Assembly (NCBI GenBank): GCA_963402885.1
Contig: OY727098.1
Coordinates: 1,297,001 to 1,361,000, forward strand
Origin: Antedon bifida
Taxonomy: Eukaryota > Echinodermata > Crinoidea > Comatulida > Antedonidae
Direction of reading: 5' to 3'
Length of the DNA: 64,000 nucleotides
Part shown: one piece after another, positions 1-64,000 of the stretch
Layout: every line of letters begins with the position of its first letter
Position numbering within the stretch: the stretch's first letter is position 1
Program-made: the position numbers and the translations under genes
The notes under the pieces: generated by a model
What the model was told of the DNA's origin: nothing
The model's input: the letters and a program-made list of their open reading frames with translations, nothing else
Databases searched by the model: none

Positions 1-3000
1 ATATCAGGGATGGGGAAGAATGTTTATACAGTATATTGTCCTCTGGTCTACCAGAAAAAAATGTTCTTTAGCTCTCAAACTTAATGTGACAAAAAATGTG
101 ATGTGCCCATATATGGACGCGATGATGTCACTACCGTATTTGGGCACCTCACACTTTTCTTGTCAAACTAGTTTGATGGTGTAGACAGAGCTTTATTGTT
201 TTACATAGATTTTAAAGCTATAAATAAAAACAATTGTAAATGTCACATTTTTTAGATGTAACATAAATATGTTTATTATAATTTTCTTAAATAATCTGAA
301 ATGAAATTGTTTGTGCCAAGAGAACCACATATTTTATTATAAATCCATTTTAATATGTATAAATTATGAATCCTGAAATAAATGTTTTGTGTTTATCGGA
401 AACTCTCCCAGACTTTTTTTGAGGTCCAAACAGTCCCAAACACATCCGAATACCAGACTTTCTGGAAAATCAGTCATATTTGGCCAGCCCAAAGGTATCC
501 AGTATTGGGAGAGTTGACTGTATTATGAATTTGATGTTTAAATCAAGAATCTGTAAAGTTTGTCTATCTGTTTCCTGTGACATCTTTTTCCACTTGAGCC
601 TGATATAAGTGCTTGCGTTGAGATCAAGTAAGAATAAGATGACACAAATTGTTTTACTTGATAAGTTGTAACCTTGTTGAACACGACACTTGAATAGACT
701 GAAGTAGTGATTTACTTTGAGGAACATAATGTACTATACTACATCATGTAAAGGGTGTACAACGCTATCAAAATAATGTTATAGCTATTAATATAATCTG
801 TCGTGTAGGCTTATCATATAAACTTGCTGGTATTGATAACTGTGTATAGTTTATCTATGATATATACAATAATACACCAGAAGTAATTATGTACTTCCTC
901 CAATACAGTGATTTTCCTCTCAACTCCAATTAATGATCACAAGTATTGGTGCAGTTTGGAAGAATTAAATTCAATACTTCGGATTGGTATGGTCATGTGA
1001 ATGAATTATCCCTCTATGGTGATGACATCATCACAGATTACAAATGTAGGGGTTATCTAACCCATGGAGGAAAAACTGCTCTCTCTCTCTCTTTTGGAAA
1101 ATATATTGTAGCCCTGATGGCCTGTACATTTATTTATTCTTTATTAAAAATTTGCCAAATAGAATTTAGAATATACGTCCATGATATACCCAGGAGTAAC
1201 CCATGGACTGAGTATGTGGCCCAACACACAAGTGGAATTATCTTTTATTATGAAGTAGATATCAATTTTTGTGCCATATTTTCTCTATTTTTTTCATCGC
1301 AATAGACTCTACATACTGTATTACAATTAAATCGTCTATTTTTAATGTAAGAAAAAGGCTATAGTAAATTAGTATTGTGTTGAATATGTTTGTGTACACA
1401 CACACATACACTAACTTGTGCAGCTTGTCTTCCATGTGCTAGTAAAAAGTATATAAATAGTGTACGTAATTTTAAAATTATCAAGCAACTTGTAATGTGC
1501 ATCTATGTATAGATTTTTAAGACCATTTATTATCGCAAATGCAGATAAATGTCGCAAAAGAATCCAAAACATCTTTCTCGAGTGTCTTATTCTTACTATA
1601 TAGAGGGCGGTATACATGTTATCAACAAAAAGCAACTTTTTTTTAAATACAGGAGGCGCGCTCTATTTTCTCCGTTTTTAGTGGATACAATCAGTTTTAT
1701 TAGCTTCTGTTTAAAAATTAGTTTCATTATAATTTGTTGGTTTAATCATAAAGATGTAACAGTAATTATTAACATAATTTAACCGTAAAAAATAGTTCTC
1801 TAACTCATTAGGCTCAATCTTGTGATCACCGTCTTGTTAAGACTCCTCTATACTCCCCTAAAATTCAATGATTCAAGCTTCCCCGCCAAAAAATCCTCGC
1901 TACGATTTTTCACGTTTTAATTTTATATTTTGTGTATTCTAATAATCCAAAAAAAAATCACTCGGCGGTCGCTTTTTAGAGGGTAACAACCTACCATGTC
2001 AATTAAAGAGAGCCTTCCATTATTGTGTCAATCGAAGCAGCCACAAACTCCACCATTGGCAGCTAGTTTTTATTCAATATCCTTTTTTATTTCAATATTA
2101 GCTCTTAATCATTTTTTAAATTAAAAGTTAATGATATTGAATACACAATTATAATCATTTAACAGCGACTTTTAAACAATCATTCTTCAAAGACCTAACC
2201 AGTTTGGTATCCCTCATAAAAAAATCAAATCCGCAAGAAGTGAGAAGGTTTTGACTTTGTTTTAATAATAATAAAAAATACCATACTTATTCGAAACTAT
2301 TGTAGTGTTTAGGGAGGGTGGTGTTTAAAGCTGTGTGTGTGTGTGTTTCGTAATGTATAATCAAATAAATTCATCCCTAATATGAAAAACACAATTTATA
2401 TCAAGAAGCGATAAATAATTATAGTAATTAAAAATCATTGGTCAATAGATGGTAAGGCCCCCAGGGAGTTTTATTTGAGGGGGAGTTTTCCAGACAATGT
2501 TTTATGAGGAGGGAGGCGTTTATACGAGATGGAAATTTATTCAAAGCGAGGCGTTTATTATTCGAATAAAAACGGTACAAATAAATCGTTTTATTTTTCT
2601 AAGTCGGCCCTATATGCTGACTAAATGGGCCTATTGTTCACCACCACTCAACGCACCCAATTCCCAACAACAAAAGTAACCAAAAGCACCCCACCCAAAA
2701 GGAAACAATCAAATTCTTAGTTTACTACTTGCATACAACAACAAATGCTTTTTTAAAGATTTGTTTTGAAACCATACTTAGTTCCGTATTATTTAATAAT
2801 ACCATCATTGATATGACCCAAATAATAGTGGGTCGTTGGTCCTGATTACATTTTAGGGAGATTTTCCAATAATCATTACAAAGAATTATTACCTACACAA
2901 GCTTGTTTAGTTTTGTTTAATATAGATATAATTTGCAGATTGAGCTAGTTTTCTAAATTATAATTATGTTAATTAATTGTAATGTTAAATGTGTTTATTT

Positions 3001-3100
3001 TATAAATTTATTTTATTAAATTCCCCATTTTGTAATGGATCGTCCCAGGGAAATACTACTTGGGTTACGAGCAGTTTATTAGCATAAGTAATGAATTGAC
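1..3100. other. AT-rich stretch without a recognisable gene
   Basis: Apart from a MITE copy at 70-193 and a short GT microsatellite near 2333-2347, I see no supported gene. The longest open frame (946-1305, +) has no recognisable domain, no convincing splice sites and the composition expected of AT-rich non-coding DNA. The stretch could include untranslated or distal sequence of a neighbouring gene to the left. Confidence 0.5.
70..193. mobile_element. MITE family 1, copy 1 (left inverted repeat internally deleted)
   Basis: The right end reads GTGTAGACAGAGCT followed by TTA, and the interior has the family's TGTGACAAAAAATGTGATG and CCATATATGGAC blocks. The left terminal repeat has lost about 11 bases (AGCTCT joined directly to CAAACTTAATGTGAC). 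Non-coding and non-autonomous. Confidence 0.85.
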
Positions 3101-3119
3101 ATACAATACAATTTTACTG

Positions 3120-3420
3120 AACGAGCCAGGGAGATAGAGAAAGGATTGGATTGGACTGCCATCTTGGTTTTTTCCTGTGGATAAATATCAAGTGCTCTGA
3201 TCGTTTTCACGGGGCATTCCCGAGCAATTCAGGAGTTTTAATCGTGTAATATCGATGAAGGTATATATAAGTACTTGTGGGAAATAATTGATGTGTTTTA
3301 ATGTTCAAATTATGTTACAACAGTTGAGGTATTTGTAGGGACGCGCGGACGATCCGGGGAGCGAGAAAAGAAGAGTGGCGATCATAACGCTTTGTTGTTT
3401 TGTGCATCATACAACCAAAA
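3120..3420 (+). promoter_or_regulatory. possible promoter or 5' non-coding exon zone of CNOT6
   Basis: The sequence is locally richer in GC and CpG than its surroundings (for example GGGACGCGCGGACGATCCGG near 3338). CTGCCATCTTGG at 3156-3167 is the reverse complement of a YY1-type CAAGATGGC site, a motif common just downstream of housekeeping start sites. It lies 3.5 kb upstream of the first coding exon of CNOT6, whose acceptor at 6707 implies at least one upstream non-coding exon. The link to CNOT6 is an inference. Confidence 0.25.
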
Positions 3421-4603
3421 ACAAGCTGGCTTTTCATTGATTTTTGTGTGGTATATTTCAATGCTAAACTAATGAATATTTATTTACTTAATTTTCTAAT
3501 GCTTAAGCTAAATACTACTGTCGAGTGTAATTGTGCTGATAGTGCAGTTTTTAGTGAATACTAAACACACGGAACCACACTTGCTGTTTTTTCTCTGCTG
3601 CTGTGGTGTACAGGGAATCAGGTCAGATGAACTCTGAAATTACCAGTGCAGTGTAGGCACTGGGCCTAGGTTTATTTTGGTAGGCTAGATCCGGTCAAAG
3701 AAAGGATGTTTAAGCCTACCTTGTATTCTAGCCATTTTCCTTGCAATCAGTTTACTTTTTTAGATCCACTTTTCTAATTGTTCTTGCCATTAAAAAAAGG
3801 AGTTTGAGAATGGATTCGTCCCAGGATTTGACCGGTACAATAAATTGGTGTTTTCAGTACCAATTTATGAGATAGGCCTTATATGGTGGGAATTAACCAC
3901 CCTAGATGCAATTAATTTTCAGCTTTGTATCTTAATTTTAAAGTGTCATAAATCACATAATTACATAATATTCAATTACTCAAATTATGTGAATTCTGAA
4001 GATCATAGTACCCCGTCTTCAATAGGCCATATTTTCAAAAATGACATTAAAACGCATGTGTTTGTTATATGGTAACCTAAAACATTTCAGCCAAATCTGT
4101 GACGTGACCTATAATGACCCATTAAGGAATTACCAATTATTAAGCTGGGGTTTGTTGGTTTAACTTGAATTCTATTTTTTCTCCTCTCATCTTTATTCAC
4201 ATTTTGATTACATTATTCCATTTTACTAAGTCAATGAGCTTCCAGTATTAAATATTACTGATCCTAACCAATACAGTACTGTATTTTTAAAATAATTAAG
4301 AACAGCACACATGACACAATGAGTTTAGACAGTTAGAATGTGAGTGTGATGTATAATATAAATAAAAGCTCACAATGCCTTTGCAATTCCCTAAGCCCCT
4401 TAACCTGTATTTTATGAGTTTAAGAGCTTGCGTAATTTCTCATTTTAAAAATGTTCTAAATAGTTTATGCTATGCAATATTTGCTTTACTGTACATTATT
4501 GTGCCATAAACTAGAATAACTAGTAACAAAATTTTTAAAGGGCCATACATACAGAACTACTATAAATACAGGAAAGAAATAAGTGCTGCATAGGCAGGAT
4601 CAT

Positions 4604-4829
4604 GTATAAAAATAAAACAGACAAATTTCTTGTTTCTGCCTCAAAATAAAATATTTATTATACGAGTACTTTCGACCATAGGTCATCATCAGGTACTGAT
4701 AGAATATTGGTAAAAGACTGATATATATCAATCGGTATGATGATGATGACCTATGGTCGAAAGTACTCGTATAATAAATATTTTATTTTGAGGCAGAAAC
4801 AAGAAATTTGTCTGTCTTATTTTTATACT
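4604..4829. repeat. near-perfect long inverted repeat (hairpin), arms about 85 bp
   Basis: The left arm (about 4604-4692) contains ACAAATTTCTTGTTTCTGCC and CGAGTACTTTCGACCATAGG. The right arm (about 4740-4829) is its reverse complement with only a few differences, leaving a loop of about 45 bases. The direct sequence TACTATAAATACA occurs near 4558 and again near 4826. This may be a fold-back MITE; it would give a long hairpin RNA if transcribed. Confidence 0.85.
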
Positions 4830-5086
4830 ATAAATACAATTTTATTAAAATGAAATTTTTGCAAATTTATGCTTGATATACTTAGGTCGCAGCAATAAAA
4901 GTAGTTTACACTGTACAGTACAAGAAGAAGAAGAATTATTATTGTCAATGTCATGGAGATAAAGAAATTATTTACCAAATTCATAATTGCATGTCTCCTT
5001 AATAATAATATTTATTTGGTCACTGATGAAAAAATAATGAGTGCTGATAGGCTAAGCCCAATTAGATTCTGCACTCACTTCATACA

Positions 5087-5300
5087 ATACAAACAGTTAA
5101 ATATTCAATTCAATTCAATTCATTTCACATTTATTCAATTAATGAAAACTTAGACAATGTAAACAATATAAACAAATAATGATTTCCTTAATTTGGATCA
5201 GACTTAGAGGCCGAGGCCTGTCTCAGAAAGACCCAACAAAACATAAATACAAAATAAAAATGTGTACAAATTAGATAAAATAGAACCTTAATATACAAGA
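5087..5300. repeat. probable interspersed repeat fragment
   Basis: Contains a short CAATT tandem, then TTTCACATTTATTCAATT, then TTAGAGGCCGAGGCCTGTCT and CCCAACAAAACATAAATAC. This GC-spiked block in AT-rich surroundings looks like the tail of an interspersed element. The family was not identified from sequence alone. Confidence 0.3.
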
Positions 5301-6721
5301 AAGGTAATAGGGGTTCTACTGTTTCAATTTACTCGCGAGGCAAATACAGTAGTTCATTGACCTTAAAGTTACTGTAATAATTATAAGGAAATCAATGAAA
5401 ATCAACATGTTTTTTGTATACTGTTGATAACCATCTCCATGTTAGCTTGAGTTTGATTACCTTATTGATTAGTATAAGATTTAATAAATAGCTATTATGA
5501 TTGAATATAGGATAGTACCCCATTCATTCCAAATTGTTCATAGAACAAAATGGTTTTTAAAACTTAAAGAATGTGATATAGTAGACTATAGATTCCTATA
5601 ATACTTCGGAAATAGATACAGTACCGAGAATTAGCGTTCTATAATAAGGACAATTATTGTTTGTTATACAGACTTTTAGTATATAACATTCGTGCAAAAT
5701 ACTGTATTTGATTAATGCATTTCTAAACTATAAAGTAACACCAGTATTGTCAATGCAGACAATGAAAGTTTTCTCATCAATATAAACAGTAAGCAGGTCT
5801 CAGATAAATGTTTAAACTTATTCACACATTAAATGGGTTTGATTAATTTTAACCTTGGGTATCTAGAAAAGCATTTTGTTTTTCAAGTCAACTATGACAT
5901 TGCCGTCATTGCTCAGTGAATCAGAGTTAAGAGAAGTGATTATGTTTAGCCACCAGCCTGCAGTAGGCTCACGATCATAAGCTTACAAGCTGAGTGTAAT
6001 CCTTGTAAGCTCCTTGCACAGCGTTAAACATAGAAAATTTCATTAAAGTTGACTCGGTTGGAAGTGAATAACCTATGCAAAATGCTTAATTTATGAAATG
6101 CACAATTGTAGCTGTGCATTATTTCGTTTAGCATTGTAACCGGTTTATGGCCAATATCATCTTGCTCTTTAAAAACTTTGCAGTTTTCAGACAGATTTTT
6201 TGTTATGATAGTCATTCATTCAATGTATTTGTTAGATTAGTGCTGTCTGCTATACCACTGAGACCATCTTTACTGAATTAAGATTAAATGACAGTTAAAT
6301 TACGGTACAGATATGCTTGCATTACTACTTTTATACACTGTTAGTATGTACTTATTACTATATTTAATTGATGCTGAATTGAAACAGGCAAGCTGAGGAT
6401 AGGATACTACTGTAGATTGTAATTGGTGACATACTGTAATTGTATAGAAACTGAAGGATGCAGCGCAAGCTGTAGGATACATGGGTGCTTAGAGCCTTCA
6501 TCATTACCCCATTGTTGGGGTAAGGGGAAAAGAGACTTACAGTGAAGCATGATTGCTACTGTACAGTACTACTGTATAGGTGGAAGGCCCAAAAAGTAAC
6601 ATGTGTAAAGTTTACTTCTGTATAATACTGAGTGTAGGTGCAAGATGTTAAGCTGAGTGAGCCCTCTAAAGTACAGAGCATTCAAATCTTTTTTTTTATT
6701 TTCGTAGAAATTAAAAAAGGA

Positions 6722-9700
6722 ATGCCTAAGGAGAAGTACGAAAGTAGCAAAGACAGAAGACAGCATCGCATACTCACCCCTGAGGAGGTAGCAGCAGGGA
6801 AGAAAACAAAATGGGAGGCGCTAGAAATAACGGGTACCATACGCAACGTTAGTCCAAGATTATGGAATTTAAACCATTTGACAGCGTTATACCTCAACGA
6901 CAACTGCCTCCAGCGGGTACCTGCAGAAATTTGTCGTCTTACAAATTTACTCTACCTGGACTTATCAGCAAATAAGCTAAGGAGTCTCCCTGCAGAGCTT
7001 GGTGATATGGTTAATTTGAGGTAATAGTCTTAATTTATAAAGTTTTTTTAGATTCTTACATTTAATATAATAATGATAATATAGGGATGTAGACAGGTAC
7101 AGGTTAGGCTTTACAAATTTAATGGTTGGGGAGGAATGCTAAAATGTTTCAGGTACCCAGCAGAAGGTTTTTTGGCCGAGTGCTACAGGTTTGATGAAAT
7201 TAGGCAATGGTGGAAGACCTGAAAAATAAGCTTTAGGCTGAGTAGATGTCGCCATCCAGCACAATACATTTCATTTCTTCCATGATATGTGCTTTAATTA
7301 AAGCATTATGTATGTTTGGATGGAATTTACAGTAATTAAAAAAATTGTATGTGACTTCTACTACACAGTATGCTGAAGTATTGCAGAAAGTATTTTTCAA
7401 TGTAAATACCAAAAGCTTATTCAAAAACAAATTGTGTTTACATTATTACTATGTGTATGCATGTGTATTGTAAACAAGCTATAGACAAGCTTTATTGAAT
7501 GAGTGAGTTAAGAAAAGAATTAACAACCTGTGATCCCTTTGTTGCATTTTCACAAAAACATTTACAAGGATGTGGTGACCTCAATCGTGAGTGACCTCAA
7601 TCTTGACTGGGTACTGCTTTGGGTTTGTGGTTGTTTATCTGTCTGATCACTATTATGTCTTAATAGATTACTATGTTTACTGGACTGTAGTACCACAGTG
7701 GGGAAAAATAATTATTTGTTGTAGGTTACCACTCAGGTTACTTTAATAACCAATGGGCAAAGTTGAGTCTATTTCGTGCCAACTTACCTGGATAAACCGA
7801 CAATAGCCCTTTCTCCTCGAAGAGCGAGATATACCTCGAAAAGTAGAAATTTTCATTGAACACCCCTCTCCACAGTAGTGCTTTTTGTAATGATACAATT
7901 ATCATTAATTAACCATGTAATGTCATACAGTACTGACAAATGCAAGGTTTTAATCATGTTTTTGCTTTAAAATAAATATCTCGAAATGAAGTAAATAATA
8001 CAATGGATTTCATTGTGCACTGGGCGGAGTACAGTAGGGTGGGGACGAATGCGAATACGAATAGAACTTTATTGCAATCAAAGGAAGATTGAAGTTTAAC
8101 AAAAGCGTTTCACTCAGAAACATAAAATGCAATATACAAATATAATAAACATTTAGAAAGTAACACATCTTAGAGTACAGTACCTTCAAAGTCTTTAACC
8201 CATCCTAAAGCATTTTTTCGGAATTCCAATTATCATAAGTTTTGCTACATCACAAGAGAAATGTCATCCTGATGGATCCTTTGTAAGAGAAAATCAACAA
8301 TTACCATACTTGTTGCTACTGTAGCTACATGACCAATAAAATGTCATTTCGATAGATCCGTTGTTAAGAGAATTAAAAATTAAACAAATAAATAATACTG
8401 TACAGTTAGTAAAGTGTATTAGTTTTTTTTTACTTTCTTTGGCAAGACATTTTATTATTTACCAGTATCCGATTCTTTGAAAATAGTGTAATATAAGAGA
8501 GCATATTTTATTTTGCAGGGAACTGTTGTTAAATTACAACCATTTGCGAGCATTGCCGTTGGAACTAGGCCGTTTATTTCAATTAATCATGCTAGGTTTG
8601 AAGGGCAATCCTCTACCCAGTGACTTATTAAGCATTTACGAAGATGGAAATGGTACACAGCGACTTCTAACACAATTGTTAGATAATTTACATGCTGGAT
8701 GTAAGTGCAGGCATTCTTACATTGAATTTATAATAGACCTTGTGGTGGATCAGCTCATGCCTTCCAGTTTCCTATGTGCTTTGGTTGAATTTATATAACC
8801 GAAAACCAACATTTTTACCATAGTGGTACCTCGATTATTTTGGTCAAGGTATTCTTGTATGTGAATGTCTTGTAAAATTGTATTTTTGTGTGGGTCCCTA
8901 TGATCAGCTTCGGCTGGAATGACCACCCTCATAAAATTAAGTAAATGAAGGTCTGCATGAAATACAATACATAAATTGTACTAGCTATCAGCAAATTAAA
9001 TAATTTGTATGTGATAATACAAAAAAAAACAGCCACAGCATTTCTTTCAGTTGGCTGCTGTTTTAGGTAGAAAGCTTAGACCATGTGCTACATAAATTGA
9101 TTCTTGACCTTTGAAAGTCAAAGTTCAACAACTTCACTTTGTTAAAATTGACCTGACTGTTCTGCTTTGTTTTTTAAAACACAAGTATTACAGAATTGTA
9201 TTTTTTTAATAGAGTTTCTACTGTAAACTTAATCTAATGTTATTCTTTGCTTGTTTTTTTTTTCTAGCTCCTACTGTCATGCCCCCTGTAAGGCCTTGGC
9301 TTCATCTAGCTCACCCAGAACGATCAAAGCCTGGAGGTAAATTATTTACATTTTGAGTGGAACATAATTGGAATCGTATGATCACTTTGCATTGAATAAT
9401 GTGGAAAATGAGGATACTAATGTTGTACATGCATAATTGACAACCAGTGATTCCATATCACATTCAAAGAGAAATGAGTTGAACACACTATGAAACCCCA
9501 GTGGTATAATCATACAACATGCATGTAATAGAACAGAATGCATATTCTGACACATAATTATACTTACAGTACAGTATATGAATTGAGTGAATGAACTTTT
9601 AAAATATTTAGCAAAATGTGTATAAAATGTCAGTGATACAGTGATGATAAATTGTCATAATGTTTTAATAATTTTAAGCTCTGTCTACACTATCAAACCT

Positions 9701-12700
9701 TATGTGACAAAAAATGTGATGTGCCTATATATGGACATGATGATGTCATATCACTACCATATTTGGGCATATCACTACCATATTTGGGCATATCACGCTA
9801 GTGTAAACATAGCATCAAATTAAAGATTAGATTCCATGTTTGTCTCTTTATTGGAAAACTGCCCAAATCACTTTTTCTTTCTATGTGCCCATGGGTGTCT
9901 ACATTCTAATGTTAGTGTTTGGTAACCTGTTTGTGCAAAGGTTATATTTAATCACAGTTAAACTTCTTGTATATATTTTCTCATTTGTACTGTAGAGAGT
10001 GACCTTTAAACATTACATGGTATGAGAACCAAGTTTTAGTAATGTAAAAATACAGTAGTTTAAACAATAGTTTGTTTTATTTCAGCCATTTTTTCATTGA
10101 TGTGTTACAACGTGCTGTGTGATAAGTACGCTACTCGTCAATTATACGGCTATTGTCCATCGTGGGCGTTGGACTGGGAGTACAGAAGAAAGGGCATCAT
10201 GGATGAAATCATAAATAACAGTGCTGATATCATATGTCTTCAGGTAACTCCTTCTAAATTCTTGCAAGTTAATTTCATTTGTCTGAACTTTAACCTTTGG
10301 TTTTCCATTGTAATTTAATCCACTTGTTCACAGTACAAAACACATTTTAAAGTTAATCTTGATATGTATACAGTACAGTGGACCGTATTGATTGCAAACT
10401 GTGTTTGTATTAAATACTTCTTAATGCTACTTGTGTAGGATGTGTTCTATGTACCCTAGCATATTCACATAATATATAGCATGATGTACTCTAATTATTC
10501 TTCATTAAAATCTATTTTTAATTGAAAATGTTTTCTATTCATATTTAACAAAGATCGTAATTATTTATTAATGAACTAAACATGCCTGAGAAAATTGTTC
10601 TTTGTTCAAATTAATACTTTATTCATAATGTCTTTTAATAGATTGGAAAATTGCTTAAAAACCTCTTTTACAATGTATTAATATAACATTGTGACCGGAA
10701 TCTTGATTTTGTAATTGTTATCTGCTTTGAAATTTAAAAATAATAATTAACATTGAATAAAATTGGTTTGACTTAAAGTAGTAGCTGCTTGGATGTTATT
10801 GTCGGATATGCAATTATTAGAAAAGAGGCTCCAAATATGTTGACAGAAATAAACTTTATGCTAAGCAGAATAAGTTAGTTAAAGCAACCATACAGTATTT
10901 TTCAGTACCCTCTACATACAAATTTGCACTTTGCACCGTTAATTATTGGGCCTAATTGATACCATCTAATTTAATAACAAATTGATTTTGCAGGAAGTAG
11001 AGACAGAACAGTACTTCAACTTCTTTTTACTGCAGTTGAAGCAACAAGGGTATGATGGTGTCTTCAGCCCCAAATCAAGAGCAAAGACCATGGGAGAGCA
11101 TGAGCGAAAACATGTGGATGGATGTGCCATCTTCTTCAGGACAAGCAAGTAAGTTTTACCATTGATTACATTCTTCATTTCTTTATTCAAATTCAAAACA
11201 AACAAACAGTACAAGAATGAATTCAGGGTAGCACAAAAAAGTAACCAATGGTCAAACTTATTTCCATTGTGGCCCTTAAGGATGAAATAGGTACAGAATA
11301 TAGTTTAATACAAAATTAGACAATTACAATTACCTGTGTATTTTAAGCAAACCATGAAACTAATTAATTGTATTTGAATCTAGATTTAGCCTTGTCAAAG
11401 AACATCTTGTGGAGTTTAATCAAGTTGCAATGGCAAATGCAGAGGGTTGTGAGGACATGTTAAATCGTGTAATGACCAAGGATAACATTGGCGTTATTGC
11501 CTTACTGGAAATGAGAGAAGGATGTATCGATCCATGTAAGTATAGTCTTTCTGATCCATTGACCATCTGAGTTCCGCAATGAAGAAGTTGAGATGTTTTA
11601 TTATACATTTAATCCTGTTACCACACCATAAATTCATTTTAGATATAAGTGGAGATATTATATAATTGATGTGTAGATGTAGGTACACATAACCAGTCGT
11701 GAACTGGTTAATAATAATATGGGTTTATATAGCGCACATACCACTCAAGGCGCAGCCTAAATTTAGGTTACCCAGCCTAAATTTAGGTTACCCAGCCTAA
11801 ATTTAGGTTACCCAGCCTAAATTTAGGTTACTCAGCCTAAATTTGGGTTACCCAGCCTAAATTTCTTCCTTCTAGCTCTGGTAATAAGAAAGTTGATTAA
11901 GGTTTTATAACAAGATAAATGTTTACCTATGACCTACTCTAATAATCTAATATATTATAGCATTTTTTGTATATATTGGTTAAGTAACTAAATCCTTGGG
12001 TGTCAGTATCTTTAAAAGCACAATAAGAGATTGCCCAGACCTTCTATCTTTATCTACAGAATATGTACTATTTTCTACTAACTACTAATGCTTGCTTTAT
12101 TTGTTATTCCATAGCATTTAATTCCGAGTCGACTCCAAGACAGCTATTGATGGTTGCTAATGCCCACATCCATTGGGATCCAGAATTCTGTGATGTTAAG
12201 CTTATCCAGATCATGATGCTTATGAAGGAGCTGAAGAAGTTTCAGGAAGAAGAGTCACACAGCTTTAGGCCTGGGTCATCAGGGTCACAGAATGACCAAC
12301 CAGCAATTCCACTCTTGTTAGCTGGTGATTTTAACTCATTGCCTGAATCAGGTAGGCTTTAGCTAATAGGCAGCTTTTAAAAGTTCCTTGATCACCCCTC
12401 TGCAATAATGAACTAGTCTGGCATAGACTACTGTGCCAAAACCATTGTTCACTTTGTAATTTTGTTTCTTGTGGTGTGTATTTACAAATGCCTTATTTCT
12501 CCATGTTTTTTAATAATTATATTATAATTGATTAATTTATGTTTTGTTTCAGGTGTGATTGAATATTTGGCAAAAGGAAAAATCTCACTGAATCATCCTG
12601 ACTTCAAAGAGATGGATTACAAGAAGTTATTTAACTTCAGCAGCAGTCCCGAGCAAAACGGTCACATTAGCCATTCCTTCCGCCTGCATAGCGCTTATGA

Positions 12701-12968
12701 AAACACGCACATGGATTTTACGAATCACACGTTCGATTTCAAGGGTGTTATCGATTATGTATTTTATTCAAGTGACTTTATGTCGCCACTCGGGGTCCTT
12801 GGACCAATGAACTGTGACTGGTTTGAGAGTCAAAAAGTCGTAGGCTGCCCGAATCCAAATGTGATGTCAGATCACTTCTCGCTGTTGGTCGAATTTGAGA
12901 TGCCATTGAATTTCAGCAACAGCGTTACGGGTGGCGGCAACAGTCACATCGTGCTCTCGAGGCGGTAA
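6722..12968 (+). CDS. CNOT6: CCR4-NOT transcription complex subunit 6 (CCR4 deadenylase), complete
   Basis: Catalytic poly(A)-specific exoribonuclease of the cytoplasmic CCR4-NOT complex, which shortens mRNA poly(A) tails. Coding exons: 6722-7020, 8519-8700, 9268-9336, 10086-10243, 10994-11148, 11384-11535, 12115-12351, 12553-12968. All have GT-AG borders with matching phases, giving 555 aa, the length of vertebrate CNOT6L. The start MPKEKYE matches the family N-terminus. Residues about 50-160 form leucine-rich repeats (YLDLSANKLRSLPAELG) that bind the CNOT1/CAF1 side of the complex. Residues about 185-545 form the endonuclease/exonuclease/phosphatase domain. The expected catalytic residues are present: E237 in LQEVETEQY, D410 in AGDFNSLPES, H525 in SDHFSLL. 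MCYNVLCDKYATRQLYGYCP is family-diagnostic. The acceptor at 6707 lies 14 bases before the ATG, so upstream exons are non-coding. Vertebrates have two paralogues (CNOT6, CNOT6L); I cannot say which name is preferable for this single gene. Confidence 0.97.
7021..8518 (+). other. CNOT6 intron after first coding exon
   Basis: A 1.5 kb intron. It holds a copy of an interspersed repeat at about 7766-7840 and, near 8040-8180, a tract (GAATAGAACTTTATTGCAATC) that looks like another degraded repeat. No gene was seen inside. Confidence 0.6.
7766..7840 (+). repeat. interspersed repeat sharing sequence with 62480-62546
   Basis: GTCTATTTCGTGCC, AGCCCTTTCTC and AGCGAGATATACCTCGAAAA recur in the same order and orientation at 62480-62546. 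The two copies are diverged. No inverted ends or coding potential were seen. Confidence 0.55.
9677..9813. mobile_element. MITE family 1, copy 2, in a CNOT6 intron
   Basis: The left end AGCTCTGTCTACACTATCAA is preceded by TTA. The right end is degenerate (GCTAGTGTAAACATAGCA). The interior has CCTATATATGGACATGATG and two copies of the internal 21-base unit TATCACTACCATATTTGGGCA. Confidence 0.9.
11700..11875. repeat. interspersed repeat fragment with 20-bp tandem array, CNOT6 intron
   Basis: Begins with GGGTTTATATAGCGCACATACC, a phrase typical of abundant dispersed elements in invertebrate deuterostomes (from memory, not searched). About 5.5 copies of CAGCCTAAATTTAGGTTACC (20 bp) follow. The copies differ by only one or two bases, suggesting recent expansion. 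Confidence 0.75.
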
Positions 12969-13424
12969 CAGCCTTGGTGGCGCCATTTAAATTCAATGAT
13001 AATCTGTACAGTTGTGTATATGAGTTATTTTTATGTCTCAAAATTTAATAGAAATGACTAAATTTAAAATGACGTAATCTGATAGATTTTGCAGTAACTG
13101 CTTTGGTGGCTTTGTAACTGATGTTTGATAAATTGTAAAAATGCACTCCTGACCTAAGCCATCCTGACCCTTTACTCATTATTACTAGCCTTAGTGTTAT
13201 TAATGCAAAATAATTAGTACTTGTTGCATACAGTTCCTAAGCCAAGTGTTCCATTTTAAAACTTATTTTAAAACTAGATTTTTACTTTTCATTTGATATA
13301 CAATTTGAATTAAATTTGTTGAAAAAAACCCCCCAAATTTTCAATTCTTCTACTTAATACTAATCATGTATTTATAAAATGGAAAAGGTTTCTCCCCAAC
13401 ATTTAAATGTTTTCATTGTGATAA

Positions 13425-13548
13425 TGTCATAAATGGTTTGTGATTTTGATGATGTCATAAATTGTAGATGATGTCATTATGATGTCATAAATGGTTTGTG
13501 ATTTTGATGATGTCATAAATTGTAGATGATGTCATTATGATGTAATCA
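13425..13548. repeat. 58-bp direct tandem duplication
   Basis: Two nearly identical copies containing GTCATAAATGGTTTGTGATT and GATGATGTCATAAATTGTAG lie head to tail, followed by a partial third (GATGTAATCAATGG). The tract is 460 bases after the CNOT6 stop codon. Confidence 0.85.
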
Positions 13549-14136
13549 ATGGTTAAAAGGGATATTTCTTAATCATTTTATGAATACTAACTGATGGCCA
13601 TTCAACCAGAGCATTTATCCATATAATTTGATCTTTATAATATTAATAATTATGTCCTATCATCAATTTTAGACACCACTTTGGAACACTTTTTTTAAGT
13701 TTTTTTTTTGTATTTAATATCCGAGGGGGTTTATTTTTTGCAAATGCATTAAGTTGTAACAAGAATTCAAAGTAAAAACCATAGTGAGTATTTTAAAAAT
13801 AGGTCAGTAAACATATCGAACTAGGACCAAAATATGTGCAGTTACTATTTCATCGTTCAAACTGAAATGAAATTCATTTAGTTTTCGAAGCGACCAATGT
13901 GTCCAATTTAGATATTTGTCAGAAACTGTAATGAATTCTGGCAACACATATTTTGTGTCTATTTTATCGACTGTTTTATTTAGTGTTCCTGTAATTCAAT
14001 GTAACGGTTGCGTTAATATTTTAATTTGATTAAGATGTGTCTAGAAAAAACAGTAATGTGAAAATCACATAGTTTTAGATTTCAACCCAATTTAACACCA
14101 TAATACTGTTGATCCTTACTATTTGATATGTCAATA

Positions 14137-14553
14137 TGTACATATGCAAATAAATGATTATATTTGCATAATATTATGTACATATGGTTTTACATTATGA
14201 GTACTTTGTGTATATCAATTTTATACATATTGTATACCATATGTATTTACATATACTGTATGTATATATGTGTGTGTTATATATGAGCATATGTATGGAT
14301 GCACATATATGTACATATTTTTTGATATTACATGTGCATGTACATTTACTTGTTTTTATGAAACAACGATATAAATGTACATATATGTACATATTTTTAC
14401 ATAAAAATATGGTTGTGCATATAATTATTTACATGTTTGTACGTGGTTATATAGATAGGTGTACATATATGTACATATTTCATAAAACTGGTTTATGTGT
14501 CCATACATACACATACATGTGTACATATACAGTATATGTACCATATGTACATA
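14137..14553 (+). promoter_or_regulatory. cluster of ten Pumilio-type TGTANATA motifs in the probable CNOT6 3' UTR
   Basis: TGTACATA starts at 14137, 14177, 14310, 14376, 14386, 14460, 14470, 14520 and 14546, and TGTATATA at 14261, all on the CNOT6 sense strand. UGUANAUA is the established binding site of PUF-family proteins, which recruit CCR4-NOT to mRNAs. Many sites lie in near-palindromes TACATATATGTACA, so part of the density reflects a simple-sequence tract. Use as regulatory sites is inferred and depends on the 3' UTR reaching this far. Confidence 0.4.
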
Positions 14554-15978
14554 TATGCACCTTTTTAATATCCGTTTGCTTTTGAGTAAATTAATTGTAT
14601 GTTTGATGTCTGTTTATCATAGATTAAATCACACCGGGTTGAATCAACATTTCTATTTTTCATACTAGGTTGGTTTCTGCCAGTCATAAAAGTATAAATA
14701 TTTTATAAAAAAAAGAGAATATACAATTGTGGCTAGTTTTGACAGAATTCAGTCTAATATCATTTTCTTATACCTTACACTTGCACTTTTGGTTGACAGG
14801 TTTTTGCAGCATATTTGGCCCAATTTTTGTATACATTTTTATTGGGTCATGTTTTGGTAAAAGTGTAGTCATTTGTTTGATCTAGGTAGAGTTTGTTTGC
14901 TTGTTGCAATACCATTTAGTTTTGGACATGACTGTTAAGAACAAACACCTGAAAATTGACCAACAGCAATCATGATAGAGTCATTGGCAAAACGGGTGTC
15001 GGCCTAGGCTGTGCCTGCTGCCCCGATGTTTGCCAATAATTCTGTCATTCTACAATGCTGCAATCATTTCAAATCTCCATTTGATACCAATGTGATATCA
15101 TGAATATTAAATAATGTCATGTGAAAATGTAATGTTCACCAAACAAATTTTGGTGATAGCACAAATCGCAAAGTATTTTTTTAAAATCAATGCAATTGAA
15201 TTCTTTTTCCTCGAAGGTATTTTAAAATTCAAGATCCTGTCAGTTTAATCTAAATTACGCAACCATAGGTTTTTGTTTGTGTCTGTACAGCTTATTTTTT
15301 CAATTGTTCATGTAATGATAATTCTGGTCTAGCCATGTAGTTAAGTTAATTTTTAACGTTCGTAGATGGGGTCAGAGGTCGATTTGCAAGCACCACATTT
15401 TAGTAGATTGTTGTATTTGATCAATTTTGTATTTTTTCCTTACTTGACACTGGCTTTTCCAGGATTTCAAGTGTACAAATTTTAATTCAGAACATTGTAT
15501 TTCTTATAAAAACCTTTTTTTATAAAACATAAAATGAAATTTACATTGACGGTAACAGAATTAAAATCAGTCTGTGAGCCCATCAATTATGTAGATTAAA
15601 TGAATAAATTGGTGCTGAAGGTGTTAGAATGTGCAATTTAAGAAATGGTCCAAATAGAATCTTTAAGTGTAAAGCATTAGTGTCAAAATGCTATACACTT
15701 TCTGTCATTGTTTTATATGTCAGAGCTCTAATTGAATGACGTATATGGTTTTATTGTTCATTTGGTTTCATGAATCGTATCTAATTAGGACTATATTTTA
15801 TACTACATACAAGTGACATCCTAGAATTAAAAAGTTTGTGACATTCAGATAACCGTGACATCTTCAGTTGAAAGTGACATCTGTAGGTGACATTTGACCA
15901 AAGGGCAATGACACTTATAGGTGACATCTTCAAATGTTGTGTGTTCTTTCTGATGGCAGTGTTGGTGTCAACATCTTT

Positions 15979-16097
15979 AAGCCTGGTTCCCACTTGCACG
16001 CAACGATGTAGTCGAAACGCAAATGAGAGGACCATTCACAAGCGACTGTCATCAACTTGTGGTGGGCTTGCTTTGCGTGCAAGTGGGAACAAAGCTT
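15979..16097. mobile_element. MITE family 2, copy 1 (119 bp)
   Basis: Inverted ends: AAGCCTGGTTCCCACTTGCA on the left and TGCAAGTGGGAACAAAGCTT on the right, extending inward through CACGCAA/TTGCGTG. The flanks are TTT on the left and TAG on the right. Non-coding. A second full copy is at 53191-53312. Confidence 0.8.
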
Positions 16098-17953
16098 TAG
16101 ATGAAGAGAATAATCATTAAAATGTGCAATTAGTCTTACCTAGAAATAAACAAGTTTTAAATGTGAAGAATGTGCATTGGCAATTGGGAGGTTTACTCCG
16201 TTTTAATGATTTGATTTAAATTCAATGAATGTTTATTTCTAGAGAGACTACTACCTATTTTTATATGGAGGAGGGTATCTTGTGAATATTTGTGTAAAGG
16301 TCATGTCATAGTTCAATTCAACCATGACATCATCATTGTTATAATAACAAATTATAAGGTTAGGTTGCTTAGTGTTGTTTTCATTCCAATTTTGTGACAC
16401 CAAAGGTGTAAAGACAAGAATAATAATTGTAACATGTAGATTTCTGAATTGTACAAATCTAGGGTTCATCGCAAATAATTGACCTTTAACCTTTGACACT
16501 TGATACCAAAGATGCTGGAGTGAACAGCTTTTGAAGAAGACACTGTCATCATCTTTTGAAACAGTACTAAATTTGAACAACCCTGAAAATAAGTTTACAT
16601 AAAAAAAATTACAAAAACATCAAGTCTTGTAGAAAAAAATGAACATTTGACTGGGAATATATTTTCTAAAAAACATAAAATATGATTTTGAAACATAAAT
16701 TGCAGATCTTGTTAATGTTATATCTTTTGTTGGGCGTTTCCTTTTATTAGGCCCGCATCTTGCAATTGTAACATTTTTAGAATCAAAATTTTATAATGAA
16801 TTTAACGAAATATGAGTGAATTATGTCACTTCTCAGGTGGTATTGGTAAATGCAATGGTCACATCTATGTTGGTCTGTACATTCCTATATTTGAAATATT
16901 TCAACTCTTTGGTTGAGACTTAGAAAGTATTTTAGAACAAGTGTTATTTTTTTTAAATTTTCAATTGTAGTCCATTGTTTAAATAACTTCAAAGGCCGAG
17001 ACAATTTGATAATGGAAATATATATTTGGTGAATGTATACATAAAAGTATGATTTCTTTTCATTTTCCTGATAAGTATATAAAACATTTAAGTCACTCGC
17101 TATCCATGCATTTGATGTATCTCAGGCCTGTGTATCTAATGTAATGGTAGGCAATCGGTGAACATTGGTTTTTTTTAAACAATATAGCAGTTATCTTTTT
17201 ATAATCTCTTATACTTCATGGATAATTATAAAATCTTATTATGTCCGAATTATTCTAGGAAAAATGTATATTCTTCAAACACTGATATTTTTTTTCCATT
17301 GGGTATATTTTAATAATAATATTTGTTTATATTGCTTGCAGCCAACTTTCCAGAAACAGATCTCTCTGAAAACCGGAAACTTTCCCGAAACCCAATTTGG
17401 TTTTAAAGGTCCCAAATCTTATTTTTGTAGTATAAATAATTCTGAGATGGGGAGGGGGGAGAAATTGGTGATGTAACAAAAATGTTCCATAAGGGGTGAT
17501 TTAAAATCCAATCTGAAAGCTAATTTTTGTGGAGAGTTGGCTGTAGTCACGTCTGTGACACGGGGAAACTTTTTTTTATATTAGGCATTTATCATTGAAA
17601 CAAATTAAAGAAATATTTCAACACAATGGTGTATAATTCATGGTTTAAAAAAAATAATAATGTTTTTGAGCAGCTGAATGTTCACTCAATAACAAAACAT
17701 AATCAATTGTATTCTGAATGTAAAATTTCAAAGCACATTTTATGTGAATATTTTAATAATTCGATGTGTAAATTTAAATCCCATTTTGATGCAATACAGA
17801 AAATCCAATAAGAAAAAAAATATATTTTCAAGTGTAAAAATGATTTTTTTTATACAATACCTATTATGAAGGTCGACATTGTATCAAAATGTATACATTC
17901 GTTTTTAATTGTATTTTTAGCCAATTCTTGGTACTGTATGTATAATTTTCCAG

Positions 17954-18096
17954 TATCATAGGCAAGCTCAGTGATACAGTGTCATATATGTATCACATGT
18001 GACTCATGTATCATAGTCTATAAGCCTACCTTAGCATAGTACAAGCACCATATGTGATATATATGTGATACTGTATTACAAAATTTGCCTATGATA
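17954..18096. mobile_element. MITE-like 143-bp inverted repeat
   Basis: The ends TATCATAGGCAA and TTGCCTATGATA are perfect 12-bp inverted repeats. The inner sequences (GTGATACAGTGTCATATATG and its imperfect reverse complement) continue the pairing. No second copy was recognised in this window. Confidence 0.6.
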
Positions 18097-18554
18097 TTTG
18101 CCTATGTGGAGATACAGTGAAGAATTGGGCTGTATTTTAGTTGTTTCAAATCTATTATTTTTGTTATTATATATTAATATTATAAACGCATCGTTCAATT
18201 TGATTACCAACAACATAATCATAATAATATTCAGTAAGATCTTTTGTAGAAACATCATTTTGATAGATTGAAACTTTGGCGATAAAGATGTATTTGGACC
18301 ATTTTTAAAAGCACCTACTACAGTGAAAGGGATGTTTAAGTTGATGTACTTTTTTGTTTTAGTTTGAATAAGGTTAGCCATTAGGCTTCTGTTGTGGTTA
18401 GCTTCGGTCTCATCCATTCTTTGTACATTAAACAAGGCAATTGTAACATGTTGAAAATAAAGATAATGTGAAATAAACACTGATTTTGCTTTCTGTTTGG
18501 AGGATGATTGAGTAATCAATGACTGGAGTGATATTGTGATGATCATGGTCACTA

Positions 18555-18695
18555 AACCTCTGTCTACACTATCAAACTTTATGTGACAACAAAATGTGAT
18601 GTTCCCATATATGGACATGATGATGTCATATCAATACCATATTTTGGTCACAAAACACTTTTGTCACATACAGTTTGATAGTGTAGACAGGGCTT
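18555..18695. mobile_element. MITE family 1, copy 3
   Basis: Left AACCTCTGTCTACACTATCA, right TGATAGTGTAGACAGGGCTT, flanked by ACTA and TAGT. The interior has CCATATATGGACATGATGAT. One substitution in each outer end breaks the usual AAGCTCTG. Confidence 0.92.
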
Positions 18696-18759
18696 TAGTT
18701 GAGGATCGGGGATTACAGAAGGTTTATAATACAGTATACTACCAAAGATACTCACCCTA

Positions 18760-18919
18760 AAGCTCTGTCTACACTATCAAACTAGTTGGACAAAAAAAGT
18801 GTGATGTGCCCAAATATGGTGGTGATATGCTCAATTATGATAGTGAAATGACATCATCATGTCCATATATGGGCGCCACATTTTTTGTCACATAAAGTTT
18901 GATAATGTAGAGGCAGCTT
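18760..18919. mobile_element. MITE family 1, copy 4 (opposite orientation to copy 3)
   Basis: Left AAGCTCTGTCTACACTATCA; right TTTGATAATGTAGAGGCAGC. The interior (CCCAAATATGGTGGTGATATG, then CATGTCCATATATGGGC) is inverted relative to copy 3, which ends only 64 bases away. The pair therefore forms a larger fold-back. Confidence 0.9.
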
Positions 18920-21900
18920 TTAAATGTAGTTTAGAACCTTCCAAGTACAATTTTTGTGATTGTGATGACCATTATCCCAACTTGCCTTCACACCCCTCTC
19001 AGGATGTTTGAATATAGTTTATAACCTTCCCAGTACAATATTGTTGATTTTGACAAATTTATTTGTATAGAAGATAAACTATCTTATATTTTTGACCAAT
19101 CTTGGCTGGCTACATTTTTGTCACTTGTGTGGTAGAGACTTATAGCCTGTAGGTGAAATTTCCTGTTGTCCAATCAGAAGTGTTCTAGTTGTCCCATGAC
19201 CTAGATGATCGTAGGGGCATAGTAGATGAGATACAGTAGTAGTACTCATCATAATACGATACACAGGCATAAGCTATCTCCTCTCTCACAAGTGAAAATA
19301 CAGACACTTTGTTATACTACACAAGAAAACGTTTATTACAATAAAATTAAATACAATGTTGTAAAAACAGCCTCTATAAAGAATACCAAAAATAACTCAA
19401 TAAGTCTTTGTATCTAAATTCATTCATTTAGTCTAGTTGTATAAGCCATTATGCTCTATGTATGACATTCACTTTAGAAAAACCAACCTTGATAGGCTTT
19501 ATTGAAATACTGTATTAATATAGTGCGTACTATTGCACGCCATGTGACCCACAATCATCCAATCAAATGACAGGAATTTATTTAGGTGTTATATAACAAC
19601 AATTATTCTACACTTTGAGTGGAATGTTATTATTAATACTATACAATTTTAGAATATTAATTTACAATATAACAAAAATGGAATCTCATGAAATCGTTAC
19701 TCTTTAGTAACACTGTGCCTTGATTTTGAATTTTATGAAGATATAATAAATACATAATTGTTACTTTTAAATTCCAGACATTCACCATACTGCGATAAGT
19801 TGTGATTTAGTCAAGGAAGTTTACTCCTAGATAGCAATTCAGCCAATTTTCAGCTAAATTTTTTGAAAACATATCAGCATCTCACCCAATCGGTGCCAGT
19901 GGAATGGTTGTGAATAGAATAAAGAACACCCATGTAGATTGCTTATAAGTGATCAAGTGTGCGAATAGGGGCAATTTGGTGTCACAATTGCTACAACTGA
20001 TCATAATATTACACACGTCTGAAAAGGGTATAAATGAGCATTCAACTATGTCCTACAATGTGAACTTGTTATTATTAATATGAATCACTGTATATACACA
20101 GTTTTAGGTCTACTGCATGCATACACTCATCATCAAGCATTTTATGTTATCTCTCATAGCTATTTCATTTATAAAACTTCAATCAATATGTTATAGAGCA
20201 AAATTCCCATTAATACAGAATAATGTGGAATAGCATATGCTGAATATTTATATATACAGTAAATAAAGTTTTTTTTTAAAATTAATGCAAACATTAATAC
20301 AACATATACAAGTGTAATATTTAAAGCATAAACTGTGCTTTAGTTGTAAATTATTGTTCTTTCGATTATACAATCCATTCAATTAAAATGTGCGTTGTGC
20401 ATTCATTTGCTTATAATGAAACTAAATCAGTATACCTCTTACGTACACTAAATATAAAAAAGAAAGGAGAAAATTCTAATACATATTTTATAGATAAATA
20501 TACAGCTCAATCTACTATGGAATATTAATAATAATGAATAAAAATAACACTTTAATATTGTAACACTATACACAATTATAATAAACAGTGTATAAATTGA
20601 GGTATATTAATAAAATAATGTGCTAAATGCTAAAGTGCTTAAAAGTGAAGCAAAACCATGTCGCTATAAAAAAGATAAATAGTTGTATGACAAGAAACAC
20701 GGCTAGAGAACCAACATATATATGTATTTACATTTTTCTACACTTCTTTTTATTGTTAAACAAGTAAGGAAACAAAGTTAAGTAAGGAAACAAAGTTAAG
20801 TAAGGAAACAAAGTTAAGCAAGGAAACAAAGTTAAGTAAGGAAACAAAGTTAAGTAAGGAAACAAAGTTAAGTTAGGAAACAAAGTTAAGTTAGGAAACA
20901 AAGTTAAGTAAGGAAACAAAGTTAAGTAAGGAAACAAAGTTAAGTAAGGAAACAAAGTTAAGTAAGGAAACAAAGTTAAGTAAGGAAACAAAGTTAAGTA
21001 AGGAAAAAAGTTAAGTGAGGAAACAAAGTTAAGTAAGGAAACAAAGTTAAGCAAGGAAACAAAGTATAGAAATGCATTAAAAACTAAAAATCAAATAAAT
21101 ATTAATGATGGAAGAAATTGATATTGCACCTTAGCAATAAAAGATTCAAATGTACTATACAACAAAAAACTAATTAAAATTTAAGAATGACTACATAATC
21201 ACTATTATTATTTAATTCAGGTTATCCTCCATGTAAACAAATTAGCAATGTAGTATATAGGCCTACACTCATTGCAGTCAGACTAAATTATATAAACTTG
21301 AAATTGAACCCCACCACTCTTGACACATTCCTTTCTTAGCGTATTCATATCTTAACGTATTCATCTTAACACATTCCTTTCTTAACGCATTCATTTTTTA
21401 AAATATTCATTTCTTAAATTAGTCAAAGTACTTTCCTTTTAGGCCTAATTTTCCTACGCAGACACCTTTCTTTTGTCCTAAACCTAACCCCTAATTTCCT
21501 GTGATCCAGGTAGCCTAGGCCTATCATAATACTATAACTTTTTTCTCATTGTGTAAGGTAATTGAACAACATTCTGTCAAATCACTATCATAGGCTACAA
21601 TAAAATACAGGAAAGAAGGAAAAGAATAATTGAAATAATACAATAGCACTCTTTCATTAAGGATAACATATATATGATCGGCTTCAAAGATATCTTTTTA
21701 ATTTAATTTTTCAATCAATTAATGTAGGTTTTTGCAATTTAATCTTTTACTCAAATGGACTTTTTTTATCTATTAAAAATATTTTGAAAAAAAAAATTGT
21801 TAAATTGATAAAAATGATTTTGATTGCAATGTATATAACTGTACCCTGTACGTTGAATAGTAGGTATTATATTATAATACCTACTTTCTTGTCAAAGTTC

Positions 21901-22160
21901 CAAAAGTGTTGTTTTTTTTATTTCAAATATATTTTTTTTATATAATTTCAAGGTGAATAGAAAAAACAACATTTCCTAATTATTGTTTATTTGCTTTGGT
22001 AAAATTATTAGTGCAACATTTTAAACGGATTTGTGAAATGTTTATAAAAAGTACGTTTTTCAATTCACCAACTAGTTTTGGGTCTCTTAAATCTTGATGA
22101 TGCCGTTTTCAATACAGTATGAACATTTGAGATTTGACACCCATAACTATATTCATCAAA
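18920..22160. other. AT-rich intergenic DNA between CNOT6 and the TMEM72-like gene
   Basis: No supported gene was seen. It contains the 18-bp minisatellite listed separately and a weak short-period degenerate tract (ATTCCTTTCTTAACG variants) near 21325-21415. The part nearest 22160 may be 3' UTR of the minus-strand gene that stops at 22500; TTATTTATTTTAT near 22159 supplies minus-strand AATAAA-type signals. Confidence 0.5.
20764..21066. repeat. 18-bp minisatellite, about 17 copies
   Basis: Unit AAGGAAACAAAGTTAAGT, repeated head to tail with few substitutions (AAGC or TAGG variants) and one one-base deletion near 21005. The open minus-strand frame across it encodes a meaningless six-residue repeat. 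Confidence 0.95.
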
Positions 22161-22499
22161 TTTATTTATTTTATATCATTATTTTATTAAAATTAAAGTT
22201 TAAATATTTGTTCAAATGGAATATAATATGCTTGGAAATGTTTATACTTTTAAAATTATTTTTGTTTTTTGTTCATATTTTCACAAATTTTCATAGTCGA
22301 TGGACCCATTAGATTCGGGTGCCCGATTTTTTTTTTTTCCACTTTTCGTAAATGTGAGAATTTATAAATGACCTATAAAAACTTATGAACAATGTGTAAA
22401 TACTTGTTGAAATGGAATATATGTTTGGAAAGTTGTCTGCGGTACACAATCTTCAAATTTATTCAGAGGACACCCCAATTTTAAGGGGACACGCAAATC

Positions 22500-25400
22500 T
22501 TACGGATATCGCGATACCCCAGCATCACCAGATGGGTCAGTGTCATCGTCGTAAGAACCAGTTCCACGTGCGCTCTTGGCTGGCTTTTCCTCAACTGCTG
22601 TCACATCATGGAACTCTTCTTTATTCTTTTCGGCTTTTGGTTTGGGATCTCGACCCTTTAATGTTCGTGCGATGTACATCACGCCAAGAATATCGATCAT
22701 AATGGCTGTCAAAATAAAATAGCAATATCTTGTATTATTTACACTATATAAAATGTTTACACTTCTACAAAATAAAAAAGATATTGCAAAACTTAAATAA
22801 AAGTAAATTAAATACAAGATAACCAGGTACTTTTGTTGTTTTGTTTGTTGTCTATTAATATAGCTGATAATTGGTAACATACTGTAGGCCTATATCTTTC
22901 AAGTTTTAATACAATGATTAATCACATTCAGATTTTTGAAGAATAAAATAATATAGATTTCAAGAATCCAAATGAAGTGATACACATATGGACTGAAGAA
23001 TGTTTGTTAATTTTAAGGTAAAAAAATTAAATATTAAGAGTACTAAACAGAATACCAAATCAGTGTCGTCCAAGAATTAGCCCAGATGCCCGATAGTTAG
23101 GGCAAGGTTGATTAGATATTGCATAATTTGACATTAGAATAGTAATCATTTGCAGCTATATTTGAATTGAATCGCCTGTAATAGGACAGTACAATATTTG
23201 GTAAATTTTTTATTATCAAGTTCAACTTTTAAATAGACAATACATCAATGTTACTTTTATTTTTCATTCCAATATGCTCTGTCTACAATATTTATCAAAC
23301 TTCTTGTGACAAAAAATAAAGTGATGTGCCCATATATAGACATGATGATGTCATATCACTACCATATTTGGATATATCACTACTATATTTGGATATATCA
23401 CTACCATATTTGGATATATCACTACTATATTTGGATATATCACTACCATATTTGGATATATCACTACTATATTTGGATATATCACTACCATATTTGGATA
23501 TATCACTACTATATTTGGATATATCACTACCATATTTGGATATATCACTACTATATTTGGATATATATCACTACCATATTTGGATATATCACTACTATAT
23601 TTGGATATATATCACTACCATATTTGGATATATCACTACTATATTTGGGCACATTACATTACATAATTTGATAGTGTAGACAGAGCTTAAGATATATGTA
23701 CACATAAACAAATTGACATACCTATTATTTGAACAGTACGGCAAGAGTATTCCATTTTGTAGCAGTTCAGATTAAAATTGAAGGGAAACAAACCCATCAC
23801 CAATAAAATGTAGAATGAAGCCATGCAATGAAATATGAAAGAGAAGAAAAAATAACATGCATTATGAAAATGATGAAAGTTAAATGCAGTGGCTACTATG
23901 CACCATTTATAAACAGATTGATTTATGAACATTTGTCAGATATTTTAAAGATTAAAAGCTCTGTCTACACTATCAAACCAGGGAGTTGTAAATATTTTAC
24001 AACTCCCTGATTAAACTTTATGTGACAAAAAAATGTGATGTGCCCATATATGGACATGATGATGTCATTATCACTACCATATTTAAGCATATCACTACCA
24101 TATTTTGGCAAATCACACTTTTTTTTTCAAACTAGTTTAATAGTGTAGACAGAGCTGTTGGTATATTGTATAAAAATACCAACCATGCAGTGTATTATAG
24201 CCAATGCATGAATTAAATGTAATTTAATGTAAGAAAAAATTATCACAAAATCATTTTCTTGTGTAGTAATCAGTAAAAAAGTTGCTTAAGGAGATCTCTA
24301 ACAAATCAGAAAGTATTACTGTCATCAGTCACAATTCAAACTTTTAGGATAAAAAATGATCAAAATATTTTCAAGTATTTATTTTTTTAATGCTAATTTC
24401 TCTTGCTACAGGAAATGGTTAAAATAACCAGGAGTAGTTTAGTTCAAAACTCCTGAAATAACATTGTGTGAAACAAAACTAAAGTAATTAACATTCTGTA
24501 CATAAGTACAGTACTGAAAGATCAACCTTTTTAACATGGAATTTCAATTTTTATTTAAATAAAACAAAATAATATTCTATTAATAATAAATTTATGATTT
24601 ATACTACATATTACAATCAATAATTTCTTTTAATTATAAATGCATTACTGTACAGGTATATAATTAATAATAATTCATTATTAAAATTCCTATCACTAAA
24701 AACTATAAAAAAAACATGATTGAAAATATCATGTAAAAGATTTTTGTTTTAAAATAAGTACTTTAAAAATTATTAAAATATAAAAAAAGTAACCTTTATT
24801 AAAACTGCATTATTAGATAATGATTGTTGTACATCAAATATTGAAACTAGTTGAATAACAATAGGCAATTGATTTCTATTGTTGAAAATTGTAAGCAGAT
24901 GGTTTGTTATTTAAACTGTGATATACAGTAATTGCATCGAATCAGCAAATTGGAACACACAGGATTTGTATACAGATTTATAGTATTTAGACTCACAAGA
25001 TTTACTGTGTTAAAGAGAGACCTTTTTATTCTATATATTTCAAATATATAGACTAACATCACTCTTTGTGAATACTGTACTAATAGTAATACAAATGCTA
25101 CCTCAGCAGGCATCTACTAACAATATCACTATGTGAATGACTGACTCCTTGCAGTACAGGGTGCATATACTGTACACTACTTCAGCTCATCATAATGGGA
25201 CCAGGTTATGCATGGTTATTTTAGGAATCTAAAGCATACTGTATTTAAAATGTACTGATGTGATAGGCTTGTATGTTAAACTATCTCAGTCCCACAATAA
25301 TGCCTCCACACCCCCTCCTACCGGCCACCAGATCAGGCTTAGGACATTCTATACTATACTGAATTGATCGGGCACTCACTAACGCACTAACTAAACAATA

Positions 25401-27676
25401 ATCCTTGGTTTAAATTAGCATATATGATAATAAAGAGTATTCTTCGTTAATTTTAATTAATCGTTAATAAATTTTGTATAAATTAGTCGGACAATATGAA
25501 ATATTTTGTAAACAAATTGCAACATAAAAATATTAATTACTAAAAAACTATTAAATAAAAAACTTCACATTGAAGTAAGAAAGTGCAGGTTAAGAAAAGA
25601 GAAAAAATTAATTTTAAAATGTCTAGAATTTTTTGTGGAAGAAATATTAGGAGAAATGCAGGTCAAATGTTTTCAAGTGATTGATATTCCTCTCGTTGTG
25701 ATTCTATTTCCTTCACTGTGCTTTCGTACAGTGTGTGAACGCAGTACAAGATTCCCAGGGATAAAACTAAAGATCCTTTTGAAGCAAAATAAATGAAAAT
25801 AATATATCAAATTAGGTTGGCTACGCTATTTACAGGGAGGAAGTTTTTCAAAAAATTGGCTAACTTAATGAAAAAAATAAAAAGTAAAAAAATTATTTTT
25901 TTAATTGTGGATTTAATTTATTGTATTACAGTCAGACAATTGTTTACTTTTCATTATAATCAATTTTGACACAAAAATAATAAATCTTTTTTTACAAAAC
26001 AAATTACAAAATGTGTACAGTAATTAAAAGACATATTGACAAATGTACTTCAAAATTTCAATAATATAATTGTATTTAAAAGAGATATTATCTAAAACCG
26101 ATTTGATACAGAAATATGGATCTATTCTGTAACTACACAAGTTCCACTAATAATTGATTACCATGCCTAATACTGTTGAATGCTTATAAATTATTATTAT
26201 TACTAATATACATTTAAATTTTTTAATAAATTGTATAGCTAAGGAATGCATTTTTACAAATTAAAATCAAAATCTTACCACAAATGTAATTAGTTCCAGG
26301 ATGTATCCATATAACAATAGAGAGAACAATGTACAGGCCGCCACGCTTCCAATTATCAAACCATCGCAAACAAGCCCAGAATTTTCCACAACAATTGTTT
26401 ATGCTAGAAAACATATATACATACATACATTTATATCTCTTTTCATGTATTATACATATATGTCATGAGACAAGCTTTTGCTTTTAGTGCGGGTCCCAGT
26501 TATTATTGTTTTAACTGAATAAATGTGCATGAATGAATGAGGAAAAATGATTGAGATCATCTCAGATACATCTGCTTGATAGATTGATATAAATTATGTA
26601 TGGTATGATATACAACCAGAACAATTTTACTTTGATAAAAAGCAATGCTGTGGCTGTCATGGGTTCCTTATCCAAATTTCCTCAATTGAGGATGAATTTT
26701 AACAAACTACTGCAGTTACATGCAAAAACATAGACATTTTCCCTAAATCTCAAATAGGCTGTTGTCTGGATCTTCCCAAGCAATTCGAATAAAGTCTTTA
26801 TAACCTTTGACCTTCAAAAAACTTACTTGCAACATTTATCTAAACATGACCCAATGAGAAAGGCTCCTTCTAATAGAGTTAAAACAACAGCTACAAATCT
26901 GTGTAATGAGAAAAAAAGTTGCAATAAACATAAATAAATTGTATCAGTAACATCAATTTCAATAATTTCAAATTCGTTTAAAAGAATCAGATCTGAATCA
27001 GTTTCCCAAGAAAAAAATTTAATAACAAATTAGGCAACTGTAGGATTCATTCTTTCAAGTTAGAAATAGTGCGTTCTTATATTAATATTAATAAATACCA
27101 GTATGAGTAGAGGCCGAACGGTAATATATAAATAACAATTTACAAGCCAGTCATAATGCACAATGTGTAGGCTACACCATAGCCATAGAGATCTCTATGG
27201 CTACACACAGGATAGGGAGTGAGTGTATTTTATAAAATATAATTATTTATATTAACCTCCAAAAAAAACCACTAAAATTATACTTACACCAAATATGCTC
27301 CTACCCATGGTGTCACACTTGTACAAAGATCAATACCAATAGCCCATGTCACTAAAATAAAAATGTTTAAATATAATAGTGTATGACGAAGGGTTTGTGT
27401 CTAGGCTAGGCCTAGTGATGATAGATGAACAGCTATGTTGCTTGCTAAGGCACAACTGAAAAGTGGGTCATTAATGCCTTGCAAGACTAACGCTGGCTAG
27501 CCTAGCTTACTTGCCTGGTGGGCGTGTATTTACAATATAAATAATGGGTTTAATCATTGTTTGTGTTTGTTTCTTATCATTGTTATCTTACCTACTGCAG
27601 TCAATATTCCCCATGCACGTATGATTAAAGTGTAATGCTCCCAAATCCAAATGCAAAAAGCATTATTACAAGCCAT
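22500..27676 (-). CDS. small multi-pass membrane protein, TMEM72-like
   Basis: Exons (minus strand): 27592-27676 with the ATG, 27288-27351, 26827-26898, 26279-26403, 22500-22705 with the stop. All have GT-AG borders with compatible phases, giving 183 aa. Four hydrophobic segments are predicted: residues about 18-36 (GILTAVVTWAIGIDL), 43-63 (GAYLVFVAVVLTLLEGAFLI), 92-112 (GLYIVLSIVIWIHPG) and 117-131 (AIMIDILGVMYIA). A hydrophilic acidic C-tail follows (KPKAEKNKEEF, YDDDTD). The spacing of R..GI.TA, EGA(F/Y), a cysteine-rich loop and HP resembles vertebrate TMEM72. The Flower (CACFD1) four-helix family is a looser alternative. Molecular function is unknown. A phase-compatible open segment at 23722-23895 could be an additional exon; I left it out because its acceptor is poor. 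The exon chain is well supported, the family name less so. Confidence 0.6.
23275..23688. mobile_element. MITE family 1, copy 5, swollen by an internal minisatellite
   Basis: The ends are TGCTCTGTCTACAATATTTA and AATTTGATAGTGTAGACAGAGCTT. The usual single TATCACTACCATATTTGG block is replaced by 14 copies of a 20-base unit (23351-23645) that alternate CTACCATA and CTACTATA, so the present repeat unit is a 40-base dimer. Total length is about 414 bp against 120-165 bp for other copies. Confidence 0.93.
23956..24156. mobile_element. MITE family 1, copy 6, interrupted by a small palindrome
   Basis: Left AAGCTCTGTCTACACTATCA, right TTTAATAGTGTAGACAGAGCT. Between the left terminal repeat and the usual TTTATGTGAC block sits a perfect palindromic insert of about 32 bases, from CAGGGAGTTGTAAA (about 23979) to TTTACAACTCCCTG (ends about 24010). 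Confidence 0.9.
26445..26530 (+). repeat. non-LTR retrotransposon 3' tail fragment
   Basis: Shares GGGTCCCAGTT, TTAACTGAATAAAT and a terminal GAATGAATGA tract with 38655-38740. A shared 3' block ending in a short GAAT/ATGA microsatellite is typical of CR1/L2-like LINE tails. The family assignment is an inference. Confidence 0.5.
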
Positions 27677-28150
27677 GTTTCCGGCTTTATCTAGGCCTCT
27701 GGTAGCTTATCTCATGAAATATTTTACTCCGCCTCGATTGCGCCATCTAGCTCGCTCGACTCTCTCTCTCCCAGTCGCCGTGTACGTATCCGTATTTTAA
27801 CGGAATTGGCTATTTACACGATAATAATGTACTGTAAACTGAATATGCGTAGAGCTAGCTCTGTGCATAATAATATTTATTTGGATCAACACTTTTTTAA
27901 CATACAAGAGAGGGGAAAATTGCGATCTCAAACGATTTTTTGTAACCATTGAGTTATACAATTAAAATGTAGCTCCATGCAGTGGATGCAGCTCTAACTA
28001 CATTTATATTATTGAATTTCATAAAAGATACGTCATAAAAAAAAAATTAAAAAGTGCAGAAAAGAAATCTTCTGTAAACCATAAAATCACGGCTCACCCT
28101 ACAAAGCCATCCAAAAACAATCACCGCAATATCTTTCACCGCTCGTTTCC
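27677..28150. other. intergenic and upstream region of the TMEM72-like gene
   Basis: A CpG-containing block (CTCCGCCTCGATTGCGCCATC, CTCGCTCGACTCTCTCTC, CGCCGTGTACGTATCCG) at about 27728-27792 lies 50-115 bases upstream of the minus-strand ATG. It is the likely promoter. Nothing else was recognised. Confidence 0.4.
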
Positions 28151-28440
28151 ACTCGCAGAAATCTTCGTCATTCATCCGTATTTTCGCCTCGACTATTCCA
28201 ACCAAGAATACGCAGACATACTTTTGCTGACCGGTCATTCTCTTGCACAGCTCCATCCTTATGGAATACTCTTCCACAATCAATCAAGAATGCCAATTCT
28301 ATTGCCATCTTCAAACAATTGTTAAAAACCCATCTCTTTCGCATAGCATATTTCCACCTTGTTTCGAGCCTTGTGGTCATAGAAGACAATTATTATTCCC
28401 CTAGAGAGAGGGGGAGGGGGACCATTTGTGCTTCAATGTA
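28150..28440 (+). pseudogene. non-LTR retrotransposon reverse-transcriptase C-terminal remnant
   Basis: In the + frame through 28202-28366 the translation reads PRIRRHTFADRSF, then APSLWNTLPQSIKNA, then FKQLLKTHLFRIAY. This is the typical end of LINE (CR1/jockey/RTE-like) ORF2 proteins, whose last conserved block is AP.LWN.LP followed by FK..LKTHLF. Nothing upstream continues the polymerase, so this is a dead 5'-truncated insertion. It lies just 3' of the minus-strand POLR3D gene. Confidence 0.75.
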
Positions 28441-28689
28441 GTGTGTTTCTCTCCTGCATAGGTATTGACCATTTAATAGTGTAAAATATGTAGACCTATG
28501 GGTCATACCATGGTCATAGTAATCTATTTCCTTTACATTTAAAGTTATTGTGATTACGTTTTATACATTTTCAATGTAAAAAACTGTCAACATACTGATT
28601 AGGAAGATAAGTCAAGAGAGTCAATTAGTAGATTGGCACTGGAATAATATGATTGATAAAAGGAGTCACTGACACAAATGGCCCAATAA

Positions 28690-28757
28690 TTTATTCATAA
28701 ACTTTGACACGTACAATAAAAAACACAAAAAATTAATTTATATAAGTGAAATTTATT
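28690..28757 (-). terminator. POLR3D polyadenylation signals
   Basis: Minus-strand AATAAA hexamers at 28752-28757 and 28690-28695, 13 and 75 bases past the stop codon. The second is better placed for a normal short 3' UTR. Cleavage position was not determined. Confidence 0.5.
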
Positions 28758-28769
28758 CAACATCTGTTA

Positions 28770-31700
28770 CTAAGTTCCAAGTGAGAGTAAATTTTCAAAA
28801 TCAGGAGAGCAAACTATTCGATGTTTAACTTTTCCTAAACAGTTCATATTTCCTGTTTTATCTTCATTTAAATGTGTTGCAACCAAGTTCTGAAATAAAA
28901 TAAAATAAAAAAAAGTTAGTCAACACGATTGTTTAAGAATAGTTTAAGAACCGAACTGTTTTTTTTTATTTCAAAACCCAAACCAACAGCAAAAAAAAAC
29001 AAGTCATTGTAAACCATAATCTACTGATCGACTGTGATTGATAGAATATTGTATACATGTCCTTGCGTTGCATCCTAGTGGAAACCAATCTTAAGCCAAC
29101 GTGACTGTTATATATTTCCACCTTCTGTTGCTAAGCTCATATTTGTTATATGTTGTAGAGGCTCCTCGAGACTGTGCCTTGTGGGTGAAATATTGAATTT
29201 AAAAAACAAGTTTACAATCATTCAAGTTGCAAGAAATATGAATTTAAAAAAAAAAAGTTAATTTCCAAACTAGATACCTGCAAAAATGCACATGGCATTC
29301 CCATTGAGACGTCCAGACTGACGTTCCCTAGCAACAGTCTGGTTCGTCCAGATTTCAAAACTTGAAGTTTCCCTATAAATCCTTCTGGAAGATGTTTTAG
29401 ATGGCAGTTGTTGTCTTGTGTGCTTTTCATTGGCTGTAGAGAAAGTACAAAATATGTTAAATGACTCCACAAAATATAAATTTTAAAATTTATAAAATTA
29501 TAAAAAATGTTTTGTTCCGATCCAATTTTGGGTCAAAGTGAATAACTATTATGTGTTCAACAAAAAAAAAATGTTTTCAGGGGGACAATATATCTTTAAC
29601 AATAGTAATAATCATATTTTAAAATTTATTTTCAAATAAAGGTTATGGCATTTTGACAGTGCAGAAGATACAGGCCAATATAGACACACAGAACTATTCA
29701 TTTATTTCTGTCTTTTTTACATTGTCAGTCTTACTTTCAGTATCATAGTACTGTTCTGATTTTAAAAGCACAAACGCAGAAATACTGACACATTATACAG
29801 CGAAAACAAGGTACAAAAACATTCCAAAGAAAATACATAAATATGAAAAAGGTCCACTTAAAGGCAAAAGAGGAGAAAAACAAAAAAAGAATTGATATTA
29901 TTGGTTTTTTTCAAATTGTGTAACGACCACTTATTCATCACAAATACATTGAGTATGATGTACTGATTTACCGATGAACTGATTAGATTTAATACGGATT
30001 TAGATAGATTTAAAAAAAACAAAAACCACTATCTCACCTCTTCAACACGACTAGTTTCTCCTTCTTTTTTGACATGAACTTTGCCTATCTCTGATTCTGC
30101 ACTTCCAGGGAGTGAGTCCGGAAGTTGGAAGAACAGTAATTCTCCCTCCAGTTGTTTAGTGTTTGAAAATAACGACCCTGTGGTAACTCCAAACTCAGAT
30201 TTGTCTCTAAATTTGTGTGTTTTTGTTGCTGGTTCAGATGTGCTTGTTTCAATTCCTTCCATAGCATCAAATTCAACATCTTCTTTTTCTTTTTTTATTA
30301 CTGTTGTTGAAACAGAAAAATGATATTTTCACCATCAAATTAAAACTAAAGAAAACATCAAGTTCATCTACGTCTTCCTTATTGTTTCCATATTGTGCCC
30401 GTAGAAAAGTTCAGCCCATTCAGTTTGATGTGCCAATATACATGGAATGATTAACAAACAATACAACCCCTTCTTTGGCACACCCATATTCAAGAGACAC
30501 CTCTATTTAGGGGACCCTTTCTAGAGACAAGGAGCAGTACATGTTTTAACATAACTGGTTACTATATCATAGTTGATATGCTCACATAATGTGTTCTGCG
30601 CATGTCAATTAGCCAACCATTTTAAAATGACATGTTGCCCAAAATGTCCCCTTAAGAGAGGTTCTAATGGAAACATTACTATTTTTAATAGTATTGACAC
30701 GTGTGTTATGTTTATCCGCTACATGGTTCTCAGAGTTAATGTAGGATAATACAATAATAATAATAAGCTATCCAAAACCCTATCAAACTTTATGTAACAA
30801 AAAAAATGTATGTGCCCATATATAGACATGATGATAATACCACTACCATATTTGGGCATATCACTACCTTATTTAGGCATAGCATATTTTTTTTGTCAAA
30901 AAGTTTGATCGTGTAGACAGAGCTTTATAGATACATAATATCTATTTTTTATAATAAAGAAATCAGATATGCAGGGGTAGTTGCAGAAGTTATCACATCA
31001 ATAATGATCCAACAAATCTCACCTATATCAACATCCATCTGTTCTTGTTGATTATTCTCTTCTGTTTTAACTTCTTTTTTAATTGTTTTTTTCTTTTGTT
31101 TCAGAGGGAGTAGAATTGGGTTATATGATGAATTTTCACCCTCATCAACTAAATCATCAATAAACTAAAAAAAAATAAGTGAAATCTGGTAGTTATACAA
31201 ATTTTTAAAAGCTTATTATCACAAACATAAACTTTAAAAAAATAGTAGTATATAAACAGAATATTAAAATTAATATTTTGTTATTATACTACATATCAAA
31301 ATAACCTCAAAGCTGTGATATGCATAGGTCATGGGTCACCTGGCACAGACCCCCTCCCCGATCAGCAAAGAAGTCTTTAAGTGTTTAAAGAAGTCAGTGG
31401 TACCTAGTCTTTAAGGGCTGCTTCCTTGTATTGGGACCACTGTTTAATTATTTTGACTAAAAAAGCAAACAATTTTATCCAGCAAATACAATACAGTACA
31501 AAAGATAGAACACTAGGTTAAGTTTGACAATGTTTTTTAGGCCTGATCCTATCTCAAACCAAATCTCTGAGATCCACCACGCATTGTTCTATAAAGTAGA
31601 TATTGACACCAGAATGGCTGCTACAGTACATTTCTAGTTTGAATACTTACATCATCTCTCATAAGGTCTTTCATCATTTTAGCATCTGCTTCAGGATCTC

Positions 31701-33619
31701 GTTCTTTTTTTATGACTCTTCTTTGTGACACACTACCACCACCCCCACCACCACCTCCTCCGCCTCCCCCTACAAAAATAAATAAACAATATTAATATCA
31801 TAATACATATATATTTCAAAATCAAAGATAAGGTGTAAATATGCTTGCCTACTGAGCCCAGGATTGGCAATACTCCTAATAATTATGTTACTATAGTTTT
31901 AATATAGATTTTACCAAGTTTAATTAATCATTATTTAAAGCTGATATAGTGTTGTTTACACTATGAAAGAGATTCTTAAGGTCTGTCTACACTATCATTA
32001 TGTGAGAAAAAAATGGGATTTGCCCAAAAATGTGATTATTACTACCACATCACACATTTTTTTGTCAAACTATTGTGATAGTGTGGACAGAGTTTTAGAC
32101 TAGAATAGTTTATACTGTTTGAAGGTTTATATATGTACTGTTAGATATACAGTATTAAGTATATTCTAACAGTTTTTTTATTCAATTTTTACAAAATATT
32201 TACATGTTTTCTTTTCTGCATTAGCAGGTCCTTCCTCAAATATAGATGAGTGGCTTTGAACTGCTTCCTGACGGAACCTTTCCCTGCTATGCTGTCTCTC
32301 TTTGTTTCTTCTCTGATCCTTCTTGGATGAACGACCTTTTGATGAACTTTCTGTACTTTCTTTTGAGGCACTGTGATATGATGATAAAACAGTATAGATA
32401 TATAATTCACTACAGTCTGAACTTCATTGTAATCATAGCTAAAAAAATGAGTCAACATGTAATCATGTAATCAACATGTAATCATAGCTAAAACAAGGCC
32501 ATATAACATGGCTGCAGTCGCGTGCTCAGACTGACCGACCAACCGAATGACCGACCGACATAGTGAGCTGTAGAGTCGCATTTGCACGCAACTAAAAATG
32601 ATCCAACTTGGAGAGTTACCATGGAATATGGCTACAGTCAGATATACCAGTTTGTTGAGCATATTTATCATTACATTTTGTTTCTTTATATATTTTAGGT
32701 CAATCAATGCCACTTGCACTGATGAAGGGCTAGTGTTGCCCAAAAGCAAATTTGTCTAGCTTTTTTTACTTTATCATTCTGATTTCTGCTTATTTTCAAA
32801 TTGTTCCATTGAGATCCAGCCACTGATTCCCACAGCATTTTAATTTTCAGTAACTTGGCTATAATATTTAAACAGCAGTTATTTTGAGGAGTACCTGCCC
32901 TGCATCACTTATCAGTCTTTTGGTTCAATCACTATACCAGTGAATTATATCAAAATCATTGAGATAAAATTAAGATGGAATATGATGAATTATTTTAGAA
33001 TTTAAGGAAAACACATTACATATCACACAGTCTCCCTCCCTTTGCCTCTCCCTCTCTCCCTTCCTTTCCCCACTCCCAAATCTTCTTCATTTTAATAATG
33101 GCATCAAACTTAAGTCTTACTCCTTATTTCTCTCCTTTCTTGATGGAATGTTTGGTTTGAATGTTTTCTGCAAGATAGAAATAGAATATACATTATTATA
33201 ATAACAACATTTCTGTTATTGTACATTTTGTCACAATTTCATCAGGTGGTTATGCACTTGTTAATGGTATCACCCACTATGCAACCTACAACCCTAGGAG
33301 AGGTCATTTGTCAGATGTGCGTCATACATTATGTATACCCTGATGTACCCTACAGTCGTATAGAGCATCATACAATGACAACTTCATTGGGTCCTGTTGA
33401 AAATCACTTAATTTAACTTACAAAGAAGCAAATAACAACAATTAAAAATTATTATGTCACCTTTTGAACACCACCAAGTGTTAAGTCTCGTTGAGGACGC
33501 AATGACGGCAAGCGAGCATTTGGAGTTACTTTACCACGTCGACTGAGCAAACCTCTCGGTAGACTTGTTGAGGAGGCGGCGGCGGCGCTATTGTTTTCTG
33601 GAGTTTGTTCACTCATCAT
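28770..33619 (-). CDS. POLR3D: DNA-directed RNA polymerase III subunit RPC4, complete
   Basis: Subunit of nuclear RNA polymerase III, which pairs with RPC5 in a TFIIF-like subcomplex and assists initiation and termination. Exons (minus strand): 33461-33619, 33121-33167, 32204-32370, 31651-31769, 31023-31164, 30038-30300, 29278-29433, 28770-28889. All have GT-AG borders with matching phases, giving 390 aa (human 398). Diagnostic blocks: RLPSLRPQRDLTLGGVQKKT (residues about 37-55), QSHSSIFEEGP, LLFFQLPDSLPG, then the conserved C-terminus GKLQVLKSGRTRLLLGNVSL, MGMPCAFLQ and KHRIVCSPDFENLL. The middle is lysine/glutamate-rich and low in complexity, as in the family. Two ATGs in a row open the frame. 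Exon 4 begins with Trp followed by eleven glycines. Introns carry two family-1 MITEs. The start codon is only 124 bases from the end of the giant fold-back element. Confidence 0.95.
29050..29097. mobile_element. partial MITE family 2 end
   Basis: CTTGCGTTGCATCCTAGTGG followed by AAACCAATCTTAAG matches the right half of the copy at 53191-53312. The left half is missing. It lies in the last POLR3D intron. Confidence 0.5.
30765..30925. mobile_element. MITE family 1, copy 7, POLR3D intron 5
   Basis: The left end is degenerate (AAGCTATCCAAAACCCTATC), the right end TTTGATCGTGTAGACAGAGC. The interior has CCATATATAGACATGATGAT and two internal repeat blocks (CACTACCATATTTGGGCATA, CACTACCTTATTTAGGCATA). 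Confidence 0.85.
31978..32095. mobile_element. MITE family 1, copy 8, POLR3D intron 3
   Basis: Left AAGGTCTGTCTACACTATCA, right TGTGATAGTGTGGACAGAGTT. TTA is on both sides if the terminal base is counted as AGGTCTG. Short and diverged; the CCATATATGGAC block is lost. Confidence 0.85.
32505..32765. repeat. probable dispersed repeat in POLR3D intron 2
   Basis: Contains a CTGACCGACCAACC-type short tandem, then ACATAGTGAGCTGTAGAGTC and GCACGCAACTAAAAATG, and further on GATGAAGGGCTAGTGTTGCC. These read like parts of abundant dispersed repeats. The region is clearly not exonic. Confidence 0.35.
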
Positions 33620-33742
33620 TTATAATTGTCTGCATTAACTTAAAATCGATATTTCTGAAATATAATAAAATATGATACTCATTATTCAGCATGCCAAGAT
33701 TTATTCTTAAAAACGTCGCCCTCTATCTTTACCACCTATTTA

Positions 33743-33810
33743 GAGCTATATTGTGTAGTCGTTTTTTGATAACTGAGAGCTATCAGTGTGTATCATCCTC
33801 GTATATAATT
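33743..33810 (+). repeat. left terminal inverted repeat of fold-back element 1
   Basis: Begins GAGCTATATTGTGTAGTCG and continues TTTTTTGATAACTGAGAG. Pairs with the reverse complement of 45628-45694. Confidence 0.85.
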
Positions 33811-34020
33811 GTTTCTTAGTTGTAATAAAGATCACATTATTATAACATCTAGCATATTTTTATAATATATAAATTTATAGGTACCAAAACTAATATTTTT
33901 ATTTAAAAAAAAATTCGATAAGTATTTTAATAACACTGAAACAACATTCTTAATATAACAAATGATATGTAGTACTACTAAATCAATGTCTAATTGCATA
34001 GGACTATGTGTACAGTATTA

Positions 34021-37000
34021 TGATCAGTGTAGTCAGAATTTGATAACTGAGCACGCATCTTTTAATATCTACCTCATCAATAATTAGCATTGATATCATA
34101 TATCACATTGTTGGATATGATCAGTGTAGTCATAATTTGATAACTGAGCACGCATCTTTTAATATCTACCTCATCAATAATTATTATTAATAATCTATAT
34201 CACATTGTTCGATATGATCAGTGTAGTCAGAATTTGATAACTGAGCACGCATCTTTTAATATCTACCTCATCAATAATTATTATTAATAATCTATATCTC
34301 ATTGTTCGATATGATCAGTGTAGTCAGAATTTGATAACTGAGCACGCATCTTTTAATATCTACCTCATCAATAATTATTATTAATAATCTATATCACATT
34401 GTTCGATATGATCAGTGTAGTCAGAATTTGATAACTGAGCACGCATCTTTTAATATCTACCTCATCAATAATTATTATTAATAATCTATATCACATTGTT
34501 CGATATGATCAGTGTAGTCAGAATTTGATAACTGAGCACGCATCTTTTAATATCTACATCATCAATAATTATTATTAATAATCTATATCACATTGTTGGA
34601 TATGATCAGTGTAGTCAGAATTTGATAACTGAGCACGCATCTTTTAATATCTACCTCATCAATAATTATTATTGATAATCTATATGATTGTTGGATACGA
34701 TCAGTGTAGTCAGAATTTGATAACTGAGCACGCATCTTTTAATATCTACCTCATCAATAATTATTATTAATAATCTATATCACATTGTTCGATATGATCA
34801 GTGTAGTCATAATTTGATAACTGAGCACGCATCTTTTAATATCTACCTCATCAATAATTAATATTAATAATCTATATCACATTGTTCGATATGATCAGTG
34901 TAGTCAGAATTTGATAACTGAGCACGTATCTTTTAATATCTACATCATCAATAATTATTATTAATAATCTATATCACATTGTTCGATATGATCAGTGTAG
35001 TCAGAATTTGATAACTGAGCACGCATCTTTTAATATCTACCTCATCAATAATTAATATTAATAATCTATATCACATTTTTGGATATGATCAGTGTAGTCA
35101 GAATTTGATAACTGAGCACGCATCTTTTAATATCTACCTCATCAATAATTAGCATTGATATCATATATCACATTGTTGGATATGATCAGTGTAGTCATAA
35201 TTTGATAACTGAGCACGCATCTTTTAATATCTACCTCATCAATAATTATTATTAATAATCTATATCACATTGTTGGATATGATCAGTGTAGTCATAATTT
35301 GATAACTGAGCACGCATCTTTTAATATCTACCTCATCAATAATTATTATTAATAATCTATATCTCATTGTTCGATATGATCAGTGTAGTCAGAATTTGAT
35401 AACTGAGCACGCATCTTTTAATATCTACCTCATCAATAATTATTATTAATAATCTATATCACATTGTTCGATATAATCAGTGTAGTCAGAATTTGATAAC
35501 TGAGCACGCATCTTTTAATATCTACCTCATCAATAATTATTATTAATAATCTATATCACATTGTTCGATATGATCAGTGTAGTCAGAATTTGATAACTGA
35601 GCACGCATCTTTTAATATCTACATCATCAATATTTATTATTAATAATCTATATCACATTGTTGGATATGATCAGTGTAGTCAGAATTTGATAACTGAGCA
35701 CGCATCTTTTAATATCTACCTCATCAATAATTATTATTAATAATCTATATCCCATTGTTGGATATGATCAGTGTAGTCAGAATTTGATAACTGAGCACGC
35801 ATCTTTTAATATCTACCTCATCAATAATTATTATTGATAATCTATATCACATTGTTGGATACGATCAGTGTGGTCAGAATTTGATAACTGAGCACGCATC
35901 TTTTAATATCTACCTCATCAATAATTATTATTAATAATCTATATCACATTGTTCGATATGATCAGTGTAGTCATAATTTGATAACTGAGCACGCATCTTT
36001 TAATATCTACCTCATCAATAATTAATATTAATAATCTATATCACATTGTTCGATATGATCAGTGTAGTCAGAATTTGATAACTGAGCACGCATCTTTTAA
36101 TATCTACATCATCAATAATTATTATTAATAATCTATATCACATTGTTCGATATGATCAGTGTAGTCAGAATTTGATAACTGAGCACGCATCTTTTAATAT
36201 CTACCTCATCAATAATTAATATTAATAATCTATATCACATTTTTGGATATGATCAGTGTAGTCAGAATTTGATAACTGAGCACGCATCTTTTAATATCTA
36301 CCTCATCAATAATTAGCATTGATATCATATATCACATTGTTGGATATGATCAGTGTAGTCATAATTTGATAACTGAGCACGCATCTTTTAATATCTACCT
36401 CATCAATAATTATTATTAATAATCTATATCACATTGTTCGATATGATCAGTGTAGTCATAATTTGATAACTGAGCACGCATCTTTTAATATCTACCTCAT
36501 CAATAATTATTATTAATAATCTATATCTCATTGTTCGATATGATCAGTGTAGTCAGAATTTGATAACTGAGCACGCATCTTTTAATATCTACCTCATCAA
36601 TAATTATTATTAGTAATCTATATCACATTGTTGGATATGATCAGTGTAGTCAGAATTTGATAACTGAGCACGCATCTTTTAATATCTACTTCATTAATAA
36701 TTAATATTAATATCATATATCACATTGTTAGATGTGATCAGTGTAGTCAGAATTTGATAACTGAGCACGCATCTTTTAATATCTACCTCATCAATAATTA
36801 TTATTAATAATCTATATCACATTGTTGGATATGATCGGTGTAGTCAGAATTTGATAACTGAGCACGCATCTTTTAATATCTACCTCATCAATAATTAATA
36901 TTAATAATCTATATCACATTGTTGGATATGATCAGTGTAGTCAGAATTTGATAACTGAGCACGCATCTTTTAATATCTACCTCATCAATAATTAGCATTG

Positions 37001-38478
37001 ATATCATATATCACATTGTTGGATATGATCAGTGTAGTCATAATTTGATAACTGAGCACGCATCTTTTAATATCTACCTCATCAATAATTATTATTAACA
37101 ATCTATATCACATTGTTGGATATGATCAGTGTAGTCATAATTTGATAACTGAGCACGCATCTTTTAATATCTACCTCATCAATAATTATTATTAATAATC
37201 TATATCTCATTGTTCGATATGATCAGTGTAGTCAGAATTTGATAACTGAGCACGCATCTTTTAATATCTACCTCATCAATAATTATTATTAATAATCTAT
37301 ATCACATTGTTCGATATGATCAGTGTAGTCAGAATTTGATAACTGAGCACGCATCTTTTAATATCTACCTCATCAATAATTATTATTAATAATCTATATC
37401 ACATTGCAATATATGATCAGTGTAGTCTGAATTTGATAACTGAGCACGCATCTTTTAATATCTACATCATCAATAATTATTATTAATAATCTATATCACA
37501 TTGTTCGATATGATCAGTGTAGTCAGAATTTGATAACTGAACACGCATCTTTTAATATCTACCTCATCAATAATTAATATTAATAATCTATATCACACTG
37601 TTGGATATTATCAGTGTAGTCTTAATTTGATAACTGAGCACGCATCTTTTAATATCTACCTCATCAATAAGTAATATTAATAATCTATATCACATTGTTC
37701 GATATGATCAGTGTAGCCATAATTTGATAACTGAGCACGCATCTTTAAATATCTACCTCATCAATAATTATTATTAATAATCTATATCACATTGTTGGAT
37801 ATGATCAGTGTAGTCATAATTTGATAACTGAGCACGCATCTTTTAATATCTACTTCATCAATAATTAATATTAATATCATATATCACATTGTTAGATGTG
37901 ATCAGTGTAGTCAGAATTTGATAACTGAGCACGCATCTTTTAATATCTACCTCATCAATAATTATTATTAATATCTTATATCACATTGTTGGATATGATC
38001 AGTGTAGTCATAATTTGATAACTGAGCACGCATCTTTTAATATCTACTTCATCAATAATTAATATTAATATCATATATCACATTGTTAGATGTGATCAGT
38101 GTAGTCAGAATTTGATAACTGAGCACGCATCTTTTAATATCTACCTCATCAATAATTATTATTAATAATCTATATCACATTGTTGGATATGATCAGTGTA
38201 GTCATAATTTGATAACTGAGCACGCATCTTTAAATATCTACCTCATCAATAATTATTATTAACAATCTCTATCACATTGTTGGATATAATCAGTGTAGTC
38301 ATAATTTGATAACTAAGCACGCATCTTTAAATATCTACTTCATCAATAATTATTATTAATAATATATATCACATTGTTGGATATGATCTGTGTATTCATA
38401 ATTTGATATAACGCATCTTTTAATATCTACCTAATCAATAATAATTATTAATACTTAATGTTGGATATGATCAGTGTG
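34021..38478 (+). repeat. left 97-bp satellite array, about 46 units
   Basis: Head-to-tail units begin GATCAGTGTAGTCAGAATTTG and continue through ATAACTGAGCACGCATC, CTACCTCATCAATAATTA and ATATCACATTGTTCGATAT. Most units differ by only a few bases. The last few units near 38280-38478 are more diverged, as expected at an array edge. Variant units containing AATTAGCATTGATATC start at 34083, 35148, 36312 and 36991, that is 11, 12 and 7 units apart, which shows multi-unit block duplication. Confidence 0.97.
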
Positions 38479-38479
38479 G

Positions 38480-38740
38480 TTTTGTTAAATTTACTGTATA
38501 CGAGAGATCGAGTCGATGGGTTTTGAAAATGTGTTATTCTTTTGTTCCTAATCACCCTATTGATTTGTATCCGTTTGTTGTTTAAATTTATACTTTTAAG
38601 AACGCATCGTTTATGATGAACGTGTGCCGTTGTAAAAATAAAAATATTCCATATCTTTTTATGTTTCATATGTATTGGCTTCTATTGAGGGTCCCAGTTC
38701 TTCTTAACAGAATAAATTTGCAGTGAATGAATAATTTGAT
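38480..38740 (+). repeat. LINE 3' tail fragment in the spacer of fold-back element 1
   Basis: Shares GAGGGTCCCAGTTCTTCTTA, GAATAAAT and a terminal GTGAATGAATAA tract with 26445-26530. It sits directly after the last 97-bp unit of the left array. Confidence 0.5.
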
Positions 38741-39060
38741 AAATGAGGACGTGTGTTTTAACATCGATCTATACAGACCGTATTAATACTCTTCCAGAAA
38801 TGATATGTTGCTATAATAGGCCTATGACGAATTTCCATTACATTAATAATTCAATTAAAAAGGAAATGTGTCAGAAATACTAAAGAATCCAGTAATCTTG
38901 TTGATTAATAATTAGTTGTACCATTTCTGATGAACGAACAGAAAACTAAACTTGCAGCCAATCAAAAAGCTGCTGTACTGTATAAGTAGGGAATTTTAGG
39001 TAGGAGTTGTTTTAAATGTCATTGGTCTCGGCTTTTACAAGCTTCTGACCTAGTTTGTGT

Positions 39061-39945
39061 TTTAAAATGTCAATTTTGGATAAATTGACAGATTTTACCA
39101 TGTAAACTGTGCAAACTTAATGCAAACTTTAATAAAAAACACCCCACAAACATCATTCAAACCACTTAATATTGATTATACCACTGCTAGAACTATAAAA
39201 GAGGACAATTTATGAAATAATTTTATTGAAATAGCTCTAGGTTTGATTTTTTAGGGTGAAAAATGTTAATTTTGGATAAATTTACAGATTTTACCATTTA
39301 AACTGCGTAAACTTAATACAAACTTTAAAAAAACACCCACAAACATCATCCAAACAACTTAATATTGATTATACCACTACAAGAACTATAAAAGAGGACA
39401 ATTTATGGAATAATTTTATTGAAATAGCTCTAGGTTTGATTTTTTAGGGTGAAAAATGTCAATTTTGGATAAATTGACAGATTTTACCATGTAAACTGTG
39501 CAAACTTTAAAAAAACACCCCACAAACATCATCCAAACCACTTAATATTGATTATACCACTGCTAGAACTAGAAAAGAGGACAATTTATGAAATAATTTT
39601 ATTGAAATAGCTCTAGGTTTGATTTTTTAGGGTGAAAAATGTCAATTTTGGATAAATTTACAGATTTTACCATGTAAACTGCATAAACTTAATGCAAACT
39701 TAAAAAAAACACCCCACAAACATCATTCAAACCACTTAATATTGATTATATCACTACTAGAACTGTAAAAGAAGACAATTTTTGAAATCAATTTATTGAA
39801 ATAGCTCTAAGTTTGACTTTTTAGGGTGAAAAATGTCAATTTTGGATAAATTTACAGATTTTACCATTTAAACTGCGTAAATTTAATGCAAACTTAAAAA
39901 AAACACCCCACAAACATCATTCAAACCACTTAATATTGATTATAT
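39061..39945 (+). repeat. about 193-bp tandem repeat, 4-5 units, in the spacer
   Basis: Units contain CACCCCACAAACATCATTCA, TTAATATTGATTATACCAC, GAGGACAATTTATGAAATAA, AGCTCTAGGTTTGATTTTTT and GTCAATTTTGGATAAATTGA. ACACCC(C)ACAAACATCA starts near 39140, 39330, 39512, 39708 and 39900. The array ends abruptly at the start of the right 97-bp array. Confidence 0.92.
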
Positions 39946-39946
39946 C

Positions 39947-42900
39947 AAAGTTATCAAACTATGATTACACTGATCATATCCAACATTGTGATATAGGATA
40001 TTATTAATAGTTATTGATAAGGTAGATATTAAAAAACTAAACAGATAATATCCAACAGTATGATAAAGATTATTAATATTAATTAATGATGATGTATCTA
40101 TATTAAAAGATTTTTGCTCAGTTATCAAATTATGACTACACTGATCATATCCAACAATGTGATATAGATTATTAATAATAATTATTGATGAGGTAGATAT
40201 TAAAAGATGCATGCTCAGTTATCAAATTATGACTACACTGATCATATCGAACAATGTGATATAGATTATTAATATTATTATTGATGAGGTAGATATTAAA
40301 ATATGCGTGCTCGGTTATCAAATTATGACTACACTGATCATATCCAACAATGTGATATAGATTATTAATAATAATTATTGATGAGGTAGATATTAAAAGA
40401 TGCGTGCTCAGTTATCAAATTATGACTACACTGATCATATCGAACAATGTGATATAAGATATTAATCATAATTATTGATGAGGTAGATATTTAAAGATGC
40501 GTGCTCAGTTATCAAATTCTGACTACACTGATCACATCTAACAATGTGATATAGATTATTAATAATAATTATTGATGAGGTAGATATTAAAAGATGTGTG
40601 CTCAGTTATCAAATTATGACTACACTGATCATATCGAACAATGTGATATAGATTATTAATATTACTTATTGATGAGGTAGATATTAAAAGATGCGTGCTC
40701 AGTTATCAAATTATGACTACACTGATAATATCCAACAGTGTGATATAGATTATTAATATCAATTATTGATGAGGTAGATATTTAAAGATGTATGCTCAGT
40801 TATCAAACTATGACTACACTGATCATATCCAACATTGTGATATAGGATATTATTAATAGTTATTGATAAGGTAGATATTAAAAAACTAAACAGATCATAT
40901 CCAACAGTATGATAAAGATTATTAATATTAATTAATGATGATGTATCTATATTAAAAGATTTTTGCTCAGTTATCAAATTATGACTACACTGATCATATC
41001 CAACAATGTGATATAGATTATTAATAATAATTATTGATGAGGTAGATATTAAAAGATGCATGCTCAGTTATCAAATTATGACTACACTGATCATATCGAA
41101 CAATGTGATATAGATTATTAATATTAATTATTGATGAGGTAGATATTAAAATATGCGTGCTCGGTTATCAAATTATGACTACACTGATCATATCGAACAA
41201 TGTGATATAGATTATTAATATTAATTATTGATGAGGTAGATATTAAAAGATGCGTGCTCAGTTATCAAATTATGACTACACTGATCATATCCAACAATGT
41301 GATATAGATTATTAATATTAATTATTGATGAGGTAGATATTAAAAGATGCATGCTCAGTTATCAAATTATGACTACACTGATCATATCGAACAATGTGAC
41401 ATAGATTATTAATAATAATTATTGATAAGGTATATATTAAAAAATAAACAGATCATATCCAACAGTGTGATATAGATTATTAATATTAATTAATGATGAG
41501 GTAGATATTGAAAGATGGGTGCTCAGTTATAACATTATGACTACACTGATCATATCCAACAATGTGATATAAATTATTAATAATAATTATTGATGAAATA
41601 GATATTGAAAGATGGGTGCTCAGTTATAAAATTATGACTACACTGATCATATCCAACATTGTGATATAGGATATTATTAATAGTTATTGATAAGGTAGAT
41701 ATTAAAAGATGCGTGCTCAGTTATCAAATTATGACTACACTGATCAGTTCCAACAATGTGATATAGATTATTAATAATAATTATTGATGAGGTAGATATT
41801 AAAAGATGCGTGCTCAGTTATCAAATTCTGACTACACTGATCATATCGAACAATGTGATATAAGATATTAATAATAATTATTGATGAGGTAGATATTAAA
41901 AGATGCGTGCTCAGTTATCAAATTCTGACTACACTGATCACATCTAACAATGTGATGATATTAATAATAATTATTGATGAGGTAGATATTTAAAGATGCG
42001 TGCTCAGTTATCAAATTATGACTACACTGATCATATCGAACAATGTGATATAGATTATTAATAATAATTATTGATGAAGTAGATATTAAAAGATGCATGC
42101 TCAGTTATCAAATTCTGACTACACTGATCACATCTAACAATGTGATATATGATATTAATATTAATTATTGATGAGGTAGATATTAAAAGATGCGTGCTCA
42201 GTTATCAAATTATGACTACACTGATCATATCGAACAATGTGATATAGATTATTAAAAATAATTATTGATAAGGTATATATTAAAAAACTAAACAGATCAT
42301 ATCCAACAGTGTGATATAGATTATTAATATTAATTAATGATGAGGTAGATATTGAAAGATGGGTGCTCAGTTATAAATTTATGACTACACTGATCATATC
42401 CAACATTGTGATATAGGATATTATTAATAGTTATTGATAAGGTAGATATTAAAAAACTAAACAGATCATATCCAACAGTATGATAGAGATTATTAATATT
42501 AATTAATGATGATGTATCTATATTAAAAGATTTTTGCTCAGTTATCAAATTATGACTACACTGATCATATCCAACAATGTGATATAGATTATTAATAATA
42601 ATTATTAATGAAATATATATTGAAAGATGGGTGCTCAGTTATAAAATTATGACTACACTGATCATATCCAACAATGTGATATAGATTATTAATAATAATT
42701 ATTGATGAGGTAGATATTAAAAGATGCGTGCTCAGTTATCAAATTCTGACTACACTGATCATATCGAACAATATGATATAAGATATTAATAATAATTATT
42801 GATGAGGTAGATATTAAAAGATGTGTGCTCAGTTATCAAATTATGACTACACTGATCATATCGAACAATGTGATATAGATTATTAATATTAATTATTGAT

Positions 42901-44272
42901 GAGGTAGATATTGAAAGAGTCGTGCTCAGTTATCAAATTATGACTACACTGATCACATCTAACAATGTGATATAGATTATTAATAATAATTATTGATGAG
43001 GTAGATATTAAAAGATGCGTGCTCAGTTATCAAATTCTGACTACACTGATCACATCTAACAATGTGATATATGATATTAATATTAATTATTGATGAGGTA
43101 GATATTAAAAGATGCGTGCTCAGTTATCAAATTATGACTACACTGATCATATCGAACAATGTGATATAGATTATTAATCATAATTATTGATAAGGTATAT
43201 ATTAAAAAACTAAACAGATCATATCCAACAGTGTGATATAGATTATTAATATTAATTAATGATGAGGTAGATATTAAAAGATGCGTGCTCAGTTATCAAA
43301 TTCTGACTACACTGATCATATCCAACAATGTGATATAGATTATTAATATTAATTATTGATGAGGTAGATATTAAAAGATGCGTGCTCAGTTATCAAATTA
43401 TGACTACACTGATCATATCGAGCAATGTGATATAGATTATCAATAATAATTATTGATGAGGTAGATATTAAAAGATGTGTGCTCAGTTATCAAATTCTGA
43501 CTACACTATCATATCCAACAATGTGATATAGATTATTAATAATAATTATTGATGAGGTAGATATTAAAAGATGCGTGCTCAGTTATCAAATTCTGACTAC
43601 ACTGATCATATCCAACAATGTGATATAGATTATTAATAATAATTATTGATGATGAAGATATTAAAAGATGCGTGCTCAGTTATCAATTTCTGACTACACT
43701 GATCATATCGAACAATGTGATATAGATTATTAATAATAATTATTGATGAGGTAGATATTAAAAGATGCGTGCTCAGTTATCAAATTCTGACTACACTGAT
43801 CATATCGAACAATGTGATAATAATTATTTATGAGGTAGATATTAAAAGATGCGTGCTCAGTTATCAAATTCTGACTACACTGATCATATCGAACAATGAG
43901 ATATAGATTATTAATAATAATTATTGATGAGGTAGATATTAAAAGATGCGTGCTCAGTTATCAAATTCTGACTACACTGATCATATCGAACAATGTGATA
44001 TAGATTATTAATAATAATTATTTATGAGGTAGATATTAAAAGATGCGTGCTCAGTTATCAAATTCTGACTACACTGATCATATCGAACAATGAGATATAG
44101 ATTATTAATAATAATTATTGATGAGGTAGATATTAAAAGATGCGTGCTCAGTTATCAAATTATGACTACACTGATCATATCCAACAATATGATGTAGAGT
44201 ATTAATTATTGATGATGTAGATATTATAAGATGCATGCTAAGTTATCAAATTTTGACTACACTGATCATATT
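39947..44272 (-). repeat. right 97-bp satellite array, about 45 units, inverted
   Basis: The same 97-bp unit as 34021-38478 but on the other strand: + strand units read GACTACACTGATCATATCGA, AACAATGTGATATAG, ATTGATGAGGTAGATATTAA and GATGCGTGCTCAGTTATCAA. It is more heterogeneous than the left array. Truncated variants (AAAAAACTAAACAGATCATA) occur near 40031, 40871, 41445, 42285, 42450 and 43205. A block at about 39947-40212 recurs almost unchanged at about 40800-41061. Confidence 0.97.
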
Positions 44273-44599
44273 TGATATTGTGATTGATGATGATATATTC
44301 ATATAAAGAGTTTGTTCTTCTGTACAATACTCACAGTATTTTTTAATCCATCCACATGAAGAAGAGACACAAGAAGAGTTGTTTGAAATTGTGAAGCCTC
44401 ACAACCTTACTAATTGTGATGACATTTAATATAATATTACAGCCATACACAAACAGTAAGGTAGTTAGGGTCACTACAATCTATTAAAATAATTAACATT
44501 AATTAACTGGAAACATTGTTAATTATCAGTTTGAGTTTGACTTTTGTCTCTTTTGTTGTAGAATTGAATCTCTCTTTATCCATTGTTTTCAACCTGAAA

Positions 44600-45480
44600 A
44601 TAAACAGGCCTAATACCTTGCCATTAGCAATGAAATCAACTTACACACTAATATTTTATATAGATAGGCTGTCTATGACCCCCAGCCTACCCCTAGCTAG
44701 GCCTATGCCTCTCTATACCATTCTGCTGGCTAGCTAGCAAGGCCCTCCTAGGCCTAGTCCTATAATTATTAGCACAGGTCTCATATAGATAGGCCTAGAG
44801 TGTTTAGACTGAGCCTGGTTATATGCCTATTTATTTAACTAGGCCTAGGCCTAGGCAGGCATAATCAGCCTAAACTAAGGCCTAATAAACTAGTCTAGGC
44901 CTAGGCCCTAAAAACTAGAATACATAGAGCTAGCTAGTTAGGCTAGCCTAGCTACTTATTAGCTAGTAAGTAGGCCTAGCTAGCTAGCCTACCAGTTCCC
45001 TAGTAGGGCCTAACCAGGTGGGCCTACCCGGCCTAGCTAGGCCTAGTAGTAGTAGTAGTACTACCCTGTAGTAGCCTACTAGGCTAGTACTACTACTAGG
45101 CCTACCTAGCTAGACTAGCCCTAGTAGTAGGCCTAGGCTATATGCCTAGTAGTACTAGGCCTACCTAGGCTACTAGCTAGAGTAGAGAGATGCTAGCCTA
45201 CCTCCTAGGCCTACTAGGCCTCCTAGCTACTCCTTTTTGGAGGCTAAAATATTGTCTAAAATAAGCTATGACCTACAAACATAGCTTAACTATCTGTTAA
45301 GGGTGACACTTATGATGGGTAATCATTAAAATATGCTTCTAAATCTACCTTTTTGGCTTGCAATCTTAATATCCGGCCTAGGCTAGGCCTGCACGGATCA
45401 GGTAGCGAAACGAACGAAGTGAGAGCAGAGGAGGAGGAGGCCTAGCTAGGGCCTAGGTTTCAGGCAGAAAAGAACATCTC
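44600..45480. repeat. CCTAGGCC/CTAGCTAG-rich low-complexity block
   Basis: Dense TAGGCCTAGG, CTAGCTAG, AGTAGTAGTAGTACTAC and TACTACTACTAGGCC words, many self-complementary, in otherwise AT-rich DNA. No open frame of interest. It lies between the right 97-bp array and the right terminal repeat, with no counterpart on the left side. Confidence 0.85.
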
Positions 45481-45627
45481 GTGTTTGTGAAATTATATAT
45501 CTATTTATAGTTATTTTAAAATATATCCCTAACATTTCAAAAATTATATATATTACTGATAATTAATTATAAGAATGATACTCTACCTAATGATATAATC
45601 AATTAAATGTGTTTTTCGTACGAAATT

Positions 45628-45694
45628 AATTATATACGAGGATGGCATAAGTGATAGTTCTCTGTTATCAAAAAACAACTACATAATATACCTG
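45628..45694 (-). repeat. right terminal inverted repeat of fold-back element 1
   Basis: On the minus strand it begins CAGGTATATTATGTAGTTG and continues TTTTTTGATAACAGAG, matching 33743-33810. Confidence 0.85.
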
Positions 45695-46454
45695 CTATTT
45701 ACTACTACTCCACACACTACCCTGCCATGGCTAGGCCTAGCTAGGCTAGCTTCCAGAGGTTGGTTGCTAGTCACCGGATAGAGGATACTTATCAGACCCA
45801 GTCAGTACACTGGACACTTGCGCCCACTTGCTAATTCTATACTGACCAATTAATTTCATATATTATAGGCTATTATAATATTTTACCGATAGATATAATA
45901 AAGCTTCGGTTATTCTTCAATTTCTATGACTTTACCTTTTTTCCTGCCAGACTCCTGCCATATGAGAGGTATATTCAGAGCGTTAATTCTGACGATGGAG
46001 CATTCTCTACTTCTCTACGGAGCGCCATTTATGCCTTTATTTACTTCAGAAATAGAAATAGTACTACGGTAGCTGGTCCAGTGGATCAAATTTGGCACCG
46101 GTGGAGTAAAGTGATATAGAATAGAAATAAGTCACTAATTTAAATATATTTTCGTATGTTAATACACTGTGCTCAAGTGGACCCAATTTGGCACAAGGGG
46201 AGCACAGTGATATAAAATAGAAATAAAGTCACTAAATGTTAATACAGTATCTCATTCGTATCTAATACACTGAGCTCAATGGACCCAATTTGGCACGAGC
46301 GGAGCAAAGGGATATAAAATAGAAATAAAATAAATAAAATGTTATATCTCATTCGTATGTTAATATACTGTGCTCAAGTGGACCCAATTTGGCGCCAGTG
46401 GAGCACAGCGATATAACAGAAATAAAAAATAGAAAAGTCACTGAATGTTATTAT

Positions 46455-47105
46455 GTCAATGTTTAACATTTTGATGTTGTTAATCTTTACATTAGAAGAT
46501 TGTTCAAATCATGTAAATAAAACATTTTCCAGGCGGGAACCTAGCAGCTCCCCTCTTTTAGTTTGCATTAATCTCTAAAAGAACTCCATGTGGAAGCCCA
46601 CCCAAGAGTACTAAAAATGAAGGAGCACATGGGCTTCTTTTCGAGATTTTAGGCAGTCTATTTAATGGAAAATAATGCCATGCATTGTGGGGTACTGAAG
46701 ATTCTTATACATGTTGTTTGAAAAAATAATAGATGTCACTTTCGGGGACCTTGCAGCTCTATTTTAAACAGTTTGATATGCCGTGCGTTGTTATGCAAAT
46801 GAGTTTATGCAGGTGTATTATGGGGAAGATGGTATTATTAGTCATTCGCGGTCAACACGCCACACTGTTAAATTTTGATGTTCTTAATCTTTACATTAGA
46901 AGATTGTTCAAATCATGTAAATAAAACATTTTCCGGGCGAGAATCTAGCAGCTCCCCTCTTTTAGTTTGCAAAAGTAATCTCGAAAAGAACTCCATTTGG
47001 AAAAGAAGCCCACCCAAGAAGAGTACTAAAAATGAAGGAGCACATGGGCTTCTTTTCGAGGTTTTATGGCAGTCTATTTAATAGAAAATAATGGCATGCA
47101 ATTTG
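46455..47105. repeat. duplicated internal module of fold-back element 2
   Basis: About 235 bp at 46455-46690 recurs at 46865-47105 (shared TTACATTAGAAGATTGTTCA, CTAGCAGCTCCCCTCTTTTA, AAAAATGAAGGAGCACATGG). Each copy contains a small inverted repeat AGAAGCCCA...TGGGCTTCT. A second module at 46768-46880 (ATGCCGTGCGTTGTTATGC, CGCGGTCAACACGCCACAC) recurs at about 47930-48035. Confidence 0.85.
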
Positions 47106-47230
47106 TTTCTGATTTTTAAAAAGGTCCACTTATTTAGGCCTGACATTTACAACCCTCAAAATATCTCTCTTTCAAAATAAAAGAAAAACAATATTCATTA
47201 TTTAATTTATTTATTTATTTATTTTTTATT

Positions 47231-47512
47231 AAAAAAAAAATATCCGTAGAGGTTCGAATCCAATCTACTAGAGCTGCGAGCACCCAAATCTGAGCATTAC
47301 CCGTTAGGCCACAAAGTAATACATGATTAAACAGCTGATAATAGTCTATTTATACATGTATTAAGTAATTAAAAAAAAAAATATCCGTGGAGGTTCGAAC
47401 CCAATCTACTAGAGCTGAGAGCACCCAAAGCTGAGCATTACCCGTTAGGCCACAAAGTAGTACATGACTGAACAGCTGATAATAGTCTATTTATACGTGT
47501 ATTACGTAATTC
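47231..47512 (-). repeat. 140-bp tandem pair with tRNA-like promoter boxes
   Basis: Two copies (47231-47370, 47371-47512), each starting with poly(A) on the + strand. On the minus strand each has TGGCCTAACGGGTAATGC (A-box-like) and GGATTCGAACC or GGGTTCGAACC (B-box-like) about 38 bases later. The T-arm stem is imperfect, so these are tRNA-derived SINE heads rather than tRNAs. Confidence 0.55.
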
Positions 47513-47557
47513 ATCATTTCATCATAAATATCACATTAACCTTGTTAAAACCAAAAT

Positions 47558-47830
47558 GATCAGTTAGCTCAGTCGCCTGAGCGTCGTGTTGACAACACGT
47601 ATGTCGTGGGTTCGATTCCCACGCTGGTCGGTGGAATAGAGTTAAAGGCATGCGGCCACTGTGTTTGGGGTTCACAGAATTATACGTCCCCCTTTCCACC
47701 ACACATCATGAGGCGACAACATCAATGCATCTGGTGATGTGCTGGAAACGACCCCAAAAGGCTGTGGCAGGGCCTTAGTGCTGAGGCAGGGAGAGCACAT
47801 TTAACATCTTTTTTTTTATTTAATTTTTTT
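47558..47830 (+). mobile_element. SINE with a complete tRNA-Val(GAC)-like head
   Basis: 47558-47630 folds as a full tRNA cloverleaf: acceptor GATCAGT/GCTGGTC, D-arm GCTC/GAGC, anticodon loop TTGACAA with GAC at 47591-47593, and T-arm GTGGGTTCGATTCCCAC. The anticodon stem has a T-T mismatch. An unrelated body follows without a break (GGTGGAATAGAGTTAAAGGC, GGCAGGGCCTTAGTGCTGAG), and the element ends in T-rich sequence. This argues for a SINE rather than a free tRNA gene. Confidence 0.65.
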
Positions 47831-48716
47831 TTCAACCTGTATTCGATCTCGTAAATTTTATGTTTGCCGCCCTCAATTTTAAAAGAAATTGAATTTATAT
47901 TTTCATCGCAGGTGTACGAAACAGTTTGGTATGCCGTGCGTTGTTATGCAATGGTTGTGCAGGTGTAGTGGGAAAGATGGTATTGTTAGTAATTCGCGGT
48001 CAACACGCCACACTGTTAAATTTTGATTTTGTTAATCAATGTTGCTACATTCGTAGCGAAAATGTCCGATTCATGCAAGATATGGCCCCAGAATAAACAT
48101 GTTAAACAGATAGTTTGTCTCCGATGGTTTTTGTATGGGGTTAATGGAGAGTGAAATAAGATCAAATTTGCAAAGATGCCGAATTTTAGACTAATTCATA
48201 GGTGATTATGTGTGTAATAAAGTATAAGTGCAATTCTGGACTCTATTTTCATTATTAGCTCTGCCCTAACCATGGTGGGCTAGTACTGGACTGGAGACTA
48301 TATTTAATTTCATATTTCAATGAATAGGTAATGAATAGGTACGGTGCACTTTCCGGGGACACTAAATAATTATTTATCTTAGACAAACGCGCCGCAAGTT
48401 ATCAAAATCACTGATATGGCTTGAAACTACGTATGAAGTAAAACCGATATTGAACATATATACCACTGGGGCCAACTTGGGTCTACTTGAGCACAGTGTA
48501 TTAACATACGAAAAGATATTAAAAAATTTAGTGACTTTATTTCTATTTTATATTATCACTGTGCTCCACTGGCGCCAAATTGGGTCCACTTGAGCAGTCA
48601 CCGTAGTACTATTTCTATTATTGAAGTTAATAAAGGCATAAATGGCGCGCCGTAGAGAAGTAGAGAATGCTCCAGCCGTCAGAATGACGCTGTTACGCTC
48701 TGAATATACCTCTTAT

Positions 48717-49324
48717 AATTTCGCGCACTCATTCAAAACACATCGCGCGAAACCGGCGTAGGCCTCCTAGTAGCTCCGCTCAAATAAAAAAACAAACATG
48801 AACAAACTCGAACAACCATCATTTGTTCGTGAAAAGCACGTATTACGTACTATTAACTCAATACGAGAAAGGTCGGTTATTAAATAACGATTTACCTAGG
48901 CCTTTTTTAGGCTAGCCTAGGCCTTCTTCTTCAGACTTCCTACCATATGATCCTCCTGAACTGTCCTAGGCCTAAACCTGTCCTAGACCTGTCACATAGG
49001 ACCTAGATTTGGCCAGTTGTAGTAGGCTATACTACCTAGTAAAAAGGAGAAGGGGAGGCTAGACCCGGGCATAAGCCTAGCTATGCGGTGGATAGTAGTG
49101 TGCCAGCGGGTTCTATGTATTGAAACGAAAATAATATTGTATAATATTATAAAACGGTATTTGATTTGCATATTTTATTAATAATCAACACTAGCCTAGG
49201 CCTAGTTCAATTCTGCTGCTCCATCATAAATTAATTAATGAATTATGTAAATGTTTATTTGTATATTATTCTAGTTTTTCAACAATTATTTAAATTTTGA
49301 CTACCAGTTTGTTTTTTTTTGCAG
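48717..49324 (+). other. upstream region and first intron of PRIMPOL
   Basis: CpG-containing sequence directly after fold-back element 2 (CGCGCGAAACCGGCG near 48742) and CCTAGGCC words. The strong acceptor TTTTTTTTTGCAG ends at 49324, so the start codon of PRIMPOL must be in an upstream exon. ATGs at 48799 and 49084 are candidates, but neither gives a convincing phase-matched donor. Confidence 0.35.
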
Positions 49325-52300
49325 CCGACAATTTGAATGGTTACGAAGGTTGAAGAAGTTGCAAAAAGTTGAAGAAAACTTTAAACAGTTTCCTCTTTTA
49401 CCAATATATAAACCAAGGTAATATGCGAATGCCAATTAAATATAAATTAAATATATAGATACTTAAATCAATCAATTTTAATTCAGGAATAGAAATGATA
49501 TTCCATTTTGTTCATCTTCAACAGAAAGTTTATAAATAGAATTTTTAGCAAACTAAATCAACGTACTAACTTTCTTGCTATATTACTTACTAAAATTCAT
49601 CTTCAAAATAATGTTAGTTAAATTTATGATACACTATGACTACAGTAGGTTAAAATGATACTAAAAATATGTTTTAATTAGACTTGTTGATCCAGCTCCT
49701 CATTGGATAACATTCTTCCGTCAGAAACAAGCTTTTCAATATGTTACAAGCCATCAAGAGGTTAGTCAATATTTGGTTATTACCTCCGCCAAGGAGGTTA
49801 TGTTTTCACCCCTGTATGTTTGTGTGTGTGTGTGTGTCTGTGAACAGCCTGGAGGCCACAGTTTTTATCCGATTCTCACCAAATTTGGCAACAATGATCT
49901 ATGCCTCAAAAGCTCGGACGAGTTCGAATTTGAGGGGAAAAGGTCATAGGTCAAGGTCACAACTAACAAAAAACTATTTTACTGCCTAGAGACCACAGTT
50001 TTTATCTGATTCTCACCAAACTTAGCCACAATGATCAATGACACATCATATAATTGTGGTTAAATTTTGAAGGGTCAGGCTCAAAGATCAAGGTCCACAA
50101 AAAAACAAACAAAAAAAGAAATTTAAAAAAAAAAAAAAAAAAAAAAACCTAAGTGGGACTTGAACCAGCGATCTCAAATGTGAGAGGCTGGACACATAAC
50201 CATTACACCAAACTCTCATCCACAACTTTGTAGTGTGCAGTTAACATATTTAGACTTAGAACTAATAAAAAAAAATGTTTAAAAAAAATATTCAGGGGGA
50301 ATTTTATGTAGGGGAATTTTACAGTAGGCGGAGGTTTGTACTCTTGGAGTACCCTCTAGTTTTAATATTGTACTGTTTGTATTTCTCCATATAAAGTTTG
50401 TATTGCTCTGAGAAATGTATGTGTGATAATATAATGTGTGTACCAATTGCAAGCTGCAAGGTGCTTAGGTAGGATGAGCATATTCGTTTGGACCCAGAAA
50501 TTAAAACTGGCCATTTAAACTAAAAATATTGTCATTTTTGTCCATGATATGCACCAGAAATAACATGCACAGAGTTCATATCGGACATTGAAAATCTGGA
50601 GAATAATGCAGTTTTACTACAATATTTGAAAATTCACATTTTTTTTCTTTTATTGCCTGTATGTAATATTCAATTCTTAAGTAATCAGTTATTATTATGG
50701 TTAGCCCCTCAATTTTCAATAATCTATTGTTTTAAAGATATATTTCCCCCTGAAAAAATATTTTCAAATTTTTTTGTTGAATATGCCATTTTGATGTTAT
50801 TGTTATTGACTTGGATCAAAAAAACATTATTTACCTGAAAAATGTTTAATTTAAAGCAAAAAATAGTAAAATTGACAGCAAGTTTTTGGATGAATTTAAT
50901 CATTTGTTTTGTCTTTTTAACTTTATTAAAACAACAAAATGGTCTAATCTGATTTATTAATCTTCATTTTTCATGTTTTTTGAGGAACATTACATGTTTA
51001 ATCTTTAGTTATAGCAACTGTTTTTCAGGATGTTCATGTTTTTGCGTACGAAATCGACAACAATCTGTCAGAGAACAAGGGACAGCGAAAATACTGTGTG
51101 ACGTCGTATTCTCAACTATGGCACGTTATTAGACATGCGGCAAAAGGTTGCCACGTCAGTTTCTATGAGGTCATCCCCGACGGAGCAACTTGCAAACTTT
51201 ACTTTGATCTAGAATATAATAAGGAAGAAAACCCAGGGAATGATGGGAAACAAATGGTGAAGATTCTTATTGAGGTTTGTTCAAAGAGATAATATAATTA
51301 GAGGTTTCCCAACGATACGAATACTATAATGAAAATGAATACGTCACACACACATATTCATTTTTGTAAGCCAGTAAAAATCTGTTTGGCATGGCAACGA
51401 AATATTGATAGCGCCGTCCAAAATATGACTGCGGTAAATTTGAACGAATCGCAGGTATGTGTTGCTTGGCTGCCTAGGGCCTAGCATAACATCAAAGCGA
51501 GTGAGGACTTTAAAAATTGCTATTTATCAAAATTAACCTGGCATTTTTAGTAAATTACATTCAATAAATCTATAATTATATTATAATCATGAATCATTCC
51601 TGATTCAAATGCAAAATGTATCAAAAATTATACTCGTTTTGTAGTTACGAATATGACTTGTGATACACGAATACGCTTTACAAATATGAAATGGGGATCA
51701 GATCAAAAGTTTCACAAACGTGTGACGTATCCGTTTTCGTATTCGTAGCATTGCGAAACCTCCCTATTTATTAACTAGAATCTGAACTTTAATGTAATCA
51801 TAGCTAAAAAATTGAATGATTCACCTTATGTATTTTTTTAGTTTGTTTGTGACGAGCTAAAATCAACGTTCAAAGTCAATGCCACTTGTAAGAATGTACT
51901 CATCCTCGACGCAAGTACAGATAGTAAATTTAGCAATCATTTAATTTTCAATATTCCTGATTTTGCATTTAAAGACAATCTACATCAGGGTAAGTTTCCA
52001 CTATAATGCACTGGTCTAAAAAAAATTAATGCTCTAAAGTATTTCTGTTTATTTGAAATGCTCGTTTATACCCAATTAGGTACAGTATTCTGTTATTCAG
52101 TCCCTATGAAAACTTTCCCATCAAATCAAACATATTTTACCATTTTTAGCAGATATTGTCTTTTGTGTATGTTTGGTTTGTTTTTAAGTTTGTATTTATC
52201 CCTTAGTTGTAAGCCCGAGAAAGTAGAGTCTTTTGAAAACAACTAGTCCGATTTAGTTAATCTTCATTTTTCATGTTTTTGGGGGACAATACATCTTTAA

Positions 52301-54859
52301 AAGTAGAAATAATAACTTAACTAGTTAACCTTTTTTTTATAGGCCATTTTGTTCTAGGACTTTGTTGCAAAATCAGAAGTATTATTAAGCAGCAACAAGA
52401 ACACAAAACAAAGTTAGAAAGTGACCTGGACTTGATAGATGAACCAATCACAAAGAAGCCAAAACAAGAGAATGATACAAGTTATAATAATATTTGTGAT
52501 CTGTTAATTAAAGATAAGAATGGTAAAGAATGCCTGTTTATTGATGAAGGTAAGAATGTATTAACTTCATATACTCTAGAAGCTAGGTCAACTTTCGTAT
52601 GCACTTTGAGGTCCAAAGAATTTGACTTCAGAAATTGGTTCAGGGTGGTCAAAGAATAATTTTGGCTTGGTTACAGATTTTGAAAATGTGGCGAAATGTC
52701 AAATGGTCAGGGTGAAAGGTTATAAGACCAAACACCAATAGGTCCTTAAATCCCGACAATCACAGGTCACAGTAATTTTGTTCTCAAATTGATCAGAAGA
52801 TATACATTCATATTCAGTCTAATGGAACGTTTTAGTCAAAAATTACCGGAAATACCATTTCTGACCTTTGACCCACAACACAGAGCATGTAGTGTATCGC
52901 CGTAACTACTGGTTGTAGACACTTGAATTTGGTCTTAAATTGTTCGAAATATACATTTTGTTACACATTTTGAAAAATGATTAATTTAATTTACATATTC
53001 CAGGTGTATATACCAAGAACAGAAATTTCCGCCTCTACAAATGTTGTAAACAGTCAAAGAAAAATCCACTGCTTCTAGCTGATTACAATGAATATAAAGC
53101 AGTGACTTCTAAATGCAATGGACACAATATGGAACACCAGATATTCCTGGACTCTGTCATCAGTAATGTCAGGTACATTTATTGTTACTAAAGATTGGTT
53201 CCCACTAGAGATTTAAGCAAAGTAAGTGATTTGACCAACAGTCGCTGGTCATTGGTCAACTCGCTTGCTTTGCATCTACGTCTTTGAGTTGCGTCCAGTG
53301 GGAACCAAGCTTAATGCATTTTGTGTCCTGTCATGGATCAGTAATTTGTCATGATCTTTTATAGTCTAAGAGTGCCATGGTGGTGCTGTCAGTCACTGGA
53401 ATTATGTTGATGCCCCTACACTATCAAACTTTATGTGCCCATATATGGACATGATGATGTCATATCACTACCATATTTGGGCACATCACACTTTTTTTAG
53501 TCAAACTGGTTTGATAGTGTAGACAGAGCTTAATGTTAGTATTTCTGTCTTTCAGATATTCAGCAAAGATGAGAATTTATACCTCTGAAGGGTTTAAGAG
53601 AGACTACAAATCATTATTTGATGCAGAATCTGATACTGCAAAAGAGGATGAAAAAGCAAGGTCAAAGGAAGGTTAGGATCTTTCAAACTTGAACAGATAT
53701 GCTTGTCATTATTGTTTCGTTTATAATGTTTGAAATAAATTATACATTTGTTTTTTTAGATGTAACTGAAGGGTACCAATCCTCTCTTTATCCTTCCTTG
53801 GACAGTTTCATTTTATCAAAGGTGAACCGGGGTGGAATCAACGGCGAGATCCGTCGATGGTCATACTATGCCCAAGGTGGAATACTTGTGTACAACATTG
53901 CTAAAAATCGCTGGTGTGAAAATGTAGGGAGACAACACAAAAGTAATAATATCATGTAAGTATTACTAGTGTGACAGTAAACAAAGATGTAATTTAATAG
54001 AACTTGATGAGTTGAACATGTTCTTATCATGGCGGATCCAGGGATAGCGCTAGGGATGCACAACTCCCCCTTTTCACAGCTAAAAGGAAATTATAAACTA
54101 CTTGTTGATATCTATTTTGACAGAGTATTAATATTATGTTAGCGCTTCCCCATTCCAGATCCGCTTCTACTCAAGGTCCCCTAAATCATATCTCAACTTA
54201 CAATTAAAATACATATGATACAGCATGTACTAGCAGTTGTTAAATACCTATGATACAGCATGTACTAGCAGTTGTTAAATACCTATGATACAGCATGTAC
54301 TAGCAGTTGTTAAATACCTATGATACAGCATGTACTAGCAGTTGTTAAATACCTATGATACAGCATGTACTAGCAGTTGTTAAATACCTATGATACAGCA
54401 TGTACTAGCAGTTGTTAAATACCTATGATACAGCATGTACTAGCAGTTGTTCTGTTGAGTGTAAAGGGTAAACACAATTATTGGAAGGGCATTTTCTTAC
54501 GTTGCGTCGCTAGTGGGAGCAAAGTTTGACAACTCATTTGTAGATATTATAACCAATCTACTTTATTTTTCAGAATCATAGTGGACCTGAAAAAAGCCAT
54601 ATACTATCAAAAGTGTCTTGACCCCGAATGCCGTGCAGTTGACTACAGATCACCTGATCAAGATATACCACTGAATGTCCTCCCAACGTACGACGATTTA
54701 GACGATGATGAGCTTATCAAGGCCGTAGATAAATACGAAGCATCTCAGATGGCGCTGCATGATGATGGCGGAATCCTAGACTTTTTAGCGGATGATGAAA
54801 ACGATGACATTTTAGAAGCTGTGGATTGTCTGGAGAAATCAATTGAAGAGGCAATTTAA
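49325..54859 (+). CDS. PRIMPOL: primase-polymerase PrimPol (start exon not located)
   Basis: DNA primase/translesion polymerase of the archaeo-eukaryotic primase superfamily that re-primes stalled forks in nucleus and mitochondria. Exons: 49325-49417, 49682-49760, 51029-51274, 51842-51989, 52343-52549, 53004-53172, 53556-53671, 53760-53955, 54574-54859. All have GT-AG borders and matching phases, giving 512 aa plus a missing short N-terminus (human 560). Catalytic motif I DLE is at 51206-51214, motif II FSNHLIF has its His at 51938-51940, and motif III LFIDEGVYTKNRNFR has its Asp at 52543-52545. The zinc knuckle is intact: WCENVGRQHKSNN, then QKCLDPEC. The acidic C-tail (GGILDFLADDENDDILEAV) resembles the RPA-binding motif. 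The first exon's phase requires two bases from an upstream coding exon. The stop codon touches a MITE. Confidence 0.95.
49782..50360. mobile_element. dispersed element framed by ACCTCCGCC/GGCGGAGGT, in PRIMPOL intron 2
   Basis: Starts ACCTCCGCCAAGGAGGTTAT and ends GGCGGAGGTTTGTACTCTTG, so its ends are short inverted repeats. Inside is a GT microsatellite and two diverged direct copies of ACAGTTTTTATC(C/T)GATTCTCACC (near 49859 and 49995). A tRNA-like head and a poly(A) run are nested near 50120-50218. I recognise this as a type of dispersed repeat seen in marine animals, but the family name was not verified. Confidence 0.55.
50148..50218 (-). repeat. tRNA-like SINE head, minus strand
   Basis: The minus strand reads TGGTGTAATGGTTATGTGTC (A-box) and GCTGGTTCAAGTCCCACTTA (B-box), then runs into poly(T), the complement of the + strand A tract at 50126-50147. 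A poly(T) end fits RNA polymerase III termination. Confidence 0.5.
53191..53312. mobile_element. MITE family 2, copy 2, PRIMPOL intron 6
   Basis: AAGATTGGTTCCCACTAGAG on the left and GCGTCCAGTGGGAACCAAGCTT on the right. It starts 18 bases after the exon's donor site. TTA-type bases flank both sides. Confidence 0.8.
53416..53531. mobile_element. MITE family 1, copy 9, PRIMPOL intron 6
   Basis: The left end is truncated to CTACACTATCAAACTTTATG; the right end TTTGATAGTGTAGACAGAGC is intact. The interior has CCATATATGGACATGATGAT and one CACTACCATATTTGGGCACA block. Confidence 0.92.
54206..54450. repeat. 35-bp minisatellite, seven copies, PRIMPOL intron 8
   Basis: Units AAATACCTATGATACAGCAT followed by GTACTAGCAGTTGTT are identical except for the first (AAAATACATATG). 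Near-zero divergence implies recent expansion or ongoing homogenisation. A fragment resembling the right half of MITE family 2 (TTACGTTGCGTCGCTAGTGG) follows at about 54498. Confidence 0.95.
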
Positions 54860-55025
54860 AGCTCTGTCTACACTATCAAACTAGTGATTGTTATCAAATA
54901 TGGTAGTGATATGCCCAAATATGGTAGTGATATGCCCAAATATGGTAGTGATATGACATCATCATGTCCATATATGGGCACATCACATTTTTTTGTCACC
55001 TAAAGTTTGATAGTGTAGACAGCTT
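54860..55025. mobile_element. MITE family 1, copy 10, abutting the PRIMPOL stop codon
   Basis: The left terminal repeat AGCTCTGTCTACACTATCAA starts at the base after the TAA stop (54857-54859). The right end is GTTTGATAGTGTAGACAGCT. The interior carries three copies of TATGGTAGTGATATGCCCAA (inverted relative to other copies) and CATCATGTCCATATATGGGC. Confidence 0.93.
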
Positions 55026-55844
55026 CATACTTAAATTGTATACTAATACTAATATTATTAGGATCTCCTGTAAGACTCCATAAAGCGTAGGTGAGGAATT
55101 AGTGTTTTCACTTTAATTGTATAGGTGTAACTCAATTTTAAATTCTAGGTAATATTAATAAAATGTAGATAGGCCTACTATATTTTAAAATAATAAACCT
55201 AACTAACTAAAAATACAAATTGTATAACTATTTTGAAAATGTAAATGCAACAACAGTGTAAATAATAATTTTTAATATAATTGTTTTATTCCTTACTCTT
55301 TTGCACATTTTTTTCTATTCTGATGAGTGCAAATACCCTTTTTTAGAGGTAATAAAATAGGTCTAAAACAGTAAATTGAATCGATGTATAATGTGTCTCT
55401 CTGTTTTAATATATTTATGTTTGTGGTGAAAGAAAGTTGATTACAAATACTTTCTATTACAAATAAATTCGACTAAAATTGCAAAAATTCCTCCATTTTC
55501 CACACAATGAGTAATATTTTTTTAAATTTTATTTATTAAGGTATAAAAACATCAAATTCCAACCAGCAGCAAGAGCTGAAAAGGTTGGATTACAATCATA
55601 AACTGAGAAATAAAATACATCAAAGAAGATCTAAACTAAACATTAAACTTAAAGGAATATCTTGGAACAAGTTGGTAGTTAGACAGGGCTAAAGATTCAT
55701 TACATTAATTTTATGTAACATATAAGTATATGCTCCTTCTAATCAGTTATTTATACAACATTGACATTAAACTGTGACAAACTAGCTTGTGAAATGTTAA
55801 TTTGTTTTTATTTTGTTACATATGCGTAACCTAATAACATTTTT
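55026..55844. other. intergenic region between the convergent PRIMPOL and RSAD1 genes
   Basis: AT-rich, with AATAAA for the + strand near 55156 and 55190 and, for the minus strand, AATAAA at 55807-55812 only 33 bases past the RSAD1 stop. Nothing else was recognised. Confidence 0.6.
55807..55812 (-). terminator. RSAD1 polyadenylation signal candidate
   Basis: Minus-strand AATAAA in AAAATAAAAAC, 33 bases downstream of the RSAD1 stop codon. It implies a very short 3' UTR if used. Confidence 0.4.
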
Positions 55845-57570
55845 CTACTTATCTTGACAGTATTTATCAAGAACAAGTATCAGTTCTGCAGTTACACTAT
55901 CAGCGACTGTCAATCCAGATTTTGTTGGTCTTAAATATCCATCTGTTAATTCCACTAATTCATTGCTTTCTAAAATCTTAACCAGCTCATTTTCATAAAA
56001 AATTTCCCTCAACGAAACTCCGTTGGAATATTCCGACCATACTTTACTGGATATTCCAACTTTTGTTCTCATTCCCAACATTATTATTTCTTGTAGTATT
56101 TCTTTGGTGCTTTGTTTGACTCTTCTTCGCGTTCCGTGGCCGTATTTAATAACTTCCTTCATCCATGGCGACGGTTCCAGTGTCTGTATTCTTGCTTCTC
56201 TTGGTGGATATGTAAGATACCCATTTTTAAATGAAACCTTCTCATCAATTTTCATCATTGAATGATTATCTGTTACCCTTTGCACTGATGTATCCGGATA
56301 CATATGCTGGTTCAAGGGCACAAATCTTCCGTGTGCCCCAGGTCCAATTCCAATGTACTGAGTACCTGACCAATAAGCTTGATTGTGTTGACTTTGAGCA
56401 CCGGGTCTGGCAAAATTAGACACCTCATACCTGTCGTACCCAGCTTCGGCTAGCATACAAACCGCATCCTTGTACATTTCTGCGCTTACATCACTCTCTG
56501 GTACAGACATTTCTCCTTTTTGATACCAATTAAACAATTCTGTTCCACGCTCCAAAGTCAATTGATATAGTGAGATATGATCATCTGCATGTTTTAGAAT
56601 CTCTTCCAGTTCTTTAACCCAAGATGAAGTGGTTTGTCCTGGTCTGGCAAACATTAAATCTATGGAAGTGCATCCTGGGAAGAGTCTCTTAGCTTGGTGC
56701 AAAACACTTATAGATTCCTTTACAGAATGATCCCGACCTAGAATGTTAAGGTCTCTTTGATCTAGTGCTTGTAAACCGACGGAGATCCGATTGACACCTT
56801 GAAAACACAAAATACATGAATCGTAACTTTATTATTAGTCACACAGATTACTTGGGGCTGATACAGATTAGGCATGTTAGTAAAGAATAAACTTATTTTT
56901 TCTTTAATAGAAAATACCTAAAATTTAACATTTTTTTTCAACAAAGTTGTGTTATTTGTAATAAATTCAATAATATGATTGTTTTAATCATATTAAAAGA
57001 AACATTTGATGATCATATCACAAAATGTTTCAATTTGTTGGATGTTGACACAGGAATATCAGTGCTATTTCAAAATGCATATTTACCAGCTGATTTAAAT
57101 GAAACTAACTTCTCTGCTTCTAGCGCAGTAGGATTAGCCTCCATGGAGATTTCTGCATCTGAAGACATGTACACATGTTTAGTAACTTCATTTATAATTC
57201 TCTCAAACATATCTGGATCAGCAAGACTAGGTGTTCCACCACCAAAAAATATAGAGTTTATCTTCTTGATTCCGCTAATCGACAATAAAGTCTGTAATTC
57301 ATTTACAAGGCAATTTGTCATTTCTTTATTTTGCTCTTCACTTTCGATATATTTATTGAAGTTGCAATATGTGCATCTGCGTTTACAAAACGGCCAGTGG
57401 ACATACAGAACTGCCTCTTGCACGAAGGAAGGGTATTTTTCAGACACAACATCGGAATGCATGGAACTGAAATTACTATGTAAAATGGATAGCTCTGCCT
57501 TCATATAATTTGCACATACGTTTCTTATAATAATTGGCATCGACGACAACATTTTTAACAAAACAAGCAA
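55845..57570 (-). CDS. RSAD1: radical SAM domain-containing protein 1, HemW-like, complete
   Basis: Mitochondrial member of the HemW/coproporphyrinogen-dehydrogenase-like radical SAM family; bacterial HemW is a heme chaperone rather than an oxidase. Two exons: 57087-57570 (ATG at 57570) and 55845-56797, joined in phase at ...SAG|VNRISVGLQAL, giving 478 aa (human 442). YVHWPFCKRRCTYCNFN holds the [4Fe-4S] cysteines C62, C66 and C69 in CX3CX2C spacing. FFGGGTPSLA (residues 109-118), EANPT, SVGLQALD, DLMFARPGQT, SLYQLTLERGT, YEVSNFARPG and GIGPGAHGR are family blocks in the usual order. The C-terminal HemW domain is intact. The first about 50 residues are poorly conserved and basic-hydrophobic, as for a targeting peptide; MPIII at residue 11 is an alternative start. 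The gene is divergent from CDS1 and convergent with PRIMPOL. Confidence 0.94.
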
Positions 57571-58102
57571 TCAAATACGGTTGATATCACCAACAGTTTC
57601 TTTGTTATGTAATATAGAATTCATATCAAAGAATCACCATACCTCCCTGGTCTGATAATAAATTTGTTAAAAGCGAAATCAATAATTTATTATGAATAAT
57701 ACTTTAAATAGAATTGAATATGTCAATTCGTATACTGTATAATTGCCTGGACCGGTTAATAGAGTCTTCCATCAATTTGATATTCATGCATTAATTTGCT
57801 ATATTTCTTGACGACTTGATTGAACTGAAATAGACTTGATCACAGTAATTGCTCCGATACTGGTTTTATATTTAGACCAAAGAACCTTTGTTTAGACCTG
57901 TCAGCAATAAATGTTTTTGTTTTGTAAAAATTAATCTGTAATGTGCACACATGGACCATGACGATATGCTTCATTAAACATGCTGCCCTTGACGCGCTGA
58001 CCTTGACACGGAGAGTTCAAAGTTTACACACAAAAAAAAGGACGACAAAAAAATAGAGAAACGCTGTTTTTTACAACAAAACGTTGTTGTTAATTTACGT
58101 AA
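57571..58102. promoter_or_regulatory. divergent intergenic region of RSAD1 (-) and CDS1 (+)
   Basis: Only 532 bases separate the two start codons, so the two genes probably share promoter sequence. The part nearest CDS1 (57980-58100) is less AT-rich, with GACGCGCTGACC and CACGGAGAG. No TATA box or other core motif was convincing. Confidence 0.45.
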
Positions 58103-61100
58103 ATGAGCAGTCCCGCTATGAGTGAGCTGCGACACAGAGACGGTCAAGCCACGGATAAAACAAATGATGAGGTAAGATTTGCTAAAAATGATAAACTATT
58201 GCTATAAAATCGCAAACGTTGCTAGCCGCCGACTGAAGCCCATCATCGACGGATGAATCGGGGACAAGCAAACAGCAACGTTGCATTGTGTGGTGTTTTA
58301 AAAGGGAGGCGTGTCCGCCTGGCTAGGATTAACAAACAAAAACGATCACCAACTATTAAGTATTATTGTCTAGGCCTATATGGCTACTGTTATATAGTTT
58401 AACTTTCCTAGTTCATTTTGTAACTTGTATATAAATATGAAAACTATGTAGGCCTATATAGGATATTGTCTTAATGTAAATCATTTTTTTGTAGTACTAG
58501 CTAGGTAGGCCTAGGCCTAGTCTAGTAGTAGTGTGCTGTAGTGTGTGTATCATTTTTACCAAACCATTAAATTGCATACAGTTATGCATTTTTCTTTTTA
58601 AATTAGCTCTCTGTCTGATCTTCCATCTATTAAACTTACACTAATTTCCATTGCTAATTTCAATCGATATACATATTTTATAGTTGTCTATAATTTTCTG
58701 TTTTTCCACACACTTTTTACTTTACAACCAACATTATATTTTAATATAAAATATTTTGGCATATTATTACATCCATCATAATGTAATCAAAAGTACACCT
58801 AGTCCAAGCATGCTTTTCTATACTTTCAAATAAATGGCCAGAAATATCCAAATCATCCTTTCCCATCTACAGTATTTTCGTAGTCCTTCTAGTTGAGCAC
58901 TGCATGATTTGAATGTGCATGTCCATGTCTTTTTGTGTTTCAGATCTAGAACTGTAGATATAGATCCCGAATTGCCATTGGGAGGGGTAGGTACCACCAT
59001 TTTTATCCCATTTTACTCTGTTGGAATATTGATGGGACAGCATCACTTCTTGATTAATTCAAGTTCATGAAATCATTATGCCATCAATTTTTGCATGAAT
59101 TCTCTACAAAGATCATATATTACAAGATTAACAAAAAATGTTAAGTGTGGGTCAGATTTTCAATTTTCAGTCCATTTTTAAATTAGTTTTTTATTTCATT
59201 AATGTTTCAATTTAGAAATAGGTGTTAAGTTAAATGTACCATACTTGTAGAGAAAGCTGTGTATGTTGATTATCTAGTGTAATAAGTCTAATAGATCTGA
59301 AATAAAACAGATGAATCTTAAGCCTCATGGAATTGTATTTAAACTGATTAATTTTCTTTTCAGAAAGCAATTTATACTGAAAAAATAATAAATACACGAA
59401 GTTAATTATCATTTCTAAAGTATCTACCATCTACCATTGTGAAACTATTATTTGTTATATTTTCAGCCACCGACAAGCTCCGGATGTGTCCCTCCAGAGA
59501 CGGTTGGGATACCACAAATAAATGAACCGCCAATACCTGCTCAGAAAGATCATGTACCTACAATCTTGAAACGACTTCCACAAAGGTAAAGGCTTGTCTT
59601 TATATTTTTATTATCTTTATTCTTCAAAATAACATTTCTCAAACAGTAGGGCCTATATTATTCATTATCTCAAATTATATAAAAATGAAATATGTTATTC
59701 AGTACAAATTATTCACTGACAATTATTATTATTAACATAGGCCTATAAATAGTATTTTAACATTGCCTTTTGCAATTTTTGACAGGTTAAGTGACCTGTA
59801 CATGTCATGTTGTATTTTTCTTTGTTGTTTTATTGTCTTAATTATGCCAAGCAAAATGAATTTTCATTTTAAAATGGACCAATAGAATTTCTTGGATCTT
59901 GGCATAATAGTATTATATTTTACTCTAGCTAGAGTAGCTTCTAAGCATGTAGGTAAAATCTCCATGTTCTAACTACACTAGTAAAATAGAAATTCTTTTA
60001 AAATAATATGGCAGGCTGGTTTCATGTTTGGATTGTTATAAATATCGAAATATAATCTGATGTTGTTGCAAACACAGAATTCTACCTTAATGTATCCTTC
60101 ATTATTAGTGCAAGTTAATTATCAATAAAGTGGCAATTAACAAAACATGTAAAATACTCACTTCCTCTGCAGGGATCATCTGATAAGCTTTTGAATCTCA
60201 TTAATTATGTGTAGCAACTGTCAATAATAGAAAATGAAGATGAAACATAATGATTAATTATGTACAGCAACTGTCAATAATAGAAAATGAAGATGGAACG
60301 TAATAGTATTAGAATACAATCCCAATGATGGGATTGATTTAAAAAAGGACAAAATAGATATGTAATATATTATATGAATTCAAAATTCAAATATACTTTA
60401 TCTAATTTTGCAGAAGAAACTTACAATAGTAGAAATCCCTTAATTGGCAGCCAGGGCCTGATCTATTGATTGTTATTTTATTCAATGTTGTAAAATAAAG
60501 TTAAACATTTTTAATCCACTAATTTATATTCATAGTCTAATATTTAATTTTAAATTTAATTCTTATGAATGTTTTGTGATTTTAGGAGACAAGACATTTT
60601 TAATATTTATAACTTTTGAATGTTTAATGATCATACAGTATCAGATAATATATTTACATGTAACTGTTGTATTGTTTTACAATCATATTATAATGCACAA
60701 TTCTCAAAACGTGTTTTATTATTATTTGCACATATTTTTGTTTTTCTTTCCCATTGGTGACCTCATTTTCAACATTTTTGCTGGATAATGTTTTTGCTTA
60801 AACCTTTTTTGTGGTTTCTAAATAAAAATAAATTTGCTAATTTTTTTATTAATTTTATTTTTTTAGATGGCAGAATTGGGTTATTCGTGGTTTCTTTTCC
60901 ATGTTGCTAATCCTAGGCTTTGTTTTAATTATTTGGATGGGACCAGTAGCATTGACTCTCTTGGTAAGTACGTTTCTGGGTCAACTAACTAGTAGCTGAC
61001 ACAACTAATTAGTAGCTGACAACTAACTGGTTGCTGACAACTAACCTAGTAACCAACAACTAACCTAGTAACCAACAACTAACCTAGTAACCAACAACTA

Positions 61101-64000
61101 ACCTAGTAACCAACAACTAACCTAGTAACCAACAACTAACTAGTTGCTGACAACTAACCTAGTAACCAACAACTAACTAGTTGCTGACAACTAACCTAGT
61201 AACCAACAACTAACCTAGTAACCAACAACTAATTAGTTACTGACAACTAACCTAGTAACCAACAACTAACTAGTTGCTGACAACTAACCTAGTAACCAAC
61301 AACTAATCAGTTGCTGACAACTAACTAATATATGATAGGACCCTAGCAACCCTACTAATTTTTGCAGTAGGATACCATCAATATTTTAAGATAATAATTT
61401 AAAATTTAGTGAGAAAAGATAAAGGTAATTATATTTGTATTTTGTAGGTGCTATTGATCGAGATGATGTGTTTTCATGAAATAATCAGTATCGGTTACGC
61501 TGTCTACCGATCAAAAGACTTGCCCTGGTTCCGCTCACTCAGCTGGTATTTTCTTCTGTGTGCCAATTACTTTGTGTATGGACAGAGTTTAAAGGACTAT
61601 TTTGGCATTGTTTTGCACAGGGACTTTGTAAGTCATTGTTTGTCTTTTCAATTTTATATTCATCAATGATCAGATTCAAAAACAAAAGTTACTGTACAAG
61701 ATAAATATTAATATATTTTAAGACCATCATGTAGTAGCCTTTAGACCACTGTATTCAGGTCAGAATTGCAAACTGTTTCTAATATCTGAGGTGGATGTGC
61801 GATATCTATGTGTCCTTCACCCTTTTATATAATTCCCAGTACCCAAGATATTGACTTAAATTACCTTTTGATCTTGGCAGACCCCATACAGTTATATTTG
61901 GTTTTTCTTTTATTCATGATCTAATTCAAGTTTGTTCTATTTTTTTTCTTTAGGAATTTCTCCAATTTCTTATAGACTATTATCGATTCATCTCTTTCAT
62001 CTTGTATATATTTGGTAAGTTTGCAGATAGTTAATGTTTTACTGGTTCCTTTTCTACTGTTGTTATTGACTCCTCATTTAACGGCTAACATTAAATTATG
62101 AAGTACTTTTGATATATTTTAAAAAAATATTAATATTACTTGTTATATTCCGGCACCTTTCAATTCACGGCATCTGATTGGTTAATCGCCGGTCTATAGT
62201 TATGCCCTTGAACTAATAGACCGGCTAAGCTGGGCATGTGTGTTTCCTCTATCTTTTTCTTAATACACAACAATTGCGTAGCTAGCCCTAGCCTAGCCTA
62301 CAATGAACAACTTGTGTATGAGCTGGCCAGTTATAATATGAAGAAACAAATAAAGTATTTGTTTGCTTTTTCGCAGCAAAACTAATTTCCTCCCAGCACC
62401 CTAAAATTTGTATCATTCATCTATGATTGAATACAAAATCCATTTCAATTTCAGTGGTGTAAATCATACTAAGTAAGTCTATTTCGTGCCTAGCTTACAA
62501 CAACAGCCCTTTCTCTTCAAGGAGCGAGTTATAACTCGAAAACACCCTCTATACAAATGGTATACTCCTAGAACTTTCATGTTTGTATTCTACTTTTTGA
62601 TGATATATTTTGTGATTTTTTTTTTTTTAGGTTTTATCTTCTTTGTCCTATCTCTTGTAAAGAATTATTATCTTGTGCAATTCACTCTGGTAAGTATAAC
62701 ATTTCATGACAGTTCATGTGTCAGATGATTACATTTAGCATTGGTAATAGACAAACAGATTTCAAACTTTATGTTGAATCATAGGATTGGCAACCAAATA
62801 CCTAACTACAACTCCACATTTTTTTAAAATTTCATACGCATCCAACAGTGAGCACAAACTCGCCAATTACAAGATGGATAAACTATCTTATAATTTATCG
62901 TGTTTATAAACTAAGTCTTATTTGAGGCTTAGGGAGTGGAGTTAAAAGAGTCGTGAGTTAAAACCCTGGCACTAGGTCAGAATTGAACCCCGGACCTTGG
63001 GATAGGAAGGCAAGCATGTTAACCACCAAGCTACAGCTCAACTACGTTGTAACATTGTTTTTATTTCTAGTTTGGCTGGACCCATATTGGACTTCTCATC
63101 GTTGTCTCACAATCCAATCTGCTCACTCAAACCATGTTTGAAGGTCTCATATGGTTTATTATCTCAACATTATCTGTGATCTGTAACGACATCATGGCAT
63201 ATATGTTTGGTAAGCAAGTTGTATTCATGAAAAGATAAAATACAGCATAAAGATATTAAGAAAAGATTCAAGGAAATATTTTTGTCTAAATACAGAATAC
63301 AGAATCTTTGTTGATCCAAAAAGGATGTTTGTTTGTTGACCAGCTCAAACAAACAACTAGAAATATATAAAAAGTCATCGGTATACAAAAGTACAAGCAT
63401 ACATATACAGAAATTCATGATACTCGGCAATAAAAGTTACATCATAGTACTAAATAAAACTAAAATGATAATCAAACATTAAAACATCTTTCAACAAAAT
63501 TGGTATACGATAGTATGCACCACTAGAGAACTGACAAGGTAGAAGCAAATTTATGCCAAATCTTAAGCTCTGTCTACATTATCAAACTAGTGCCCAAATA
63601 CTGTAGTGATATAACGTCATCGTGTCTGTATATGGGTAACATAAAGTTTGATAGTGTAGACAGAGCTTTACATTTTCACATTCAATACATTCTCAACACC
63701 CTTCAACATGTTTTTGCAGGATTCTTTTTTGGTCGTACATCGTTGATCAAGCTATCACCCAAGAAGACGTGGGAAGGCTTTATTGGTGCTCTGTTTTCAA
63801 CACTTGTTTTTGCATTTTTCGTAAGTATTTTTACAAATGATCAGAATGCTGCGGACTTAGATGTTGCACCTTTTCAACAACATTCTTCCTCCCCAAGGGT
63901 CCCATCGCGCCATAGGCAGCCAATTATGGTGCGATTATGTCTGTCCACGGCTCAGTGTGTGAACTAGTACACCGGGGTAACTCCCTACTCATCTTGAAAA
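58103..64000 (+). CDS. CDS1: phosphatidate cytidylyltransferase (CDP-DAG synthase), C-terminus beyond window
   Basis: ER membrane enzyme making CDP-diacylglycerol from phosphatidic acid and CTP, feeding phosphatidylinositol synthesis. Visible exons: 58103-58171, 59467-59585, 60867-60963, 61448-61627, 61954-62014, 62631-62689, 63071-63209, 63720-63820. All have GT-AG borders and consistent phases; 275 aa are visible of about 445. The N-terminus is [14 protein letters not shown], so a second in-frame ATG at codon 6 corresponds to the vertebrate start MTELRQR. Family blocks: [102 protein letters not shown] and [14 protein letters not shown]. Most are transmembrane segments. The catalytic signature with its metal-binding aspartates lies past the window edge. 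Vertebrates have CDS1 and CDS2; this gene is equally close to both by eye. Confidence 0.95.
58172..59466 (+). other. first intron of CDS1
   Basis: Early part with CpG and TAGGCCTAGGCCTAG words (58370-58530), otherwise AT-rich. Nothing further was recognised. Confidence 0.5.
60190..60305. repeat. 52-bp direct duplication in CDS1 intron 2
   Basis: TTAATTATGTGTAGCAACTG, then CAATAATAGAAAATGAAGAT, is repeated head to tail with a few differences (first copy from about 60200, second from about 60252). Confidence 0.8.
61003..61325. repeat. 19-bp minisatellite with two unit types, CDS1 intron 3
   Basis: Units CAACTAACCTAGTAACCAA and related CAACTAACTAGTTGCTGA alternate over about 320 bases, beginning 40 bases after the donor at 60963. 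The two unit types intermix in runs, suggesting repeated unequal exchange. Confidence 0.93.
62480..62546 (+). repeat. interspersed repeat, second copy (see 7766-7840)
   Basis: GTCTATTTCGTGCC, AGCCCTTTCTC and GGAGCGAGTTATAACTCGAAAA are in the same order as in the CNOT6 intron copy. It ends about 85 bases before CDS1 exon 6. Confidence 0.55.
62968..63040 (-). repeat. tRNA-like SINE head, minus strand, CDS1 intron 6
   Basis: The minus strand reads TAGCTTGGTGGTTAACATGC (A-box) and CCGGGGTTCAATTCTGACC (B-box). It ends 30 bases upstream of CDS1 exon 7. The cloverleaf is incomplete, so it is not called as a tRNA. Confidence 0.5.
63565..63668. mobile_element. MITE family 1, copy 11, CDS1 intron 7
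   Basis: AAGCTCTGTCTACATTATCA on the left and GTTTGATAGTGTAGACAGAG on the right; TTA on both sides if the terminal base is read as AGCT. The interior is reduced to about 55 bases. It ends 52 bases before the exon 8 start. Confidence 0.92.
63836..64000. repeat. probable dispersed repeat at the window edge
   Basis: GC-rich against its surroundings, with GTGTGTGAACTAGTACACCG and GGGTAACTCCCTACTC. I associate these words with abundant dispersed elements of invertebrate deuterostomes, unverified. It lies in CDS1 intron 8 and is cut by the window end. Confidence 0.35.

What the first reader, a model, noticed from the sequence alone, without database searches (positions are those of the whole stretch)
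33743..45694. A 12-kb fold-back element with two 4.4-kb satellite arms in opposite orientation
Seen directly: matching inverted ends (33743-33810, 45628-45694), a repeated flank CTATTTA, and two arrays of about 46 and 45 copies of the same 97-bp unit facing each other across a 1.5 kb spacer. Fold-back elements with subrepeated arms are known (Drosophila FB and Galileo, sea-urchin TU). Arms of this size and regularity are unusual and may represent an undescribed family. No transposase is encoded, so an autonomous partner elsewhere is predicted.
Basis: partly seen in the sequence, partly recalled or inferred. Interest (0 to 1): 0.85.

Follow-up and report, generated by a model that had tools for sequence, protein, structure and literature searches.

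The report
Jumping gene with satellite-array arms
A 12-kb stretch of what is probably an animal genome proves to be one of about 28 closely similar jumping DNA elements whose two long arms are satellite repeats in mirror-image order, and the same genome holds a larger relative with almost the same left end that carries a transposase gene of a little-studied family (KDZ).

Summary
Confirmed, and extended genome-wide. The element spans 33743-45694: 67-bp inverted ends (85% identity), 7-bp duplication CTATTTA, 46 units of 97 bp on the left, 46-47 inverted units on the right. The 315.6-Mb source genome gave 29 elements with both ends located; 28 of 29 have a perfect 7-bp duplication, all 28 different. 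Eleven copies without long reading frames, read in full, all have opposed satellite arms. All 27 strong genomic copies of the spacer lie inside these elements. Sister copies largely share the order of satellite units, so elements move with their arrays. Satellite units share 21 of 25 bases with the left terminal repeat, suggesting ladders of transposase-binding sites (inferred; not significant for the right repeat). Known kind (fold-back with repeated arms, like Tetris and Galileo), new variant. Empty sites in other individuals were not testable.

The parts
33736..33742 (.). left 7-bp target-site duplication CTATTTA
33743..33810 (+). left terminal inverted repeat (starts GAGCTATATTGTGTAGTC)
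33811..34018 (+). left subterminal stretch; with the TIR (276 bp) 97-100% identical in 30 full-length left ends
34019..38477 (+). left satellite arm, 46 units of 97 bp (bounds approximate at the inner edge)
38478..39063 (.). unique spacer; 27 strong copies genome-wide, all inside elements of this family
39064..39947. inner array, 194-bp unit, about 4.6 copies (3-12 in the ten fully read copies)
39948..44271 (-). right satellite arm, 46-47 units in inverted orientation, six of about 72 bp that lack much of the core (bounds approximate at the inner edge)
44272..45627 (.). right subterminal region, with a variable GGCCTA-rich stretch at about 44620-45330
45628..45694 (-). right terminal inverted repeat (reads CAGGTATATTATGTAGTT inward)
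45695..45701 (.). right 7-bp target-site duplication CTATTTA

Best explanation
The feature is a non-autonomous DNA transposon of a young family (28 elements besides the KDZ-bearing one, about 8-17 kb), moved by a KDZ-type transposase of which a 28.6-kb partner in the same genome holds a gene. Shown: insertions with inverted ends and 7-bp target duplications; arms of 97-bp satellite units in mirror orientation in every copy read; unit order largely shared between sister copies, so arrays travel with the element; one TIR- and duplication-bounded element with a KDZ gene and a PHD-finger gene between the same kind of arms. Inferred: this KDZ enzyme, or a close relative, acts in trans on the copies without genes. 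Inferred, weaker: each full unit carries a copy of a core of the left end (GTGTAGTC-4-TTTGATAACTGAG) that binds transposase, so the arms are long ladders of secondary binding sites that recruit transposase and help bring the two ends together, while array length drifts by unequal exchange.
For: 28 of 29 elements with perfect 7-bp duplications; 30 full left ends at 97-100% over 276 bp; opposed arms in 11 of 11 gene-less copies read, longest stop-to-stop frame in them 104 aa; 27 of 27 strong spacer copies lie inside these elements; unit order shared between sisters, e.g. window versus C8:32.6 Mb, left 39/45 and right 44/46. KDZ: exons of L062 minus strand, joined by eye, hit PF18758 at E 4.4e-7, 30.3 bits against a cut-off of 26.6; the KDZ DNA occurs in full once in the genome, all 9 candidates scored. 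The left 276 bp of that element is 98.6% identical to the window element. Core: 21 of 25 bases shared by left TIR and unit in the same orientation, reached by 3 of 2000 shuffles; on the distinct unit types of ten copies the 21 core positions vary less than almost all shifted masks (rank 3 of 97 left, 2 of 97 right).
Against: The right end of the KDZ element differs from the window's at 62 of about 320 bases (50-62 against the ten copies; 83.8% identity over the last 215). Its left array is split by a LINE-like insert and its gene was not shown to be intact or expressed; one KDZ exon alone stays below the Pfam cut-off and a six-frame family search of the genome found nothing, controls included. 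For the right TIR alone the similarity to the unit is not significant (222 of 2000 shuffles reach it). The contiguous 25-bp core window is not exceptionally conserved (rank 16 of 97 left, 6 of 97 right). The 72-bp units lack much of the core.
Confidence: 0.82

Rival explanations
1. The gene-less elements are moved by another transposase (P, hAT or Mutator type) whose source was not found; the KDZ gene in the 28.6-kb element is a passenger.
For: The right end of the KDZ element differs by 16-19% from the ten copies compared. 7-bp duplications also occur in Galileo-type P elements (recalled) and in hAT7 (PMC12730594, passages).
Against: The KDZ gene lies between the arms of an element with ends of this family and its own 7-bp duplication GTTAGGC, and fungal Kyakuja (KDZ) makes 7-bp duplications (PMC12730594). 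The eleven gene-less copies read have no frame above 104 aa. The genome was not searched for P, hAT or Mutator genes.
Confidence: 0.13
2. The arms have no role in transposition; they are neutral satellite that grew by unequal exchange inside the transposon and is carried along (Tetris-like satellite seed).
For: Among the eleven copies read, unit number varies from 15 to 76 in left arms and from 29 (9+20) to 46 in right arms; between subfamilies array interiors turn over; one copy has only 15 left units (C7:18.2 Mb); 72-bp units have lost much of the core.
Against: Core positions are less variable than most shifted masks; 410 of 458 left units and 258 of 341 right units of 84 bp or more keep the core exactly in ten copies; none of the 27 measured elements is shorter than 7,967 bp; the copy without spacer (C10:20.03 Mb) still has 76 and 30 units.
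Confidence: 0.45
3. Assembly artefact: one array duplicated in inverse.
For: Long inverted arrays are hard to assemble (general knowledge).
Against: Eleven separate loci with different unit numbers show it; left and right arms differ in unit types.
Confidence: 0.01
4. A Helentron/HINE-type rolling-circle element with central satellite repeats, as in oysters.
For: Mobile satellite arrays are carried that way in Crassostrea (PMC7492417, abstract).
Against: Inverted ends and 7-bp target duplications in 28 of 29; rolling-circle elements make no such duplication (recalled).
Confidence: 0.01

Closest known systems
Tetris (Drosophila virilis; PMC4079207: abstract, section 10 and part 1 of section 16 read)
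   Same: Fold-back transposon, long inverted arms with internal tandem repeats, repeat unit shares a stretch with the outer end (37 bp at about 80% there; 21 of 25 bases here), repeats also found as long satellite arrays (up to 66 copies there), copies without conserved ORFs.
   Different: Tetris: units of about 220 bp, TIRs up to 1,735 bp (one complete copy had three left-arm units, its allele four), three complete copies, 8-10 bp duplications, no autonomous copy found, attributed to Mutator; its long arrays were suggested to disrupt the element. Here: 97-bp units, tens per arm inside elements that still have both ends and a 7-bp duplication, 28 such elements, and a KDZ-bearing candidate partner.
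Galileo (P superfamily; PMC3688188, passages read)
   Same: Long, internally repeated TIRs; transposase binding sites shown in the repeats.
   Different: P-type transposase with THAP domain, TIRs of more than 1 kb; no KDZ gene.
Kyakuja / Zisupton / Dileera (KDZ) transposons (PMC12730594: passages and section 19; PMC9297572: passages)
   Same: KDZ transposase domain; multi-exon genes in animal Zisupton; 7-bp duplications in fungal Kyakuja.
   Different: The passages read describe no satellite arms; the fungal Kyakuja families described have CA..TG ends without TIRs; Zisupton makes 8-bp duplications.
Cg_HINE Helentrons of the Pacific oyster (PMC7492417, abstract)
   Same: Satellite-like arrays dispersed by a mobile element.
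   Different: Helentron type, central array, not opposed arms with target duplications.

Membership tests
TIR DNA transposon | inverted ends plus constant-length target duplication at different sites | tested here: met
   28 of 29, 7 bp, 28 different sequences
Fold-back-like element | long inverted arms made of sub-repeats | tested here: met
   11 of 11 gene-less copies read
Fold-back-like element | empty site in other individuals | not testable with these tools
   one genome only; paralogous empty sites looked for in held sequence for 28 elements, none clean
KDZ superfamily | KDZ transposase domain in a full copy | tested here: met
   PF18758 30.3 bits, cut-off 26.6, on exons joined by eye; single exon alone 16.4 bits, below cut-off; six-frame family search of the genome found none, nor in its controls
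KDZ superfamily | the same enzyme moves the gene-less copies | not testable with these tools
   inferred from shared ends; right end diverged
Kyakuja subgroup | 7-bp target duplication | tested here: met
Kyakuja subgroup | CA..TG termini, no TIR | tested here: not met
   TIRs of 67 bp; left end starts GAG, right end closes CTG
Kyakuja subgroup | position in a transposase tree | not tested
   no reference sequences at hand
Zisupton subgroup | 8-bp target duplication | tested here: not met
   7 bp
P superfamily (Galileo) | THAP/P-type transposase in the partner | tested here: inconclusive
   no THAP or P match in the ten exon pieces and two joined proteins sent to Pfam; not every exon was sent and the genome was not searched
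Helentron/HINE | no target duplication | tested here: not met

The most novel reading that the evidence does not exclude
A KDZ transposon lineage has turned its subterminal transposase sites into satellite DNA: 97-bp units with a copy of the end core are multiplied to tens per arm, kept even in the copy that lost spacer and most of its subterminal parts, and spread as intact mobile satellites, with arm length under selection for transposition. It would be a KDZ-based fold-back family with a coding partner in hand and a direct natural route by which a transposon end becomes a satellite.
Probability: 0.42. Interest if true: 0.75.

Novelty: new variant of a known kind. Interest (0 to 1): 0.62.

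Why it matters
Tetris, the closest fold-back with satellite-forming arms, was found without its transposase (PMC4079207). Here one genome holds 28 closely similar elements, a KDZ-bearing candidate partner, and arrays that can be read unit by unit, so how transposon ends turn into satellites, and whether long arms help transposition, become testable. It also adds a long-armed lineage, probably of an animal, to the little-studied KDZ transposases.

Tried and rejected
Pfam KDZ search of the genome by family returned nothing, also in its 14 controls; I put this down to short exons and used DNA and single-exon protein searches instead. Paralogous empty sites: joined flanks of 28 elements were compared with the sequence held; the one hit that my filter flagged as spanning a junction (C10:20.03 Mb against window 48719-48560) is not a clean empty site on inspection. 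The spacer has no relative in the KDZ element beyond pieces of array units, so the origin of spacer and 194-bp array stays open. The assembly was not identified by its size in papers (4 papers, no fit). A KDZ tree and a structure prediction were not run: no reference proteins, and the gene is spliced. Assembly artefact, Helentron and a chance array between unrelated ends were rejected.

A first re-filing lacked fields and was not accepted.
Full report
What was checked. The window element 33743-45694 has inverted ends (67 columns, 85%), a flanking 7-bp repeat CTATTTA, a left array of 46 units of 97 bp and an inverted right array of 46-47 units. The 1.5-kb spacer is made of a 586-bp unique part and a second tandem array of 194-bp units. 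No ORF of 110 aa or more lies in the element; its longest stop-to-stop frames are 102 aa.

It is a family. The window lies on contig C11 of a 315.6-Mb genome in 27 contigs. Of five ORFs of the window sent to Pfam, four hit: leucine-rich repeats, radical SAM/HemN (two exons) and CTP-transferase; I take these, from memory, for CNOT6, RSAD1 and CDS1, so the host is probably an animal. The left end was found in 30 full copies at 97-100% over 276 bp, one truncated copy at C8:29.63 Mb and two diverged relatives (85% and 73%); 40 of 61 candidates were scored, and the last ranks are already right ends. Pairing left and right ends gives 29 elements. Of these, 28 have a perfect 7-bp target duplication, all 28 different; the 29th (C12:23.77 Mb) has a disrupted right end. 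The 27 duplicated elements other than the KDZ one measure 7,967-17,397 bp, median 11,565, 318,595 bp together. Unpaired: the left end at C8:17802758 and a partial right-like end at C9:6728194 (89%).

Anatomy. Ten copies read in full, the window's included, share left end, plus-strand units (15-65), spacer, 194-bp array, minus-strand units and right region; one of them has a 4.3-kb insert in its right array. An eleventh, C10:20.03 Mb, has 76 plus units meeting 30 minus units with about 9 bp between them, no spacer and only 207 bp of the right region, and still bears a duplication. The longest frame in the eleven is 104 aa. The other 17 elements were not read inside. The spacer was searched with all 38 candidates scored: 27 strong copies (89% or more; one in two pieces), every one inside one of the 28 elements other than the KDZ one, the missing one being C10:20.03 Mb (placement compared by me with the coordinates). 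The remaining matches are 31-bp pieces inside the same elements or stretches of 46-81 bp at 76-89% elsewhere.

How arrays behave. Encoding each unit as a type, sister elements largely share order: window against C8:32.6 Mb left 39 of 45, right 44 of 46; against C7:3.8 Mb 37 of 45 and 40 of 46. More distant members share few (left 5 of 36 with C8:8.1 Mb). Within one element the two arms share few types, 6 in the window (32 left, 41 right), so the arms evolve apart. I infer that elements move with their arrays, and that arrays turn over more slowly than the latest rounds of transposition.

The partner. C8:17974045-18002631 (28,587 bp) starts with the family left end (98.6% over 276 bp), has 14 plus 51 left-arm units split by a LINE-like insert (1172-aa frame, endonuclease and reverse transcriptase by my reading), then genes, five right-arm units, a diverged right region and the right TIR, and is flanked by GTTAGGC on both sides. 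On its minus strand a multi-exon gene matches the KDZ transposase family (E 4.4e-7, 30.3 bits, cut-off 26.6; exons joined by eye; one exon alone 16.4 bits). Splice-like GT or AG flanks several of the pieces chosen, not all. On the plus strand a second gene has a PHD finger (28.1 bits in one exon, cut-off 24; 20.5 bits, below the cut-off, in the joined version) and an OTU-like stretch below the cut-off. The KDZ DNA is present in full once (9 of 9 candidates scored); a duplicate locus at C8:17.80-17.84 Mb, whose left flank is 96% alike, keeps only the 3-prime part. A distant relative of one exon lies at C14:4.02 Mb (29% identity).

Arms as binding ladders. The left TIR and the unit share GTGTAGTC-4-TTTGATAACTGAG in the same orientation, 21 of 25; 3 of 2000 dinucleotide shuffles reach that score, but for the right TIR 222 of 2000 do. 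On the distinct unit types of ten copies, the 21 core positions vary less than nearly all shifted masks (ranks 3 and 2 of 97; random sites p 0.003 and 0.006); the contiguous 25-bp window ranks only 16 and 6 of 97. The core is exact in 410 of 458 left and 258 of 341 right units of 84 bp or more; 47 shorter units were left out of that count. In every copy read, units point inward like their own end. Galileo is the precedent for transposase sites in such repeats (PMC3688188, passages). This step remains inference.

Against my reading. The KDZ element differs from the ten copies at 50-62 of about 320 bases of the right end, so the direct parent may be a sister element; no experiment links enzyme and ends; P, hAT and Mutator genes were not searched for in the genome; array length varies widely, one left arm having only 15 units.

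Known or new. Closest is Tetris (PMC4079207, sections 10 and 16 in part). KDZ members with 7-bp (Kyakuja, no TIR, fungi) and 8-bp (Zisupton) duplications are described (PMC12730594). Paper searches on fold-back, satellite, Zisupton and Kyakuja (rows listed: 11 of 11, 20 of 60, 20 of 67, 9 of 9, 3 of 3, 12 of 99, 4 of 4) showed, in the titles and abstract openings listed, no KDZ element with satellite arms; subscription journals, most preprints and Repbase were not covered. I file it as a new variant of a known kind.

Noticed in passing
L061:2000-2468 (inside the KDZ element): Copy of another, high-copy repeat; many genome hits come as plus/minus pairs 2-3 kb apart with sub-repeats of about 290 bp (e.g. 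C9:4738768-4742039): it looks like a second, smaller fold-back family (40 of 4901 candidates scored).
   Followed up: no
KDZ element, bases 1596-5953 (L063): LINE-like insert with an open 1172-aa frame in the left satellite arm.
   Followed up: partly
L015-L016, right arm of the C8:3.1 Mb element: 4.3-kb insert whose ends read AGGTGATCATTT...; no match to the LINE-like insert.
   Followed up: partly
C14:4019246-4019746 and C14:16476632-16479330: Distant relative of one KDZ-gene exon (29% aa) and four stretches 75-86% alike to part of the KDZ gene.
   Followed up: no
C8:17802758-17835146: Apparent segmental duplicate of the KDZ element with nearly the same left flank; no right end was paired with it, and the KDZ match ends after its 3-prime part.
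   Followed up: partly
window 45965-46425 and 48463-48719: Repeat family with about 100-bp sub-units; two elements of the family (C15:21.6 and C10:20.0 Mb) sit at the edge of copies of it.
   Followed up: partly
window 9747, 18801, 23353, 24069, 30837, 54895: Dispersed 21-bp tandem motif (ATATCACTACCATATTTGG), up to 14 copies.
   Followed up: no
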